Source of the DNA: Bacteroidota bacterium
GTDB taxonomy: Bacteria; Bacteroidota; Ignavibacteria; UBA10030; UBA8401
Direction: 5' to 3'
Assembly (NCBI GenBank): GCA_027622375.1
Contig: JAQCAB010000007.1
Span: 1 to 64,000 of the forward strand
DNA length: 64,000 bases
In this document: piece by piece, positions 1 through 64,000 of the stretch
Layout of the letters: every line of letters starts with the position of its first letter
Position numbering within the stretch: the stretch's first letter is position 1
Translations under genes and position numbers: made by a program
Notes under the pieces: generated by a model
What the model saw: only the letters and a program-made list of their open reading frames with translations
Told to the model about the DNA's origin: nothing
Database searches by the model: none

Positions 1-501
1 TGCACGATATCCAAAAGCATTGTTAGCACCACCTGTAGTGTTTGAATAAAGTGCATCTACTCCATTGGCAGTGTTATAACCTCCAGAAGTAATTGCTTGC
101 AATGTACCAAGGCCAATACCTGTGTTATAAGTTGCGCTACTTAATGTTCCAGTGGTTTGGTGTCCAACTAATAAACTTCCAGTAAAATTTGTGCCTTCAA
201 CTTTTGCATCACTTAATCCATCAAGCCCAGTTACGGAAACGCTAGATGATGTTAAACTAATCCATGCACTTCCTGTGTAATAATAAAAACCTGCGGTGCC
301 ATCGGTTTGGTAAATTAATAATCCTGTTGCTGGTGATGTAATTGCAGTTATTTGTGCGGCTGTCATTCTCGGCACCAAAAATCCTTTTGAAGTACTTGTT
401 AAATCAAGTACCGAAGTTGCAGCTGGTGATGTTGTACCAATGCCAACTTGCGCTTGTAAAATTGAAACTGTTAAAAGCAAAAAACAAAGTATGTGTTTCA
501 T
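1..501 (-). CDS. Secreted fibre-like protein, N-terminal part (3' end outside window)
   Basis: The frame starts at ATG 501-499 behind a good ribosome site (GGAGG at 510-506) and stays open to base 1, giving 167 residues. A signal peptide ending near LQAQ is followed by VGIGTTSPAAT and FLVPRMTAAQI, a start common in Bacteroidota surface proteins that carry a tail-fibre or endosialidase-chaperone architecture. The end of the visible part contains Gly/Asn/Ala-rich motifs (NTGIGLGTL, NTANGVDAL, NAFGYRA) like trimeric beta-helix head repeats. Such proteins often end in an S74 intramolecular chaperone domain, which would lie outside this window. The family call is inference from motif style; the reading frame, signal peptide and ribosome site are directly visible. 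Confidence 0.72.
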   Translation of the reverse strand, partial: MKHILCFLLLTVSILQAQVGIGTTSPAATSVLDLTSTSKGFLVPRMTAAQITAITSPATGLLIYQTDGTAGFYYYTGSAWISLTSSSVSVTGLDGLSDAKVEGTNFTGSLLVGHQTTGTLSSATYNTGIGLGTLQAITSGGYNTANGVDALYSNTTGGANNAFGYRA

Positions 502-583
502 AAATCCTCCGTATAAAATTAGTTTAAGTTAAAAGTTATTTCTTGTAAATAAGTAATTTTATAGTGATTTCCAATTATTTGAA

Positions 584-664
584 GGGATTTTTGGAGATGA
601 TGTTGAGAATATTGTGGGGCGTGTTATGACAAACACAAAAGGAATTATAATTAAAAAAATTACT
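584..664 (+). pseudogene. 81-bp remnant of the M1 metallopeptidase gene
   Basis: These 27 codons match codons 95-121 of the intact M1 peptidase gene (4103-4183) at 73 of 81 bases, in the same orientation. The translation GIFGDDVENIVGRVMTNT matches GIFGDNVENIVGRAMTNT in the intact protein. Similarity fades on both sides: QLF before it still resembles QNIF, and after KKIT the two differ. There is no start codon, signal peptide or catalytic region, so it cannot encode an active enzyme. It is the only visible content of the 220-bp gap between the fibre gene and the next gene. Confidence 0.8.
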
Positions 665-721
665 TTGCCAGTAATTTTAAATGAATTGGAAAGGATTTAC
701 TTTATTTGTATTTTAAAATAA

Positions 722-1063
722 ATGAAATTAAGAAATAAAATATTTAACATTTTTGTAATTGCAATTTTTATTGCATCAAATGGATATTCTTCCCTTGAAC
801 ACGATAAACCATCGCAAATTCGAAATGAAAATGTATTAATCGAGCATGATGATTCTGGAAACAGATGCTCTCATAAAGATATAATCCAAGAACATATCTG
901 CGTAACTTGTTCTACATTTACTAGAAATCTATTTTTAAAAAGCAATATTTCATTTCACGCGACAATCGAAGTTAATTTTATTCCGTTTTTTCAAAATAAT
1001 TCTTACCACTCACTTTCACTAAACCAATCCCCTAATTTAAGAGCACCCCCCCGTAAATCATAA
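722..1063 (+). CDS. Small secreted Cys/His protein (DUF2946-like)
   Basis: The protein has 113 residues with an N-terminal hydrophobic signal segment (NIFVIAIFIASNGYSS). The mature part carries scattered His residues, an ICVTC pair near residues 60-64, and a C-terminal RAPP motif. That combination resembles the small DUF2946-type proteins often encoded near heavy-metal uptake or resistance genes. It is followed by a lipoprotein and a ZnuD-like TonB receptor on the same strand, which fits a metal-related role. The start ATG has no strong Shine-Dalgarno sequence. The family call rests on the motif pair and context only, so the function is inferred. Confidence 0.6.
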   Translation: MKLRNKIFNIFVIAIFIASNGYSSLEHDKPSQIRNENVLIEHDDSGNRCSHKDIIQEHICVTCSTFTRNLFLKSNISFHATIEVNFIPFFQNNSYHSLSLNQSPNLRAPPRKS

Positions 1064-1122
1064 CTAACAGATTCGCGATTCTTTTAAACTAACTATTTAT
1101 AAATTTTAAAGAAAGATTGGTT

Positions 1123-1566
1123 ATGAGTAAAATATTATTATTAGCTCTATGTATAGGGCTTTTTTCATCATGCAAAGAAGATATAACTGAACCCGAAGAA
1201 CACTTTGAAGGGGAGGGATTATTTTTACTTAATACAAAAAAAGATACAGTAATTTATTATTTTCAAGGGAAAGTACGAGCTGGAGACACACTTCGATCGA
1301 TAATAAATACTACAAGTGAAAATTTGGATCTTTATTTTCTTGATGCAGATAAAAAAACTTTAAACCCACCATATGAAGAAGAAGACCACAGTTTAGACTG
1401 GGTTATAACTGATACATCAATTGTAAAATTTAATTTTGCAGCTGGAAAAAAATACTCCATAAATCATACCGGCAAAAAAGTTGGGTCAACTACTTTTGAG
1501 TTACAGTTGCTCCATCAAGGTCATCCCGATTTTAGGACTGTTCTTATTCCTGTACAAGTAAAATAA
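1123..1566 (+). CDS. Hypothetical lipoprotein of the metal-uptake cluster
   Basis: I place the start at ATG 1123, behind AAAGAAAG, rather than at the in-frame TTG two codons upstream. The 147-residue product begins with a lipoprotein signal peptide whose lipobox is LFSSC (Cys17), followed by an acidic stretch (EDITEPEE). The rest looks like a single beta-rich domain with a His-containing C-terminus (LLHQGHPDFRTVLIPV). I do not recognise a named family. Its stop codon directly abuts the first codon of the TonB receptor frame, so the two are probably translationally coupled. It may be a surface or periplasmic metal-binding partner of that receptor; this is inference from position. Confidence 0.65.
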   Translation: MSKILLLALCIGLFSSCKEDITEPEEHFEGEGLFLLNTKKDTVIYYFQGKVRAGDTLRSIINTTSENLDLYFLDADKKTLNPPYEEEDHSLDWVITDTSIVKFNFAAGKKYSINHTGKKVGSTTFELQLLHQGHPDFRTVLIPVQVK

Positions 1567-3768
1567 CTGAAAAATATAATTTTAATATTATTAGTTTTAC
1601 CTTCCTATATTTTTAGCCAGACTAAAAATATTCAACTGAATATTGTAGATGGGGAAACCCATCTACCAGTTGAACAGGTTAATATTAGAATCCTAGAGCT
1701 TAATTTATTTTTACAAACGAATAAAGATGGCGAAGTAAATTTTAATTTGCATAATTTCAATCAGTATGTAATCCGAACTGAAAGAATCGGATATAAACCA
1801 ACTGAAATTGTTTTATCGGATAAAGTTTTAAAATCAAAACAAAAACATATTTTACATATTTATTCTTTACCGATTCAAACAGGTTCGATTATAGTTAAAG
1901 GTGAACATGACGATTATCTTTTTGATGAGTCGATTTCACCTAAAATCGTATTGCGTGGTAAAGAATTGCAAAGAGATTTAAGTTCAACATTAGCATCAAC
2001 TTTAAAAAATGAATTGGGTGTGTCAATGCGTGCAATGGGACCAGCTCCAAGTCGCCCGGTTTTACGCGGTCTTGGTGGAGATAGAATTGTTATCTCAGAA
2101 GATGGAATTAAAAATGATGATTTATCTTCAACAAGCCCAGACCATGCAGTAACGATTGAACCATTTTCAGTCGATAGAATTGAAATAATTCGAGGACCAA
2201 AAATTTTACTTCGAACAGGGATGGCAAATGGTGGAGTGATTCAATTAGTGCGTGATGAAATTCCGTTAAAATTAATTTCTCGTTTTACAGGAAATGCTGG
2301 CCTCTATTTTGAGAGTGCAAACAAAGGCTTTCTGGGAAGTTCAACTTTTAGTTTGCCAATTAATAAATTTATTTTTCGTGGAGAATTTAGCAAAAAAAAT
2401 GCAGGTAATATTTCTTCTCCGATTGGTGAATTAAAAAATACTTCATTTGATGTTTTAAATGGTAGTTTAGCATCAAGTTTTGTTGATGAAAATTTTGCAA
2501 TTGGTGCAAACATAAAAGTTTACGAAACTAGATACGGAATCCCTGGAGGATTTGTTGGCGCACATCCGAATGGGGTTGATATAGAGATAAGTAAATTGCA
2601 AAATCAAATTAAAGGGATATTAAAAGTTAATAATAATTTTATATCGGAATTAAATTTTCATGTAAACCAACTTCACTTACGACAGAAGGAGTTTGAAAAA
2701 AAGGGATTTATTGGCGCCGATTTTTTAGTTAATCATTTAACTTTTGGCGTTGATGCATCGCATAAAGAATTTTTAAATTTTAATAATGGCAATTTTGCAA
2801 TTAGTCTTGAGGAGAGAGATTATAGGGTTGGAGGATTTGTTTTTACGCCGACAACAAAATTACAAAACTTTTCTGCTGCAATTTTTGAATCATGGAAAGA
2901 AGATGATTTTGCAATTCAATTTGGGATCAGAAATGAAATTGCAAGCATAACACCGAGTGAAAATAAATATCTCGGGAATGATATTTTAGATTTAAATAAA
3001 AAAAGAAATTTTTGGATTACGTCTGGTGCACTTTCATTGCTATATCATTTTGAAGAATTTTCTCATTTCGGTTTTACAATAAATAAATCAAGTCGCATTC
3101 CAACAATTGAAGAATTATTTTCAAAAGGCCCGCATTTGGCTGCGTATTCATTTGAAGTTGGAAATCCAGATTTATCAGAAGAAAAATCTATCGGCTCGGA
3201 ATTATTTTACCATTTCGAAAAAGATAATTTTTCGATCTTAGTTAATGGATTTTATAATTATTTTTTTGATTTCATCACTCCAAGAAATACTGGTCAAACA
3301 AATTGGGCTACACTATTACCAATTTATCAAACAAGTTTAGCTGCAGCAGAATTTAAAGGAATTGAATTAGAGATTAAAAAAGATATTTTTAATAATTTTA
3401 ATTCAAATTTTACATTAAGTTATACAGATGGATCTTTTGCAAAAACCAAAAAACCACTTCCTGCAATTCCTCCGTTAAAAATATTTTTGGGGTTTGATTA
3501 CAAGTATTCCGATTTTACTATTGGTTTTACAAGAGAATTTACTGATAAACAAAATAAAGTAGATGAGTTTGAGCTACCGACTGAGAAATATGCAATTTCA
3601 AATTTATACTTCCAGTATAGTTTTTTAAATGATTTACAGCTTTATAATTTTACTTTTTCGGTGGAAAATATTTTTAACAAAACATACTACAATCATCTTT
3701 CCAGAATCAAATCAATACTTCCAGAGTCTGGTAGAAATATAAAATTTATATTACGTATGTATTTTTAA
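1567..3768 (+). CDS. TonB-dependent outer-membrane receptor, ZnuD-like, probable CTG start
   Basis: The frame opens straight after the upstream TAA. Codons from CTG 1567 encode a convincing signal peptide (KNIILILLVLPSYIFSQ) and then a carboxypeptidase-regulatory-like beta domain up to about residue 105. An in-frame TTG at 1747 would lose both, so CTG 1567 is the likeliest start, giving 733 residues. The plug domain (about 120-230) has RPVLRGLGGDRI, SPDHAV and RIEIIRGP. RPVLRG and SPDHAV are features I associate with ZnuD-type zinc receptors. The rest is a 22-strand-type barrel ending in FILRMYF with a terminal aromatic. Where family members usually read LLYG-x-x-A-x-GGVVNV, this one has LLRTGMANGGVIQL. 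Likely substrate: a metal ion or metal complex. Confidence 0.82.
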   Translation: MKNIILILLVLPSYIFSQTKNIQLNIVDGETHLPVEQVNIRILELNLFLQTNKDGEVNFNLHNFNQYVIRTERIGYKPTEIVLSDKVLKSKQKHILHIYSLPIQTGSIIVKGEHDDYLFDESISPKIVLRGKELQRDLSSTLASTLKNELGVSMRAMGPAPSRPVLRGLGGDRIVISEDGIKNDDLSSTSPDHAVTIEPFSVDRIEIIRGPKILLRTGMANGGVIQLVRDEIPLKLISRFTGNAGLYFESANKGFLGSSTFSLPINKFIFRGEFSKKNAGNISSPIGELKNTSFDVLNGSLASSFVDENFAIGANIKVYETRYGIPGGFVGAHPNGVDIEISKLQNQIKGILKVNNNFISELNFHVNQLHLRQKEFEKKGFIGADFLVNHLTFGVDASHKEFLNFNNGNFAISLEERDYRVGGFVFTPTTKLQNFSAAIFESWKEDDFAIQFGIRNEIASITPSENKYLGNDILDLNKKRNFWITSGALSLLYHFEEFSHFGFTINKSSRIPTIEELFSKGPHLAAYSFEVGNPDLSEEKSIGSELFYHFEKDNFSILVNGFYNYFFDFITPRNTGQTNWATLLPIYQTSLAAAEFKGIELEIKKDIFNNFNSNFTLSYTDGSFAKTKKPLPAIPPLKIFLGFDYKYSDFTIGFTREFTDKQNKVDEFELPTEKYAISNLYFQYSFLNDLQLYNFTFSVENIFNKTYYNHLSRIKSILPESGRNIKFILRMYF

Positions 3769-3820
3769 AATCAGTTCAATAGTTATAAATTAAGTCAGCA
3801 TATTAATTAAAAGGACTAAA

Positions 3821-6800
3821 ATGAAATTACTGACACTTTTATTACCAATATTATTATTTTCACAATCAAACCGTAATCCCAATAACTTACCAACTCGCCT
3901 ATCAAACGGTGCGCCAGGATCAGGATATTGGCAGCAACAAGTTGATTATTTTGTTGAAACAGAATTAATCACCTCTGAAAACATTTTAAATGCAAAAAAA
4001 GGAACCAAATTAACTGCAAAAGAAAGAATCAAATATATTAACAACTCGCCTGATACTTTAAATTATTTAGTTTGGCATTTATATCAAAATATTTTTAAAA
4101 AAGGAATTTTTGGTGATAATGTTGAGAATATTGTTGGGCGTGCTATGACAAACACAACAGGAATTATTATTAAAAAAATTACAATCGCAAACAATGTTGT
4201 AAAACCAGAAATTGATAAAACAATAATGGTTACACAATTACCAACTCCATTATTACCTAAAACTTCGATTGAAATTAATGTTGAATGGGAATATGAAGTG
4301 CCGAGTGTTGCAAGTTTACGAACTGGCTCAAATGGAAATGATTTTGGGATTTGCCAATGGTATCCACAAATTGCAACTTATGATGACCAACGTGGTTGGG
4401 ATAGAGACCAATATTATGGCCAAGGAGAATTTTATCTTGAATATGGAAATTGGGATGTAAAAATTACGTTGCCCGCAAATTTTATTGTTTCGGCAACAGG
4501 AACTTTACAAAACTTAAATGATGTTTTAACTCAAGATCAAATAAAAAGATTTAATGAAGTCTCATCACAAAAAGTGACACAAATAATTCCTCCAGCAGAA
4601 ACTGATACAATGAGAAATTATTTAAAAAATGAAAAGCGAACCTGGCATTTTACAGCAAAAGATGTTCGAGATTTTGCATGGGCAGCATCACCAAAATTTG
4701 TTTGGGATGCGACAATGACAAATAATAATGTAAAAATTTATGCTTTTTATTTTAAAGGAAATGATTCTGTCTATGCGATTTACAAATGGAGAGAGCAAGT
4801 CACAAAAGTTTCCAATTGGGATGATGGCGCAAATATGGCGCGGCACTCGATTGAATTTTTCTCAAAAAATTATGGGAATTATATTTATCCGCAAACAACA
4901 GTTGTAGAAGGGCCGGTTTATGGAATGGAATATCCAATGTTTATTTTTGCAGGAGGTGGTGATCCATTTACAAATTCTTTATACGGGGTAATCTCACACG
5001 AACTTGGCCACCAGTGGTATCCGATGATGATTGGCAGCCAAGAAACTAATTATGCTTTTATGGATGAAGGATTTAATACTTATATAACTTCAAACGCAAT
5101 AAATGACAGATATGGAAAATTTGGATTACTGCATAAAGATTTTGCAAAAAAGTTTGGGCATTTTTTTGCAAATGCAGATGCGCGGCTCTTTAATCAATTA
5201 CAATATTTAAATATTGCGACTGCAGAAAAAGAAGCACCACTTATGACACACTCAAATGTTTTAAGAAGTAATCAATTTGGACAAATAGCTTATGCAAAAC
5301 CTGCAACAGTTTTATACATGCTTAAAGATGTTTTGGGTGAAGATGTTTTTAATAAATCAATGCTGGAATATTACAATCGTTGGCTTTTAAAACATCCATA
5401 TCCTGAAGATTTTTATAATACAATTGAAGATGTAAGTGGTCAAAATTTAGATTGGTTTTGGAATCAGTGGTTTTATAAAACTTCAAAACTTGATTTAGCA
5501 ATTGGGAATGTTAAATCAAATGACAAAAATTCTACTTTAATTAATTTTAATAAATTGGATGAAGCTGTAATGCCATTTACACTTCAAGTAAAGTTAGAAA
5601 ATGATAAAATTTATAATTACAGAGTGCCGGTAGAAAAAATGATGTTTACAGATAATTTTAATTTTGAAGTACCACATTCTAAATCTGATATTTCAACAAT
5701 TACAATTGATCCCGATTTAAAACTCGCGGATACCGAAAGAAGGAATAATAGATGGCCTAGTTGGTCTTTGGATAATTATGAATTTGATTTTGGTACTGGA
5801 TTGGTAAATTCAATTTTTCCACCGATTGATAAAACAGTTATAAATTTTTTTCCATCATTAAGTTATAATCTATATGATGGGGTTGAGTTGGGATTAAATA
5901 TTTCAACAAAATATTTATCAAAATATAATTTTACAGAAACAATCAGATACGATTTAAAATCTAAACAACAAGATATAATTTTAAATTACACAAAAATGTT
6001 AGATTTCATTTCTCCAGATTTAACAACTTCAGTTTCGGTATTAAATAGTGACGGAAGAAATTCCAGAAGCGCAAATCTTAATTATAAACATACAAGTTTT
6101 AATGGAATGTTTGGCAACAAAACCACCATTACAAATTTTAATACTGCAATAAAAAGTATTAAACTTGAAAATGATTTATATGTGAATCCAATTTTATGGA
6201 GCAAAGGTAAATTACAATACGGAACAATTTCAATTTCACAACTTCGTAATTTTAATTGGGGAAAAACAAGCGTAAATATTAATTCTGAATTCGGATTGCC
6301 AGGATCTGATTTTTATTATGGTAAAATTTTTGGAGAAGCTAAATTAAATTGGGATAAATTATTTTTAAGAATTTATGGTGGTAAGATTGAAGGAGGAACT
6401 ATTCCAATTCAAACAAAGTTTGCGATTAATTCACCAACTCAAATTGAGCTTTCGGAAAGTGGTTTTTTTAGAAGCCAAATGTTTAAAGATGATTTATTTC
6501 AAAAATTTACAATGGCCGGTGGTGGAAATCTTTTTGCAAAAGAAAACATTTATGGGAACAATATTATTGCAGCAAATTTATCATACAAAATCGCAATGCT
6601 GGCATTGATAGTAAATTCTGGTTTTACAACCAATGAAAATATATTGTTAAAAGATTTTTCCAAAAATCTTTATACTGATATTTCGATAGGTTTGCCAATC
6701 GAGTTAGATTTGATTTTACCAATAAGTGTTGGTGGTTTTGGAATTGGTTTTTACTTCCCTGTTGCTGAAAAAATTCCAGGAGAAAAATTTACATCAATCA

Positions 6801-6850
6801 AAAATATCGGACAACGATTACGAGTTGTTTTAGGAACTAGATTAAATTAG
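3821..6850 (+). CDS. Secreted M1 family zinc metallopeptidase, large form
   Basis: The product has 1009 residues and a short signal peptide (KLLTLLLPILLFSQ). The catalytic site is clear: HELGH at 393-397 and the third zinc ligand Glu416 in MDEGFNTY, an HExxH-x18-E arrangement. The exopeptidase substrate motif appears as GMEYP upstream. M1 enzymes remove N-terminal amino acids from peptides; this one should act outside the inner membrane. The C-terminal 400 residues lack recognisable M1 features and are rich in alternating beta-type sequence, unlike classical aminopeptidase N. AAAAGGAC precedes the ATG. The next gene overlaps its stop by one base. A 27-codon fragment of this gene lies 3.5 kb upstream. 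Confidence 0.9.
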   Translation: MKLLTLLLPILLFSQSNRNPNNLPTRLSNGAPGSGYWQQQVDYFVETELITSENILNAKKGTKLTAKERIKYINNSPDTLNYLVWHLYQNIFKKGIFGDNVENIVGRAMTNTTGIIIKKITIANNVVKPEIDKTIMVTQLPTPLLPKTSIEINVEWEYEVPSVASLRTGSNGNDFGICQWYPQIATYDDQRGWDRDQYYGQGEFYLEYGNWDVKITLPANFIVSATGTLQNLNDVLTQDQIKRFNEVSSQKVTQIIPPAETDTMRNYLKNEKRTWHFTAKDVRDFAWAASPKFVWDATMTNNNVKIYAFYFKGNDSVYAIYKWREQVTKVSNWDDGANMARHSIEFFSKNYGNYIYPQTTVVEGPVYGMEYPMFIFAGGGDPFTNSLYGVISHELGHQWYPMMIGSQETNYAFMDEGFNTYITSNAINDRYGKFGLLHKDFAKKFGHFFANADARLFNQLQYLNIATAEKEAPLMTHSNVLRSNQFGQIAYAKPATVLYMLKDVLGEDVFNKSMLEYYNRWLLKHPYPEDFYNTIEDVSGQNLDWFWNQWFYKTSKLDLAIGNVKSNDKNSTLINFNKLDEAVMPFTLQVKLENDKIYNYRVPVEKMMFTDNFNFEVPHSKSDISTITIDPDLKLADTERRNNRWPSWSLDNYEFDFGTGLVNSIFPPIDKTVINFFPSLSYNLYDGVELGLNISTKYLSKYNFTETIRYDLKSKQQDIILNYTKMLDFISPDLTTSVSVLNSDGRNSRSANLNYKHTSFNGMFGNKTTITNFNTAIKSIKLENDLYVNPILWSKGKLQYGTISISQLRNFNWGKTSVNINSEFGLPGSDFYYGKIFGEAKLNWDKLFLRIYGGKIEGGTIPIQTKFAINSPTQIELSESGFFRSQMFKDDLFQKFTMAGGGNLFAKENIYGNNIIAANLSYKIAMLALIVNSGFTTNENILLKDFSKNLYTDISIGLPIELDLILPISVGGFGIGFYFPVAEKIPGEKFTSIKNIGQRLRVVLGTRLN

Positions 6851-7236
6851 TGAAGTATATTTTTTTAATACTTTCTGTTTTTATTTTTTCTTGTTCAGAT
6901 TCTATTTTAGCTCCGACTGAACAAGTTGTTTTCCCTACAAATAAAATAAGTTATAATCGTCAAGTGCAATTATTTTTCAATCAAAATTGCACATTGGCTG
7001 GTTGCCATAACGAAAAAGATAAAAGGTCAAACTTGGATTTAACAAGTTATGGAGCAGTGCGGCAAAGGTTTTATGATGTTGTAGTACCAAAAGATACAAC
7101 TTTAAGCAGAATTATTTGGAGTATCGAAAAAAGATCAGGTTCACCAGCAATGCCACCGGGAAAATTTTTAAATTCAAATCAAATTATGGGAATCAAAACT
7201 TGGATTATGGAAGGGGCGACTGATACTATTCCGTAA
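6850..7236 (+). CDS. Cytochrome c-like lipoprotein with CX4CH haem motif
   Basis: GTG start overlaps the TAG of the M1 gene by one base, so it is probably co-translated. A lipoprotein signal peptide (lipobox FIFSC) is followed by a small single-haem domain. The haem attachment motif is C47-TLAG-C52-H53, with four rather than two residues between cysteines. A candidate Met ligand lies in SPAMPPG (Met101). This spacing and the AMPP motif recur in small planctomycete- and Bacteroidota-type cytochrome domains. Length is 128 residues. The role would be electron transfer or a haem-bearing accessory in the periplasm. The 3' end overlaps the convergent thioredoxin-like gene by 11 bp. Confidence 0.75.
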   Translation: MKYIFLILSVFIFSCSDSILAPTEQVVFPTNKISYNRQVQLFFNQNCTLAGCHNEKDKRSNLDLTSYGAVRQRFYDVVVPKDTTLSRIIWSIEKRSGSPAMPPGKFLNSNQIMGIKTWIMEGATDTIP

Positions 7237-7750
7237 TTTTATTAGAAAGTATTGCAGAAATATCTTTTTCTAAACTTTCTTTTGGGAATTCAACAATTCT
7301 TCCAATTTCTTTTCCATATTTTAGAAAAATATAAGTTGGCACTCTATCAATATTATATTTTTTATTAAAAGTTGAGTCTTCAGTTTTTTTTGTTCGATCA
7401 AGCGCATAAATTGTAACTCTCGATTCTGGAATCGTACATTTTTCAAGAATTTTAAAAAATTTTGGTACTTCTTTTTTCGAATCTCCACACCAAGTTCCAA
7501 GAAACAATACAACATTCACATCCTTAAATAATTTTGTAGCTGGTAAACTTAAACTGTCAACTTTGTAAGAATCGTAATTTGTTTTATACCATTTAAAACT
7601 CTCCTCTTTTGTTAAATCACTGCAAGTTATCATCCCTTTAAAGATTATAGTACCAGTTTCTTCTTTAATTGATTTAAATGTATTCTGACTGTCTGATTCT
7701 TGACAATAAAATGGAGTTGTTAAAAACAGTAAAATAAATAAATTATTCAT
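7226..7750 (-). CDS. Secreted thioredoxin-like protein with CGDS active site
   Basis: 174 residues with a signal peptide (NNLFILLFLTTPFYC). The thioredoxin core is visible: strand VNVVLFLGTW, active-site motif W87-C88-GD-S91, and the cis-proline loop VPTYIF. The second active-site cysteine is Ser, so this is a monothiol CxxS form that could reduce or isomerise mixed disulfides but not act as a standard dithiol oxidoreductase. Two other cysteines (Cys43 and Cys104) could supply a resolving thiol. It overlaps the NAD kinase gene upstream by 4 bp (ATGA), so the two are co-transcribed. The substrate is unknown. Confidence 0.78.
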   Translation of the reverse strand: MNNLFILLFLTTPFYCQESDSQNTFKSIKEETGTIIFKGMITCSDLTKEESFKWYKTNYDSYKVDSLSLPATKLFKDVNVVLFLGTWCGDSKKEVPKFFKILEKCTIPESRVTIYALDRTKKTEDSTFNKKYNIDRVPTYIFLKYGKEIGRIVEFPKESLEKDISAILSNKITE

Positions 7751-8598
7751 TTGCTGATTATTCGTAAATCAAAACCCCATAAAAGTTTTTTACGGAGAAG
7801 ATCATAAAATGACCAACTATTTTGCCGAACAAGATTTATAGAATATTTTGATTTCTTAATTTCGATTGTATCGGAAGAATTTAAAACAACTTCCTGATTT
7901 CCATCTACAACAAGCCGAGCTTTTTTAAATTTTGAAGTAACTTTAATTTTTATTTTTTTATCATCTTGAAGAATAACAGGTCTCGCAGTTAGCATATGTG
8001 CGGAAATTGGAGTGATTCCAATTACCGGCGCAGAAGGTGAAATTATTGGTCCACCTGTTGCAAGAGAATATCCTGTTGATCCTGTTGGAGTTGTTACAAT
8101 TACACCATCACCATTAAAAGTTAGCAGTGCTTCCTTTTCAACAAAAGTTTCAACACTAATCATTCGTGAGGAATTACCTTTATCAATTACAACTTCGTTT
8201 AGAGCATAAAATGTTTTTTTATTTTTTTTAATTTTTATTTCAAGTAAAGATCTTTTATCTAAAAAATATTTTCCAGCAATTAAGTTTTGAAAAACAAGTT
8301 TAATTGAATCAATTGTGCTTTCAGTTAAAAAACCAAGTTTGCCAATATTTAATCCTAAAATTGGAACTTTACTATTAATTACTTTTTGTGCAACAGAAAG
8401 AATTGTGCCATCTCCACCAATTGCAATTACAAATTGGTATTTTAATTTTGTGTTAAAATATTTTTTATCAACAAAATTTTTGAGATTAGCATCGAAAGAA
8501 AGATCAATTCCCAATTCTTTAGAAATAGGAATTAATTTTTTAATTGCATTTTTTAAAACTATTCCCTTTGCAATATTTCCGGCAACTAAACAATTCAT
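7747..8598 (-). CDS. nadK: NAD kinase
   Basis: 283 residues. It phosphorylates NAD to NADP with ATP in the cytosol. The diagnostic motifs are present: GGDGTIL (about residues 80-86), LGLNIGKLGFLTE, and the glycine-rich TPTGSTGYSLATGGPI loop near residue 170. Length is normal for the family. It starts one base before the stop of the glycosyltransferase gene upstream and overlaps the thioredoxin-like gene downstream by 4 bp, so it belongs to the minus-strand operon. Nothing unusual is visible in the active site. Confidence 0.95.
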   Translation of the reverse strand: MNCLVAGNIAKGIVLKNAIKKLIPISKELGIDLSFDANLKNFVDKKYFNTKLKYQFVIAIGGDGTILSVAQKVINSKVPILGLNIGKLGFLTESTIDSIKLVFQNLIAGKYFLDKRSLLEIKIKKNKKTFYALNEVVIDKGNSSRMISVETFVEKEALLTFNGDGVIVTTPTGSTGYSLATGGPIISPSAPVIGITPISAHMLTARPVILQDDKKIKIKVTSKFKKARLVVDGNQEVVLNSSDTIEIKKSKYSINLVRQNSWSFYDLLRKKLLWGFDLRIISK

Positions 8599-8599
8599 T

Positions 8600-9352
8600 T
8601 TATTTTTGTAAACAAATTAATTTTTTATATTTCAAATAAGTTTCATAGCTCGAAAGAGTTGCAATTTTCCAGCCAAAATATCCATCCAAAAAACCTAACT
8701 TTACAATATACGATTTTAAAAATTTTAAAATTGGATTGAGATAAAGATTGATATAATTCCCTTTTTTACCACTTTCAAAATATGCTTTTGAAGCAATCTC
8801 AGAATATTTATCAATCTTCTTTAAATGGTCTCCGATTGAATTAAAACTGTAATGCAATAAATTGCCATTTAAAAAACCATATTTACTTTTTTTATTAAAA
8901 TAAATAATTTTATCATGCGGATTAATTCCTGCCCACTCGCATTTAGTTTTATCAATCAATCTTAATTTTTTATCTGGATACCAACCACCATGATAAATCC
9001 ATTTGCCACAATAATTGGTTAAACGGTTTAAATAATATCCATCAAATATCCAATTACTTTTTATTTCTTTTATTTCAGATTTTAAATCATCATCTAAAAC
9101 TTCATCAGCATCAAGCGAAAGAACTTTATTATTTTTTGCTTGTTGCAATGCCCAATTTTTTTGTTCTATATATCCATCAAATTTATGTTGGATAAATTTA
9201 ACTCCTTTTGATTTACAAATTTTCTCGGTTTCATCTTTTGAAAATGAATCTACAACAAGAACTTCATCTGCTAAATTTAAAACTGAATCAATTGTACGGC
9301 CAATATTTTTTTCTTCATTAAAAGTTATAATTACAACTGAGAGTTGGATCAT
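8600..9352 (-). CDS. Family 2 glycosyltransferase, WaaE/KdtX-like
   Basis: 250 residues with a GT-A fold start (LSVVIITFNEEKNIGRTI), a VVDSFSKDET nucleotide-binding segment and LSLDADEVL as the DxD-type metal site near residue 100. The C-terminal section has the aromatic/basic pattern of WaaE-like enzymes, which add sugars to the lipopolysaccharide core. It is a paralogue of the glycosyltransferase at 11491-12252, and the two flank an MsbA-like exporter and a DUF1844 gene. The exact sugar donor and acceptor cannot be read from the sequence. It lies 2 bp downstream of the DUF1844 gene. Confidence 0.88.
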   Translation of the reverse strand: MIQLSVVIITFNEEKNIGRTIDSVLNLADEVLVVDSFSKDETEKICKSKGVKFIQHKFDGYIEQKNWALQQAKNNKVLSLDADEVLDDDLKSEIKEIKSNWIFDGYYLNRLTNYCGKWIYHGGWYPDKKLRLIDKTKCEWAGINPHDKIIYFNKKSKYGFLNGNLLHYSFNSIGDHLKKIDKYSEIASKAYFESGKKGNYINLYLNPILKFLKSYIVKLGFLDGYFGWKIATLSSYETYLKYKKLICLQK

Positions 9353-9354
9353 AT

Positions 9355-9636
9355 TTAACTTTTTGTTTCATCAGGTTTATTTTTCCCTATTTCATCTACA
9401 TAATTTAATTGAAGTTCCTGAATAACTGTATCCAAAAATTTTAATTCATTTTCTGTTAAATTATTTTTGGTTTTTGATTTTAGAGTTCTTAAAATTTCGA
9501 TTGACATTTTAGCTTGCTCCATATCTTTTTCAATTTTATCAGAAACAGGGTTTTTAATTTTCCCTAAATGCTGCATTGCTGCGCCATGAAACATTGAAAT
9601 AAGTTGTATAAATAAAAGTTCGCTTTCGTTTTCCAT
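9355..9636 (-). CDS. DUF1844 domain protein
   Basis: 93 residues matching the short DUF1844 pattern: an N-terminal FIQLISMFHGAAMQHLGK helix, then a long charged region likely to form two or three helices (EQAKMSIEILRTL, ENELKFLDTVIQELQLNYV). No signal peptide or membrane segment is seen, so it is cytosolic. The function of the family is not established. It sits 12 bp after the MsbA-like exporter and 2 bp before a glycosyltransferase, all on the minus strand, which makes co-expression likely. Confidence 0.8.
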   Translation of the reverse strand: MENESELLFIQLISMFHGAAMQHLGKIKNPVSDKIEKDMEQAKMSIEILRTLKSKTKNNLTENELKFLDTVIQELQLNYVDEIGKNKPDETKS

Positions 9637-9648
9637 TTTAAGTTTAAA

Positions 9649-11490
9649 TTATTCGTTCATAAATTGCATTGTATAAAGTTTTTTATACAAGCCATGTTCA
9701 TCTTTTAAAAGAGTCGAATGTTTCCCCTTTTGAACAATCTTTCCCTTATTAAGAACAAATATTTTATCAGCATGTCTAATTGTAGAAAGGCGATGAGCAA
9801 TTACAAATGAAGTTCGATTCTTCATTAAATTTTCGATTGCTTCTTGTAAAAGTAATTCACTTTCTGTATCAAGTGCCGAGGTTGCTTCATCCAAAATCAT
9901 AATTGGTGGATTTTTTAAAATTGCACGCGCAATTGAAATCCGTTGCCTTTGTCCTCCTGAAAGTTTAACACCACGATCACCAATTATTGTTTCAAATTTA
10001 TCGGGCATCTCATTTATAAACTCAAGCGCATGTGCAGCTTTTGCAGCTTCAATAATTTTTTTCATCGGAAAATCTGTATCACCATAAGCAATATTATTTT
10101 TTATAGTATCATTAAAAAGAATTGTTTCTTGAGTTACAATTCCAATATGGGATCTTAATGATTTAAGTGTGAAGGAGTTAACATTTTTATTATCAAATAA
10201 TATTTCGCCATAAGTGGAATCATAAAAACGGGGAATTAAATCAACCATTGTAGTTTTTCCACTTCCACTTGGACCAACTATAGCAATAACTTCTCCCTTT
10301 TTGACTTTAAAAGAAATGTTTTTAATTACCTCTGTAAGATTTTCACTTTTATTATAAGTAAAACTTACATTTTTAAATTCAATTGAATCATTAATTCTAA
10401 CAAAGTTTTTTGCATTCGGTAAATTGTCAATTGTAATTGGTGTATCCAAAATTTCAAATATTCTTTTCCCAGCTGCTGAAAATTCTTGAAGTCTATTTGC
10501 AACACTTGCCAATTCTTTTACTGGTGGCAAAATTTGAAATAAAATAAATAAGCAGCCAAAAAATTCTGATGCACGCATTTCTTGTGTAATTAAAACTTGT
10601 CTTCCTCCATACCAAATTATAATAACTGCTGCAACAATTGATAATAATTCTGTAATTGGAGAACTTAAATTTCTAATACGAGTTAGTTTCAACATAGTAT
10701 TAAAATATTTTTTTGTCTCTTTCATAAATCGATTTTTTTCAAACTCTTCCATTGCAAAAGCTTTTACAACTTTTACATTTGAAATTGTTTCTTGCAAAAC
10801 CGAAGTTATATCTGCCATTAACTCTTGTAAAATCCCACTTTCTCTATGAACTCTTAAACCAAGCGCACTAATTATTATCATCACAAAAGGAAAGACAATT
10901 AATGCAAGTAAAGTTAACTTCCAACTTATTATCAAAGACATTACCAAAAAAACTAAAATTAAAAGAGGTTGTTTTACAAGTGTGACAAAACTTGCTGAGA
11001 TTCCACTATTTACAACATTAACATCATTTGTAATTCGAGAAATTAAATGTCCAGTTTTTTCATTCGAAAAATAACTTAAAGACAAATTATGAAGATGCTC
11101 ATAAACATTGTTTCGCAAATTCATCATCAATTTTTGTTCGACAAAAACCATATAATACATTTGCATAAAATCAAGAACATTTTTTAAAAAATATGAAATT
11201 GCTAAAATTATACAAATTGCTAAAAGAGCTTGCTCTTTTGTTCCCGAAAAAATTATATTGTAAAGTGCTAATTCGACATTTGCTTTTATTGAAGCAATAA
11301 ATCCTAAATTTTGTGAAGCTGTTATAACAAATTGTTCTCCCGATTTTGCAAATAAAGTTTCTAATAAAGGAATTGTTAAATAAATGGAAACTCCACTCAT
11401 TAGTGAAAATAAAATTGTGAATGTGACTGAAAGTAAAAGTTGCCTCCAGTAAGGAATTAAATATTTATAAATTCTATAAAATATTTCCAT
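9649..11490 (-). CDS. MsbA-like ABC exporter (fused permease-ATPase)
   Basis: 613 residues. An N-terminal six-helix membrane domain (about 1-330) is fused to a nucleotide-binding domain with Walker A GPSGSGKTT, signature LSGGQRQR, Walker B IMILDEATSALD and the switch His in VIAHRLST. It is a half-transporter that would work as a homodimer. Homologues export lipid A-core, other lipids or peptides. The two flanking WaaE-like glycosyltransferases support a lipid or glycolipid substrate, but substrate cannot be read from the sequence. Its start codon directly abuts the stop of the upstream glycosyltransferase. Confidence 0.9.
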   Translation of the reverse strand: MEIFYRIYKYLIPYWRQLLLSVTFTILFSLMSGVSIYLTIPLLETLFAKSGEQFVITASQNLGFIASIKANVELALYNIIFSGTKEQALLAICIILAISYFLKNVLDFMQMYYMVFVEQKLMMNLRNNVYEHLHNLSLSYFSNEKTGHLISRITNDVNVVNSGISASFVTLVKQPLLILVFLVMSLIISWKLTLLALIVFPFVMIIISALGLRVHRESGILQELMADITSVLQETISNVKVVKAFAMEEFEKNRFMKETKKYFNTMLKLTRIRNLSSPITELLSIVAAVIIIWYGGRQVLITQEMRASEFFGCLFILFQILPPVKELASVANRLQEFSAAGKRIFEILDTPITIDNLPNAKNFVRINDSIEFKNVSFTYNKSENLTEVIKNISFKVKKGEVIAIVGPSGSGKTTMVDLIPRFYDSTYGEILFDNKNVNSFTLKSLRSHIGIVTQETILFNDTIKNNIAYGDTDFPMKKIIEAAKAAHALEFINEMPDKFETIIGDRGVKLSGGQRQRISIARAILKNPPIMILDEATSALDTESELLLQEAIENLMKNRTSFVIAHRLSTIRHADKIFVLNKGKIVQKGKHSTLLKDEHGLYKKLYTMQFMNE

Positions 11491-12252
11491 TTATTTTTTT
11501 TTCGAGTTTAATTTTTCCCAACATTTTGCATAAACTACTAAAGTATAAAAAGATGATAACAAAGAAACTACTAAACCGTGCAAACCATCTTTATATCCTT
11601 TTTTGCTTAAAAACATTCTCAAAAACTGAGAAATTGGATTTAATATTAAGTTTGTCCAATTAATATTTCCTTTTGTTTTCAACAGTTTTGCTTCAACATC
11701 AAGAGTTGTGTAATTATTAAATTTTTCAAAATAATGATGAATTGAATCATAAGTAAAATGATCAATTGAATTTTTTAAATATCCAATTCTTCCGTTTGAT
11801 TCAAAACTTTCGTGAACCTCTCTATTTGTTAAAAATAATTTATCTTTTTTACCAAATCTAATTTGATAGTCGGGATACCAACCGCAACTTTTAATCCATT
11901 TTCCTAAAAAATAATTTTTGCGCGAAATAAAATAAGCATCAAATTCAATTTCGGATTTTAAAAGATTTTGAATTTCAATTCGCAATTCCTCTGTTACAAC
12001 TTCATCAGCATCAATTGATAAAACAAAATTATTTGTGGCCTGCTGCAATGCAAAAGATTTTTGAGAAGAAAAACCTTCCCATTTTTTTTCAATAAAGTTT
12101 ACAGGATACTTTGTTGCAATTTGTTTTGTGTTATCTGTGCTAAAACAATCAATAATAATTATTTCATCAGCCCATAAAACACTTTGCAAAGTTTGTTCAA
12201 TATTTTTTTCTTCATTTTTGGTGATAATAATTATTGAAATTAAATTTTGCAT
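11491..12252 (-). CDS. Family 2 glycosyltransferase, WaaE/KdtX-like paralogue
   Basis: 253 residues with the same plan as the gene at 8600-9352: LISIIIITKNEEKNIEQTL at the N-terminus, IIIDCFSTDNT, then LSIDADEVV as the metal site, and a shared GWYPD motif followed by a conserved Leu/Phe-rich tail. The two are clearly paralogues but well diverged, so they probably add different sugars. It lies 6 bp downstream of leuS and abuts the exporter gene, and so belongs to the same minus-strand transcription unit. Confidence 0.87.
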   Translation of the reverse strand: MQNLISIIIITKNEEKNIEQTLQSVLWADEIIIIDCFSTDNTKQIATKYPVNFIEKKWEGFSSQKSFALQQATNNFVLSIDADEVVTEELRIEIQNLLKSEIEFDAYFISRKNYFLGKWIKSCGWYPDYQIRFGKKDKLFLTNREVHESFESNGRIGYLKNSIDHFTYDSIHHYFEKFNNYTTLDVEAKLLKTKGNINWTNLILNPISQFLRMFLSKKGYKDGLHGLVVSLLSSFYTLVVYAKCWEKLNSKKK

Positions 12253-12258
12253 TTTTTT

Positions 12259-14850
12259 TTATTTTACAACAAAATTCACAAGTTTATTTTTAACAATAAT
12301 TTCTTTTACAATTATTTTATTTTCTAAATGCTGTTTTACATTTTCTTGTTCAATTGCAAGTGATTTTAATATTTCTTCCGGGCTATCAAATTCAACATTT
12401 AATCTTCCTCTAATTTTACCATTGACTTGAATTACAACTTCAGTTTTAGTTAGAAGAATTTTTGAAGAATCATATTTTGGCCAATTTGCTTTTGAAATAC
12501 TTTCATTATTGCCGAGTAATTCCCAAAGTTCTTCTGCAATATGTGGTGCAAATGGATTTAATAAAATTAAAAATTCCTTTAAGAAATATTTTGGAAAAGA
12601 ATTTAACTTCATTACTTCGTTCAAATAAATCATTAATTGTGAAATTGCAGTATTAAATCTTAACGCTTCGATATCTTCCTGAACTTTTTTGATTGTAAAA
12701 TGATGAAGCCTTTCAAATTCTGAAGATACTTTTTCATCACTTAATTTTGGATTTAAAGCTCCATCTTCATTTATAAATAATCTCCAAGCGCGATTCAAAA
12801 ATCTAAAAACTCCTTCAACACCATGCATATTCCAAGGTTTTGAATCTTCAAGTGGGCCCAAAAACATTTCAAATAATCTTAAAGAATCAGCACCATATTT
12901 ATTAATTACTTCATCTGGATTAATAACATTACCGCGAGATTTTGACATTTTACGAGAATCTTCTCCTAAAATAATTCCCTGATGACGCAACTTCATAAAA
13001 GGTTCAGTTGTATTTACATGCCCCAAATCAAATAAAATTTTATGCCAAAATCTTGCGTACAACAAATGCAAAACCGCATGCTCTGAACCACCGATATATA
13101 AATCGACCGGCATCCAATAATCCATTTTATTTTTTGAACAAAATTCATTTTTATTTTTTGGATCAAGATATCTTAAATAATACCAGCATGAGCCAGCCCA
13201 TTGTGGCATTGTATTTGTTTCTCTTCTTCCTTTCAATCCGGTTTTTTTATCTACAACATTTACCCAATCTTTAGCAAGTACAAGTGGAGAATCAGTTGTT
13301 CCACTCGGTTGGAATTTTTTTAAATCTGGTAAAGTTAAAGGCAACTCATCAATTGGAACTGTAATTTGAATTCCATTTTCTAAATTAATAATTGGGATTG
13401 GTTCTCCCCAATATCTTTGTCGCGAAAAAACCCAATCACGCAATTTATACATTTCAGATTTTTTTCCAATTTTATTTTGTTCAAGCCAATTTATTATTTT
13501 TAATTTTGCATCATCAGTTTTTAAATTGTTTAAAGAGATTTCTTGATTTGATGAATTAATATTTATTCCATCTCCTTCATAAATTTCTTCATCACTATTT
13601 GATTCAACAACTTTAATAATTGGCAAGTTAAAAGTTACTAAAGTTACTGCAAATTCGTTATCACGTTTATCATGCCCCGGGACTCCCATTATTGCCCCGG
13701 TTCCGTAATTAATTAAAACATAATCTGCGACAAAAATTTTTATTTTTTCTTTTGTGCATGGATTAATTGCATTTGCGCCGAGATAGACTCCGGTTTTTAT
13801 TTTTTCAGTTCCCCTCTCTAAATCCGATTTTAGAGATGCAGTTTTTAAATATTCTACAACTTTATTTTTTTGAGACTGAGAAGTTAAATTTAATACAAGT
13901 GGATGCTCGGGAGATAAAACCATAAAAGTTGCGCCAAAAATTGTATCTGGACGAGTTGAATAAACTTCAATTTCATCAATAGAATTTTCAACTTTAAATT
14001 TAATAAAAGCCCCATCCGATTTTCCAATCCAATTTTTTTGCTGTTCTAATGTTGATATTGGCCAATCAATTAAACTCAAATCATTTAATAATCGATCTGA
14101 ATATGCTGTAATTCTCATCATCCACTGCCTCATTGGTTTTTTTACAACCGTGTAACCCTTTTCTTGCCACTCAGCAACTTCCTCATTTGCTAAAACAGTT
14201 CCCAAACCTTCGCACCAGTTTACAGGGATTTCTGCAACATAAGCCAATCGAAAATCATTTAGAATATTTTGTTTTTCAAGTTGACCTTTTGTTTTCCACT
14301 CATCTTTAGTAAAATTATATTTTGTAAAATTATATAATTTTGATGTACCATAATTTTCAAATTCAGAAATTAAAGTTGAAATATTTTTTCCCTTATGATC
14401 TCTTTGATCAAACCAAGAATTATAAATTTCCAGAAAAATCCATTGAGTCCATTTAAAATAATCTGGATCAGCAGAACTTATTTCACGATCCCAATCGTAT
14501 GAAAGTCCAATTGATTTTATTTGACGACGGAATGTATTTATATTTTCATTTGTAGTAATGCTCGGATGAATATTTGTTTGCATCGCATATCTCTCAGCCG
14601 GCAAACCAAATGCATCCCAACCCATTGGATGTAAAATATTTTTTCCTTTTAAGCGCATATATCTGCAATAAATATCTGTTGCAGTGTATCCTTCGGGATG
14701 GCCAACATGCAAACCAGCTCCAGATGGATAAGGCCACATATCCAAAATAAAAAGTTTTTCTTTTTTTGGATCTTCAGTTGCAGCAAAAGAATTATTCTTT
14801 TCCCATAAATCTTGCCACTTTTTTTCAATTTTTTGAAACTGATAACTCAT
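12259..14850 (-). CDS. leuS: Leucyl-tRNA synthetase
   Basis: 863 residues, normal for a bacterial LeuRS. Class I signature motifs are present: HVGHPEGY (HIGH box) near residue 48 and KMSKSRGN (KMSKS) near residue 638. The CP1 editing domain is intact, with STRPDTIFGATF and GTGAIMGVPGHDKRD. The catalytic core and C-terminal anticodon-binding region (HIAEELWELLG, VQVNGKIRGR) are complete. It charges tRNA-Leu in the cytosol. It is 32 bp downstream of the Xer-like gene and begins the run of envelope genes. Confidence 0.97.
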   Translation of the reverse strand: MSYQFQKIEKKWQDLWEKNNSFAATEDPKKEKLFILDMWPYPSGAGLHVGHPEGYTATDIYCRYMRLKGKNILHPMGWDAFGLPAERYAMQTNIHPSITTNENINTFRRQIKSIGLSYDWDREISSADPDYFKWTQWIFLEIYNSWFDQRDHKGKNISTLISEFENYGTSKLYNFTKYNFTKDEWKTKGQLEKQNILNDFRLAYVAEIPVNWCEGLGTVLANEEVAEWQEKGYTVVKKPMRQWMMRITAYSDRLLNDLSLIDWPISTLEQQKNWIGKSDGAFIKFKVENSIDEIEVYSTRPDTIFGATFMVLSPEHPLVLNLTSQSQKNKVVEYLKTASLKSDLERGTEKIKTGVYLGANAINPCTKEKIKIFVADYVLINYGTGAIMGVPGHDKRDNEFAVTLVTFNLPIIKVVESNSDEEIYEGDGININSSNQEISLNNLKTDDAKLKIINWLEQNKIGKKSEMYKLRDWVFSRQRYWGEPIPIINLENGIQITVPIDELPLTLPDLKKFQPSGTTDSPLVLAKDWVNVVDKKTGLKGRRETNTMPQWAGSCWYYLRYLDPKNKNEFCSKNKMDYWMPVDLYIGGSEHAVLHLLYARFWHKILFDLGHVNTTEPFMKLRHQGIILGEDSRKMSKSRGNVINPDEVINKYGADSLRLFEMFLGPLEDSKPWNMHGVEGVFRFLNRAWRLFINEDGALNPKLSDEKVSSEFERLHHFTIKKVQEDIEALRFNTAISQLMIYLNEVMKLNSFPKYFLKEFLILLNPFAPHIAEELWELLGNNESISKANWPKYDSSKILLTKTEVVIQVNGKIRGRLNVEFDSPEEILKSLAIEQENVKQHLENKIIVKEIIVKNKLVNFVVK

Positions 14851-14882
14851 TAAGTAATTTTCACTCTAAATTTGTTCGATAA

Positions 14883-15770
14883 TTAATTGTAGTAATTTAA
14901 AGCAGTTTTAAGCTTTCCAATTCTAAATTTTTTTTGTAATTCTTCAGGCTTCATTCCATTTGTGGCATAAATTTTTGCAGCAGCATGACGAAGTGAGTAT
15001 GCAGTAATATTTAATTTTTGTTTTTTCTTTAAATTTGCATTTTTAAGATGCATATTTATTCTTTCTCTAATTCCTCTCGATGTCATTCTTTTACCACGAG
15101 TTCTATTACCAGCGCTCATAAATAATGGCTCATCATCATTTGCATATCTTCGATAAGCGAGATAATCTTCTATTGCTTGTTTTACATCTTTTTGAATTTC
15201 AATAACAGATTCTTTTTTTAGTTTACCTTTACTTTGCACAAAAAGAAAAGTTTTTTTTTCAACATTTTTATAATCACCAATATTTGCTCTTACAAGTTCA
15301 ATTTCTTGCAAACCTGCAAATAAAATTAATTTTGATAATGCAAAATCTCTGTAGCCTCGTTCATCAGTTTTTATAATTGAATTTACATATTTATCAATTT
15401 CATTTTGAGATAACAAACTTTTATTTATAGTTACTGACTTAACATATGCTTTAACTTTTAATGCAGGATTTTCGATGATAGTTCCGTTATGAGTTAAAAA
15501 ATTAAAAAATTGTCTGAGTGCAGTTAAGTAAGTTGAAACAGAATTTGGTGCTAATTTTTTAAAACTAGTTAAATAAAGCTTATATTTTTCAACATCTTCA
15601 ACTTTAAATTGAAAATTTTTATAGCTTTTACTCCAAACTAAAAATTCACGAAGTGATCTTTTATAAGTGCCAATAGTTTCCAGAGAGCGATTTTTTAAAC
15701 TTTTCAGAAAAAGATTGTAAGGTTCATCAAATATAAATTTATTTATTACTGGTTTTTTTACTTTCAACAT
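14883..15770 (-). CDS. Xer-family tyrosine recombinase with degenerate catalytic site
   Basis: 295 residues with the two-domain plan of XerC/XerD: a SAM-like core-binding domain (about 10-110) and a catalytic domain (about 120-295). Aligned by eye to XerD, the first catalytic Arg is replaced (AGLQ, Gln155), the His of HxLR is Tyr258, and the GH motif reads G-Lys286. The beta-hairpin Lys (SKGK, Lys181), the second Arg (Arg261) and a nucleophile-position Tyr293 remain. The protein stops two residues after that tyrosine. It may bind DNA without normal strand exchange, or use an altered chemistry. It is transcribed towards leuS and has no mobile-element neighbours. Confidence 0.8.
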   Translation of the reverse strand: MLKVKKPVINKFIFDEPYNLFLKSLKNRSLETIGTYKRSLREFLVWSKSYKNFQFKVEDVEKYKLYLTSFKKLAPNSVSTYLTALRQFFNFLTHNGTIIENPALKVKAYVKSVTINKSLLSQNEIDKYVNSIIKTDERGYRDFALSKLILFAGLQEIELVRANIGDYKNVEKKTFLFVQSKGKLKKESVIEIQKDVKQAIEDYLAYRRYANDDEPLFMSAGNRTRGKRMTSRGIRERINMHLKNANLKKKQKLNITAYSLRHAAAKIYATNGMKPEELQKKFRIGKLKTALNYYN

Positions 15771-15870
15771 TATTTGAAATTACCGAATGGAGATCGGATA
15801 AACAAATATCAAAATAAATAGGTTTATTTTTTAAAACAATTTATTGCAGTTAAAACTAAATAGAATTATA

Positions 15871-15890
15871 TTTCCTCCTCAATAAGGAAA
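15871..15890 (+). promoter_or_regulatory. Hairpin covering the rpmB ribosome-binding site
   Basis: TTTCCT at 15871-15876 pairs with AGGAAA at 15885-15890 across an 8-base loop. The right arm holds the AAGGA Shine-Dalgarno sequence of rpmB, whose ATG is at 15897. The stem is short, so any effect on translation would be modest. It could give autogenous or temperature-type control, or be chance. Confidence 0.35.
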
Positions 15891-15896
15891 ATATTA

Positions 15897-16088
15897 ATGT
15901 CTAAAATTTGTGATATATGTGGTAAAAAACCAATCGCGGGACACAATGTAAGTCACGCAAATAACAGAACTCCCCGAAGATGGCTACCAAATCTTCAAGC
16001 AGTTCGAGCTACAATAAATGGTAAAACAAAAAGAATTCGTGCATGTTCATCTTGTATTCGTGCCGGAAAAGTTCTTAAAGCAAGCTAA
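15897..16088 (+). CDS. rpmB: Ribosomal protein bL28 (zinc-ribbon form)
   Basis: 63 residues, a large-subunit ribosomal protein. Two CxxC pairs (Cys5/Cys8 and Cys50/Cys53) mark the C+ zinc-binding version of bL28. The basic centre ([13 protein letters not shown]) matches the family. The start is fixed by the AAGGA ribosome site and the N-terminal SKICDICGK sequence. It is divergent from the Xer-like gene across a 126-bp intergenic region and is followed by its own hairpin terminator, so it is probably monocistronic. Confidence 0.96.
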
Positions 16089-16113
16089 AATATAAATGTT
16101 AAAAATTAAAAAG

Positions 16114-16139
16114 TTCATCCAAAAAGATGGATTTTTTTT
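16114..16139 (+). terminator. Rho-independent terminator after rpmB
   Basis: A 6-bp stem (TTCATC 16114-16119 with GATGGA 16126-16131, one G-T pair) encloses a 6-base loop and is followed by a run of eight T. It lies 26 bp after the rpmB stop and ends just before pgsA. Confidence 0.65.
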
Positions 16140-16151
16140 AATTAAAATTAT

Positions 16152-16739
16152 TTGACTCCTCCAAATACTGTAACACTTTTAAGAATTTTATTAACTCCTG
16201 TCTTTATTGCTCTCTTATTTTCAAATGACTATTTCAATATTCAATTTGCTCTTTTAGTTTTTACAATTGCTGCAATAACTGATTGGTACGATGGTTTGCT
16301 TGCGCGCAGATATGGTTATATTTCAAGATTTGGAAAATTTTTTGATCCTCTTGCAGATAAAATTTTAACTTCATTTGCATTTGGCGCATTTTATTTTTTG
16401 AATTTGACAGAATTATGGATGGTGGTTTTAATTATCTCGCGTGATATTTTAATTACATTATTAAGAATGTATTTGGATTACAAAAATAAACAATTCGATA
16501 CTTCAAGTTTTTCAAAAACAAAAACTGTTTTTCAAATGCTTGCAATTTATTTAATCTTATTTAGTTATGTGGTAAATACAAACCCATATTATTTTGGATT
16601 AATTGGAGAACAAACAAATTTAATTTTAACGCAATTTAATCTGCAGATTTTAATGTGGATTACTACAATTCTAACTCTAGCAACAGGTATTTTTTATTTA
16701 ATTAAAAATCGAAAAAGTATTTCATCGATTTTTAAGTAA
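16152..16739 (+). CDS. pgsA: CDP-diacylglycerol--glycerol-3-phosphate 3-phosphatidyltransferase
   Basis: 195 residues, an integral membrane enzyme that makes phosphatidylglycerophosphate from CDP-diacylglycerol and glycerol 3-phosphate. The CDP-alcohol phosphotransferase motif DG-x2-AR-x8-G-x3-D-x3-D is present as DGLLARR...FGKFFDPLAD (about residues 45-70). Five or six membrane helices are visible. The start is TTG at 16152, chosen because the N-terminal PPNTVTLLRIL matches typical PgsA starts. The next gene, pgpA, performs the following step of phosphatidylglycerol synthesis. Confidence 0.94.
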   Translation: MTPPNTVTLLRILLTPVFIALLFSNDYFNIQFALLVFTIAAITDWYDGLLARRYGYISRFGKFFDPLADKILTSFAFGAFYFLNLTELWMVVLIISRDILITLLRMYLDYKNKQFDTSSFSKTKTVFQMLAIYLILFSYVVNTNPYYFGLIGEQTNLILTQFNLQILMWITTILTLATGIFYLIKNRKSISSIFK

Positions 16740-16740
16740 A

Positions 16741-17205
16741 ATGAATATTCTAAGTAAAATAAAAATATTTTTATTTTATTTTTTCGGTACCGGATTTTAC
16801 ACTGGTTATTCACCATTAGCCTCGGGAACCATTGCAACCATTTTAACAGCAAGCATAATTTATTTTTTTAATTTTTCTGATTTAATAATTTTAATTTCAA
16901 TTCATTTTTTATTTGTGATTGGATTAATTTCATCAAATTATTTAAAAAATATTCATGGCAACGATCCATACATTGTAACAATAGATGAAGTTGTTGGCTT
17001 TTTAATTGCAATTTTATTTTTGCCAAAAACAATATTTTTTATAATTATTGGATTTATTTTTTTCAGATTTTTTGATATTGTAAAACCCCCTCCTGCAAAT
17101 TATTTTGACAATCTAAAATCTTCACATGGAATTATGTTGGATGATGTAGTTGCCGGCATTTACACAAACATAATTTTACAGATGATTAATTATTTTTATA
17201 AATGA
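16741..17205 (+). CDS. pgpA: Phosphatidylglycerophosphatase A
   Basis: 154 residues. It removes the phosphate from phosphatidylglycerophosphate to give phosphatidylglycerol in the inner membrane. Family motifs are clear: GTGFYTGYSPLASGT near the N-terminus, VTIDEVVGF, FFDIVKPPPANYFD, and HGIMLDDVVAGIY near the C-terminus, where the acidic catalytic residues lie. It begins one base after the pgsA stop and overlaps cinA by 4 bp, so the pgsA-pgpA-cinA unit is tightly coupled. Confidence 0.93.
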   Translation: MNILSKIKIFLFYFFGTGFYTGYSPLASGTIATILTASIIYFFNFSDLIILISIHFLFVIGLISSNYLKNIHGNDPYIVTIDEVVGFLIAILFLPKTIFFIIIGFIFFRFFDIVKPPPANYFDNLKSSHGIMLDDVVAGIYTNIILQMINYFYK

Positions 17206-18470
17206 ACTCTGTAATAATTACAATTGGTGACGAACTTTTAATCGGCCAAGTAATAAATACAAATCAGGCATATATTGCTCATAAATTTAATGAAATTGGA
17301 ATTTTTGTAAAACAAATGTCAACTGTTGGTGATATTGAAAAAGAAATTTTAAGTGCATTCAAATTTGGATGGGAAAACTTTGATTTTGTTTGTGTAACCG
17401 GTGGCTTGGGACCTACACATGATGATATAACTAAAAAATCTATTTGCAAATTTTTCAATAAAAAATTAGTTGCAAACAAAGATGCTTTAATAAATATTAA
17501 ATCACTTTTAAGCTTACGAAATATTCCTCTTTCGAAATTAGCAATTGAGCAAGCAAATATCCCTTCAGATTTTATTCCACTAAAAAATAAATTAGGCACT
17601 GCACAGGGATTATTTTATCAAACTAAAATCAAAAATAAATTTAAATATTTTTTAGCTATGCCCGGTGTTCCTTATGAGATGAAAACTATTATTGAGGATA
17701 GTTTTATACCAACTTATAAATCAAAATTTAATGACGAAGTAATTCTTCACAAAACTTTCAAGACAACAGGAATTTCCGAAGCCAATCTTTTTGAAAAAGT
17801 TGGTGATGCAAAAAATATTTTAAAAGGAAATCCAAAATCTACTTTAGCTTATCTACCAAGTCCACGAGGAACAAAATTAAGAATTACAATCAGATCAAAA
17901 AATAAAAATAGTGCAAACCATAAATTAAAAAAAATAGAAGAATTTATAAAATCAAAAGCATCCTCTTTTATTTACACAGAACAAAATTTAGAACTTGAAT
18001 TTATTATTGGAAAAATTTTAAAAAAGAAAAATTTAACATTATCAATTGCAGAATCATGTACTGGCGGTTATATAAGTAATAGAGTCACAAATGTTGCAGG
18101 AAGTTCAAATTATTTTTTGCAAAGTTTTATTACATATAGCAATGAGAGTAAAATTAAAATGCTTGGAGTTTTAAAAAATACTTTAAATAAATTCGGAAGT
18201 GTTAGTAAACAAGTTTCAGAACAAATGGCAGTTGGTGCTTTAAAAAATTCAAAATCAAATTATGCAATTTCAATTACTGGAATTGCCGGGCCAACTGGTG
18301 GTTCAATCGAAAAACCAATTGGTAGCGCTTGGATTAGTATTGCAGATTCAAATAAAGTAATTTCAAAATTTTATAATTTTGGAAATAATAGAATACTTTT
18401 TAAAGAACGAGCATCTCAAGCTGCATTAGATTTACTTAGAAGAGTTTTATTAAATCTGCAAATATTTTAA
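17202..18470 (+). CDS. cinA: CinA family protein (nicotinamide-nucleotide amidase)
   Basis: 422 residues, the full two-domain form. The N-terminal MoCF/COG1058 domain (about 1-165) has IGDELLIGQVINTN and TGGLGPTHDD, associated with ADP-ribose pyrophosphatase activity. The C-terminal amidase domain (about 260-420) has LSIAESCTGGYIS and ISITGIAGPTGG, typical of PncC, which deamidates NMN in NAD salvage. It overlaps pgpA by 4 bp and abuts thpR. The cinA-recA linkage is conserved in many bacteria. Confidence 0.94.
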   Translation: MNSVIITIGDELLIGQVINTNQAYIAHKFNEIGIFVKQMSTVGDIEKEILSAFKFGWENFDFVCVTGGLGPTHDDITKKSICKFFNKKLVANKDALINIKSLLSLRNIPLSKLAIEQANIPSDFIPLKNKLGTAQGLFYQTKIKNKFKYFLAMPGVPYEMKTIIEDSFIPTYKSKFNDEVILHKTFKTTGISEANLFEKVGDAKNILKGNPKSTLAYLPSPRGTKLRITIRSKNKNSANHKLKKIEEFIKSKASSFIYTEQNLELEFIIGKILKKKNLTLSIAESCTGGYISNRVTNVAGSSNYFLQSFITYSNESKIKMLGVLKNTLNKFGSVSKQVSEQMAVGALKNSKSNYAISITGIAGPTGGSIEKPIGSAWISIADSNKVISKFYNFGNNRILFKERASQAALDLLRRVLLNLQIF

Positions 18471-19040
18471 ATGAATGCTGTTCGTTCATTTATTGGAATC
18501 TTCCCTTCTCCTGAAATTCAAAATCAACTTTATAACTTACCAAAAATATTTGAAATAAAACCCAGCAAAGCACGTTGGGTTGAAGAAAATAATATTCATC
18601 TAACTTTAAAATTTTTAGGAGATCAACAAATTTCAATTCTGCAAAATTTGAGTGACTTAATATCTATTGGTGCACAAAAAATTAACCCGATTAATTTATC
18701 AATTTCTTCACTTGGATTTTTTGAAAGAAATTATGCAAGTGTAATTTTTGCAAAAGGAATAATTGAAGAAACTGAAAATCTAAATAAGTTACTTAATCTA
18801 ATTGAAAATTGTTTAGTTGAAATCAATATAAATACAAAAAAGGAGTTTGATTTTAAACCTCATTTTACATTAACTCGATTACATAGAAATATAAAATCGG
18901 ACTTGCGATTGAAGCTACAAACTGCTACTTTTCAACCAATTAAGTTTAAAACTAACTCGTTATTTATTATAAAAAGTATTTTAACAAGTCAAAAACCAAT
19001 TTATACACAATTACATAAAATAAATTTAAAAGAGGAATAA
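18471..19040 (+). CDS. thpR: RNA 2',3'-cyclic phosphodiesterase (LigT/ThpR family)
   Basis: 189 residues of the 2H phosphoesterase family. The two catalytic motifs are present: HLTLKFLG near residue 43 and HFTLTRLHR near residue 125. Family members open 2',3'-cyclic phosphates on RNA, and some show RNA ligase activity in vitro. The ATG follows directly on the cinA TAA, and recA starts 2 bp downstream, so it sits between cinA and recA in one unit. Confidence 0.92.
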
Positions 19041-19042
19041 AA

Positions 19043-20104
19043 ATGTCAGAAGATAAAGAAGCTCGGGTTCAAGCTCTAAAAATTGCGATTGAGCAAATTG
19101 AAAAAAATTATGGCAAAGGATCAATCATGAGGTTGGGTGATGGCCCAATTGCTCAACTTGACGTAATCTCAACTGGTTCAATCTCACTTGATAACGCATT
19201 AGGAATAGGTGGAATTCCGCGTGGAAGAGTTATTGAGATTTACGGTCCAGAATCATCAGGGAAAACAACTTTAAGTTTAACAATTTTAGCAGAAGCACAA
19301 AAACTTGGCGGAATTGTTGCATTTATAGATGCTGAACATGCTCTTGATATTAACTATGCAAAAAAATTAGGAGTTGATACAGCATCATTATTGCTTTCGC
19401 AGCCTGAGTTTGGTGAACAAGCTTTAGAAATTGTTGAAACATTAGTTCGTAGCGGCGCAATTGACGCAATTGTAATTGATTCAGTTGCTGCATTAACTCC
19501 ACGCGCAGAAATTGAAGGAGAAATGGGAGATCCAACAATGGGCGTTCATGCAAGATTAATGTCTCAAGCTTTGCGAAAATTAACTGCGTCTATCAGTAAA
19601 TCAAAAACGTCTGTAATTTTTACAAATCAGCTTCGCCAAAAAATTGGAATTATGTTTGGCAATCCCGAAACTACAACTGGTGGGAACGCATTAAAATTTT
19701 ATGCCACAATTCGTATGGATGTTCGCAGAATTGAAGCAATAAAAGATGGAACTACTATTATTGGCAACAGAACTAAAGTTAAAGTTGTAAAAAATAAAGT
19801 TGCTCCTCCATTTAAAGAAGCTCAATTTGATATTTTGTATAACGAAGGAATTTCAAAAATTGGAGATATTATTGATACTGCAGTCGATCAAAATATTATT
19901 GCAAAAAGTGGATCTTGGTTTTCTTTCGGTCCAGAAAGAATTGGTCAAGGTCGTGATGCTGTAAAAGCTTTTTTAAATAGCAATCCTGATATTTTAAATA
20001 CTATTACAATTGAAGTTAAAAAGAAACTTGGACTAATTAAAACTGATCCAACAACAGCAACTTCATCAACAAAATCTGCATCGGCAAAAAAAGCATCTAA
20101 ATAA
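19043..20104 (+). CDS. recA: Recombinase A
   Basis: 353 residues, a cytosolic DNA strand-exchange protein and SOS co-protease. Walker A is GPESSGKTT (about residues 70-78); the [14 protein letters not shown] block, [20 protein letters not shown] (L1 region) and [13 protein letters not shown] (L2 region) are conserved. The C-terminus is a short Lys/Ser-rich tail. A good AGAGGAA ribosome site precedes the ATG. Only 2 bp separate it from thpR, so no separate promoter or LexA-type box is obvious directly upstream; recX follows after 14 bp. Confidence 0.98.
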
Positions 20105-20118
20105 TTAATTTTATTTTT

Positions 20119-20757
20119 ATGAAAATTACATCTATTGAAAAGCAGAAACGAAGAAATAATAGATATTCTGTTTTCATTGATGATAAATTTTCATTTGGAG
20201 TAAGTGATATTGTTTTAAGTAATTATAATTTGCATAATGGTTTAGAAATTGATGAAAATGAATTAATTAAAATTTCTGAAATGGAGGATGTTGAAAGAGG
20301 AATGCGAATCGCGTTTCGTTATAACGCACAACGTCCTCGCTCTGAATTTGAATTTAAAACTCGACTTGCTAAAAATAAACTTTCAAAAAATGTAATTAAC
20401 TCAATTATTATAAAACTAAATTCCTCTTTATTAATTAATGATGCTGAATTCGCTAGAATGTTTGTTGCGGATAAATTAAAGTTTAGACCGATTTCAAGGA
20501 TAAAAATGGAAAATGAACTTCTTAAAAAAGGCATTTCCAGAAATTTGTCAGAATCAATTCTTGATAAATATTATTCTGAATCTTCTGAAAAGGAATTTGC
20601 CACTGAACTCGCAAAAAAAAGATTCTCAAGATATTTTAAAAATAAAATTACTGATGAGAGCATAAAAAAAGTTATGAATTTTTTACTAAGGCGAGGATAT
20701 TCATTTTCTCTTATCAGCGATGTCTTAAAATTATTTACTAAAACTTCAGTTTACTAA
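20119..20757 (+). CDS. recX: Regulatory protein RecX
   Basis: 212 residues of repeated three-helix units typical of RecX, with ALRYNAQRPRSEFEF-like and RGYSFSLISDVL-like segments (here FRYNAQRPRSEFEFKTRL and LRRGYSFSLISDVL). An N-terminal beta section (SIEKQKRRNNRYSVFIDDKFSFGV) resembles that of longer RecX proteins. RecX binds RecA filaments and limits strand exchange. Its place right after recA is the usual arrangement and supports the call. Confidence 0.9.
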   Translation: MKITSIEKQKRRNNRYSVFIDDKFSFGVSDIVLSNYNLHNGLEIDENELIKISEMEDVERGMRIAFRYNAQRPRSEFEFKTRLAKNKLSKNVINSIIIKLNSSLLINDAEFARMFVADKLKFRPISRIKMENELLKKGISRNLSESILDKYYSESSEKEFATELAKKRFSRYFKNKITDESIKKVMNFLLRRGYSFSLISDVLKLFTKTSVY

Positions 20758-20759
20758 TT

Positions 20760-21799
20760 ATGCAAACCTTTTTTCAATCAAGAATGTGGAAAGTTTTATT
20801 GGTTACTTTTTTAATGATTCTTCCAATTGTTATTTTAGCGCAATTTACGCAAGTGTTTTTAATTTTAGTTCTCTCATTCGCTTTTACAATAGTTTCAAAA
20901 CCAATTATTGATAAACTTGAAAAGAAAAAAATTAGCCGAACAATTTCTATTTTACTTTACTTTTTATTTTTAGGAAGTATACTTGGCACTTCTGGAATTT
21001 ATTTATTCCCGATGTTGATTGACCAAATTAAAAATATATCTGAAATGTTACAGGGTGATAAATTAGATAAATTAATAGCCTCTCTAATTCTTTCAATCCA
21101 ATCTTTTTTACCTTTTATAAATTCAACAGAAGTTTCAAGTAATATCAAATCAGCAATAGAATCATCTCAAGTTAATTCCCTTTCGATGGCGGCAACAATT
21201 ATCGAAATAGTTTTAACTTTGGTTCTTGTCCCCTTAATATCTTTTTTTCTTTTAAAAGATTATTACAAAATGCAAAAATTTATAATTGAAAAAGTATCAA
21301 ACAAATATTTTGAAATGGCTTTAAATATGATTTATAAATTGGAACTGCAATTAACAAAATATATTCAAGGTGTTGTTACAGAATCTTTCATCGTTTCAAT
21401 CTTATACGGTATTGGATATTGGATGATTGATATCAGATATGCTTTTATTTTAGGATTAATTGGTGGCATATTTAATATTATTCCTTTGCAGGTCCTTTTA
21501 TTGCAGCAATCCCAGTTATATTTTCATCGGTGTTGCAGTTTGATGACTTAAGAATGTTGATCCCAATTTTAATTATAAATTTGATCGTTCAGCAACTTGA
21601 TGAAATTGTAATTCAACCAAATGTTTATGGTAAAATTTTACATATGCATCCACTCGTAATTATTTTAGCAATTTTAATTGGAAATGAATTAATGGGAATT
21701 ATGGGGATGATTTTAGCTATTCCAATTTACACAATTATTTCAGTTACAATTAAAGAAACAAGTTGGGGATTATTAAATTATAAAATTACAAGATTATAA
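20760..21799 (+). pseudogene. AI-2E family (PerM-like) transporter, frameshifted
   Basis: Two overlapping frames together encode one 346-residue AI-2E family membrane protein. The first runs from ATG 20760 and goes out of frame after GGIFNIIP; the second carries the rest (FDDLRMLIPILIINLIVQQLDEIVIQPNVYG, with the family's QxLE-like and P-x-V-x-G motifs). Adding one base to the TTT run at 21485-21487 restores IIPFAGPFIAAIPVIFSSVLQ, which fits the family. This is therefore a single one-base deletion or a homopolymer sequencing error; all other sequence looks intact. Members export various small molecules or act as ion antiporters. Confidence 0.85.
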
Positions 21800-21804
21800 T
21801 TTTT

Positions 21805-22491
21805 GTGAATTCAGAAAATCATCACAATAAAGTTGTTGTTGATATTGAAACTGTCGGCATCGATTTTGAAACATTAGATAGCGATCAGCAAAAATATCTT
21901 TTAAAATTTGCAAAGAGCGAAGAAGATGCTGCACAAATCAAACAACAATTAAATCTTTATCCACTCACCGCACAAATTGTTGCAATTGGCTTATTAGATC
22001 CAGATACAGAAAAAGGAATTATTTTATTTCAATCTGATAAAGTTGAAAATTATTTTTCAGAAGATAATAAAATTACATTCTCAAGTGATTCTGAAAAAAA
22101 TATAGTAACTACTTTTTGGAGCATTATGCAAAACTGTAATAAAATTATTACTTTTAATGGCCGAGGATTTGATGCTCCCTTTTTAATGATTCGATCTGCG
22201 ATGCTGGATATTAAAACAACTGTTAATTTAATGCCAAATCGATATTCAACTGATAAACATATTGATTTACTTGATCAGTTAACATTTTATAGTGCAACTC
22301 GAAAATTTAGTTTAGATTTTTATTGTAAACAATTCGGGATTGAAAGTCCAAAATCTCACGGAATAACTGGCTTGGATATGAATAAAATGTTTAATGATAA
22401 AAAATTTAAAGAAATTGCAGAATATTGTTTGTGGGATCTAAAAGCAACTGCGCAATTATATCATAAATGGGCACAAAATATTTCTCATTAA
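21805..22491 (+). CDS. PolB-like 3'-5' exonuclease domain protein
   Basis: 228 residues from a GTG start. The DEDD-type exonuclease motifs are visible: VVVDIETVG (Exo I, residues about 10-18), FNGRGFDAPFL (Exo II) and IAEYCLWDLKATAQLY (Exo III). This matches the predicted stand-alone exonuclease family related to the proofreading domain of DNA polymerase B. It is cytosolic and has no polymerase domain. Its role in the cell is not established; nucleic-acid trimming or repair is the usual inference. It sits between the transporter gene and prs on the same strand. Confidence 0.82.
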   Translation: MNSENHHNKVVVDIETVGIDFETLDSDQQKYLLKFAKSEEDAAQIKQQLNLYPLTAQIVAIGLLDPDTEKGIILFQSDKVENYFSEDNKITFSSDSEKNIVTTFWSIMQNCNKIITFNGRGFDAPFLMIRSAMLDIKTTVNLMPNRYSTDKHIDLLDQLTFYSATRKFSLDFYCKQFGIESPKSHGITGLDMNKMFNDKKFKEIAEYCLWDLKATAQLYHKWAQNISH

Positions 22492-22539
22492 AATCAATTG
22501 ATATTAATTGATTAATTCAATCATAATCCATATATTCGT

Positions 22540-22563
22540 GCTCTTAAAAACCCATTAAAGAGC
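22540..22563 (+). promoter_or_regulatory. Hairpin upstream of prs
   Basis: GCTCTT at 22540-22545 pairs with AAGAGC at 22558-22563 over a 12-base loop, 16 bp before the prs ATG. No T-run follows, so it is not a standard terminator. It may be a leader structure or chance. Confidence 0.3.
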
Positions 22564-22579
22564 GATTTAATTATAAAAA

Positions 22580-23518
22580 ATGTCCAACTTAAAAATCTTC
22601 TCTTGCAGAGGTAATTTACCTCTCGCAGAAAAAATCGCAAAACATCTTGGTGTTAAGCTGGGCAAATTGGAAATTAAAAATTTTAGTGATGGCGAAATTT
22701 GGGTTAAGTTCCTTGATAATATTCGTGGTAGTGATGTTTACATTATTCAACCAACAAATCCACCTGCCGAAAACTTGATGGAGCTTTTAATTGCAACTGA
22801 CGCAGCAAAAAGAGCATCGGCAAATAAAGTTAATTTAGTAATTCCCTATTTTGGATATGCGCGGCAAGATCGAAAAGATCAACCTCGAGTTTCAATTACT
22901 GCAAAATTAGTTGCAAACTTATTTACACATTCTGGCGCAGATAGAGTAATTACAATGGATTTGCATGCTCCTCAAATTCAAGGGTTTTTTGATATTCCTT
23001 TTGATCATATTTATTCATCTGCAGTAATTATAAATTATTTCAGGAAAAAAAATATTCCGAATCTAGTTATTGTGTCACCCGATGTTGGTGGAATTAAAAT
23101 GGCAAGAGCTTACGCTACAAGATTAAATTGTGATATTTGTTTAATTGATAAGCGACGACCAAAAGCAAATGAAGTTGAAGTAATGAATATAATTGGTGAT
23201 GTAAAAAATAAAAATATTTTAATTGTTGATGATATAATTGATACTGCTAGAACTTTTACAGCAGCAGTTAAAATGTTAAAGGCAAATGGAGCAAAAGATG
23301 TTTACGGCGCTTGCACACACCCGATTTTATCTGGTAATGCTGTTGAGCGGATTGAAAAAAGTGAAATTAAAAAATTAATTGTAACTGATTCAATCCCATT
23401 ACAAAAAATAAGCAACAAAGTAGAAATTGTTACAATAAATAAAATTCTTGCAGAAGCAATTCAAAGAACATTTGAAAATAAGTCTGTTAGCACATTGTTT
23501 GATATAAATAAAAGTTAA
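22580..23518 (+). CDS. prs: Ribose-phosphate pyrophosphokinase
   Basis: 312 residues. It makes PRPP from ribose 5-phosphate and ATP for nucleotide, histidine and NAD synthesis. Conserved motifs: FSDGEIWVKF, YFGYARQDRKDQPR, the metal-binding TMDLHAPQIQGFFDIPFDH, and the PRPP loop NILIVDDIIDTARTFT near residue 215. Length is typical of class I enzymes. rplY follows 14 bp later, a common arrangement. Confidence 0.97.
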   Translation: MSNLKIFSCRGNLPLAEKIAKHLGVKLGKLEIKNFSDGEIWVKFLDNIRGSDVYIIQPTNPPAENLMELLIATDAAKRASANKVNLVIPYFGYARQDRKDQPRVSITAKLVANLFTHSGADRVITMDLHAPQIQGFFDIPFDHIYSSAVIINYFRKKNIPNLVIVSPDVGGIKMARAYATRLNCDICLIDKRRPKANEVEVMNIIGDVKNKNILIVDDIIDTARTFTAAVKMLKANGAKDVYGACTHPILSGNAVERIEKSEIKKLIVTDSIPLQKISNKVEIVTINKILAEAIQRTFENKSVSTLFDINKS

Positions 23519-23532
23519 AAAGGTATAAAAAA

Positions 23533-24189
23533 ATGTCTGAAATTAAATTAGAAGCAAAAATTGCAAATAAAGCAGATAAATCTGTAAAATCAATTCGAGA
23601 TAGTGGATTAATTCCTGGAATATTTTACAGCCATGGCGAAGAAAATATTCGTTTTAGCGCAACTATTTTAGATTTACGCCCAATCGTATTTACATCTGAT
23701 ACTCATATTATAAATTTAAATTTCGATAATGGGATTTCTAAAAAATGTATTTTAAAAGATATTCAATTTGATCCAGTTACAGATCTTCTGATTCATGTAG
23801 ATTTACAAGGAATCAAAGAAAAAGAAAAATTAAATATTAATATTCCTGTTATTTTAAAAGGATCGGCTCAAGGTGTAAAAGATGGTGGAGTATTACAATT
23901 TAATATGCACACACTTCATATCTCTTGCTTGCCAAAATATATTCCTGAACATATCAAACTTGATATTACAAATTTAAAAATTAATGATTCAATCCACGTT
24001 CGAGATCTTGTTTTGGAAAATATTACCATACTTGATAATTTAAAAAATAATATTGTCGGAGTTGTTCCTCCAACAGTAATAAAAGAAGAAACACCTGCCG
24101 ATGTTGCACTAGTACCTACTGAACCCGAATTAATTACTCGTGCTAAAAAAGATGATGAAGAAGCTGTAATTGAAGAACAAAAAAAATAA
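23533..24189 (+). CDS. rplY: Ribosomal protein bL25 (CTC/TL5 form)
   Basis: 218 residues, the long form with an N-terminal 5S rRNA-binding L25 domain (about 1-95; ...IRDSGLIPGIFYSHGEENIRF, ILKDIQFDPVTDLLIHVDL) and a C-terminal beta domain (about 96-185; NINIPVILKGSAQGVKDGGVL, HVRDLVL). An acidic/lysine-rich tail closes the protein. AAAAAGG precedes the ATG. The pth gene that often follows rplY is absent here; rpsF comes next. Confidence 0.93.
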   Translation: MSEIKLEAKIANKADKSVKSIRDSGLIPGIFYSHGEENIRFSATILDLRPIVFTSDTHIINLNFDNGISKKCILKDIQFDPVTDLLIHVDLQGIKEKEKLNINIPVILKGSAQGVKDGGVLQFNMHTLHISCLPKYIPEHIKLDITNLKINDSIHVRDLVLENITILDNLKNNIVGVVPPTVIKEETPADVALVPTEPELITRAKKDDEEAVIEEQKK

Positions 24190-24209
24190 TTAACTAATTA
24201 ATAAATCCT

Positions 24210-24245
24210 GCCAATTGTTTAAACAATTGGCCTTTAGTCCAAAGG
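24210..24245 (+). promoter_or_regulatory. Tandem hairpins in the rpsF leader
   Basis: A perfect 22-bp palindrome (24210-24231, half-site GCCAATTGTTT) is followed at once by CCTTT (24231-24235) pairing with AAAGG (24241-24245) over an AGTCC loop. The second hairpin covers part of the AAAGGAG ribosome site of rpsF (ATG 24253). The first may act as terminator for the prs-rplY unit, as a protein-binding site, or as part of a leader that lets bS6/bS18 control their own operon. Confidence 0.5.
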
Positions 24246-24252
24246 AGAAAAG

Positions 24253-24609
24253 ATGACTGAAAAACAAAAACGCGTTTATGAAGCGTTATTTATCATAAAT
24301 GCTACACTCGATGATCCAACAATCGAGGGAATAATTCAAAAAACAAACGATTTTCTGACTACAAATGGTGCAGAAATTGTTTTATTAAATAAATGGGGAC
24401 GAAAACGTTTTGCTTATCCAATTAAGAAAAAATCAAACGGATATTATACACTGTTCGAGTTTAAACATTCTGGTGAAATTATTCATCAGTTAGAAAGATT
24501 TTTTCATCTTGAGGAAGAGATATATCGATTCCTCGTTATCAAATTAGATAAAAAAGCACTTTTAGCAAAAACTCAACCTAAAAAAGTTGAGGAAGGAGTT
24601 TCAATATGA
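24253..24609 (+). CDS. rpsF: Ribosomal protein bS6
   Basis: 118 residues. The ferredoxin-like bS6 fold shows as [13 protein letters not shown] (first strand), [30 protein letters not shown] (strands 2-3), and [14 protein letters not shown] (last strand). It pairs with bS18 on the platform of the 30S subunit. Strong AAAGGAG ribosome site. It overlaps rpsR by 4 bp (ATGA), so the pair is translationally coupled; no ssb gene lies between them as it does in many bacteria. Confidence 0.97.
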
Positions 24610-24905
24610 GAAAACCTGAATTTGTAAAAAAAGATTACAAGTCAAATAAACAAGATGGTTATTTTAAAAAAAGAGATCAGAATGTTGAACTAAAAAAACG
24701 TAATTGCCGTTTCTGCGAATCAAAAGATATTTACATCGATTATAAAGATGAAAAACGTTTAATAAGATTATTAAATGAGCAAGGTAAAATTACTCCAAAG
24801 CGAATTACTGGAACTTGTGCAAAACATCAAAGAATGTTAGTGCGATCAATTAAAAGAGCAAGATTTATTGGATTGCTACCTTTTGTTGCGGAAGCAGTAA
24901 AATAA
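24606..24905 (+). CDS. rpsR: Ribosomal protein bS18 (zinc-ribbon form, long N-terminus)
   Basis: 99 residues, longer than the common 75, because of a basic N-terminal extension of about 25 residues. The core is typical: [43 protein letters not shown]. Cys34, Cys37, Cys71 and His74 form a likely zinc site, as in C+ bS18 proteins. This parallels the zinc-binding bL28 in the same window, so both should depend on zinc supply. It is coupled to rpsF and followed by rplI after 11 bp. Confidence 0.96.
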
Positions 24906-24916
24906 GAGAGGATAAA

Positions 24917-25360
24917 ATGAAAATAGTACTTAGAAAAAATGTAGAAAATCTTGGTAAAACCGGCGAGATTGTTGTTGTAAAAGATGGTTTTGCACGTAAT
25001 TATTTATTGCCACGTAATCTTGCATTCCCTGCAACTGCAAATTATTTACGCGTTTTAGAAGAAGAAAAAAAACAAGTTGTTCGTACAACCGAAAAAAAGA
25101 AAAAAACTGCCGAGGAATTATCTGTAAAACTTGGTAATACTTCTGTTACGATTTCTGTGAAAGTTGGAGAAGAAGATAAAATTTTCGGTTCGGTAACTTC
25201 TCAAATGATTTCTGATGCTTTGAAAGAAAAAGGATTTGACATCGAAAAAAATACAATTGTACTTGATGAACAAATTAAATCACTCGGGATATTTGAAGTA
25301 AAAGTAAATTTATTTCATGAAGTAAGTGCAGTTGTAAAAGTTTGGGTGGTTCGGGAATAA
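24917..25360 (+). CDS. rplI: Ribosomal protein bL9
   Basis: 147 residues. The N-terminal rRNA-binding domain (KIVLRKNVENLGKTGEIVVVKDGFARNYLLPRNLA) is followed by the long connecting helix rich in Glu/Lys and the C-terminal domain (FGSVTSQMISDALKEKGFDIEKNTIVL). Length is typical. A GAGAGGA ribosome site precedes the ATG. It is the last gene of the rpsF-rpsR-rplI operon and is followed by a strong terminator. Confidence 0.96.
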   Translation: MKIVLRKNVENLGKTGEIVVVKDGFARNYLLPRNLAFPATANYLRVLEEEKKQVVRTTEKKKKTAEELSVKLGNTSVTISVKVGEEDKIFGSVTSQMISDALKEKGFDIEKNTIVLDEQIKSLGIFEVKVNLFHEVSAVVKVWVVRE

Positions 25361-25384
25361 TTAATTTATATTTTTCAAAATAAA

Positions 25385-25413
25385 AGCCCAGCTAAATTTA
25401 GTTGGGCTTTTTT
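25385..25413 (+). terminator. Strong rho-independent terminator after rplI
   Basis: A 10-bp stem (25385-25394 with 25399-25408, including AGCCCA/TGGGCT and one G-T pair) closes an AATT loop and is followed by a T-run. It ends the ribosomal protein operon. The remaining 70 bases up to the convergent methyltransferase gene hold only A/T-rich sequence. Confidence 0.92.
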
Positions 25414-25482
25414 ATTTTATAGAAGATTTATTTTTTCCCGTTTTTTAATAAACTTTTAGTTTTAAGCTTACCACTTCCTAAA

Positions 25483-26013
25483 TCAATAAATACTTTTTTC
25501 TATTAATCCCTCGTTAGAAGTTTTTACAATTTCTAAAAAAAATTCTATGTAAAGGGCAGGGAAGATGAATGCGAAATATTTTTCCCATCTTCTTGGAAAT
25601 AAATTTGCCAACAAACTAATTCCAAATACTTTGTATAAATCTGTAAACCAAAGTTTATGTTTTTTAATTTTAAAAAGATTAGAGTTTGTAAGTAATGCAA
25701 AACTTATCCAACCAAAATGATGATAATGTTCCAAGTCGCCGTAAGAAAGTTGCGATGAATAATGTGGGGTTATAATTCTTACAACTGCGCCATGTTTTGC
25801 AATTCTGTGGACTTCGTTCATAACAAGAAGTGGTTTTTCCACATGCTCAATTACATGCGACATTTCAATGTAATCAAATTCATTATCGTTAAATGGATAA
25901 GGGAAAACATTTAAATCATGCACAACATCAACATGCGGGGCTTTTCTTTTATCCATTCCAATTGAACCCTCTTTTTTGGTGTGAATTCCGCAACCCAAAT
26001 CTAAAATTTTCAT
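25483..26013 (-). CDS. Class I SAM-dependent methyltransferase (type 11-like)
   Basis: 176 residues. Motif I is KILDLGCG at the very N-terminus; motif II is IGMDKRKAPHVDVVHDL; the post-II acidic motif is FDYIEMSHVIEHVEKPL; and ITPHYSS follows. These make a small Rossmann methyltransferase, with a hydrophobic C-terminal part (ANLFPRRWEKYFAFIFPALYIEFFLEIV) that could associate with the membrane. The substrate cannot be read. It lies 18 bp downstream of the M24 peptidase gene on the same strand. Confidence 0.85.
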   Translation of the reverse strand: MKILDLGCGIHTKKEGSIGMDKRKAPHVDVVHDLNVFPYPFNDNEFDYIEMSHVIEHVEKPLLVMNEVHRIAKHGAVVRIITPHYSSQLSYGDLEHYHHFGWISFALLTNSNLFKIKKHKLWFTDLYKVFGISLLANLFPRRWEKYFAFIFPALYIEFFLEIVKTSNEGLIEKSIY

Positions 26014-26031
26014 TTCAATTCTTTAAAATAA

Positions 26032-27231
26032 TTAGCAATCAATTAAAACAATTTCTTTTTGGATCGGCAAACCGGGAATAATTACTTCTCTTTTTTCTGA
26101 AATAAATATATTTAATTCTGAACGAACACCAAACTCCCCTGTTAAATAAACACCCGGCTCGATTGTAAAAGTTGAATTTGGAATTAATTCTCGCACATCT
26201 TGAGTTTCATAATTATCAATATTAGTTCCATTTCCATGAATTACTTCACCTAAATTATGGCCGGTACGATGTACAAAATATTTTCCGTAATTTTTTGAAT
26301 TTATAAAATTTCTTGAAACATCATCCACTTCAGCTCCTGTCACTTTTCTATTTGGAATTTCACGATTAAGATATTCCACTGCTCGATCTCTCGCACCGAC
26401 AACAACATCAAAAACTTCTTGGTATTTTGCAGGTACATTTTTGCCGGCAAAACCCATCCATGTAATATCAGCATAGATTGAATTTTCGGATTTCTTTTTT
26501 GCCCAAAGATCAATTAAAATTACATCTCCTTTTTTTATTTCTGATGAATTATCTTTTAAAGCTTCATAATGTGGGTTTGCGCAATTTGCATTTACCGAAC
26601 AATGCGGATCAGTTTCTGAATAAATATTTCGCAATTCAAATTCATTACTTATTTTTTGCTGAACATCAAATTCAGTTACTTTTGAGTTTGATCGTAATTT
26701 TTCTCCAATAAAATTAAAAGCAATATCAACAATTGTGCGTAAATGTTTTGCGGAAGAAAATAAATCTATCTGCTGAACTTCATTTAAAGTTGCTTCAAAA
26801 TATTGTGAAATATTTGCTGATGAATGTACACTCACACCAAACGAACGAATTAAATCTAAAGTTCCACCATCAATTTTAGAAGCGTAAGGAATATTATTCA
26901 TCGGAGAATATTCCATGACAATTTTTTTTGAATTTTTTAAAGCGGCCTTTAAAGTTTCTTGTAACGATTGCCAAGTATTATAAATTTTTTTATTTCCCAG
27001 CAAATGGTCGAGTGTAAATTCTTCAATACTATGAACAATTTTTATTGGTTCCCCTTCTTTTGGAATAAAATAAAAATATCTTCTTGATTGAAATAGATGG
27101 GTCGGGATTTCCAAAATTTTTGTAGCTACTTCATTGTTTCTTCTAAAATTATAAAGTAACCATCCATCAAAATTATATTCACTTAATAATTTTTGTGCAG
27201 TAATTAATGTTGAATTAAAGTTTGTAGTCAT
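26032..27231 (-). CDS. M24 family metallopeptidase (Xaa-Pro peptidase-like)
   Basis: 399 residues from ATG 27231; an in-frame TTG three codons upstream is less likely. The C-terminal pita-bread domain has the five metal ligands: Asp in LIDLWAKK, Asp in YADITWMG, His in HRTGHNLGEVIHG, Glu in TIEPGVYL and Glu in RSELNIF. The N-terminal creatinase-like domain (about 1-165) is degenerate. Family members cleave Xaa-Pro bonds or dipeptides in the cytosol. No Shine-Dalgarno sequence is obvious. It starts just beyond the groEL terminator, so it must have its own promoter or rely on read-through. Confidence 0.9.
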   Translation of the reverse strand: MTTNFNSTLITAQKLLSEYNFDGWLLYNFRRNNEVATKILEIPTHLFQSRRYFYFIPKEGEPIKIVHSIEEFTLDHLLGNKKIYNTWQSLQETLKAALKNSKKIVMEYSPMNNIPYASKIDGGTLDLIRSFGVSVHSSANISQYFEATLNEVQQIDLFSSAKHLRTIVDIAFNFIGEKLRSNSKVTEFDVQQKISNEFELRNIYSETDPHCSVNANCANPHYEALKDNSSEIKKGDVILIDLWAKKKSENSIYADITWMGFAGKNVPAKYQEVFDVVVGARDRAVEYLNREIPNRKVTGAEVDDVSRNFINSKNYGKYFVHRTGHNLGEVIHGNGTNIDNYETQDVRELIPNSTFTIEPGVYLTGEFGVRSELNIFISEKREVIIPGLPIQKEIVLIDC

Positions 27232-27245
27232 AATTTGCAATATAG

Positions 27246-27285
27246 AAAAAAAAATCCCTCAACTTAAAATTAAATTGAGGGATTT
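27246..27285 (-). terminator. Rho-independent terminator after groEL
   Basis: Arms AAATCCCTCAA at 27252-27262 and TTGAGGGATTT at 27275-27285 form an 11-bp stem with a 12-base loop. Read on the minus strand it ends in a T-run, 26 bp after the groEL stop. Confidence 0.9.
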
Positions 27286-27310
27286 ATTAAAATCACTAAG
27301 AAAAAAAATC

Positions 27311-28945
27311 TTAGTACATATCACCCATTCCACCACCTGGTGGCATTTGAGGCATAGCTTTTTTCTCTTCAGGTTTTTCAACAATTGTTGCTTCGGTTGT
27401 TAATAGTAAAGCGGCAACACTCGCTGCATTTTCAAGTGCAATACGTGTAACTTTTGTTGGATCAATAACACCTGACTCAACTAAATTTTCGTATTGTTCT
27501 GTATATGCATTAAAACCAAAATCGTTTTTACCTTCTTTAACTTTGTTTACAATAACTGAACCTTCGAGCCCAGCGTTTGCAACAATTTGACGAATTGGTT
27601 CTTCGAGCGCACGTTTAATAATTTCAATTCCAATATTTTGATCTTCGTTTAAACCTTTAATTTTATCTAAACTTGGAAGTGCTCTTAAATATGCAACTCC
27701 ACCACCTGGAACAATTCCTTCTTCAACTGCTGCGCGTGTTGCGTGCAATGCATCTTCAACTCGTGCTTTTTTCTCTTTCATTTCAACTTCTGTTGATGCA
27801 CCGATTTTTAAAACTGCAACTCCACCGGAAAGTTTTGCTAAACGCTCTTGAAGTTTTTCTTTATCATAATCGGAAGTTGTTTTATCAATTTGCATTTTAA
27901 TTTCGTTGATGCGTTTTTTGATTTCATCTTTTGTCCCAGCACCTTCAACGATTGTTGTATTATCTTTATCAACTACAACTTTTTTTGCAGTTCCAAGATA
28001 TGCAATTGTTGCATTCTCAAGTTTAAATCCTTTTTCTTCTGAGATGACTGTTCCATTTGTTAATGTTGCGATATCTTCAAGCATTGCTTTTCTACGATCA
28101 CCAAAACCTGGAGCCTTAACAGCAACAACCTTCAAAGTGCCACGAATCTTATTTACAACTAAAGTTGCTAACGCTTCACCTTCAACTTCTTCAGAAATAA
28201 TAATCATCGAACGACCTGATTGGGCAGCTTTTTCTAAGATTGGAAGTAAATCCTTCATTGCACTGATTTTTTTATCATGAATTAATATATATGGATTGTC
28301 CATTACAGCTTCCATTGTATCTGCATCAGTTACAAAATAAGGTGATAAATATCCACGATCGAATTGCATTCCCTCAACAAATTCAACTAAAGTTTCGGTC
28401 CCTTTTGCTTCTTCAACTGTGATGACACCATCTTTCCCAACTTTTTCCATTGCATCAGAAATTAAATTTCCAATTGTAGAATCATTATTTGCTGAGATAG
28501 TTCCAATTTGAGCAATTTCTTTTTTACCTTGAATGGGCTTGCTCATCTTTTTTAATTCTTCAACAACTTTTGCAACTGCTATTTCAATTCCTCTTTTTAA
28601 ATCCATTGGATTTGCACCTGCTGTTACATTTTTTAATCCTTCGCGAACGATTGCTTGAGCAAGTACAGTTGCAGTTGTTGTTCCATCACCGGCAACATCA
28701 GAAGTTTTAGAAGCAACTTCACGAACCATTTGTGCGCCCATATTTTCAATTGGGTTTTCAAGTTCAATTTCTTTTGCAACTGTTACGCCATCTTTTGTAA
28801 TTGTTGGCGCACCAAATTTTTTATCAATAATTACATTACGTCCTTTTGGTCCTAATGTAACCTTTACTGCGTTAGCTAATTGATCAACACCACGCTTCAA
28901 TGCGCTTCTAGCTTCTGCATCATAATTAATTATTTTTGCACTCAT
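27311..28945 (-). CDS. groL: Chaperonin GroEL (Hsp60)
   Basis: 544 residues, the large subunit of the ATP-driven folding chamber. Conserved motifs: [19 protein letters not shown], the ATPase motif [10 protein letters not shown] (DVAGDGTTT), [27 protein letters not shown] and [16 protein letters not shown]. The C-terminal tail is [13 protein letters not shown], a Gly/Met-rich ending like that of other GroELs. It follows groES by 29 bp and shares its CIRCE-controlled promoter. A strong terminator closes the operon. Confidence 0.98.
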
Positions 28946-28974
28946 TTTATATTCTCCTTAATATTTTTCAAAAA

Positions 28975-29265
28975 TTATTTATTCATAATTGCGAAAACAT
29001 CACTTTCGCGCATAATTAAAAGTTCTTCACCTTCAACTGTAACTTCTGTTCCCGAATATTTTCCGTATAGAACTTGGTCACCAACTTTTATTTCCATTGA
29101 GACATGTTTTCCATCATCAGTGGTTTTACCTGGACCAACAGCAATAACTTCACCAAGAACTGGTTTTTCTTTTGCAGTGTCAGGTAAAAATATTCCACCT
29201 TTTGTAACTTCTTCTGCTTCTGCAGGTCTCACAACAATTCGATCTGCTAGAGGTTTTAATTTCAT
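28975..29265 (-). CDS. groS: Co-chaperonin GroES (Hsp10)
   Basis: 96 residues, the heptameric lid for GroEL. It starts with [18 protein letters not shown], has the mobile loop [18 protein letters not shown], and shows the VGPGK and [14 protein letters not shown] signatures. A strong AAAGGAGT ribosome site lies 7 bp before ATG 29265. A CIRCE element and a sigma-70-type promoter lie directly upstream. Confidence 0.98.
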
Positions 29266-29303
29266 TTGAAACTCCTTTCGTGTATTTTTGGTTTAAAGAG
29301 TGT

Positions 29304-29330
29304 TTAGCACTCTTGATTTTAGAGTGACAA
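29304..29330 (-). promoter_or_regulatory. CIRCE element (HrcA operator) of groES-groEL
   Basis: TTAGCACTC (29304-29312), a 9-base spacer, and GAGTGACAA (29322-29330): the left arm is a perfect CIRCE half and the right arm matches 7 of 9. A third GAGTG at 29298-29302 forms a further 7-bp inverted repeat (AAGAGTG/CACTCTT, 29296-29314) with the same left arm. HrcA repression of the chaperonin operon is expected. Confidence 0.88.
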
Positions 29331-29357
29331 GATACTACTAAAATGTAATCATGTCAA
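29329..29357 (-). promoter_or_regulatory. Sigma-70-type promoter of groES-groEL
   Basis: On the minus strand, TTGACA (29357-29352) is followed by 17 bases and TATCTT (29334-29329). The -10 box touches the CIRCE element, so bound HrcA would block it. The -35 box lies around the 3' end of rsmI. Confidence 0.75.
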
Positions 29358-30055
29358 GATATTTCTTGATTGCCTTCAACAATTAATACAATTTCCCCTT
29401 TAAAAACTCTTGAATTTGAAATGCTATTCAAGAAATTTAAATCTCCTCTAATTACTTCTTCAAACATTTTTGAGATTTCTCTAACTAAAACTGCTTTCCT
29501 AAAACCCCAAGAAATTAAAAGTTCATTTAAAGTTTTTTTAATTCGATGTGGTGATTCATAAAATATTAAAGTCGATTCTTCAATTCTTAATTTATCAATT
29601 AAATTTTTTCTTCCTTTTTTATGTGGAAGAAAACCGACAAATTTAAAATGATGTGTTGGCAATCCACTAATTACTAATGCAGGAATTAAAGCTGTTGGAC
29701 CCGGCAACACTTCAATTGGGATATTATTTTTTATTGCAAGATCAATAATTGAAAAACTTGGATCTGAAATTCCAGGTGTTCCAGCATCCGAAATAATTGC
29801 AATTAATTCTCCATTTTTTAATTTTTCAATCAGCTGATGTTTTCTTGACTGCTCATTAAAAGAATGGAAACTTATTAATTGAGTTTTAATTTCATAATGA
29901 TTTAAAAATATTTTTGAAACTCGAGTATCTTCAGCTGCAATTAAATTTACTTCTTTTAAAATTCTTAATGATCTTATAGTTACATCCTCTAAATTTCCTA
30001 TCGGTGTTGGAACTATAAAAAGTTTTCCTTTTTGTTCAGGGATTGAATTACTCAT
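29354..30055 (-). CDS. rsmI: 16S rRNA (cytidine-1402-2'-O)-methyltransferase RsmI
   Basis: 233 residues of the tetrapyrrole-methylase fold. Family motifs: LFIVPTPIGNLEDVTIRSL at the N-terminus, AAEDTRVSKIFLNHY, and SDAGTPGISDP near residue 85, then LPGPTALIPALVISGLP. RsmI modifies C1402 in the ribosomal P site. It overlaps the groES promoter at its 3' end. It lies 5 bp after nadE in the same direction. Confidence 0.95.
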   Translation of the reverse strand: MSNSIPEQKGKLFIVPTPIGNLEDVTIRSLRILKEVNLIAAEDTRVSKIFLNHYEIKTQLISFHSFNEQSRKHQLIEKLKNGELIAIISDAGTPGISDPSFSIIDLAIKNNIPIEVLPGPTALIPALVISGLPTHHFKFVGFLPHKKGRKNLIDKLRIEESTLIFYESPHRIKKTLNELLISWGFRKAVLVREISKMFEEVIRGDLNFLNSISNSRVFKGEIVLIVEGNQEIS

Positions 30056-30060
30056 TCAAA

Positions 30061-30906
30061 CTAAATTCCCCAATCACGAACATATCTAAAATCAACATTA
30101 ATTGTTCTGTTAGAAACTTTTGCAATTACTGGCATTTTTCTTTTAAACTGATTTTTTTTAATTAACGAATTTACTTTTTTAATTAAAGAATTTTTGAAGC
30201 CAAGTTTTTTAAGTTCATCAATATTTCTTCTTTCATCCACCATTGCATATAAAAGTTTGTCAACTAATTTGTAACTAAAGCCCATTTCTCCTTCGTCAGT
30301 TTGTCCTGGCCATAAATCAGCTGTTGGTTTTTTTAAAATAATTTCTTTCGGAATTTTTAATTCTTTTGCCAAATCCCAAACTTGTGTTTTGTATAAATCT
30401 CCAATCGGATTTATTGCACAAGCAGAGTCTCCAAAAATTGTGCTGTATCCCAATAAATATTCTGTTTTATTTGATGTTCCAACAACAAGCGCATTTTCAC
30501 GATTTGAGATATCATACAAAACTATCATTCTCAATCGTGCCATAATATTACCCGCACGTTGATTGTTTGTAATTTTATTTTTTTTGATTAACGCATCTGC
30601 CATTTCTGAAATATCAATTACTTCCAAATTGATTTTCAATAATTGAGCAACTTTTTTTGCATCCTCAAAACTTTTTTTATTACTTGTTTTATATGGCATA
30701 AAAACCGCACAAACATTTTTTGTATTTATTGCTTTTGAAGTTAAATAAGTTACAACCGACGAATCAATTCCACCAGATAATCCGATTACAGCTTTTTTAA
30801 AACCAGAATTATGAATCTGATCTTTTATGAAATCAACAAGAAGTTTTTTTACAACTACTGTATCTTGTTCGAGATTAATTGTACTATCGTTTGATGTTAC
30901 TTCCAC
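30061..30906 (-). CDS. nadE: NH3-dependent NAD+ synthetase
   Basis: 281 residues. It amidates nicotinic acid adenine dinucleotide to NAD using ATP and ammonia. The PP-loop motif is IGLSGGIDSSVV (about residues 42-53), and VVGTSNKTEYLLGYSTIFGDSACAINPIGDLYKTQV carries the substrate-binding section. There is no glutaminase domain, so free ammonia is the nitrogen source; the amino-acid deaminases in this window would supply it. It overlaps the lysine aminotransferase gene by one base. A second NAD gene, nadK, lies at 7747-8598. Confidence 0.95.
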   Translation of the reverse strand: MEVTSNDSTINLEQDTVVVKKLLVDFIKDQIHNSGFKKAVIGLSGGIDSSVVTYLTSKAINTKNVCAVFMPYKTSNKKSFEDAKKVAQLLKINLEVIDISEMADALIKKNKITNNQRAGNIMARLRMIVLYDISNRENALVVGTSNKTEYLLGYSTIFGDSACAINPIGDLYKTQVWDLAKELKIPKEIILKKPTADLWPGQTDEGEMGFSYKLVDKLLYAMVDERRNIDELKKLGFKNSLIKKVNSLIKKNQFKRKMPVIAKVSNRTINVDFRYVRDWGI

Positions 30907-32273
30907 TATAACTCTTTAATTGAACGACGAATTATTTCTATTGCTTGATTTATTTCAGATTTTGAAACAGCCAAGTTTGGTCTAAATCTTAAAGATTTTT
31001 CTCCGCACGAAAGTACAATTACACCATTTTCGTAAAGTTTCTTTTTTAATTTTTCAGTTTCATCTATTGAGGTTAAATCAAATGCGCAAAATAATCCTCG
31101 TCCCCTTGAATTTGAAATTGATTTAGGAAATTCAATTTGTAGTTGAACTAATTCTTTTAATAAATATTCTCCAACTTTGGCAGCATTTTTAACAAGTTTT
31201 TCTTCTTTAATTATTTGAATTATTTTTGTGAATCTGACCATATCAACAATATTTCCACCAAAAGTTGAATTGATTCTACTTTTTTTAGCAAAAACATTTT
31301 CAGGAATTTCATCAATTCTATTACTTGCAAAGAATCCACAAATTTGAGTTTTCTTACCAAAAGTTATCATGTCAGGTTTTACAAAATATTCGTGTGCCCA
31401 CATTTTGCCAGTTAAACCGATTCCAGTTTGGACTTCATCTAAAATTAACATTATCGCATTTTCATCTGCAATAGTTCGTAATTCTTTAAAAAATTCTTTT
31501 CTAAAATGATTGTCGCCACCCTCACCTTGAATTGGTTCAATTAAGATTGCTGCTATGTCATCGGGATTATTTACAATTGCATTTTTAATTTGTTTGATTG
31601 CAATTTTTTCTTTTTCAATTACATCATAAAGGGATCGATCATTTAATGGAAAATAAATTGCAGGATTATTTATTCGTGGCCAATTAAATTTTGGAAAATA
31701 ATCTGTTTTATTAGGATCGGTATTTGTGAGTGAAAGTGTATAACCACTTCTTCCGTGGAAAGCTTGTTTAAAATGAATTACTTGATGTCCACGCTCGGTT
31801 GTATATCCCTTCTTAAAATTTTTTCTAACTTTCCAATCGAATGCAGCTTTTAATGCATTTTCTACCGCTAAAGTTCCACCATCAATATAAAATGCGTGCG
31901 GCATAAAATTTGGTTGAATTAATCTTCTGACAGTATCTACAAATTCAGCCATCACTTCTGTATAAATATCTGGATTAGCAGTTTTAGTAAGAGCAACTTT
32001 TCCAATTTTTTGAATAAAATCAGGATTGTCTAATTTTGGGTGATTCATTCCCAAAGAGTTTGAAGCAAAAAAAGTAAAAAAATCTAAATATTCTTTTCCA
32101 GTTTTTGAATCAACAATTATTGATCCTTTACTTTTTTCAAGATCTAATACAAGATTGTATCCTTCCGCTTGAATAGATTTTTTTAAAACAGAATGAACAT
32201 TCTGTGGAGTAATTCTTGAAGAGGGTCTTTTATTTATTGAGACTAATTTTGATAAAAATTCGTAGTTTTTCAT
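30906..32273 (-). CDS. lat: L-lysine 6-transaminase
   Basis: 455 residues, a class III PLP aminotransferase. It moves the epsilon-amino group of lysine to 2-oxoglutarate, giving 2-aminoadipate 6-semialdehyde. The PLP lysine lies in TFGKKTQICGFF, and LILDEVQTGIG holds the conserved Asp. The N-terminal SKGSIIVDSKTGKEYLDFFTFFASNSLGMNHP and FYIDGGTLAVENALKAAFDWK are characteristic of lysine epsilon-aminotransferases rather than ornithine or GABA enzymes. The aldehyde dehydrogenase gene 126 bp upstream could oxidise its product. The gap between them (32274-32399) holds no clear feature. Confidence 0.88.
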   Translation of the reverse strand: MKNYEFLSKLVSINKRPSSRITPQNVHSVLKKSIQAEGYNLVLDLEKSKGSIIVDSKTGKEYLDFFTFFASNSLGMNHPKLDNPDFIQKIGKVALTKTANPDIYTEVMAEFVDTVRRLIQPNFMPHAFYIDGGTLAVENALKAAFDWKVRKNFKKGYTTERGHQVIHFKQAFHGRSGYTLSLTNTDPNKTDYFPKFNWPRINNPAIYFPLNDRSLYDVIEKEKIAIKQIKNAIVNNPDDIAAILIEPIQGEGGDNHFRKEFFKELRTIADENAIMLILDEVQTGIGLTGKMWAHEYFVKPDMITFGKKTQICGFFASNRIDEIPENVFAKKSRINSTFGGNIVDMVRFTKIIQIIKEEKLVKNAAKVGEYLLKELVQLQIEFPKSISNSRGRGLFCAFDLTSIDETEKLKKKLYENGVIVLSCGEKSLRFRPNLAVSKSEINQAIEIIRRSIKEL

Positions 32274-32399
32274 TTTGCACCATTAATAAGTTTTTGTTAA
32301 TAAAGGAATTGATCATTGTAAAAAATCCATTTATCAGAAAAACTCTTGATGCTCGAAAAAAGAAATTATGAAAAGTGCTTTAAGCATTGCTCAAATATA

Positions 32400-33887
32400 C
32401 TAATAATTATCAATTTGAGCACGTTGTAATTTGCCACTATAATCTATATAAATTGCCTTCCATTCTGTAAAAAAGTCATAAACAGTCCAGCCACCTTCAC
32501 GATGTCCATTTCCTGTTTGTTTTACACCGCCAAAGGGCATGTGGGCTTCTGCTCCAATTGTTGGAACATTGATGTAAGTAATTCCAGCTTGAATATCTCT
32601 AATTGCCTGAAAAGCTTTGTTAACATCTTTTGTATAAACCGAAGATGATAAACCATAAATTGTATTGTTTAATAAATTTACTCCCTCTTCAAGTGATTTA
32701 CATTTTAAAACTGATAAAACTGGACCAAAAATTTCTTCGGTAGCAATTCTCATATTTGGTTTTACATCAGCAAAAATAGTTGGCTCATGAAACCAACCAT
32801 TTTGTAATTCTTTTTGATTTGGGATTTTTCCACCACAAATTAAATTTGCACCTTCTTTAATTCCAATCTCAACATACTTTTGAACACTTTTTCTTTGAGC
32901 TTCATTTATAATTGGACCAACATCAGAAGTTGAAAGTAAACCATCACCAAGTTTTAGATTTTTTGTTTTTATAGATAACATTTCTAAAAATTTATCATGG
33001 ATTTTTTCGTGCAAAATTAATCTGCTTGTTGCAGTACATCTTTGACCAGTAGTTCCAAATGCTCCCCATAAAACACCTTCGAGTGCTAAGTCTAAATCAG
33101 CGTCATCCATAACTATTTGTGCATTTTTACCACCAAGTTCTAAAGAGACACGTTTTAAAGTTTCGCTCGCATCTTTTGATAATTGTTTTCCAACTAAAGT
33201 TGATCCTGTAAAAGAAATTAAATCAACATCATTATGAGTTACTATTGTATTTCCAACTACAGACCCTTTTCCATGAACAATATTTACAACTCCATCAGGC
33301 AATCCAGCTTCCATCATTATTTCAACTAAAGTTGTTGCAGTTTTTGGAGTATCCATTGCAGGTTTAAAGACACAAGTATTTCCAGATAAAATTGCCGGAA
33401 ACATTTTCCATGTCGGTATTGCAAGTGGAAAATTCCATGGAGTAATTATTCCAGCAACACCAATTGGAACACGAATTGCCATTGCAAATTTATTTGGAAG
33501 TTCTGATGGAACTGTATTTCCAAATAATCTTCTTCCTTCAGAAGCGGCATAATATGCAGTATCAATTCCTTCTTGAACATCACCGCGAGTTTCCGCCAAA
33601 ACTTTTCCCATTTCTCGAGTCATTTCTCGTGCAAGTTCTTCTTTTCTTAAAGAAAGTAAATCTCCAATTTTCCGCATTATCTCACCACGAGCTGGCGCAG
33701 GAACTAATCTCCATTTTTCAAAAGCTATTCTTGCAGATTTAACTGCTAAATTTACATCTTCAATTGATGAAAGTGGAAATGTTCCGATTACATCATTCCA
33801 ATTTGCTGGATTTCGATTTTCGTAAGATTCACCAGTTAATGAATCTTGCCATTTTCCATTTATTAAATTTTTAAATTTTGTTGTCAT
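32400..33887 (-). CDS. Aldehyde dehydrogenase, likely 2-aminoadipate-semialdehyde dehydrogenase
   Basis: 495 residues of the NAD(P)-dependent ALDH superfamily, non-acylating type. The oxyanion motif PWNFPLAIPTWK, FTGSTLVGK cofactor loop, catalytic Glu in LELGGKNAQIV and catalytic Cys in GTTGQRCTATS are all present. The position directly upstream of a lysine 6-transaminase on the same strand suggests that it oxidises the lysine-derived semialdehyde to 2-aminoadipate. Substrate specificity itself cannot be read from the sequence; succinate semialdehyde and similar aldehydes are alternatives. Confidence 0.85.
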   Translation of the reverse strand: MTTKFKNLINGKWQDSLTGESYENRNPANWNDVIGTFPLSSIEDVNLAVKSARIAFEKWRLVPAPARGEIMRKIGDLLSLRKEELAREMTREMGKVLAETRGDVQEGIDTAYYAASEGRRLFGNTVPSELPNKFAMAIRVPIGVAGIITPWNFPLAIPTWKMFPAILSGNTCVFKPAMDTPKTATTLVEIMMEAGLPDGVVNIVHGKGSVVGNTIVTHNDVDLISFTGSTLVGKQLSKDASETLKRVSLELGGKNAQIVMDDADLDLALEGVLWGAFGTTGQRCTATSRLILHEKIHDKFLEMLSIKTKNLKLGDGLLSTSDVGPIINEAQRKSVQKYVEIGIKEGANLICGGKIPNQKELQNGWFHEPTIFADVKPNMRIATEEIFGPVLSVLKCKSLEEGVNLLNNTIYGLSSSVYTKDVNKAFQAIRDIQAGITYINVPTIGAEAHMPFGGVKQTGNGHREGGWTVYDFFTEWKAIYIDYSGKLQRAQIDNY

Positions 33888-33900
33888 GATAATTTTAGAT

Positions 33901-35280
33901 TTAACATTCAGTTGCGCTTAATGCGAGTCCAGCTTCAGATGTCTCTTTATATTTTTTAGACATATCATCACCAGTTGCCTTCATAACTTTAATAACACTA
34001 TCGAGCGAAATTTTTTGATAGGCTTGATTTCCCGAACATGCGAGTAAATATGCATTGTAAGCTTTTACAGATCCCATTGCATTTCTTTCGATACATGGAA
34101 TTTGAACATAACCACCAATCGGATCGCAAGTCATTCCTAAATGATGTTCAATTGCAATTTCAGCTGCGGCTTCAATTACATTTACAGAATGCCCGGCACA
34201 ATAAGAAAGCATTGATGCACTCATAGCAGAAGCTGTACCAATTTCTCCCATACATCCCATTTCGGCCCCCGAAATACTTGCGTTATGTTTTACTAAAAAT
34301 CCAATCAATGCTGCAACCATCATCCCTTCACGAATATTTTTTTGATCGTACTCAAAATGTTTTTTTAATAAATATGTTATTCCAGGAATAACACCCGATG
34401 CACCAGATGTTGGAGCTGTTACAACAATATGCCCTGCTGCATTTTCTTCAGATGCAGCTTCGCAATAGGCATTCAAGAACATTAAAAATCCTTCTTGCTT
34501 ATTTTTATGTTCAACTGCTTGCGAGTATAAATATTTTGCTTTGCGATGTAATTTAATTGAACCTGGCAAAACTCCATCTTCAATTATTCCTCTTTCAACT
34601 GCGCTGTGCATAAATTGTAAAATTGAATCCATCTTCTGATTTATTTCAACTTCACTTAATCCGGAAATACTTTTTTCATTTTCTAAAATTAATTCTATTA
34701 AACTTATTTTTTCTTTTTCAAGAATTCCTTTTACATCCTCCATTGATGAGTATGGATACTTTGGAGATTTTTGATTTTGTTCTGTAGAATCACCTTTACG
34801 AATTATAAATCCACCGCCAATCGAATAATATTCTTCTTCATGAAGTAAATTATTTTCGTTTTTAATTTGGAATGTTAAAGTGTTTGGATGTGGAAAATCA
34901 AATTTGCCTTTATGAAAATGTATATTGCTTGAATTGAATTGAATTGTTTTCTCTCCAATTTGAATTTTATAATTAATATTTTGGTCGATCAACAAATTTA
35001 AAAATTCTTTTGGATCAGTTGTTTCAGGAGTCCAATTTAATAATCCCGCTAAAACTGCTCTATCAGTTCCGTGCCCTTTACCCGTTGCACTTAATGAGCC
35101 ATATAAATTAACATCGATACTTTTTGCTGAAGAAATTGTTTCGGTTGGAAGTGAATTGCAAATATCCAAAAAACTTTTTGCAGCTTTCATCGGGCCGATT
35201 GTGTGCGAACTAGATGGTCCGGGACCAACTTTAAAAAGTTCAAAAATTGAAGTTGTAATTGGTTCTTTTTTTATTGTCAC
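33901..35280 (-). CDS. sdaA: L-serine ammonia-lyase, iron-sulfur, single-chain
   Basis: 459 residues, alpha and beta parts fused. It deaminates L-serine to pyruvate and ammonia. The N-terminal part has FKVGPGPSSSHTIGPMKAA and GSLSATGKGHGTDRAVLAGL; the C-terminal catalytic part has VTAPTSGASGVIPG, SISGAEMGCMGEIGTASAMSA and MTCDPIGGYVQIPCIERNAMG, whose cysteines fit the 4Fe-4S cluster. Such enzymes are oxygen-sensitive. It overlaps purB by 4 bp and precedes the aldehyde dehydrogenase by 13 bp. Confidence 0.96.
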   Translation of the reverse strand: MTIKKEPITTSIFELFKVGPGPSSSHTIGPMKAAKSFLDICNSLPTETISSAKSIDVNLYGSLSATGKGHGTDRAVLAGLLNWTPETTDPKEFLNLLIDQNINYKIQIGEKTIQFNSSNIHFHKGKFDFPHPNTLTFQIKNENNLLHEEEYYSIGGGFIIRKGDSTEQNQKSPKYPYSSMEDVKGILEKEKISLIELILENEKSISGLSEVEINQKMDSILQFMHSAVERGIIEDGVLPGSIKLHRKAKYLYSQAVEHKNKQEGFLMFLNAYCEAASEENAAGHIVVTAPTSGASGVIPGITYLLKKHFEYDQKNIREGMMVAALIGFLVKHNASISGAEMGCMGEIGTASAMSASMLSYCAGHSVNVIEAAAEIAIEHHLGMTCDPIGGYVQIPCIERNAMGSVKAYNAYLLACSGNQAYQKISLDSVIKVMKATGDDMSKKYKETSEAGLALSATEC

Positions 35281-36572
35281 AATAATCCTGTCCTTTTAAA
35301 AATATAATCTACATTTTTTAAACTTTTTTGAATATCAAATGCTTCATCAAGTTCATGATTCACCAATAATTTTGAAACTTCAGGATCATTTTTTAAAACT
35401 TCTTTAAAATCTTTTTTAGTTTCCCAAACTTGCATTGCATTTTTTTGAACAATCTTGTATGCATCTTCACGCCTCAATCCTTTATTTGTTAATGCTAGTA
35501 AAACAGGTTGAGAAAAAATTAATCCATTTGTTAAATTAATATTCCGTTTCATATTTTCGGGATATACAATCAGTTTATCTAAAACATTTGACATATTAAA
35601 CAACATATAATCAATTAAGATACAACTATCTGGGATAACAATTCTTTCAACGCTTGAGTGCGTAATATCTCTTTCGTGCCAAAGCGAAACATTTTCTAGT
35701 GCGGCTTGAGCATTACCTCTCAAAACGCGAGCAAGTCCTGCAATTCTTTCGCAAGTAATTGGATTACGTTTATGTGGCATTGCTGAAGATCCTTTTTGGC
35801 CAGGAGAGAAATATTCTTCAGCTTCTAAAACTTCTGTCCGTTGCAGATGTCGGATTTCGGTTGCAAATTTTTCGAGTGATGAGCCGATAATTGCAAGTGT
35901 TGTCATAAACTCTGCATGCCGATCTCGTTGTAAAACTTGTGTAGAGACAGCTGCAGGTTTTAATCCAAGTTTTTCGCAAACATATTCTTCAACAAAGGGA
36001 TCTAAATGTTCAAATGTCCCAACAGCACCAGAAATTTGCCCGACTGAAATTGTTGAAATTGCATTTTGAAGTCGTAAAATATTTCTTTTAATTTCTTCAT
36101 ACCAAAGTGCAAGTTTTAACCCAAATGTAGTTGGCTCTGCATGAATCCCGTGCGAGCGACCAATCATAATTGTATTTTTAAATTCTTTTGCACGTCGTGC
36201 GAGAATTGATTTTAATTCTTCCAAGTCTTTTAAAATTAATTCTCCAGATTGCTTCATTTGAACTGCCAAGCAAGTATCAAGCACATCACTTGAAGTCATT
36301 CCTAAATGAATAAATCTTGAACTTGGTCCAACATATTCACCCACATTTGTTAAAAATGCGATCACATCATGTTTTACAACTTCTTCAATTTCAAGAATTT
36401 TTTTTACTTCAAATTTTGATTTTGTTTGAATATCAATTAATGCTTCTTTTGGAATTTGCCCGAGCTTGTTTTGCGCTTCACAAGCAAGAACTTCAATTTT
36501 AAGCCAGATAGAAAATTTATTTTCTTCTTCCCAAATATTTCCTATTTCTTTTCTTGTATAACGTGATATCAT
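35277..36572 (-). CDS. purB: Adenylosuccinate lyase
   Basis: 431 residues of the fumarase/aspartase superfamily. It cleaves SAICAR and adenylosuccinate in purine synthesis. Motifs: TSSDVLDTCLAVQM, GRSHGIHAEPTTFG (catalytic His region), ISGAVGTFEHLDP and the signature GSSAMPHKRNPITCE. Length is typical of the short bacterial form. It lies 3 bp after the HtrA gene and overlaps sdaA by 4 bp. Confidence 0.96.
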   Translation of the reverse strand: MISRYTRKEIGNIWEEENKFSIWLKIEVLACEAQNKLGQIPKEALIDIQTKSKFEVKKILEIEEVVKHDVIAFLTNVGEYVGPSSRFIHLGMTSSDVLDTCLAVQMKQSGELILKDLEELKSILARRAKEFKNTIMIGRSHGIHAEPTTFGLKLALWYEEIKRNILRLQNAISTISVGQISGAVGTFEHLDPFVEEYVCEKLGLKPAAVSTQVLQRDRHAEFMTTLAIIGSSLEKFATEIRHLQRTEVLEAEEYFSPGQKGSSAMPHKRNPITCERIAGLARVLRGNAQAALENVSLWHERDITHSSVERIVIPDSCILIDYMLFNMSNVLDKLIVYPENMKRNINLTNGLIFSQPVLLALTNKGLRREDAYKIVQKNAMQVWETKKDFKEVLKNDPEVSKLLVNHELDEAFDIQKSLKNVDYIFKRTGLL

Positions 36573-36575
36573 ATT

Positions 36576-37670
36576 TTATGATTTAGGTTTTTCAATTGTG
36601 AGTGGGATCTTTAAAGTTTTTTTATCACGATAAATTGTTAAAGTAACAACTTCGCCAATTCTTGTATCTCTGAAAATTCCTATTATGCTATTTAAATCTG
36701 AAATTTTCTCATTATTTACATAAGTTATAATATCTCCAACTTGCAATTCTGATTTTGAACCGGGACTATTTTGTTCAACATCGCTAATTATTACACCTTC
36801 ACTTTTTGTAAGTCCAAAATATCTTGCAATTCGAGCGTCAACATTATTTATTTCAAGACCGGTCCAATAACTGTGGATTACTTTTCCGGTTGACTTTAAT
36901 TCATCAATAATTCTTTTAACTTTATTCACGGGGATTGCAAAACCGTAGCCGATATATGCATTGCTAACTCCACCTGTATAAATTAAAGTGTTAATCCCGA
37001 TAACTTCACCAACTCCATTTACAAGTGGTCCACCACTATTGCCGGAATTTATTACAGCATCAGTTTGAATCATTCCGCGATAATTTCGATCTTCAATTGA
37101 AAAGTTCATCCCTTTTGCACTTACAACTCCGACAGTAACTATTGGTTTGTCAATATTTTCAAAAAGTCCAAAAGGATTACCGAATGCAATTACCCATTCA
37201 CCAATTATAACATTTTCTGAATTTCCCAAATTTGCAAAAGGTAATTTAGTTCCTGAAATTTTTAATAAAGCCACATCCGAAAGTTTATCACTCCCAATTA
37301 ATTTAGCTTTATATTTTTCCCCATTCGAAAGTGAAACAGTAATTTCTTTTGCATTACCAGCAACGTGATCATTTGTTACGATATAACCATCTTCCGAAAT
37401 AATTACACCCGAACCGAGTCCTTTAACTTCTTGTCTGTATCGTGGATTTCCAAAAAATTGTCTAAAAAAAGGATCATCTACCATAAATGGATTTGAATAT
37501 TCTCGAACTTCGGTAACATTAATCCCCACAACTGCTGAACTCATTACTTCAACAGTTTTAGTAATTGCATTTTCTCTTGATGTTGAAATGTTATTATTAG
37601 TTTGCGCATTTAAATCAACATAAAACAAGGAGTAAATAATAATTATGTGGTATAGAATTGACTTTTTCAT
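36576..37670 (-). CDS. HtrA/DegP-like periplasmic serine protease with one PDZ domain
   Basis: I set the start at ATG 37670, which gives a signal peptide (KKSILYHIIIIYSLFYVDLNAQ) and 364 residues; an upstream in-frame ATG at 37712 would add 14 residues in front of it. The trypsin-like domain has the triad His102 (NDHVAG), Asp132 (DVALLKI) and Ser212 (NSGNSGGPLV). One PDZ domain follows (about 265-360; GVIISDVEQNSPGSKSELQVGDIITYVN). It would degrade or sense misfolded envelope proteins, resembling DegS-length forms but with a cleavable-looking signal. Confidence 0.92.
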   Translation of the reverse strand: MKKSILYHIIIIYSLFYVDLNAQTNNNISTSRENAITKTVEVMSSAVVGINVTEVREYSNPFMVDDPFFRQFFGNPRYRQEVKGLGSGVIISEDGYIVTNDHVAGNAKEITVSLSNGEKYKAKLIGSDKLSDVALLKISGTKLPFANLGNSENVIIGEWVIAFGNPFGLFENIDKPIVTVGVVSAKGMNFSIEDRNYRGMIQTDAVINSGNSGGPLVNGVGEVIGINTLIYTGGVSNAYIGYGFAIPVNKVKRIIDELKSTGKVIHSYWTGLEINNVDARIARYFGLTKSEGVIISDVEQNSPGSKSELQVGDIITYVNNEKISDLNSIIGIFRDTRIGEVVTLTIYRDKKTLKIPLTIEKPKS

Positions 37671-37712
37671 GTTAGAAAGATCTAAATTAATAAAAGTATT
37701 GGAGTTAACCAA

Positions 37713-37740
37713 TTGGCTAAAAGTAATTTGGTAGTATAAT
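37713..37740 (+). promoter_or_regulatory. Candidate sigma-70-type promoter for the CBS operon
   Basis: TTGGCT (37713-37718), a 16-base spacer and a perfect TATAAT (37735-37740) precede the cystathionine beta-synthase ATG by 38 bp. It lies in the 108-bp divergent gap with the HtrA gene. Confidence 0.5.
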
Positions 37741-37778
37741 ACTTAAATGCTAATTTATGAAAATAAAATAATATAATA

Positions 37779-39164
37779 ATGAAGAAACACTCAAAAATTA
37801 AATTTGCTAAAAATATTTTGGAGACAATTGGCAATACACCACTTGTTCGTCTTAATAAAATCACAAAAGGATTAAAACCAAGAATTTTTGCAAAGGTTGA
37901 ATGTTTTAATCCCGGCGGTTCGGCAAAAGATAGAATTGGTGTATCGATTATTGAGGATGCAGAAAAAAGTGGGAAATTAAAACCGGGAGGAACAATTGTT
38001 GAGTCAACTTCGGGAAATACTGGAATGGGATTAGCGCTAGTTGCGGCAATTAAAGGATATAAAACAATTTTTACAATGCCCGATAAAATGAGTATAGAAA
38101 AAATCAGATTATTGAGAGCATTCGGCGCAGAAGTCATTATTACACCAACTGCTGTTCCGCACGATTCCCCTGAAAGTTATACAGAAGTTGCAAAAAGAAT
38201 TGTAAAAGAAACTCCAAATGCAATTTTGGCAAATCAATATTACAATCCAAAAAATATTGAAGCGCATTATAAAACAACCGGTCCAGAAATTTGGGATCAA
38301 ACAGGTGGACAAATAACACATTTTGTTTGCGGAGTTGGAACTGGTGGCACAATCACAGGAACCGGAAAATATTTAAAAGAAAAAAATAAAAAAATTAAAG
38401 TTATTGGAATAGATCCAAAAGGTTCAATCTTAAAAGAATATTTTGAAACAAAAAATTTTCCTCACGTTCTTAAAACTTACAAAGTTGAAGGAATTGGGCA
38501 AGATTTTTTGCCCGGTACTTTGGATTTTAAATATATTGATCAAATGATTCAATGCGACGATAAAGAATCATTTTTGGCAAGTAGAAGATTAACTCGTGAA
38601 GAAGGAATTTTTGTTGGTGGCTCATCTGGTACTGCAATGGCGGGAACAATAAAACTTTGTCAAAATTTAACTGAAGATGATGTTGTTGTGGTTTTATTAC
38701 CGGATAATGGGGATAGATATTTATCTAAAATTTATAATGACGATTGGATGAGGGAAAATGGATTTTTAATCCCCGAGAGAATAAATTTAAAATATATTAT
38801 TGAAAGTAAATCAACTGTAATTCCACCACTTGTAAGTATTGATGCAAAAGAAAAAATTCGCAAAGCATTTGATATTATTAAACAATATAATATTTCACAA
38901 TTACCTATTTTTTTAGATGGAAAAAATATAGGTACAATTTCAGAAAGCAAAGTTTTATCGAGCATGATGCATCACTCTGTAAGTTTTGAAGATTCAGTTA
39001 AAAAAATAATGGATGCTCCACTATCTGAAGCACATTTTACGGTAGATATTTCTTCGGCAATAAATTTGTTAGCACGAAAAGAAGCAGCAATAATTGTAAA
39101 AGATGATACAAAACCAATTGGAATTGTAACAAGATTTGATATTTTGGAATATCTAAATAAATAA
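37779..39164 (+). CDS. Cystathionine beta-synthase-like PLP enzyme with CBS domain pair
   Basis: 461 residues. The catalytic core (about 1-325) is a cysteine-synthase fold: TIGNTPLVRLNKI, PLP lysine in NPGGSAKDRIG, ESTSGNTGMGLALVAA, and GTGGTITGTGKYLKEK. The C-terminal 110 residues hold two CBS repeats (PLVSIDAKEKIRKAFDIIKQYNISQLPIF and DISSAINLLARKEAAIIV), which mark cystathionine beta-synthase rather than plain cysteine synthase. It would join homocysteine and serine to cystathionine. The next gene can split cystathionine, so the pair forms a reverse transsulfuration route. A role as O-acetylserine sulfhydrylase is possible. Confidence 0.92.
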   Translation: MKKHSKIKFAKNILETIGNTPLVRLNKITKGLKPRIFAKVECFNPGGSAKDRIGVSIIEDAEKSGKLKPGGTIVESTSGNTGMGLALVAAIKGYKTIFTMPDKMSIEKIRLLRAFGAEVIITPTAVPHDSPESYTEVAKRIVKETPNAILANQYYNPKNIEAHYKTTGPEIWDQTGGQITHFVCGVGTGGTITGTGKYLKEKNKKIKVIGIDPKGSILKEYFETKNFPHVLKTYKVEGIGQDFLPGTLDFKYIDQMIQCDDKESFLASRRLTREEGIFVGGSSGTAMAGTIKLCQNLTEDDVVVVLLPDNGDRYLSKIYNDDWMRENGFLIPERINLKYIIESKSTVIPPLVSIDAKEKIRKAFDIIKQYNISQLPIFLDGKNIGTISESKVLSSMMHHSVSFEDSVKKIMDAPLSEAHFTVDISSAINLLARKEAAIIVKDDTKPIGIVTRFDILEYLNK

Positions 39165-39167
39165 AAA

Positions 39168-40316
39168 ATGAAAAAATATAAATTCTCAACAGAAGCAATT
39201 CACGCAGGGCAAATTCCTGATCCAACAACAGGCGCAATTATGACACCTGTTTATTTGACATCAACTTATGTTCAACAAGAACTTGGAAAAAATAAAGGAT
39301 ATGAATACGGAAGAGTATCGAACCCAACAAGAACCGCTCTCGAAAAAAATATTGCGGCACTTGAAAATGGAAAAGAAGGAATGGCTTTCGCTTCCGGAAT
39401 GGCAGCGATTGATGCTGTGTTCCATTTACTACCTGCTGGTAGCCATATAATAATTTCGAACAATACTTATGGCGGAACTTATAGAATTGCAAAAATGATT
39501 TTGGAGAATTATGGTTTGCAGTTTGATTTTATTGATACTTCAAATATTGCCCTTGTAATAAAATCAAGAAAAGAAAATACCAAAATGGTTTATGTTGAAA
39601 CTCCGACAAACCCAACAATGCAATTAACTGATTTAAAAGCAATTGCAGATTTTGCGAAGCGACATAAAATTATTTCGGTAGTTGATAATACTTTTGCATC
39701 TCCATATTTGCAACGACCACTTGATTTGGGAATTGACATTTCGCTCCATAGTGCAACAAAATATTTAAATGGCCATAGTGATATGCTCGGTGGAATGGTT
39801 GTTACAAATAATATTACTTATAGCGAAAAATTAAGATTTCTTCAAAAATCTCTCGGTGGAATTATGGGAGCATTTGACGCTTGGCTTTGTTTAAGAGGTA
39901 CAAAAACTTTAACCGTAAGAATGAAACAACATTGCCAAAATGCGGAAATTATTGCTGAGTGGTTAACAAAACAAAAGAAAATTAAAAAAGTAAATTATCC
40001 CGGATTAAAAAAACATCCACAACATGAAATGGTAAAAAAACAAATGTCTCATGCTGGTGCAATGATTTCATTTGATTTGGGAAGTTTAATTAATGCAAAA
40101 AAATTTTTAAAAAATGTTGAACTTTGCTCACTTGCCGAAAGTTTAGGTGGAGTTGAAACTTTAATTTCGCATCCAGCTACAATGACACATGCAAGCATTC
40201 CAAAAGACGAAAGAATTAAAATTGGTGTAACTGATGGACTTGTAAGACTTTCAGTTGGGATTGAAGATGTTGAAGATATTATAGCAGACTTGCAATTCGC
40301 TCTTAAAAAAGTTTAA
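39168..40316 (+). CDS. Cystathionine gamma-lyase/gamma-synthase family enzyme
   Basis: 382 residues of the Cys/Met metabolism PLP family. Start KYKFSTEAIHAGQIPDPTTGAIMTPVYLTSTY; YEYGRVSNPTRTALE holds PLP phosphate contacts; VDNTFASPYLQRP; and the PLP lysine is in SLHSATKYLNGHSDMLGG (about residue 200). The C-terminal SLGGVETLISHPATMTHASIP is typical. Placed 3 bp after cystathionine beta-synthase, it most likely acts as gamma-lyase, yielding cysteine, 2-oxobutyrate and ammonia, though gamma-synthase activity cannot be excluded. Confidence 0.92.
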   Translation: MKKYKFSTEAIHAGQIPDPTTGAIMTPVYLTSTYVQQELGKNKGYEYGRVSNPTRTALEKNIAALENGKEGMAFASGMAAIDAVFHLLPAGSHIIISNNTYGGTYRIAKMILENYGLQFDFIDTSNIALVIKSRKENTKMVYVETPTNPTMQLTDLKAIADFAKRHKIISVVDNTFASPYLQRPLDLGIDISLHSATKYLNGHSDMLGGMVVTNNITYSEKLRFLQKSLGGIMGAFDAWLCLRGTKTLTVRMKQHCQNAEIIAEWLTKQKKIKKVNYPGLKKHPQHEMVKKQMSHAGAMISFDLGSLINAKKFLKNVELCSLAESLGGVETLISHPATMTHASIPKDERIKIGVTDGLVRLSVGIEDVEDIIADLQFALKKV

Positions 40317-40330
40317 TAATTTTTCGAATT

Positions 40331-40876
40331 TTGAGCCACTCAAAAAAATTAATTCCGGTTAATTCCCAAAAAGATATTTTAGAGGAGTATAAAAATACTC
40401 CAATTGAAAAACTTTTTAAATATCATAATTTAGGAAAGAAATTTACAAAGTATAAAAGCGCACAGCTGCTTGTTGGGATGTGTATGGATAATAGAAAACA
40501 TTTACACATCCCTGATAATTTTTCATTCATAATCAGAACTGGCGGAGCAAACTTGCGATTTAGCCAGTTTGAACTTTCTTTTGCAATTGCAATTGGTGGG
40601 ATTAAATATATTGCTATAATTGGGCATGACAAATGTGGAATGGTGAATTTAAAAGCCAAAAAAAATAAATTTATTTCAGGATTAGTTAAATCTGCCGGAT
40701 TAAAATTAAATGAAGCGCAAAAACATTTTAATCAATTTGTAGATAAATATGAAATTGGAAATGAAGTTGATTTTGTTTTAAGTGAAGTGAAAAGACTTCG
40801 ATTACAATATCCAAAAATTAAAGTTGCACCACTGCTATATTTGGTTGAAAACGGAAGATTGTATTTTATTAAATAA
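40331..40876 (+). CDS. Beta-carbonic-anhydrase-like protein
   Basis: 181 residues, starting at TTG 40331. The zinc-site motifs of beta-carbonic anhydrases are present: CMDNR (Cys ligand with the Asp-Arg dyad, about residues 51-55) and GHDKCGM (His and Cys ligands, about 98-103). The protein is shorter than typical enzymes and its middle section diverges, so activity is likely but not certain. It follows the transsulfuration pair by 14 bp. Hydration of CO2 to bicarbonate in the cytosol is the expected reaction. Confidence 0.78.
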   Translation: MSHSKKLIPVNSQKDILEEYKNTPIEKLFKYHNLGKKFTKYKSAQLLVGMCMDNRKHLHIPDNFSFIIRTGGANLRFSQFELSFAIAIGGIKYIAIIGHDKCGMVNLKAKKNKFISGLVKSAGLKLNEAQKHFNQFVDKYEIGNEVDFVLSEVKRLRLQYPKIKVAPLLYLVENGRLYFIK

Positions 40877-40899
40877 TAATTATAAATTAACGTACTCCT

Positions 40900-41787
40900 A
40901 TGAGAATAATTACATGGAATGTCAAGCGGGCAAACGAAAATAGCGAAGTTTGGGAGTTAATTCAAAATTATAATCCAGATATAGCACTTCTTCAAGAAGT
41001 TGTAGATTTACCAAAAAATAAATTTAAAAATTTTGAAATTGTTTCTAAATATGCAATTAACAAATCTGGCAATCCTCAAATATTTAAAACCGCAATACTC
41101 ATAAAAGGTAAAATTATTAAAGAAATAAATTTTGAATCAGAAAATATTTGGGTAAATAAAGCGCTAAGTTTTTTTAAGGGTAATCTTGTTGCCTATAAAA
41201 TTAAATTGACAAACTTACAATCCTTTAATATTGTATCGATATATAGCCCTGCATGGATTGTTGATATTAATAAAATAAATAGTTTAAATGATTCAAATAT
41301 TAAATTAGAACCAAACAGTACGCCGTTCAAAAAGTTTATGTTTTGGTATAATGATGGCTCTAAATCAAAAATTAATAAAATTATTAAACTTTGGATGACT
41401 GATTTAATTCAGTTTATCTTAGAAAATTATATCACTAAAAATAATAATTGGATTATCGGTGGTGATTATAATAGTTCGGAAACTTTTGATAAAGAATATA
41501 AAAGGCAACATAACATTTACAAGGGTTTTGGCAGTAGTGGTAATAAGCAAATAAGGGAGGATATGTATGAAATGGGATTTAAAGAATGCTTGTTTGAATT
41601 TAATAAAAAACTTGTTCCTACATTTATTAATATTAACAACAAAGTACATGTCCATCAATTAGATCATCTTTATGTATCAAAGAATATTTATGGAAATATT
41701 AAAAATTGTTTTGTAGGAGATAAATCTTTAATATTTCGAAATCATTTAAGTGATCATTTACCAATAATTGCTGATTTTAAAAATTAA
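40900..41787 (+). CDS. Endonuclease/exonuclease/phosphatase family protein
   Basis: 295 residues with the four EEP landmarks: ITWNVKRANE (Asn), ALLQEV (metal-binding Glu), GGDYNSSETF (Asp/Asn) and SDHLPIIADF (Asp-His at the C-terminus), plus DHLYVSKN. No signal peptide is seen, so it is cytosolic. Members cleave DNA, RNA or phosphoesters; the substrate here is unknown. It is the last plus-strand gene of this block, 23 bp after the carbonic-anhydrase-like gene, and faces the phospholipid methyltransferase gene tail to tail. Confidence 0.82.
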   Translation: MRIITWNVKRANENSEVWELIQNYNPDIALLQEVVDLPKNKFKNFEIVSKYAINKSGNPQIFKTAILIKGKIIKEINFESENIWVNKALSFFKGNLVAYKIKLTNLQSFNIVSIYSPAWIVDINKINSLNDSNIKLEPNSTPFKKFMFWYNDGSKSKINKIIKLWMTDLIQFILENYITKNNNWIIGGDYNSSETFDKEYKRQHNIYKGFGSSGNKQIREDMYEMGFKECLFEFNKKLVPTFININNKVHVHQLDHLYVSKNIYGNIKNCFVGDKSLIFRNHLSDHLPIIADFKN

Positions 41788-41811
41788 AAAAGTTATTTAA
41801 ATCACTTTTTT
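41786..41811. terminator. Weak bidirectional terminator-like hairpin
   Basis: AAAAAAGT (41786-41793) and ACTTTTTT (41804-41811) form an 8-bp, mostly A-T stem around a 10-base loop between two convergent genes. Each strand ends in T-rich sequence. Confidence 0.4.
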
Positions 41812-42372
41812 ACAGTGATAAATATATGCGGGAGGGAAATTATTCCAAATTAATTTTGTTCTAGATGTTGTTGGAAAATACTCATCGAGCAAATCTTCAA
41901 CTCTTTGACCGGATTTTATAATTTTACTAATAATATACATGTACATTACAAACTCACCATTTGGTGATAGATTATTTACAACACATTCTAAAATTTCGCG
42001 TTGCTCAGTTTCATTTAACAAAGAAAGTGGAATGCTCGAAATAATTACATCGGCTTTAATTTCTTCATGCATACGAAGATACTTATCTATTGTAGTTGCA
42101 GTATCATTATAAAAATTTTTACCGGGAAATTTTTGATTTAATTCAAAAACTAATTCTGAATTAAGTTCAATTCCAAAATATGTGTTTCGGTTGTTAAGTG
42201 AATTTAATATTTGCGAGGTTACTGCACCTGTTCCCGGTCCAAACTCAACAATAACTTTATTTTTTGAGAAATCTATGTGTTTTACAATTTCTTTTACAAA
42301 TGATTCAGATGATGGGATCAAACTCCCGGTTTGAATCGGGTTTTTTAAAAACTGCCTAAAAAAATTTATCAT
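41797..42372 (-). CDS. Phospholipid N-methyltransferase-like protein (PmtA/KsgA-like fold)
   Basis: 191 residues. The N-terminal FFRQFLKNPIQTGSLIPSS segment followed by SAM motif I VEFGPGTGAVT and GIELNSELV is the pattern of PmtA-type phosphatidylethanolamine N-methyltransferases. The nucleophile-side motif reads DVIISSIPLSLL, and the C-terminal PPAYIYHCKK closes the family pattern. It may methylate a phospholipid head group or another amphipathic substrate at the membrane. It is 3 bp from the export operon above it and is probably co-transcribed with it. Confidence 0.82.
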   Translation of the reverse strand: MINFFRQFLKNPIQTGSLIPSSESFVKEIVKHIDFSKNKVIVEFGPGTGAVTSQILNSLNNRNTYFGIELNSELVFELNQKFPGKNFYNDTATTIDKYLRMHEEIKADVIISSIPLSLLNETEQREILECVVNNLSPNGEFVMYMYIISKIIKSGQRVEDLLDEYFPTTSRTKLIWNNFPPAYIYHCKKVI

Positions 42373-42375
42373 TTG

Positions 42376-43494
42376 TTAATCTAATTTTTTTTTGAACTTC
42401 TTAATACTAAAATACAAAATTAGAATCCCAAGAAAGAATAAAATAATTGCTTCTTTCCATAAAATCGAAAATCCAACTCCTTTTAAAATTATTGCACGAA
42501 TTGATAATAAAAAATGTCTCATTGGGATTATTGATGATAACCATTGAAGTACGCTCGGCATATTTTCAATCGGGAAAGCAAATCCTGATAAATACATCAT
42601 TGGTTGCATAACAAAAAATATTCCAACCATCATTGCCTGTTGTTGAGTTTTTGAAATTGTTGAAACAAGTAAACCAAGTCCCAAAGTTGTCAATAAAAAT
42701 AAAGAAGTAAATCCATAAAGAGTAACTAGCGAGCCTCTTATTTCGATTCCATATCCAAAGCGCATTACTAAAATTGCAATTGTTGTATTTATAAATCCGA
42801 GGATTATAAATGGAAGAAGTTTGCCAATAATTAGTTCGTAAGATTTTAGAGGAGTTACCATTAATTGTTCAATTGTTCCGATTTCTTTTTCTTTTACAAT
42901 TGCGATAGATGAAATTGTTGTAGTTACAATCATTAATATTAAAACTAAAATTCCTGGAACCATATAATTACGGCTTTTTAAAGATGGATTATACCACGCA
43001 CGAACTTCAGAAGTAATTCCTCCTGTTGAACTTATTGTGCTATTTTTTTCTGAAATAATATTTATCGATTGTTTAATAAAAATTTGATTTAAATATCCCA
43101 TTACAATTGCTGTTGTAAATCCTTCGCTTCCATCTAAAATGACCTGAACTTTTGCAGTTTCACCACGCAATAATTTATTACTGAATTCTGTTGGAATTAC
43201 AATTGCAATGTTTGATGAATTGTTATCTAAAAATTTTGGAAGGTCATTATATTTATCAGTTACATTTGTAATTGTAAAATATCCAGAATTTGTAATTAAC
43301 GAAGTCAATTCTCTACTCTCTTTTGATCTGTCAAAATCTGATAATGCAACAGAAATATTTTTTATATCAAGTGACGCAGCAAATCCTAAAAATAGTAATT
43401 GAATTATTGGAGAAACAATTAACAAAGAAAGTAATCTTTTATCTCTTGTGAGTTGAGCGAGTTCCTTTAGAAGTAGAGCAAAAATACGATTCAT
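42376..43494 (-). CDS. ABC-2 type transporter permease (YbhR/YbhS-like)
   Basis: 372 residues: one N-terminal membrane helix, a periplasmic domain of about 140 residues (SVALSDFDRSKESRELTSLI...), then five C-terminal helices with the family motif EKEIGTIEQLMVTPLKSYELIIGKLLPF. It overlaps the paralogous permease gene by 4 bp, so the two probably form a heterodimer. Substrate is unknown; relatives export drugs or other hydrophobic compounds. It is the last gene of the export operon proper. Confidence 0.92.
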   Translation of the reverse strand: MNRIFALLLKELAQLTRDKRLLSLLIVSPIIQLLFLGFAASLDIKNISVALSDFDRSKESRELTSLITNSGYFTITNVTDKYNDLPKFLDNNSSNIAIVIPTEFSNKLLRGETAKVQVILDGSEGFTTAIVMGYLNQIFIKQSINIISEKNSTISSTGGITSEVRAWYNPSLKSRNYMVPGILVLILMIVTTTISSIAIVKEKEIGTIEQLMVTPLKSYELIIGKLLPFIILGFINTTIAILVMRFGYGIEIRGSLVTLYGFTSLFLLTTLGLGLLVSTISKTQQQAMMVGIFFVMQPMMYLSGFAFPIENMPSVLQWLSSIIPMRHFLLSIRAIILKGVGFSILWKEAIILFFLGILILYFSIKKFKKKLD

Positions 43495-44630
43495 GATTGA
43501 ACTTTAATTGCGTTTCTTTTATATCGAATTACACTTATTGTAACTACAATAATGTTGAATAAAATTAAATTCAAAATTTGATTCCAAAAAGATTCTAATC
43601 CAACACCTTTTACTACAATACTTCTCAAAATTATTAAATAATATTTTGCAGGAGTGATGTTTGAAATTATTTGTAAAAAAAATGGCATGCTTCTTATCGG
43701 AAAAATTAAACCTGATAAAATAAAAGTTGGTAAAAGTGAAATTATTGCCCCAATTTGAAAAGCAACTTGTTGAGTTGTTGCAATGGTTGAAACCAAAATA
43801 CCCAAATTTAAAGCTGCCAAAATAAAAAGTATTGTAGAAATAAATAACAAGAAATAAGAACCCTTTACAACCACATCAAACATAAAATATGCGGCTATCA
43901 AAACTAAAATTGAAGATATAAATGAGAGAATTGAATAAGGAATAACTTTTCCAAAGATCATTTCAAATGGTGTTACGGGTGAAATAAGGATTTGCTCAAT
44001 TGTGTTTTTTTCTTTTTCACGAACAATTGAAAGTGCAGTTGCCAAAACTCCTGTTATTGCCAAAATTAAAGCAATCAAACCAGGAACAAAAAATAAAGAA
44101 CTCTTCATTTCGGGATTGTAAAGAACTCTTGAATCTAGTTGAATTGGCAAAACTATTTTTTGATTTCGTTTTTCAAATCCTTCAATAATTATTTTTTGAG
44201 AATATTGTTGTGCAATTCCCTGAATATATCCGATTGTTGTGTTTGCTGCATTTGGTTCCATTCCATCAATTAAAACTTGGATTTTAGTTGGTTGAAAAGT
44301 TGAAAGTAAATTTCCAAATTTTGTGGGAATTACAACAATTCCCCTCACTTCCCCCATTTCAATCGATTCTTGAAATTCTTTTTTTGAATTATATGATTTT
44401 TTAATTACAAAATATCCTGAGGTACTTAAAACAGAAATGAATTCTCTACTTTCTTTAGATTTATCTTCATCATAAATTCCAATTTTAATATTTTTAACAT
44501 CAAAATTAAATGCGTATCCATTTAAAATTAATAACATCATCGGAAAGAAAATTAAAATTGCAATAAATTTATTATCTCTTCTAATTTGCCTGATTTCTTT
44601 TTTAGTTATTGCTAAAATCCGTTTAAGCAT
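43491..44630 (-). CDS. ABC-2 type transporter permease (YbhR/YbhS-like)
   Basis: 380 residues from ATG 44630 (LKRILAITKKEIRQIRRDN); a longer in-frame start at 44675 would run 53 bp into the ATPase gene and is unlikely. Layout matches its partner: N-terminal helix, periplasmic domain, and five helices with EKEKNTIEQILISPVTPFEMIFGKVIPY. Overlap with the ATPase gene is 8 bp. The two permeases share clear sequence similarity and both begin with a Lys/Arg-rich cytoplasmic segment. Confidence 0.92.
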   Translation of the reverse strand: MLKRILAITKKEIRQIRRDNKFIAILIFFPMMLLILNGYAFNFDVKNIKIGIYDEDKSKESREFISVLSTSGYFVIKKSYNSKKEFQESIEMGEVRGIVVIPTKFGNLLSTFQPTKIQVLIDGMEPNAANTTIGYIQGIAQQYSQKIIIEGFEKRNQKIVLPIQLDSRVLYNPEMKSSLFFVPGLIALILAITGVLATALSIVREKEKNTIEQILISPVTPFEMIFGKVIPYSILSFISSILVLIAAYFMFDVVVKGSYFLLFISTILFILAALNLGILVSTIATTQQVAFQIGAIISLLPTFILSGLIFPIRSMPFFLQIISNITPAKYYLIILRSIVVKGVGLESFWNQILNLILFNIIVVTISVIRYKRNAIKVQS

Positions 44631-45570
44631 TTTGTAATTCAATTTTATCTTTTTCCAATAAATAAATAAAAACATCTTCTAAAGTTGGAGTTATTGGAGC
44701 AATATGTTCAACTTGAATTTCATTTTGATGTAAAAGTGTGATGATTTCTTTTTCAGCAATAATTGGATCATCAACCATTACATGAAGATGAAAACCAAAA
44801 ATAGTAATTTCCAAAATCCAATTTTGATCTTCTAATAAACCAAATGCTTCAATCGGTTTATTGCAAGTTACTTCAAGAATTGTTTTTGTGATATGCTTAT
44901 CTTTTAATTCTTTTGGACTCCCCGATGCAATAATTTTTCCATCATCCATCATAATAATGTGATTACAATATTCTGCTTCTTCAAGATAATGTGTAGTTAC
45001 AATAACAGTTGTTCCTTTTGCAGAAAAATTATTTATCATTTCCCAAAATTTGCGTCTCATTATTGGGTCAACACCACTTGTTGGCTCATCTAAAAATAAA
45101 ATTGGGGGCTCATGAATAATTGCACAACCAAGTGCGAGGCGTTGCTTCCAACCAAGTGGAAGATCATTTGTGCTGCTATTTTCTCTTCCAGTTAAGTTTG
45201 CTAATTTAATTATCCATTCTTTTCTTAATTTTTGTTCTTTAAAATTGAGTCCATAAACTCTCCCGTAAAAATCAATATTTTGCTCAACAGACAAATCATC
45301 ATAAAGAGAAAATTTTTGAGACATATATCCAATTCTCTCTTTAACTTTTTCTGGATTTATATTTATGTCAAATCCATTCACAAATGCCGTTCCGGAAGTT
45401 GGAGCTAAAATTCCGCAAAGCATTTTAATAGTTGTTGATTTTCCAGCACCATTTGCTCCTAGAATTCCATAAATCTCTCCCCTTTTTACTTCAAAACTAA
45501 TATTATCTACTGCATTAAAATTTCCAAATTTTTTGGAAAGCGATTCAACTTTAATAATTGATTCACTCAT
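44623..45570 (-). CDS. ABC transporter ATPase, like the C-terminal half of YbhF
   Basis: 315 residues. Walker A is GANGAGKSTT, the Q-loop section is GYMSQKFSLYDDLSVEQNI, and Walker B is ILFLDEPTSGVDP. The signature motif is the unusual LPLGWKQRLALG in place of LSGGQ, which is the form seen in the second half of E. coli YbhF. A C-terminal regulatory section (about 220-315) follows. It overlaps the TolC gene by 8 bp upstream and the permease downstream, and should pair with the ATPase at 46883-47812. Confidence 0.92.
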   Translation of the reverse strand: MSESIIKVESLSKKFGNFNAVDNISFEVKRGEIYGILGANGAGKSTTIKMLCGILAPTSGTAFVNGFDININPEKVKERIGYMSQKFSLYDDLSVEQNIDFYGRVYGLNFKEQKLRKEWIIKLANLTGRENSSTNDLPLGWKQRLALGCAIIHEPPILFLDEPTSGVDPIMRRKFWEMINNFSAKGTTVIVTTHYLEEAEYCNHIIMMDDGKIIASGSPKELKDKHITKTILEVTCNKPIEAFGLLEDQNWILEITIFGFHLHVMVDDPIIAEKEIITLLHQNEIQVEHIAPITPTLEDVFIYLLEKDKIELQNA

Positions 45571-46873
45571 TTACCAAATTCCTACCAATTGAGTTTTTTA
45601 ATTTAGCTTCTGTAATAATTAGATCAACAACTGAATTAATTTTATTTATTTTTGATTGTTGAAGTAATATTTCAGCATTTATAATTTCGCTTCCAGAAAC
45701 TAAACCGGATATTTTTTTTGCCTTAGTGGATCTTAAATTTTCAGCAGCTTGCTCTAAACTTAAATTTGCATATTCTAGATTTTTTTTAAGTTGGTTGAAA
45801 TTCAGATAATTTGAAGCCACTTCAATTTCTATAGAATTTCTTAATAACTCTTTTGAATTTATTAATTGTTGATGCTGTAATTCACTTGATTCAATTTGAT
45901 AATTTGAATTGAAATTATTCCAAATTTCAAATTGCATTGATATTCCAATATCCCAAGTTCCTTTAGCTTCATCTTTTGCAGGGAATATTCTAGGATTTGG
46001 ACGAGAATAATTATAACCACCTAATAAATAAATATTTGGGTACCAATTACTTTTTGCGGAAGTAATTTGTGTTTCTGCAGATAGAATTCTTTCATTTGTA
46101 ATTTTAAAATCTTTTCGGTTTTGATTTGCTTCCAAAAATATTTTATCAATTTCTAAATCAATATTAACATTTTCTGAAGGTTTATCATTTAAAGTTAAAT
46201 CATGTTTATTTTCTGCAGAAATTAATTTTTTAAAAACCAATTCTGACAATATTAAATTATTTTTTGCATTATTTGCTTGTAGCTCTACAGATGAAAGATG
46301 TAATTTAGATTTTAAAAGATCATTTGCAGTTGATAAACCTTGCTTCAACAAATTTTCAGAATCAAGGACAAGAGACTTTACTAAAACTATATTCTCTTCT
46401 AAAAGTTTTTGATTTTCGATTGCTCTAAATAAATTCCAATAAGCAATAATAATATTTAGAACAATTTCATTTGTTTCTTTTTCCATTTCAGAAAAAGTTG
46501 CATTAAAAATATGCTCACTAGATTTTGATAAAGAAGAAAGTTTAAATCCAGTAAAAATTGGTTGTTGAAAATAAATTCTGCTAGAGTAAGAATTTAAAAT
46601 TACAGGAAATTCAACAGGAGTCTGAAGTGGAATAATAAATTTATCAACCTCACTCAACCTATTATATTGAGCATTTAATTTTAATGATGGGAAGAATTGA
46701 CTTCCAACTTCTTTAACTTTGTTTTCAGCAATATCTTTCTTCAATAAAGAATTTTGAATTGATTTGTTATTTTTTAATCCAAGTTGAATTGCCTCATTTA
46801 AACTTAATTTAGTTTGTGCAAATAATGAATGTGATATTATAAAAGGTATAATTAATAATTTAATTTGTTTCAT
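45563..46873 (-). CDS. TolC-family outer-membrane efflux protein
   Basis: 436 residues with signal peptide (LLIIPFIISHSLFAQ). Two tandem outer-membrane-efflux repeats are seen, each with long coiled-coil-like helices (LSLNEAIQLGLKNNKSIQNSLLKKDIAENKV; LRNSIEIEVASNYLNFNQLKKNLEYANLSLEQAAENL). It would form the trimeric exit duct of the export system. Its placement between the two ATPase genes is unusual. It starts 9 bp after the first ATPase gene. Confidence 0.92.
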   Translation of the reverse strand: MKQIKLLIIPFIISHSLFAQTKLSLNEAIQLGLKNNKSIQNSLLKKDIAENKVKEVGSQFFPSLKLNAQYNRLSEVDKFIIPLQTPVEFPVILNSYSSRIYFQQPIFTGFKLSSLSKSSEHIFNATFSEMEKETNEIVLNIIIAYWNLFRAIENQKLLEENIVLVKSLVLDSENLLKQGLSTANDLLKSKLHLSSVELQANNAKNNLILSELVFKKLISAENKHDLTLNDKPSENVNIDLEIDKIFLEANQNRKDFKITNERILSAETQITSAKSNWYPNIYLLGGYNYSRPNPRIFPAKDEAKGTWDIGISMQFEIWNNFNSNYQIESSELQHQQLINSKELLRNSIEIEVASNYLNFNQLKKNLEYANLSLEQAAENLRSTKAKKISGLVSGSEIINAEILLQQSKINKINSVVDLIITEAKLKNSIGRNLVNE

Positions 46874-46882
46874 TTTCCACTT

Positions 46883-47812
46883 TTAGTTTATTTTTTTTTC
46901 TTCATCGGTTACAAGTGAAATAAAAACATTTTCAAGAGTTGGGTTAATATTACGCCACGAATCAACATTAATTGATGAATTTTTTAATTTTTCAATCACT
47001 TGTGGAATAATCATATTTGAGCCACTCAAGCTAAAATGAATTCTATCACCAAAGGCTTGAACATTTTGAATTTTCGTTTCTTCCAACAATATTTTAAATG
47101 CTTTGCGAATTGGTGAGCAAACAACTTCAATAAATTGATCTGTTAAGGATTTCTCCAAATTTGATGGTTTATCAAATTGTAAAAGTTTCCCTTCATTTAT
47201 TAAACCAACTCTTGCACATCTTTCTGCTTCATCTAAATATTGAGTTGTTAAAAGTATTGTGACATTAGTTTTTAAAAGTTCAGATAATATTTTCCAAAAA
47301 TCTCTTCGTGAAACAGGATCAACACCAGCGGTAGGTTCGTCTAATAAAATAATTTTTGGTGTGTGGATAAGAGTACAAGCGAGCGCAAGTTTTTGTTTCA
47401 TTCCTCCCGATAAATTATCACCAAGTTTATCACGATGTTTTTTGAGTCGGGTAAAATCAAGCAGTTCTTCTCTTCTAGTAATAAAATTTTGAACGCCATG
47501 AATCTCGGCAAAAAATTCAATGTTTTCATCAATAGTTAAATCACCATACAAACTAAATTTTTGAGATAAGTATCCCAAAGATTTTTTTATTTCTTTATCA
47601 CCTATTGATATTTCTTTTCCAAAAATTTTTATTGTTCCGCCTGTTTTCCCAAGAAGTCCGCAAATCATTCTTAAAGTTGTAGTTTTCCCCGCTGCATCTG
47701 GACCAACAAGAGCAATCATTTCCCCTTCAAAAATTTTTAAAGATAAATTATCAACTGCAACTAAATTACCAAACTTTTTTGTTAAAGAATTTAATTCGAG
47801 AGCGACTTGCAT
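46883..47812 (-). CDS. ABC transporter ATPase, like the N-terminal half of YbhF
   Basis: 309 residues. Walker A reads GPDAAGKTTT, the Q-loop section GYLSQKFSLYGDLTIDENI, signature LSGGMKQKLALAC, and Walker B IILLDEPTAGVDP. The GPD-x-AGKTT form matches the first half of E. coli YbhF. It directly abuts the HlyD gene. Together with the ATPase at 44623-45570 it would supply both nucleotide-binding domains, as two proteins instead of one fused chain. Confidence 0.92.
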   Translation of the reverse strand: MQVALELNSLTKKFGNLVAVDNLSLKIFEGEMIALVGPDAAGKTTTLRMICGLLGKTGGTIKIFGKEISIGDKEIKKSLGYLSQKFSLYGDLTIDENIEFFAEIHGVQNFITRREELLDFTRLKKHRDKLGDNLSGGMKQKLALACTLIHTPKIILLDEPTAGVDPVSRRDFWKILSELLKTNVTILLTTQYLDEAERCARVGLINEGKLLQFDKPSNLEKSLTDQFIEVVCSPIRKAFKILLEETKIQNVQAFGDRIHFSLSGSNMIIPQVIEKLKNSSINVDSWRNINPTLENVFISLVTDEEKKIN

Positions 47813-48772
47813 TTAATTTTTAATTTCAATTGTAGCATCTGCAGGCATCCCTGATTTTAAAATTCCAGATTCATTTTTAACTTTTATTTTAACAGCGTAA
47901 ACTAAGGTTGCACGATCATCTTTTGTTTGAATATTTCGTGGCGTAAACTCAGCATTTTTGGAAATAAACATAACTCTTCCGATAAACTTTTTATCTTCAA
48001 AAGAATCAATCGAAACAAATGCAGTATCGTTTATTTTTATTTTCCCTAAATCAACTTCGGAAATATAAATTGTTAATGTCAATTCATCGATTTGCGAAAT
48101 TGTACAAATTATGCCATTTGGATTTATCAGCTCACCAACATTCATCGGTAAATGAGAAATTGTGCCGTTAATTGGAGCTTTTATAATTGCGTTATTTAAT
48201 TGAGATTTAAATAATTCTGCATTTGCCTCAGCTTGAATTAATCTCGCTTCAGCAGCTATAATTTCTTCTGGACGTGAAAAGGATTTTAACTTTTTTGAGC
48301 CCTCTCTTGCAGAACTTAATTGTGCTTTCGTGATTTTATATCTTGCTTCGGCATCATTAAATTGTTTTAGTGAAATTGAATTTGACGCAAACAATGTTTT
48401 CATTCTCAAAAAATCTTCATAAGCAAGTTTTTCATTTGTTTCTGCTTGCTTTAATTGTTCTTCTCCTTGGTTTATATCTTCTTTACGCGCACCCTTTGTA
48501 AGTAAATCATATTGTGCTTTTGCTAAACTTACACCAGCAGTTGCTTGTTTTAATTGTAGGTAAAGTTGAATTGTATCAATTAAAGCAATTGTGTCATCTT
48601 TTTTTACTTGAGATCCTTCTTCAACAAAAATATTTTTTATTTCACCAAAAGTTTTTGAACTAATTCTAATATCATTTGTTTCCAATGTTCCGCTTGCTTC
48701 AATTGTATTATTATTTTTTGAATTACAGTCTATAAAAATTATCGACAACATGAGTAAAATAATTTTTCTCAT
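47813..48772 (-). CDS. HlyD-family periplasmic adaptor (YbhG-like)
   Basis: 319 residues beginning with an N-terminal hydrophobic signal and FIDCNSK, a probable lipoprotein anchor. The barrel-sandwich halves (IFVEEGSQVKKDDTIALIDT and IIKAPINGTISHLPMNVGELI) flank a long coiled-coil hairpin (about 70-185) with Ala/Glu/Lys heptads (LLTKGARKEDINQGEEQL). It would bridge the inner-membrane permeases to the TolC partner. The gene overlaps the TetR regulator by 4 bp. Confidence 0.92.
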   Translation of the reverse strand: MRKIILLMLSIIFIDCNSKNNNTIEASGTLETNDIRISSKTFGEIKNIFVEEGSQVKKDDTIALIDTIQLYLQLKQATAGVSLAKAQYDLLTKGARKEDINQGEEQLKQAETNEKLAYEDFLRMKTLFASNSISLKQFNDAEARYKITKAQLSSAREGSKKLKSFSRPEEIIAAEARLIQAEANAELFKSQLNNAIIKAPINGTISHLPMNVGELINPNGIICTISQIDELTLTIYISEVDLGKIKINDTAFVSIDSFEDKKFIGRVMFISKNAEFTPRNIQTKDDRATLVYAVKIKVKNESGILKSGMPADATIEIKN

Positions 48773-49434
48773 TTAAGAATACCTTTCCTTTTTTTTAACT
48801 TTGTAAATTGATTTCTCCCTTCATCAGTAAATGCACCATTTAACATTATGTCGAAAATGTTTTTAAATGTTTCTTTTAATGAAAAAGATTCATGTAATAA
48901 AACATTTGGATTTGCAATTCCTTCAACCGAATTGATTAACATCAAAACCATAACACGTTCATTTATATCTTCTCTAAAAACTCTTTCCTTTTTTGCTTGT
49001 ATAAAAAGATTTTCAAGCTTTATTAATATTTTCTCTCTTCTAAAAGTTTCCATCTCTTCATAAATATCTGGGCAATATTTTTGTATATCACGCAATCCAT
49101 CTTGTGTTGCCATTGAAAGCTGTTCCCCAACTAACAATAAAAAGTCTGATATTTTATCAACAAAATGTTTATCTGAATTTAATATTGAATTAATTTTTTT
49201 TTCAAATATCTTCATAAAAAATCTTGATGCTAATTTTAGCATATCTTTTTTAGTTGGAAAATATTTGTAAATAGTTTTTTTACTAATTCCTTGACTTTCT
49301 GAAATTTCGTCCATCCGAACTTTACTAAATCCAAATTTTAGAACCTGGCTTCTAAAATTAATTAGCAATCTTTCCTTTGCAGTAAATTTTTCAGTTAAAA
49401 CAGGGGTAACTTTTAAAGTATTTTTAGTTTCCAT
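48769..49434 (-). CDS. TetR-family regulator of the export operon
   Basis: 221 residues with an N-terminal helix-turn-helix (about 22-70: ERLLINFRSQVLKFGFSKVRMDEISESQGISKKTIYKYFPTKKDM) and a helical ligand-binding domain. It is the first gene of the seven-gene export operon, so it probably represses its own transcription. A perfect inverted repeat lies 39 bp upstream of its start, and a near-copy of that site overlaps its first codons. The E. coli equivalent, CecR (YbiH), also precedes ybhGFSR. Confidence 0.92.
   Translation of the reverse strand: METKNTLKVTPVLTEKFTAKERLLINFRSQVLKFGFSKVRMDEISESQGISKKTIYKYFPTKKDMLKLASRFFMKIFEKKINSILNSDKHFVDKISDFLLLVGEQLSMATQDGLRDIQKYCPDIYEEMETFRREKILIKLENLFIQAKKERVFREDINERVMVLMLINSVEGIANPNVLLHESFSLKETFKNIFDIMLNGAFTDEGRNQFTKLKKRKGILK
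49409..49433 (+). repeat. Direct repeat copy 1 of the TetR-operator region
   Basis: These 25 bases, within the first codons of the TetR gene, match 49478-49503 except for one substitution and one missing base. The core ACTTTTAAAGT is shared. It may be a second, weaker operator half-site. Confidence 0.7.
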
Positions 49435-49472
49435 AGGCCAGCAACTTATCGCAAAAAATATGAGATTGCAAC

Positions 49473-49491
49473 GGTATACTTTTAAAGTATA
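49473..49491. promoter_or_regulatory. Palindromic operator candidate for the TetR regulator
   Basis: TATACTTTTAAAGTATA is a perfect 17-base inverted repeat (8-bp arms around one T), at about 49475-49491, 41-57 bases before the TetR start codon. The size and position fit a TetR-family operator. Confidence 0.65.
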
Positions 49492-49503
49492 TTTAGTTTA
49501 CCA
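49478..49503 (+). repeat. Direct repeat copy 2 of the TetR-operator region
   Basis: This copy begins in the palindrome and continues with ATTTAGTTTACCA. It matches the copy at 49409-49433, 69 bases away in the same orientation. Confidence 0.7.
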
Positions 49504-49527
49504 AATAGGTCTCTATTTACAAGGCTT

Positions 49528-50892
49528 TTATGATAGAGGTTCAAAATGTGCAGAAAAATGCCTTAATAATTTTGGTTCTTTGATAATTTTAAAACCACTT
49601 AATTCTTCCCTTTTTTTATAAACTTCTTCACCAACTTCAACTAAATAATCCATATGACTTTGGGTGTAAACTCTTCTTGGAATTGCCATTCTCACATACT
49701 CATTTGGAGCTGCAACAAATTTATTTAATTGTTCATCAAATTTTCCAAACATCACACTTCCGATTTCACATGATCTAACTCCTCCCTCAATATAAAATGC
49801 GCAGACAAGTGATTGGCCTGGAAAATGTTCAGTTGAAATATGTGGCAACATTTTTTTTGCGTTAATAAATATTGCATGCCCACCAACTGGTTCAATAATT
49901 GGAATTCCAATTTTTATAAATTTTTCTCCAACATATTCAATCGAACGGAGTCTGTATTCTAAATATTTTTCATCAACAATTTCATTTAATCCTTCGGCAA
50001 TTGCTTCCAAATCTCTTCCACTTAATCCGCCATAAGTCGGGAATCCTTCAGTTACAATTAATTGGTTTTTCGCTTCTTCAGCAACTTCAGAATCGTTCAA
50101 AGCTAAAAATCCTCCCATATTTACGAGCGCATCTTTTTTTGCACTCATAGTACATCCATCTGCATAACTAAATATTTCTTGTGCAATTGATTTTACGGAA
50201 TGATCAGAAAAACCTTTTTCATGTTTTTTAATGAAATATGCATTCTCAGCAAATCTGCATGCATCAATATAATATGGAATTTTATATTTTTTAGCGATTG
50301 AGCTAACTTCAATAATATTCTGCATTGAAACTGGCTGTCCGCCAACAGCATTATTTGTAATTGTCATTATTATCAAGCCAACATTTGAAGCACCAACTTC
50401 ATTTATTTTTTCAAGAAGCAATTTACAATCCATATTCCCCTTAAAATAAAAATTACTTTCAGGATTAATTGGCAAATCAACAATTACCATATTATTTACA
50501 GCTGCATTAGCCCGAGTTGTATCAAAGTGAGTATTACTTATTGATACCTTTCCCTTATTATGAAAAATTTTAAATAAAATGTTTTCGGCTGCACGGCCTT
50601 GATGTGTTGGGATGATGTGGTTAAAACCAGTTAATTCTTTTACTGTTTTTTCAAATCTAAAAAAACTTTTTGCTCCTGCGTATGATTCATCAGCTTCCAT
50701 TAATTTTCCCCATTGGTTTGAACTCATAGCCGAAGTGCCACTATCAGTTAATAAATCAATTACAACATCTTCAGCTTTTATTTTAAAGGGATTATAAAAT
50801 GCATTTTTTAATATATTAATTCGCTCTTCTCGAGTTGTAAATGAAATATGTTCTACTGATTTTATTTTAAATGGTTCTATTATTGTTTTCAC
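49528..50892 (-). CDS. tnaA: Tryptophanase (tryptophan indole-lyase)
   Basis: 454 residues from GTG 50892. A beta-eliminating PLP enzyme that splits tryptophan to indole, pyruvate and ammonia. PLP lysine: Lys253 in CTMSAKKDALV. It is distinguished from tyrosine phenol-lyase by EIGS at 376-379 (TPL has MERG with a substrate-binding Arg) and by His445 in LRHF, the position of His463 in the E. coli enzyme (Phe in TPL). Other landmarks: LLTDSGTSAMS, PTHQGRAAE, YYIDACRFAENAYFIK. No Trp-containing leader peptide of the tnaC type is visible in the 93-bp gap upstream. Confidence 0.92.
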   Translation of the reverse strand: MKTIIEPFKIKSVEHISFTTREERINILKNAFYNPFKIKAEDVVIDLLTDSGTSAMSSNQWGKLMEADESYAGAKSFFRFEKTVKELTGFNHIIPTHQGRAAENILFKIFHNKGKVSISNTHFDTTRANAAVNNMVIVDLPINPESNFYFKGNMDCKLLLEKINEVGASNVGLIIMTITNNAVGGQPVSMQNIIEVSSIAKKYKIPYYIDACRFAENAYFIKKHEKGFSDHSVKSIAQEIFSYADGCTMSAKKDALVNMGGFLALNDSEVAEEAKNQLIVTEGFPTYGGLSGRDLEAIAEGLNEIVDEKYLEYRLRSIEYVGEKFIKIGIPIIEPVGGHAIFINAKKMLPHISTEHFPGQSLVCAFYIEGGVRSCEIGSVMFGKFDEQLNKFVAAPNEYVRMAIPRRVYTQSHMDYLVEVGEEVYKKREELSGFKIIKEPKLLRHFSAHFEPLS

Positions 50893-50991
50893 CGCATTAC
50901 ATTAATAGAAATTAAGTTTGAAAACAAGAAGCAACTCACAATTTTTCATGGATGTATTTGTTTTATAAATCTTTATTTGTAGCTTTTGAAA

Positions 50992-52338
50992 ATGGAAAAT
51001 AAATTAAAATTAAATTCGGTTTCAGAAATCAGTGCTTATTATACTTACGGTACCTGGAAATTTCAAAAAAATTGGAAACCACTTGAAATTGTAGATGCTG
51101 AGGGATGTTATTTTACAGATAACTTCGGAAAAAAATATCTTGATTTTTCATCGCAATTAATGTGTGTTACTTTGGGGCATAAAAATAAAGCTGTAATTGA
51201 TGCAATTGAAACTCAAGCAAAAACTTTGCCTTATGTTGCTCCCGGTTTTGCTACTAAAGTACGCGCCGATTTAAGTAAACTTTTAATTGAAGTTTTACCA
51301 AAAGGATTAGATAAATTTTTCTTCACAACTTCTGGCACCGAAGCGAACGAAGCTGCATTTAAAATTGCAAAAATGTACACTGGAAAATCAAAAATTATCG
51401 CACGCTATCGATCGTACCATGGTTCAACTATGGGTTCACTCGCTGCAACTGGCGATCCGCGTAGATGGGCGATGGAGCCATCCGGTAAAATACCCGGTGT
51501 AATTTTTGCGCCCGAAGTTAATTGTTACGATTGTCCGATTAATCACACTTACCCAAGTTGTGATATTGCTTGTGCAGATTATATCCAACATATGATTGAA
51601 AATGAAAATGATGTTGCTGCAATTATAATTGAACCAGTAGTTGGAACAAATGGAGTTTTAATCCCGCCAAAAGAATATTTACCACGATTAAGAAAAATTT
51701 GTGATGATAATAATGTTTTGTTAATTGCAGATGAAGTTATGTCTGGTTGGGGAAGAACTGGTAAATGGTTTGCGGTTGATAATTGGAATGTAATTCCAGA
51801 TATACTTGTAACTGCAAAAGGAATTACAAATGCTTTTGTGCCTCTCGGACTTTGTGCAACTTCTCGTAAAATTGCAAATTTTTTTGATGACCATTTTTTC
51901 TCGCACGGACATACTTATGAGGCTCATCCATTAACTTTAGCACCTGCTATTGCATCAATAAATGAGATGAAAAGATTAAATTTAATTGATCGCGCAAATT
52001 CAGTTGGTAAATTTTTAGGAGAAAAATTAATTGAACTTAAATTTAAACACAAATCTATAGGTGATGTTCGTGGAATTGGAATGTTTTGGTGTGTTGAATT
52101 AGTAAAAAATCAAAACACAAAAGAACCTTTTAATTCCATGACTGATAAGGTTTCTGGTAAACCACTTTTGGTTGATAAAATTTCTGCCGAAATGATGAAG
52201 AATGGTGTTTTTCTCCAGTCATGGATAAGCCATTTTATAATTGCTCCTCCACTAATTATTACTGAAGAAGAAATTTTACTAGGGATTAACACACTTGATA
52301 ATGCATTATCAATCGCAGACAATGAAACTATAAATTGA
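50992..52338 (+). CDS. Class III PLP aminotransferase (beta-alanine/taurine type)
   Basis: 448 residues from ATG 50992; an in-frame TTG two codons upstream is less likely. Motifs: TSGTEANEAAFKIAK, RYRSYHGSTMGSLAATGDPRRW, LIADEVMSGWGRTG (PLP Asp) and the PLP lysine in VTAKGITNAFVPLG. The section NCYDCPINHTYPSCDIACADY is typical of the omega-amino-acid:pyruvate or taurine:pyruvate aminotransferase branch. Its product would be a semialdehyde such as malonate semialdehyde, which the CoA-acylating dehydrogenase at 53508-55007 could consume. It lies 9 bp upstream of the P1 peptidase gene. Confidence 0.85.
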   Translation: MENKLKLNSVSEISAYYTYGTWKFQKNWKPLEIVDAEGCYFTDNFGKKYLDFSSQLMCVTLGHKNKAVIDAIETQAKTLPYVAPGFATKVRADLSKLLIEVLPKGLDKFFFTTSGTEANEAAFKIAKMYTGKSKIIARYRSYHGSTMGSLAATGDPRRWAMEPSGKIPGVIFAPEVNCYDCPINHTYPSCDIACADYIQHMIENENDVAAIIIEPVVGTNGVLIPPKEYLPRLRKICDDNNVLLIADEVMSGWGRTGKWFAVDNWNVIPDILVTAKGITNAFVPLGLCATSRKIANFFDDHFFSHGHTYEAHPLTLAPAIASINEMKRLNLIDRANSVGKFLGEKLIELKFKHKSIGDVRGIGMFWCVELVKNQNTKEPFNSMTDKVSGKPLLVDKISAEMMKNGVFLQSWISHFIIAPPLIITEEEILLGINTLDNALSIADNETIN

Positions 52339-52347
52339 AAGGAACGA

Positions 52348-53505
52348 ATGAATAAATTTTTATCGATTTTAATTTTGATAATTTTAATTTTTGGAGAGAC
52401 ATCATCTCAAAATAAAAAACGTGCACGCGATATAGGAATTCCATTTGATGGAACTCCTGGAAAATATAATTCAATTACAGATGTTGAAGGAGTTGAAGTT
52501 GGTTACTCAACAATAATTTCTGGAGAAGGAAAACTTATTGTCGGTAAAGGACCAATCAGAACCGGCGTGACAGCAATTTTCCCGAAAGGAAAAAATTTTA
52601 GAAATCGAGTTTTTGGCGCGTGGTACACTTTAAATGGAAATGGTGAAATGACTGGCACAACTTGGCTCGAGGAATCTGGTTCGCTTGGTTGTCCAATTTT
52701 AATTACAAACACACATAGTGTTGGAGTTGTTCGAGATGCAGTTGTTGAGTGGAATGCAAAACGTGGTACAAGTGGAGATTATTCCGGAGATTTTAGTTTA
52801 CCAATTGTTGCAGAAACTTGGGATGGACGATTAAATGATATTAATGGATTCCATGTAAAAAAAGAACACGCATTCGAAGCTATGAATTCTGCAAAATCTG
52901 GATTTGTTGAAGAAGGAAATGTTGGTGGAGGAACTGGAATGGTTGCACATTCTTTCAAAGGTGGAACTGGAACATCTTCAAGAAAATTAAATGAGAAAGA
53001 TGGAAATTATACAGTTGGTGTTCTTGTTCAAGCGAATTATGGTTCGAGAGAATTACTTCACATTGCAGGAGTTCCAGTTGGAAAAGAAATTTCAGATCTT
53101 TTACCAGAACGTGGAAAATTAGATGATGGCACAGGTTCAATAATTGTTGTAGTTGCAACCGACGCTCCACTTCTTCCACATCAATTAAAAAGATTATTAA
53201 AACGTGTTTCAATTGGAATTGGAATAATGGGTGGAAGAGGAGAAAATTCTTCAGGCGATATTTTTGTTGCATTCTCAACAGCAAATCCCGAACAATCCAG
53301 CTCTAAAGAAATTGCTAATCTTAAAATGTTACCAAATGAAAAAATTGGTCCATTTTTTCGAGCAACAGTTGATGCAACTGAAGAAGCAATTGTAAATGCA
53401 TTAGTTGCCGCGGAAACTATGGTTGGAATAAATGGAAATAAAGTTCATGCGCTGCCACATGATCGAGTTATTAATATTTTAAAAAAATATAATAGGATTA
53501 AATAA
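52348..53505 (+). CDS. P1 family peptidase (DmpA/BapA-like aminopeptidase), secreted
   Basis: 385 residues with a signal peptide (NKFLSILILIILIFGETSSQ). The P1 plan is clear: ARDIGIPFDGTPGKYNSITDVEGVEVGYSTI, AIFPKGKN, GNGEMTGTTWLEESG, NVGGGTGMVAHSFKGGTGTSSRKL and VGVLVQANYGSRELLHIAG. Family members self-cleave to expose an N-terminal nucleophile; here the likely site is within GGTGTSSR (about residues 205-212). DmpA and BapA remove N-terminal D-amino acids or beta-amino acids such as beta-alanine from peptides. AAAGGAACGA precedes the ATG. Confidence 0.88.
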   Translation: MNKFLSILILIILIFGETSSQNKKRARDIGIPFDGTPGKYNSITDVEGVEVGYSTIISGEGKLIVGKGPIRTGVTAIFPKGKNFRNRVFGAWYTLNGNGEMTGTTWLEESGSLGCPILITNTHSVGVVRDAVVEWNAKRGTSGDYSGDFSLPIVAETWDGRLNDINGFHVKKEHAFEAMNSAKSGFVEEGNVGGGTGMVAHSFKGGTGTSSRKLNEKDGNYTVGVLVQANYGSRELLHIAGVPVGKEISDLLPERGKLDDGTGSIIVVVATDAPLLPHQLKRLLKRVSIGIGIMGGRGENSSGDIFVAFSTANPEQSSSKEIANLKMLPNEKIGPFFRATVDATEEAIVNALVAAETMVGINGNKVHALPHDRVINILKKYNRIK

Positions 53506-53507
53506 TT

Positions 53508-55007
53508 CTAACTCATCCAATTTGAGTTTTGAATTGGATTCCATTTTATTGTAGTTTTTTTAAGTTTTGTAAAAAACTCAATTGAACTTTTCCCTGTAAT
53601 ATCACCTACTCCAAATTTTGAAGAATTCCATCCACCAAAAGAAAATGGCTCTCTGGGGACAGGAACCCCGATATTTACACCAATCATTCCCGCGCTTGCG
53701 TTTTGCATAATATAATTTGCAACTGCTCCATCTTGAGTGTAAACAGAAGCTGCATTTCCATATTCAGATTTTTTTTGAATTGATAAACCTTCATCAATAT
53801 TTTTTGCTCTAATAATTACTATAACTGGCCCAAAAACTTCTTCTGTTGCAATTTTCATTTCAGGTTTAACAAAATCGATTACAGTTGGGCCAACAAAATA
53901 TCCATTTTCTTTTCCATTAACTTTAACATTTCGTCCATCAACTAAAATTTTTGCACCATTTTTTTCAGCTTCAGTTATATATTTTTCAATTCTTGTTTTT
54001 GCTTCTTCAGAAATAACGGCGCCCAAAGTTTTTCCAGGAATAAATTTTTTAACTTCTTCGCAAAGTTGATTTATTATTTTATCAACTTGCCCAACTGCAA
54101 CAATTGCAGAGGCAGCCATGCATCTTTGCCCAGCGCACCCCGACATTGAAAGTGCAATATTTGTAGATGCCATTTCAATATTTGCATCAGGCATAACAAA
54201 TAAATGATTTTTTGCTCCACCTAAACATAAAGCTCGTTTTAGCTTTTGTGTCGATTTTTGATAAACTATTTTAGCAACTCTTGTTGATCCGACAAAAGTT
54301 ACTGCATCTATATCAGAATGATTGCAAATTAAATCAACAATTTTTTCAGTCCCATGAATAATGTTAAAAACTCCATCTGGTAATCCACTTTCTTTTAAAA
54401 GTTCAGCAATCCTGAGTGAACTTAATGGAACTTGTTGCGATGGTTTTACTAGAATTGTGTTTCCCAAAACAAGTGAATTCGGGATTGTCCAATGAGGAAC
54501 CATACTTGGAAAATTAAATGGGACAATACTTGCAACTACTCCAATTGGAAATTTATCAATTCTGCATTCAACACCTTTACTTACTTCAAGAATTTCGCCT
54601 GTAATTAATTGTGGTATTGAACATGCAAATTCACTTAACTCAATTGCTTTTTCAATTTCAGCTTTTGCTTCAGAGAATATTTTTCCATTTTCTTCTTGAA
54701 TTAAATTTGAAAGTTCTGTTATATTTTTTTCAAGAAGAGTTTTATATTTATAAAATATTTGCGCTCTTTCTTTAATTGGTGTTTGCGACCAATTTTTAAA
54801 TGCAATTTTTGCAGATTTAATTGCGCTCTCTAATTCTGTTGTGGTTGATAGTGGAACTTTTGCAATCACTTCTCCAAGTGATGGGTTAATTACATTGAGA
54901 TGTTCTTTTGAAACTGATGATTGGAAATTACCATCATAAAAATTTTGAACGATATTTTCAGAATTTATATTTTCAATTCCAAATGGAAGACTTGAAACTA
55001 TTTTCAT
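53508..55007 (-). CDS. mmsA: CoA-acylating methylmalonate/malonate-semialdehyde dehydrogenase
   Basis: 499 residues of the ALDH superfamily, acylating branch. Landmarks: PFNFPSMVPHWTIPNSLVLGNT, FVGSTRVAKIVY, LCLGGAKNHLFVMPDAN (where the general-base Glu of other ALDHs is replaced, as expected) and catalytic Cys in GCAGQRCMAAS. It converts malonate or methylmalonate semialdehyde with CoA and NAD to acetyl- or propionyl-CoA, in valine, beta-alanine or inositol breakdown. It converges on the P1 peptidase gene (2 bp apart) and overlaps the upstream secreted-protein gene by 4 bp. Confidence 0.92.
   Translation of the reverse strand: MKIVSSLPFGIENINSENIVQNFYDGNFQSSVSKEHLNVINPSLGEVIAKVPLSTTTELESAIKSAKIAFKNWSQTPIKERAQIFYKYKTLLEKNITELSNLIQEENGKIFSEAKAEIEKAIELSEFACSIPQLITGEILEVSKGVECRIDKFPIGVVASIVPFNFPSMVPHWTIPNSLVLGNTILVKPSQQVPLSSLRIAELLKESGLPDGVFNIIHGTEKIVDLICNHSDIDAVTFVGSTRVAKIVYQKSTQKLKRALCLGGAKNHLFVMPDANIEMASTNIALSMSGCAGQRCMAASAIVAVGQVDKIINQLCEEVKKFIPGKTLGAVISEEAKTRIEKYITEAEKNGAKILVDGRNVKVNGKENGYFVGPTVIDFVKPEMKIATEEVFGPVIVIIRAKNIDEGLSIQKKSEYGNAASVYTQDGAVANYIMQNASAGMIGVNIGVPVPREPFSFGGWNSSKFGVGDITGKSSIEFFTKLKKTTIKWNPIQNSNWMS
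53515..53539. terminator. Terminator-like hairpin between convergent genes
   Basis: ATCCAATT (53515-53522) pairs with AATTGGAT (53532-53539) over a 9-base loop inside the 3' end of the dehydrogenase gene. T-rich sequence follows on the plus strand. It could end the aminotransferase-P1 peptidase transcript. Confidence 0.35.
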
Positions 55008-55753
55008 AAAAAATACAGTGAGGTATTTGTCCAGTATGTATTAAAATTTATTTTAGAATTTTTTACTAATTTAATATGGGCAAATAAAATTGGATTTTTA
55101 TTTGGTGATGAAAATTTAATTTCTCCATTATTATTTGTATAAACTAATTTTGTTTTTCCATTTGATAAAATTCTGATGGCTCCCTTTTTTACAATAATTC
55201 CATTTTCGTAAAGTGTTGCAATTCCATTATATTTATTTTTTTTAACTGAAACATTTTTAATTACAATTTCAAGTGGTAATCCAAGTAGTGAATCTGATAC
55301 ACTATTTGAAGTTGCAGCAACAGTTTTTAAAATTCTTTCATAAACTTCATAAACAGAATCCACTCCAGGCTCTAAAGTTTTTTTAAGATTATCACCTGTT
55401 ATTCCGAGCTCATGCATAAAATATTGAGTTGCACTTTTACGCGGTAATGTTATATCGCGAGGTTGTACTTTTACTGCTGCGATTATTGAATTACTTGTTT
55501 CCACTTCGCATAAAGTTGTACTATCTGGAGATATTTTGTTTGGTTCAATTTTTCCGATTGATGGCGAAGCTACAATTAGATCAAACAATCTTGTATGGTT
55601 TTTGATTGGCACAACTTCTTTGGTTTCAAAATATGATGCAACAACCGGTTTAATTTCAATTCCAGTTTTAGCTTTATTCCATTTTGCTTTTAAATATGCA
55701 TCGTGTGCAAAAATTGATCCAGTAAATAAAATAATTAAAATTAATTTTTTCAT
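55004..55753 (-). CDS. Secreted protein resembling DUF4198 (NikM-like)
   Basis: 249 residues with signal peptide (KKLILIILFTGSIFA) followed at once by HDAYLKAKW, the His-Asp start common to DUF4198/NikM-type periplasmic proteins. The mature part looks like two beta domains: one with the TRLFDLIVASPSIGKIEP section, then GIATLYENGIIVKKGAIRILSNGKTKLVYTNNNGEIKF, which resembles a carboxypeptidase-regulatory-like fold. The N-terminal His could bind a metal. Function unknown. It lies 4 bp after the esterase-like gene and overlaps the dehydrogenase by 4 bp. Confidence 0.68.
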   Translation of the reverse strand: MKKLILIILFTGSIFAHDAYLKAKWNKAKTGIEIKPVVASYFETKEVVPIKNHTRLFDLIVASPSIGKIEPNKISPDSTTLCEVETSNSIIAAVKVQPRDITLPRKSATQYFMHELGITGDNLKKTLEPGVDSVYEVYERILKTVAATSNSVSDSLLGLPLEIVIKNVSVKKNKYNGIATLYENGIIVKKGAIRILSNGKTKLVYTNNNGEIKFSSPNKNPILFAHIKLVKNSKINFNTYWTNTSLYFL

Positions 55754-55757
55754 AGTT

Positions 55758-57467
55758 TTAATATCTCCAACTTTTTAAATCGGCACCTTTTGGCGCAGAT
55801 TCTTCGATTCGTTTAATAATTTTTGGAACATACATTGTATTATATCTCAAACGTGAAATATAATTTGGATTTTCATGATCTCCATTCCAACAATGTTCTG
55901 CTCGATCTCCATAATCAACTTCGCCATCATAAAAAGGATCTTTAGTATTTTTTAGAAAATCTTCAGTTAAATAAACAGCATTATTTAAATAATAATTATC
56001 CATATCGCCGCAATAAATATGAATTTTACCTTTTAATTTTGGACCTAATTTTTCCCAATCTCTTTCTAAGATATATCTGAGATCATAATTTTCTTTCCAA
56101 TATTCTGCAACTGTTGAATCAATTTCACCTGTATATTTATTCCAAATTGGTTTTGGATATCCATCACTTGCTTGAGGAGAATAAGTTGCTTCCCAAATAT
56201 CAAATTGATCTCCACTTCTTGATTTCGTTCCCAAAGCAAGTTCACGATGGTTCATTTGTTTTACAGTTGCACTTATTTGACCAAGATAGTTTCTATGGCC
56301 GGGACGATCCAATTTTTTAAATTGACTTTCGTATTCGTAAGCATTTTTATTTTTATAAATATCAACAGTCGTGTAACTTCTAAAATCAATTGGATCGGGA
56401 CAAGCTGCAAAACATCCGTTATATTCATCGGGATAAAATACTTGCGCAGCTAAAGCTTCCCATCCACCTGTTGAGCCACCATATAAAAATCGAGACCATC
56501 CTTCTCCTATTCCTCTAAATTTTTTTTCGATATATGGAATTAATTCATAAGTAATTGCATCACCATATGGACCTTGACTTGCTGAATTTACTGCATACGA
56601 ATCATCATAATATGGTGTTGCATGCTGAATTTCAATAATTATAAATCGAGGAAAATTTTTGCTTGTCCAAGTCTTATAAAAATTATATGCCTCCTCTTGA
56701 ACTATTTTGTTATAACCATAAATTTTAAATCTATCACTATAATCAGTTGTTGAAATATTTGAATCTGGTGGAGTTTCCCTAAATCCTCCAAAATCACTTG
56801 GGAAGTGTCCATGAAAAATCATTAAAGGATATTTTGCTTCGGGATGATTTTCAAAACCATCGGGTAATAAAATATGTGCTCCTAAAAAAGTTGGCCTTCC
56901 CCAAAATTCAGTTAAAAGTTTACTTTGCATTTTAATATGCTTAATAAATTTTGAATCTTTTGGCTCAACAATTTCTGGAATTTTTATATCCATTAAAATT
57001 GAGATTGCTTCTTTACCAGAGTGAGATATTTTTATTTTTTGAGGTTTGCTATAAAAATTTCCTGGTTTTGTATTCCAATGTTGCCCTTCCCATTTATCTG
57101 GTGGGAGTTTAACTTTATGTCCCGTTTTTAAATTAAAAGTTTCGTATCTATTTATTAAAGCTTGAACAAAATATTCTCCTTCGGGAATATTTTTGAAAGA
57201 TTCAATCGGATAACCAAATGCATTTTCATCAAAAACAATTTCTTCACCAGCTTTAAAATTTTCTACATCCATACCAAAAACAATTTGAGTTGTTAGAGCA
57301 TCGCTTATTTGAAATCGTGGTTCTGATTTATCATTTGTTGCAACCAAAAGTAATAATCTTCCATCTTGACTTTTTGATTCTAAACTTTTTGGAAATGATA
57401 TTTTAAACTGAATTGCAAAAACTGTTTGAATAAATATTAACGATAATATGAGTAAGTATTTTTTCAT
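55758..57467 (-). CDS. Secreted alpha/beta-hydrolase (putative esterase)
   Basis: 569 residues with a signal peptide (KKYLLILSLIFIQTVFA). An N-terminal beta domain (about 20-180) precedes the hydrolase. The nucleophile elbow is LYGGSTGGWEALAAQVFYP (Ser in GGSTGG), the acid is probably in CGDMDNYYLNNAV, and the His in HCWNGDH. The fold recalls feruloyl-esterase/D-like putative esterases. Long insertions around 270-330 and 380-450 are unusual. Substrate unknown. It begins the unit that continues with the DUF4198-like and dehydrogenase genes. Confidence 0.8.
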   Translation of the reverse strand: MKKYLLILSLIFIQTVFAIQFKISFPKSLESKSQDGRLLLLVATNDKSEPRFQISDALTTQIVFGMDVENFKAGEEIVFDENAFGYPIESFKNIPEGEYFVQALINRYETFNLKTGHKVKLPPDKWEGQHWNTKPGNFYSKPQKIKISHSGKEAISILMDIKIPEIVEPKDSKFIKHIKMQSKLLTEFWGRPTFLGAHILLPDGFENHPEAKYPLMIFHGHFPSDFGGFRETPPDSNISTTDYSDRFKIYGYNKIVQEEAYNFYKTWTSKNFPRFIIIEIQHATPYYDDSYAVNSASQGPYGDAITYELIPYIEKKFRGIGEGWSRFLYGGSTGGWEALAAQVFYPDEYNGCFAACPDPIDFRSYTTVDIYKNKNAYEYESQFKKLDRPGHRNYLGQISATVKQMNHRELALGTKSRSGDQFDIWEATYSPQASDGYPKPIWNKYTGEIDSTVAEYWKENYDLRYILERDWEKLGPKLKGKIHIYCGDMDNYYLNNAVYLTEDFLKNTKDPFYDGEVDYGDRAEHCWNGDHENPNYISRLRYNTMYVPKIIKRIEESAPKGADLKSWRY

Positions 57468-57492
57468 TTTTTGATAAATTAAAAGTTTATGG

Positions 57493-57681
57493 TTATGGTT
57501 TTAGAATTATTTCGATCCACCAGTTAAATTGAATTGCTTCTGCAAAAGCATTCAATCTCTCCGGAACAAAAAAATAATCAACCTGTTCAAATGATCTTTG
57601 TAAAACTTCGTTATTATTATATTGCGGAAATAAATTTTGCGATGAGGAAAGTAAAAGGAGAAATAAAAAATATTTTTTCAT
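57493..57681 (-). CDS. Small secreted protein of unknown function (possible gene remnant)
   Basis: 62 residues from ATG 57681 (a TTG two codons upstream is also in frame). A signal peptide (KKYFLFLLLLSSSQNLFPQ) is followed by only about 40 residues (NEVLQRSFEQVDYFFVPERLNAF...). The abrupt end after a strong export signal suggests either a short secreted peptide or the 5' remnant of a longer gene. No family recognised. It sits between the symporter and esterase genes on the same strand. Confidence 0.5.
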   Translation of the reverse strand: MKKYFLFLLLLSSSQNLFPQYNNNEVLQRSFEQVDYFFVPERLNAFAEAIQFNWWIEIILKP

Positions 57682-57724
57682 TCTCAAGTAATTTAAATCA
57701 AACTAAGAAATAAATAAACAAAAA

Positions 57725-58929
57725 TCAGACATTAAGTTCACCTTCCCATCTTGCAATTACAGCGCTTGCCAAACAATTCCCGATAACATTTACTGCGGTT
57801 CTTCCCATATCTAAAATTTCATCTACTCCAAGAATAATTGCAACACCTTCGAGCGGCAGACCAAAACTTGCAAGCGTTCCAGCTAAAATTACAAGTGATG
57901 CTCTGGGAACCCCAGCAACACCTTTACTCGTCACCATTAATGATAACATCATCAAAATTTGAGTTTCAATTGAAAGTTGAATGTTTGCAGCTTGAGCTAC
58001 AAAAATTGCTGCAAGAGATAAATACAAAGTGCTTCCATCTAAATTAAATCCGTAACCAGTGGGGATTACAAATGAAACAATTCTTCTCGGGACTCCAAAT
58101 TTTTCCATCACCTCCATTGCTTTAGGCAATGCAGCTTCGCTACTTGTAGTTGAAAAAGCAATTATTGCCGGTTCTTTAACTGTTGCAATAAATTTTTTTA
58201 TTGGGATTCTCGCAATCAACATTACTGAACCTAAAACAAAAACAACAAATACAATTAATGCTCCATACAATGTTAAAATTAAAAGTCCGAGATTTAATAA
58301 AATACCAATTCCTTTGCTTCCAACTGTTACAGCAATTGCAGCACCAACTCCGATTGGTGCAAACTTCATAACAAGCGAAGTAAATTTAAACATTGTTTCA
58401 GCAAGTGAGTCGCAAAAATTTAAAATTACTGAACGCTTTTCATCTTTAATTGATGCAAGAGCAATACTGAATAAAACTGAGAATAAAACAATTTGCAAAA
58501 CCTCGCCATGCGCCATTGCCTCAATTATACTTTGCGGGATTATATGCGAAATTATTTCTGAAAAGGATTGTTTTTTTGCAGCAAATTCTGCAACATTTGG
58601 ATCTACTGCTAAATCAACTCCAACTCCTGGTTGAGTTAAATTGACAGCAAATAATCCAATAAAAAGTGCAATTGTGGTAACAACTTCAAAATAAATCAGG
58701 GATTTTATTCCCATTCTTCCAACTTGTTTTAAATTTCCATGGCCAGCAATTCCTAAAATTAAAGTTGAAAATATCAATGGAGCAATTATTGATTTTATTA
58801 ATCTGATAAAAATCGTGCTGAGTGGTTTTAATGAAGTTCCAAAATTTGGAAATAACCATCCAATTAAAAGACCAACTGTAATCCCCACAAAGATCCATTT
58901 TGTTAAAGTTAGTTTTGGGAATTTCATTT

Positions 58930-58933
<4 letters not shown>
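57725..58933 (-). CDS. Dicarboxylate/amino acid:cation symporter (GltP/DctA family)
   Basis: 402 residues, eight membrane helices plus two re-entrant hairpins. Family signatures: IAFSTTSSEAALPKAMEVMEKFGVP (HP1), GYGFNLDGSTLYLSLAAIFVAQAANI (TM7), LMVTSKGVAGVPRASLVILAGTLASFGLP (HP2) and DEILDMGRTAVNVIGNCLASAVIARWEGEL (TM8, with the substrate-binding Asp/Arg section). It would import glutamate, aspartate or C4-dicarboxylates with protons or sodium. The start overlaps the stop of the M1 peptidase gene by 4 bp, so both are co-translated, a natural link between peptide digestion and uptake. Confidence 0.93.
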
Positions 58934-61937
<3,004 letters not shown>

Positions 61938-62618
61938 TTAATTGAGCGAAGTGCAATAACGATTATAAATTCCATCAAGGAATGTATTTATCGCAAGGCA
62001 TGAATCTTTTGCAGCTTTTATTGTTTTGGATTCCATTTCGGAAGTTGAAACATTTTCTTTTAAAATATTTTTTTGAACATCTGAATGTTGGATATCTGCA
62101 ACTTCATGAACAGAAAAATATTTTAATCCATCTTCTGAATTAATCCCATAAAAATTTTTTAATCCATCAATTTTTACTTTTGCAACTTCCGGTATTTGAG
62201 ATTCATAAGCATATAATGCTGCAACTCCCTCTTGAAAATTTTCACTTCTCGAAAGGCGTCTGAATTCTTTTAAAGTTGTTTCTGTCTCCGGAAAAAGTTT
62301 TGTGTTTTTTGCATCATCTTCAGTTACACCGAGTGAATTACAAAATTTAACCCAAAGTGATGGGTGATTTTCATTCCCATTTTCTTCTTCCATTAAATTT
62401 TCGAGTAATTGTTGTCTAATTTTTAATGATGGAGTATTTGAATGAATTGCACTTATAAAAGTTGGGAATTCCATCATAAAATGATAATACTGTTTTGCAT
62501 ATTCCTGCAATGCTTCTTTTGATAATTTCCCTTCGTTCCAAGTTACATAAAAAGGATGATTGAGCATTTTGTTTTGTTCAATTGTTGAATTTATTTTTTG
62601 TGTGAATGTTGTTTCCAT
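61938..62618 (-). CDS. CADD-like haem-oxygenase-fold diiron protein, candidate self-sacrificing pABA synthase
   Basis: 226 residues, all-helical TenA/PqqC-like fold. By eye it aligns with Chlamydia CADD at a constant offset of three residues. All CADD key positions that I recall are kept: Tyr24 (CADD Tyr27, the sacrificed side chain), iron ligands Glu78, His85, Glu139, His171, Asp175, His178, plus Tyr138 and Lys149 (CADD Lys152). CADD makes p-aminobenzoate from its own tyrosine, replacing PabABC in folate synthesis. It is encoded 9 bp before tpl. Alternatives within the fold include other diiron oxidases or PqqC-like proteins, but the motif set fits CADD best. Confidence 0.82.
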   Translation of the reverse strand: METTFTQKINSTIEQNKMLNHPFYVTWNEGKLSKEALQEYAKQYYHFMMEFPTFISAIHSNTPSLKIRQQLLENLMEEENGNENHPSLWVKFCNSLGVTEDDAKNTKLFPETETTLKEFRRLSRSENFQEGVAALYAYESQIPEVAKVKIDGLKNFYGINSEDGLKYFSVHEVADIQHSDVQKNILKENVSTSEMESKTIKAAKDSCLAINTFLDGIYNRYCTSLN

Positions 62619-62680
62619 ATTTTTTCCTTTATTTTTTTTAGTCCAATAAATTAAATTAAATCTTTATTTATTTCAAGTTA

Positions 62681-63916
62681 TTAATCTTTATATAGTAAAA
62701 ATTTATTTCTGAGTTTGGCGAAATTATCAACTTCATTTTTCCATTTATTGCTTATTTTAAGATAATCGCTTCCCTTTAAAATGCCTTCTCTTACAAATGA
62801 ATTTCCGGCAAGTCGATCGAACCGTTTATTAGAAAATTTAAATTCACTTGGATACATTTTTTGTAAAATTGTTAAAACCGCAATTCCTGTTTTAATCGGT
62901 TGAAATAAATTTCTTCTGGTTACTTGAATAAAAACTCCGTTACAAGCTTCTCCATTATATTTTGTTGCATTACTTATTCCAGAATTATCAATTGGTGTAT
63001 AACTTTTTGGAACAAATTTAACTCCACTAAGTTTTAAAGAATTTAATTCAGTTGCAAATTTTTCTGAATCAATCCACGGCGCGCCAATAGTTTCAAATGG
63101 GTTTTCAGTGCCTCTTCCTTCGCTAACATTTGTTCCTTCAATCAAACATAAACCGGGATAAATTGCAGCGGTCTTCATTGTTTTCATATTCGGAGAAAGT
63201 TGCAACCAATTTAAATTTGTTTCATCATACCACATCGATCTCCGCCATCCATCAACTTTTACAACTGTTAAATTTGCTTTAATATTATTTTTTAAAAATC
63301 CTGAATTATTTGCCAGGATTGCTAATTCTCCCAAGGTCATTCCATGTTGAATTGGGATTGGAATTATCCCAACAAAAGATTTTAATGAATCAATCATTAA
63401 AGGGCCATCAACAACAGTTCCTCTAATCGGATTTGGACGATCCAAAATAATTATTGGAATATTATTTTCTGCTGCAGCTTCGATCGATAAAATCATTGTG
63501 CTTAAATAAGTATAAAATCTTGCGCCAACATCTTGAATATCAAATAACAATAAATCAATATTTTTTAATTTTTCAGCAGATGGTTTATTTTGATTTCCAT
63601 AAAGTGAAAAAATTGGGATTCCAGTTTTCTCATCAATTGAATCTTTAATATTCCCCTCAAAAGTTAATCCACGAATTCCATGCTCGGGACCAAAAAGTGC
63701 TGCAATTTTTACATTTTCTAATTTTTGAAGTTCATCAATTAAATGTTCACCGGTAGAAAGCAGTGCTGTATGATTTGTAATGACACCAATATTTTTACCT
63801 TCAATTAAATATTTTTCTTCGTTGATAATTTTATCGGCGCCAACTTTTATTTGAGAAGGTTGACTAAAAAGAAAATCAAAAACAAAAATAAAAAACAATA
63901 AATTTTTTTTTAACAT
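62681..63916 (-). CDS. namZ: Secreted NamZ-like exo-beta-N-acetylmuramidase (DUF1343/GH171)
   Basis: 411 residues with signal peptide (KKNLLFFIFVFDFLFSQ). DUF1343 landmarks: GKNIGVITNHTALLSTGEHLIDEL, ALFGPEHGIRG, GIPIFSLYGNQNKPSAEKLKNIDLLLFDIQDVGARFYTYLSTM, LDRPNPIRGTVVDGPL and EGTNVSEGRGTENPFETIGAPWI. Characterised family members remove N-acetylmuramic acid from the non-reducing end of peptidoglycan fragments. Here it could serve cell-wall recycling or feeding on other bacteria. A 62-bp gap separates it from the CADD-like gene. Confidence 0.9.
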   Translation of the reverse strand: MLKKNLLFFIFVFDFLFSQPSQIKVGADKIINEEKYLIEGKNIGVITNHTALLSTGEHLIDELQKLENVKIAALFGPEHGIRGLTFEGNIKDSIDEKTGIPIFSLYGNQNKPSAEKLKNIDLLLFDIQDVGARFYTYLSTMILSIEAAAENNIPIIILDRPNPIRGTVVDGPLMIDSLKSFVGIIPIPIQHGMTLGELAILANNSGFLKNNIKANLTVVKVDGWRRSMWYDETNLNWLQLSPNMKTMKTAAIYPGLCLIEGTNVSEGRGTENPFETIGAPWIDSEKFATELNSLKLSGVKFVPKSYTPIDNSGISNATKYNGEACNGVFIQVTRRNLFQPIKTGIAVLTILQKMYPSEFKFSNKRFDRLAGNSFVREGILKGSDYLKISNKWKNEVDNFAKLRNKFLLYKD

Positions 63917-63943
63917 AAATTTTTAATTAAAATAAGAAGAAAG

Positions 63944-64000
63944 TTATCTTTTTACTTCTACTTTTGCTCCGTTAATTATTTCTTCCACAACCGAAGGATC
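63944..64000 (-). CDS. C-terminal end of an unidentified gene (5' end outside window)
   Basis: The last 18 codons of a minus-strand frame (DPSVVEEIINGAKVEVKR) end at TAA 63946-63944, 27 bp before the namZ start. The segment is too short to assign. It is probably the upstream member of the namZ unit. Confidence 0.6.
   Translation of the reverse strand, partial: DPSVVEEIINGAKVEVKR

Follow-up and report, generated by a model that had tools for sequence, protein, structure and literature searches.

What becomes of a tyrosine recombinase that has lost three of the six residues of its active site? The question is raised by xer*, a gene in the window, by which we mean the whole stretch of 64,000 nucleotides of Bacteroidota DNA analysed here. 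The initial annotation had described a Xer-type recombinase and had offered three explanations: that it became a DNA-binding protein, that it serves other Xer proteins as a partner subunit, or that it works by altered chemistry. We argue that the product, Xer*, very probably does not recombine DNA, and that it is, on balance, likely to be a retired recombinase, kept as a sequence-specific DNA-binding and probably autoregulating protein.

Fold and active site of Xer*

The gene is an open frame of 295 codons with an ATG start and zero internal stops. It adjoins leuS and its chain stops two residues past Tyr293, just as had been described. Genome, locus and family handles are our own, f1 being the window's own family.

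14883..15770, minus strand: xer*, encoding a 295-aa protein of the tyrosine-recombinase fold without Arg I, the HxxR His and the GH His (domain search, alignments, model)
12259..14850, minus strand: leuS, directly downstream of xer* in the same direction, an order kept in f1, f5 and f10 relatives (ORF list, loci comparison)

The domain search found Phage_integrase (Pfam, E 1.3e-14) and SAM-like N-terminal domains, and together with the predicted model it assigns to Xer* the tyrosine-recombinase fold with a SAM-like N-domain and a catalytic domain. Profiles of E. coli XerD (1a0p, E 9e-21) and XerA (5hxy, E 1e-17) match, and the scores against NCBIfam XerC (94.5 bits, cut-off 335.15) and the XerD equivalog (89 bits, cut-off 329.6) fall below the cut-offs. 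Since Xer*-like proteins score as members of the phage-integrase family, their annotation as recombinase or integrase is to be expected. PADLOC, run on two family members, gave zero matches, and no description of the family was found in those portions of the open-licence PMC literature that the search covered, including portions of PMC8138268 and PMC3414803.

The AlphaFold2 model of the window protein (pLDDT 85.7, pTM 0.71) has XerA, XerH, Cre and lambda Int as its first neighbours in Foldseek/VIA (VIA Z about 17-20), and the C-terminal domain of XerD is among its near folds. The phage proteins SroF of phi3T (Z 14.6-14.8) and MrpR/YopR (Z 13.0-13.4) also match; rmsd values for XerA and MrpR are high (16-18 A), which probably reflects a different arrangement of the two domains. 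The model of an f44 member without the nucleophilic Tyr (A2; pLDDT 83.7) behaves similarly, with VIA Z of about 15-20 to Xer, Cre and lambda Int and 12.8-15.7 to SroF and MrpR. As a separate observation, the sole match of a single-query PDB search with Xer* was chain 14 of 9i5v, a chain of 401 residues labelled RaiA, the first 280 of which align to Xer recombinases, as if a Xer protein were fused to a ribosome-hibernation factor; no paper on it was found in the open-licence PMC literature.

Profile alignment to XerD and XerA and a multiple alignment give Xer* the active site Q-K-Y-R-I-Y, not R-K-H-R-H/W-Y.

15306..15308, minus strand: codon 155, Gln at the catalytic Arg I position (profile and multiple alignment)
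15228..15230, minus strand: codon 181, beta-hairpin Lys, kept (multiple alignment)
14997..14999, minus strand: codon 258, Tyr at the HxxR His position (profile and multiple alignment)
14988..14990, minus strand: codon 261, Arg II, kept (multiple alignment)
14919..14921, minus strand: codon 284, Ile at the GH His position (profile alignment)
14892..14894, minus strand: codon 293, Tyr nucleophile position, kept (profile and multiple alignment)

Thus, the alignments bear out the earlier reading of Gln155 and Tyr258 as losses and of Lys181, Arg261 and Tyr293 as kept. The third loss had been placed at Lys286; the His of the GH dipeptide is indeed gone, but its place is Ile284, nine residues before Tyr293, because the dipeptide of XerD and XerA aligns to Arg283-Ile284, two residues away from the earlier assignment. 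An alignment of orthologues had been proposed as a check, and in it the losses recur but the letters vary: position 155 is Gln in the window, His in the sister genome and Ser in 27/30 members of f1 and f5, in which position 258 may be F, Y, L, H or V and position 284 I or L. In the order Arg I / Lys / HxxR His / Arg II / GH His / Tyr, the residues of three groups are as follows; "Rhodothermales-like" is our own label for the second large group, whose rows were picked by residue pattern, so that its T41 is partly by choice.

f1/f5, 30 rows: S27 Q1 H1 T1 / K30 / F11 Y8 L8 H2 V1 / R29 C1 / I18 L12 / Y30
Rhodothermales-like, 41 rows: S36 G3 T1 A1 / K41 / H41 / T41 / H41 / Y37 S4
f25/f40/f52, 11 rows: S6 R4 T1 / K10 N1 / H9 N2 / R8 Q3 / H11 / Y11

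The combination S-K-H-T-H-Y occurs in 33 Rhodothermales-like rows, and f1/f5 have S-K-F/Y/L-R-I/L-Y. The nucleophile itself is missing in seven of the eight f44 rows (L184, L188-L191, L193, L196 and L197; Tyr in L197 only), is replaced by Ile in the f10 rows L192, L194 and L195, where most catalytic residues are gone, and is Ser in four Rhodothermales-like rows. It is evident that the further losses after Arg I differ, being both His in the window's order, Arg II in the Rhodothermales-like group and Tyr in f44 and f10. Since each lineage lost different residues, no one chemistry is common to all groups, and a protein freed from the need to cut would be expected to show such scattered losses, with Arg II and Tyr among them. 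These different remnants open the order of loss to study.

Spread, descent and selection of the family

Xer* had protein matches at E<=1e-20 in 37/98 genomes of the window's order, that is, in 20/22 genomes of f1, 17/21 of f5 and 0/55 of the other families. A search with an alignment of 22 members (A1), in which scoring was limited to the top six candidates of each genome, gave one match each in 84/395 genomes sampled across the phylum (E<=1e-40), one of the 84 being an intact integrase. Named relatives come from Ignavibacteriae/Ignavibacteriales and Bacteroidota MAGs, Longimonas halophila, Rubrivirga sp. and other Rhodothermales. The xer* family is thus old, mostly single-copy and phylum-wide, not one odd gene.

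When the six catalytic columns were removed from a 129-row alignment, 109 rows still formed one clade on a long stem (SH-aLRT 99), with intact integrases of Spirosoma, Segetibacter, Fibrella, Clostridium and others (among L071-L079) as the nearest outgroup. Arg I is absent in 105 of these 109, which is more than chance, and the Arg I label requires two changes on the tree; at least one of the six residues is missing in 108 rows, and all six are present in one. The quick tree flags long branches, among them L182, L186, L184 and outgroups, so that we draw nothing from its finer branching order. Fragments, duplicates and near-duplicates (L004, L027, L028, L035-L042, L048-L055, L057, L058, L063-L065, L068-L070, L115-L122 and L187) were left out of it, and the weak matches L082-L114 out of both alignment and tree; the ten-row intact outgroup of the residue comparison included one odd row, the family member L074. 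In f40, four rows have Arg I, namely L166 (g140) with all six residues and three sisters with Gln at Arg II, and this Arg may have been retained or regained.

The dN/dS of xer* (NG86), calculated for 28 pairs hand-picked among close relatives, was finite in 22 (0.037-0.444, median 0.10) and had saturated dS in 6. Within the window's genus, at 65% identity, it is 0.35, and 14 neighbouring genes range from 0.115 to 0.396 (leuS 0.167, recA 0.116, pgsA 0.341, cinA 0.310). Here and below, gene names that do not come from Pfam, such as pgsA, pgpA and cinA, are our presumption. Purifying selection holds on xer*. That the gene is simply decaying, which had been doubted from the start, is hardly credible: the value in the window's genus does exceed those of leuS and recA, but pgsA, pgpA and cinA next to it have similar ones, the frame has zero stops, and the losses recur in distant relatives under purifying selection. 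With orthologues that lack an intact RKHRHY set as well, we regard decay as refuted.

The window's genome has four Phage_integrase matches, of which xer* scores 57 bits and the three others (L001-L003) 138-167 bits with R-K-H-R-H-Y; at least one further integrase besides xer* was present in 20/20 carrier genomes tested. In the window xer* lies 32 bases upstream of leuS, amid genes which we take to be leuS, an msbA-like gene, a ribosomal-protein gene, cinA and recA, and no mobile-element genes were seen adjoining it. Where both genes were called, leuS follows xer* on the same strand in 25/36 named loci, with a gap of more than 500 bases in four of the 25 (in L063 due to an intervening NlpE-domain gene), and f10 keeps this order despite its proteins' loss of most catalytic residues. 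Such chromosomal neighbours, and an order kept across families, do not fit a prophage-encoded gene. Rhodothermales-like genomes often have xer* behind an E2 acyltransferase gene and near secA, and the Tyr-less f44 members have E2 or secA as neighbours; across groups, xer* has no fixed partner gene. We also observed that the Tyr-less L188-L191, L193 and L196 (f44) and L192, L194 and L195 (f10) keep the gene and mostly its neighbours. Elsewhere in the window, a permease gene, presumably AI-2E/PerM-like by its sequence, apparently lies in two overlapping frames (20760-21551 and 21530-21799, plus strand), owing to a frameshift or an assembly error.

The promoter word and the putative recognition segment

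A short word, CYGTTATTG on either strand, is present upstream of xer* in 47/108 members against 4/596 control windows of other genes from the same loci, and shuffling gave a mean of 0.4 and a maximum of 4 in 200 rounds. The upstream windows run from -220 to +20 and come from related sequences, so that they are not independent; controls that overlapped the xer* promoter or ran off the locus were dropped, L074 was left out of the 108, and some distances may be off as ORF starts were set mechanically. The commonest 9-base word in the 108 windows, CCGTTATTG, occurs in 33, and the next non-overlapping word reaches 9. At 80% protein identity the word is present in 30/77 clusters, and the Fisher value that goes with this count treats related sequences as if they were independent. 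By group, it was found in 14/29 of f1/f5 (7 more have the reverse CCGTTATGR), 32/41 of the Rhodothermales-like group and 1/14 of f8/f11/f13/f19/f21, and in 0/11 of f25/f40/f52, 0/8 of f44, 0/3 of f10 and 0/2 of f30. Words of their own for f8-f21, f25/f40/f52 and f44 were only ones common to few or close relatives. Upstream of intact recombinases the word was found in 0/19, L076 offering 21 bases only to inspect.

In f1/f5 the word directly follows a promoter-like pair, TTG-N18-21-TnnnTT, i.e. it stands right behind the -7 element, and in the Rhodothermales-like group the TTGAC of a -35-like element is often part of it. Four members of that group (L147, L154, L159 and L164) have a second copy that ends in TTGCA or TTGCG and is not -35-like. 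Since the word takes two different promoter places in the two groups, one promoter element does not explain it. The corresponding elements in the window are:

15776..15782, minus strand: TAATTTC, putative -7 element of the xer* promoter (upstream comparison)
15803..15805, minus strand: TTG, putative -33 element, 20 bases upstream of TAATTTC (upstream comparison)

Directly downstream of the -7 element, relatives have CTGTTATTG or CATAACGG, which is degenerate in the window, where AAATA stands between TAATTTC and ATG in place of the word. At that place the sister genome reads CGATAACTG, which is two letters off the reverse form, and the exact word was not found at the xer* promoter within the window's own genus. 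This speaks against autoregulation in this very species or reflects a drifted site. As a side observation, genomes of genus g1 (G000, G001) measure about 1.7 Mb, while the others of f1 have 2.9-4.5 Mb, and the exact xer* promoter word is missing in this genus.

Genome-wide, CCGTTATTGAC has 11 matches in 8 genomes (6 at xer*) and TTCTGTTATTG 19 matches in 6 genomes (4 at xer*). The long word is thus at xer* in 10/14 genomes searched, and in 7/14 that is its single match; matches elsewhere need no explanation, because one or two chance matches per genome are expected of an 11-base word. No wider regulon was found in the 14 genomes, where long-word matches away from xer* are mostly inside genes, nor was a dyad common to genera among the upstream inverted repeats of 14 members.

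The protein itself offers a candidate reader of such a word.

15054..15116, minus strand: residues 219-239, near-invariant Arg-rich segment, putatively for DNA recognition (conservation; XerD alignment and known Cre contacts)

No stretch of A1 is more conserved than these residues (SAGNRTRGKRMTSRGIRERIN), and R223, R228, R232 and R235 are at 100% both in f1/f5 and in the Rhodothermales-like group. They precede HxxR in the alignment to XerD, and Cre residues at the corresponding position touch bases. In L001 and L003 the counterpart of this putative recognition segment is different. Letters of the segment that seemed tied to presence of the word involve few independent changes and were not counted as evidence.

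Alternative readings and known systems

How, then, may Xer* work? A host-owned, vertically inherited integrase descendant would have given up strand cleavage and been kept as a sequence-specific DNA binder, most likely a transcriptional regulator. The Arg-rich segment 219-239 would read DNA, and Xer* itself rather than another regulator would bind CYGTTATTG at its own promoter; binding would repress, as the word lies across the -35 or the -7/start region, and further targets may exist. Retirement is suggested by lineages that lost different residues, including Arg II and Tyr, while the protein stays under selection. Of the three explanations offered at the outset, the turn to a DNA-binding protein is the best supported, by losses that are old and varied among lineages, by purifying selection and by the near-invariant segment, though the binding is so far a prediction from sequence. 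More tentatively, these proteins may be phylum-scale chromosomal transcription factors, descended from an integrase that lost Arg I and then, in scattered fashion, the rest, and that kept the segment and the own-promoter word in at least two classes; they would be autoregulated and non-cutting, with about one strong exact-word site per chromosome, and may be landmark binders as well as repressors. The promoter word makes the idea of autoregulation testable.

The word may instead be the site of another regulator or a part of the promoter, with Xer* binding DNA elsewhere and not autoregulated. We hold this possible but rather doubtful. What speaks for autoregulation is position alone, the word is not recognisable in the window's genus, and in Rhodothermales-like genomes it overlaps the TTGAC of the -35-like element; however, it takes two promoter places in two groups, has a second copy outside any such element in four genomes, and is rare elsewhere. 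Less probable still is that Xer* goes on recombining or nicking DNA through a rearranged active site, in which another Arg serves for Arg I. Arg I loss alone does not prove inactivity, since the CTnDOT integrase does without the first Arg and owes its activity to another one, and in IntDes Arg I is shifted and the His replaced by Tyr (PMC8138268). This precedent is what lends weight to altered chemistry, a proposal that we nevertheless consider unlikely. As an enzyme would, f1/f5 keep Lys181 (30/30), Tyr293 (30/30) and Arg261 (29/30), R223 is a gain compared with many intact relatives, and the four f40 rows have Arg I, one of them with all six residues. On the other hand, Arg II, both His or Tyr were lost by different lineages, which leaves no common chemistry, R161, which lies close to the lost Arg, occurs in intact relatives too and is no newcomer, and mobile-element genes are not seen beside the window gene.

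A non-catalytic partner of XerC/XerD at dif, in line with the partner subunit proposed initially, is very improbable. Heteromeric Xer systems exist, and the C-terminal domain of XerD is among the near folds; but the genome has other integrases with all six residues, the putative recognition segment is unlike those of L001 and L003, and in the 14 genomes searched the long word occurs mostly at xer* or inside genes, without a wider set of sites. The partner proposal finds no support.

The retired, DNA-binding recombinase that we favour has its closest counterpart, in our best reading, in the phage protein MrpR, to which Xer* would be a chromosomal analogue. MrpR has the recombinase fold without Arg I and the His, keeps Lys and Tyr and has been shown to be a repressor, its Tyr being important both to its stability and to its binding of DNA (PMC10516654). 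Xer* has the same pattern of fold, lost catalytic Arg and His, and kept Lys and Tyr. Both MrpR/YopR, the master repressor of the Bacillus phage SPbeta, and SroF of phage phi3T, which is named a repressor in its PDB title, have the full tyrosine-recombinase fold in common with Xer*, at 11-15% identity to their structures. In contrast to MrpR, which binds a repeated prophage element, Xer* is chromosomal in a large bacterial group, and the long word of its promoter is nearly unique per genome. IntDOT and IntDes resemble Xer* by description, in that the first Arg is absent or shifted and IntDes has Tyr for His, but they are integrases of other subgroups and IntDOT keeps an alternative Arg (PMC8138268). 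In the Xer* family Ser is usual at position 155, and R223 is a candidate for a gained Arg of the IntDOT kind. With XerC, XerD and XerA, Xer* has fold, domain order and profile match in common but not the six-residue active site. The intact integrases of Spirosoma, Segetibacter, Fibrella and Clostridium, nearest to it on the tree, share an ELIRANIGD-like stretch and a similar Arg/Lys-rich segment with Xer*; they differ in having all six residues and no word at the promoter.

Follow-up and report, generated by a model that had tools for sequence, protein, structure and literature searches.

A CADD-family protein as the very likely source of p-aminobenzoate in a Bacteroidota genome without PabABC

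Genes at the locus and the CADD-family protein

The window analysed here, a stretch of 64,000 nucleotides from a Bacteroidota genome, encodes on its minus strand a protein of 226 residues (61938..62618) that was annotated as a CADD-family p-aminobenzoate (pABA) synthase from its family match, residues and fold. Its ORF begins with ATG, just 5' of which lies a purine-rich stretch. Upstream by 62 bp is a gene for a NamZ-like exo-beta-N-acetylmuramidase (62681..63916, minus strand). Three further minus-strand genes follow downstream: a tyrosine phenol-lyase (TPL) of 461 residues in the same directon (60543..61928), an M1-family peptidase (58930..60546) whose start shares 4 bp with the TPL stop, and a Na+:dicarboxylate/amino-acid symporter family protein (57725..58933) that overlaps the peptidase stop, again by 4 bp. 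These three plausibly form an operon for peptide and amino-acid use. The original prediction had placed a tyrosine phenol-lyase gene 9 bp downstream of CADD, which proved accurate: the gap spans 61929-61937, and the lyase scores 782.3 bits on the TIGR02618 equivalog model, above its cut-off of 720.7. The window also contains a second beta-eliminating lyase (49528-50892, minus strand), which is tryptophanase-like and shares 48% identity with the TPL; the genome that carries it has no TrpE. It lies above the PRK13238 subfamily cut-off and below the equivalog cut-offs for TPL and tryptophanase.

The 226-residue protein had been proposed to be CADD-like, and sequence, tree and fold confirm it as a full-length member of the CADD family. 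It scores 276.1 bits (E=1.7e-82) on TIGR04305, the NCBIfam model of that family, for which the curated cut-off is 200, a match well outside what chance would give. Alignment with Chlamydia CT610 (phmmer, E=1.7e-46) pairs query residue 5 with CT610 residue 8 and is gapless across nine key positions, Y24, E78, H85, Y138, E139, K149, H171, D175 and H178. All nine are present in the window protein and stand, as predicted, exactly three residues before their Chlamydia counterparts. By this alignment Tyr24 and Lys149 are the sacrificial residues. The residue table assigns three histidines and three carboxylates as dimetal ligands (Glu78, His85, Glu139, His171, Asp175 and His178) and Tyr138 and Tyr167 as the metal-adjacent pair. 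Y40, Y44 and W89 are also retained; these are the counterparts of Tyr41, Tyr45 and Trp99 in Nitrosomonas europaea NePabS, where Tyr41 is the essential second tyrosine and Tyr45 and Trp99 form the radical path (PMC11965152).

The closest solved structure by sequence is 9pj4 (phmmer, E=1.2e-58), a '4-aminobenzoate synthase' that, judged from its peptide sequence, looks like a close relative of NePabS; PDB relatives bearing this name match at E=1e-58 and 4e-46. An AlphaFold model made with 31 homologues reached a mean pLDDT of 96.1 and a pTM of 0.92, and its top four matches in the PDB were all CtCADD (TM 0.91 by query and 0.96 by target, rmsd 1.3 Å, 37% identity). In the tree, which places long rows (CT610, PqqC and the short forms described below) unreliably, the window protein pairs with its homologue from a sister genome (L060, support 100/99) within a clade of 14 rows from members of the order in family f4 (99/98).

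pABA synthesis in the host genome and across the order

The host genome measures 1.73 Mb in 48 contigs and is 100% complete with 0.4% contamination. A PF00425 search of this genome returned only one protein, an isochorismate synthase (menaquinone MenF) encoded directly upstream of menD, so PabB and TrpE are both absent. PabA/TrpG is absent as well, with no TIGR00566 match above the cut-off in the genome; three weak matches to this model are CarA, GuaA and PyrG. The single Aminotran_4 (PabC-fold) protein is the branched-chain transaminase IlvE, which leaves no dedicated PabC. FolP is kept (DHPS, 312 bits), folP being the sole pterin or late folate gene that the search covered. The original prediction held that this bacterium may make its folate precursor through CADD and named a complete pabABC set as evidence to the contrary. 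None of the three genes was found, an absence that, like all those reported here, rests on draft assemblies, and the proposal is strengthened by the presence of folP together with the family, residue and fold matches. The genome also encodes subunits I and III of a heme-copper aa3-type oxidase, an indirect sign that O2 is usable for the reaction.

The pattern is repeated in the sister genome G087, which is also public as the MAG F1-140-MAGs080 of a Bacteroidota bacterium (its CADD is L060, as a check of sequence identity confirmed). It encodes CADD, DHPS and, among PF00425 proteins, MenF only. Its CADD is 74% identical to that of the window, with every catalytic residue kept in both.

Taken together, these observations make it very likely that the gene encodes a self-sacrificing pABA synthase replacing PabABC in the host genome; its chemistry and in vivo role we infer from CtCADD and NePabS. 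That the CADD gene does not adjoin folate genes counts against this role. By homology, the dimetal centre would react with O2, after which an oxidising radical would hop via the conserved Tyr and Trp residues to Tyr24. The Tyr24 side chain would then be cut off the backbone, leaving Gly; O2 would supply the carboxylate oxygens of the freed ring and Lys149 its amino group. A given protein molecule would act no more than once, and the pABA would pass to FolP.

We surveyed 98 genomes of the order, calling CADD by TIGR04305 and PabB by PF00425 plus TIGR00553. Intact CADD was found as 11 genes in three families; one of these genes (L016) is truncated where its contig ends. PabB was present in none of the 11 genomes with intact CADD, nor in any of the nine that are at least 90% complete; in five f4 genomes, an NCBIfam check identified the remaining PF00425 enzyme as TrpE. 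Among genomes without intact CADD, 51 had PabB and 36 did not. Since the genomes are phylogenetically non-independent, the resulting association (Fisher p=1.6e-4, or 2.3e-3 at completeness of at least 90%) is to be read as support and not as proof; when families were tested singly, f4 alone gave p below 0.05 (p=0.015). A pterin-binding match (FolP or MetH) is present in almost every genome of the order.

The 36 genomes with neither PabB nor intact CADD (29 of them at least 90% complete; G082, G083, G041 and G055 are examples) serve as a warning. Because of them, CADD does not explain every PabB gap, and the absence of PabB alone does not prove that CADD fills it. They point to pABA uptake or another route within the order, and uptake is possible in these members.

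Family f3 shows another outcome. In three divergent homologues (L015 in G007, L017 in G008 and L018 in G006), Phe replaces the sacrificial Tyr and ligands are missing, and all three genomes have PabB. Such degenerate forms beside PabB are what loss of function would be expected to look like when PabB is present. L015 nevertheless scores 219.6 on TIGR04305, above the cut-off of 200, so this model alone over-calls.

Clustering of 80 CADD loci revealed lineage-specific neighbours, and among the sequences listed none was obviously related to folate. A search for plasmid-borne CADD gave only proteins of about 25% identity and no close match. Full-length CADD with all catalytic residues and a Tyr/Phe metal-adjacent pair also occurs in many filamentous cyanobacteria, including Okeania, Trichodesmium, Microcoleus and Spirulina (L079, L096-L100, L103, L105-L107, L120, L122, L124, L126, L127, L129, L131-L134 and L137-L139).

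Alternative readings of the locus

The window protein could be a CADD-family member that has stopped making pABA, or never made it, in a cell that imports pABA or folate. The related genomes lacking both routes are consistent with this, as are the degenerate f3 members, one still above the TIGR04305 cut-off. We consider it unlikely, since the window protein and that of the sister species, at only 74% identity, keep every catalytic residue, unlike the degenerate forms, and folP is kept. It is highly improbable that the protein is instead PqqC, TenA or another heme-oxygenase-like enzyme acting on some other substrate. Its matches to PqqC (61 bits), BesC (38) and TenA (34.7) are weak and far from the respective cut-offs of 240 (TIGR02111), 500 and 130 (TIGR04306), and in the residue table PqqC shows almost none of the ligands. 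CADD leads the fold matches by some seven orders of magnitude, with E of roughly 1e-16 for CtCADD versus 1e-9 or worse for PqqC, UndA, BesC and TenA, and identity is 37% to CADD versus 14-21% to PqqC, TenA and BesC.

It is also doubtful, and in our judgement quite unlikely, that the pABA synthase is functionally coupled to TPL, for example in managing tyrosine supply or phenol. In favour of coupling, only 9 bp separate the two genes, and the sister genome, where CADD is 74% identical, has the same NamZ-CADD-TPL-M1 order. However, CADD uses one peptide-bound tyrosine per protein, which is remote from the turnover of free tyrosine and implies no metabolic demand for TPL. TPL was above its cut-off in 47 of the 98 genomes and coincided with intact CADD in just two, both of one genus; 45 members with TPL lack intact CADD, nine with intact CADD have no TPL scoring above the cut-off, and at no other CADD locus examined does TPL lie beside CADD. 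The two genes also differ in history. Between about 61,650 and about 60,160, a tract that takes in the greater part of TPL and the beginning of the peptidase, identity between the two sister genomes is mostly 95-100%, whereas CADD and the outer flanks are only about 65-90% identical. This tract of about 1.5 kb (60160-61650) marks recent recombination between the two species, a history of TPL that CADD does not share. A search for an 'empty site' of CADD insertion yielded none, as no gene within 1.5 kb of TPL in related genomes is also a flanking gene in the window. The original prediction had left the pairing as either functional or only positional; co-occurrence in one genus and the separate recombination favour the positional side. 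The pairing thus looks positional, and TPL is probably not part of the pABA pathway.

Metal pair, short form and known systems

With the self-sacrificing pABA synthase as the preferred reading, the metal-adjacent residues allow a specific prediction. NePabS has two Phe beside its metals and prefers Fe/Fe; changing Phe to Tyr at 148 makes it cambialistic, and the change at 177, or at both, gives a preference for Mn/Fe (PMC11965152). Tyr138 and Tyr167 of the window protein are the same pair as in CtCADD (Tyr141/Tyr170) and, given this match and the NePabS results, they predict a Mn/Fe cofactor. In a sample chosen by similarity to the window, most related sequences had Tyr/Phe, and Tyr/Tyr was seen among full-length proteins only in the window, the sister genome, L128 and CT610. 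According to a 2026 review, CtCADD is the only known enzyme of its superfamily with Fe/Mn (PMC13108848).

Two genomes of the order, both without PabB, encode a short CADD-like protein (L019:1393-1941, minus strand, in G070; L020:1201-1758, plus strand, in G065). These proteins of 183-186 residues are about 30% identical to the window CADD and far under the TIGR04305 cut-off. They keep the equivalents of Tyr24, Tyr40, Tyr44, Glu78, His85, Trp89, Glu139, Lys149, Tyr167, His171 and His178, with Glu in place of Asp175 and Phe in place of Tyr138, and fold best onto CtCADD (TM 0.84 by query). No folate-gene neighbours were recognised by eye. Judged from residues and model, the short form is a candidate new family of pABA synthases. 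It does not account for the pABA gap in general, being present in only two of the 98 genomes. We tentatively offer a broader scenario, which we hold to be possible though not the likelier outcome, in which PabB was repeatedly lost in the order and its role passed to self-sacrificing enzymes of two kinds: a full-length Tyr/Tyr protein that would be a second Mn/Fe enzyme of the superfamily, and a form of about 185 residues, not described before, that would found a new family of pABA synthases. Natural experiments are available in the order, with Tyr-less homologues alongside PabB, and with native Tyr/Tyr and Tyr/Phe pairs to set against the Phe/Phe of NePabS.

The nearest characterised system is Chlamydia trachomatis CADD (CT610; PDB 1rcw, 8va9). 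It shares with the window protein the fold, the ligands, the sacrificial Tyr and Lys, and the equivalents of Tyr141/Tyr170; pabABC is likewise absent from its genome, and an O2-dependent reaction is expected in both. The two differ in sequence (37% identity), and the window gene lies away from folate genes. CT610 belongs to a known intracellular parasite, whereas the window host is an aerobic genome of an order that includes Ignavibacteria. No counterpart of the apoptosis role of Chlamydia CADD is expected for the window protein. NePabS (NE1434) has the same sacrificial residues and ligands and is also encoded outside a folate cluster, but differs in its Phe/Phe pair and in a loop of about 10 residues that the window protein lacks. 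CADD proteins of other Ignavibacteria, Kapabacteria, Neomarinimicrobiota and cyanobacteria (L061-L139) are about 42-57% identical to the window protein with the same catalytic residues, and nearly all have Tyr/Phe where the window has Tyr/Tyr. Compared with 1tpl and 2ez1, the neighbouring gene is a bona fide tyrosine phenol-lyase. Chlamydia and Nitrosomonas already provide precedents for the chemistry, and the window protein is a well-supported further member of their group. The biochemistry of this suicidal route to a precursor of an essential vitamin comes from one intracellular parasite and one ammonia oxidiser. Here the route seems to provide the pABA of a streamlined aerobic genome, and several families of the order seem to have taken it up.
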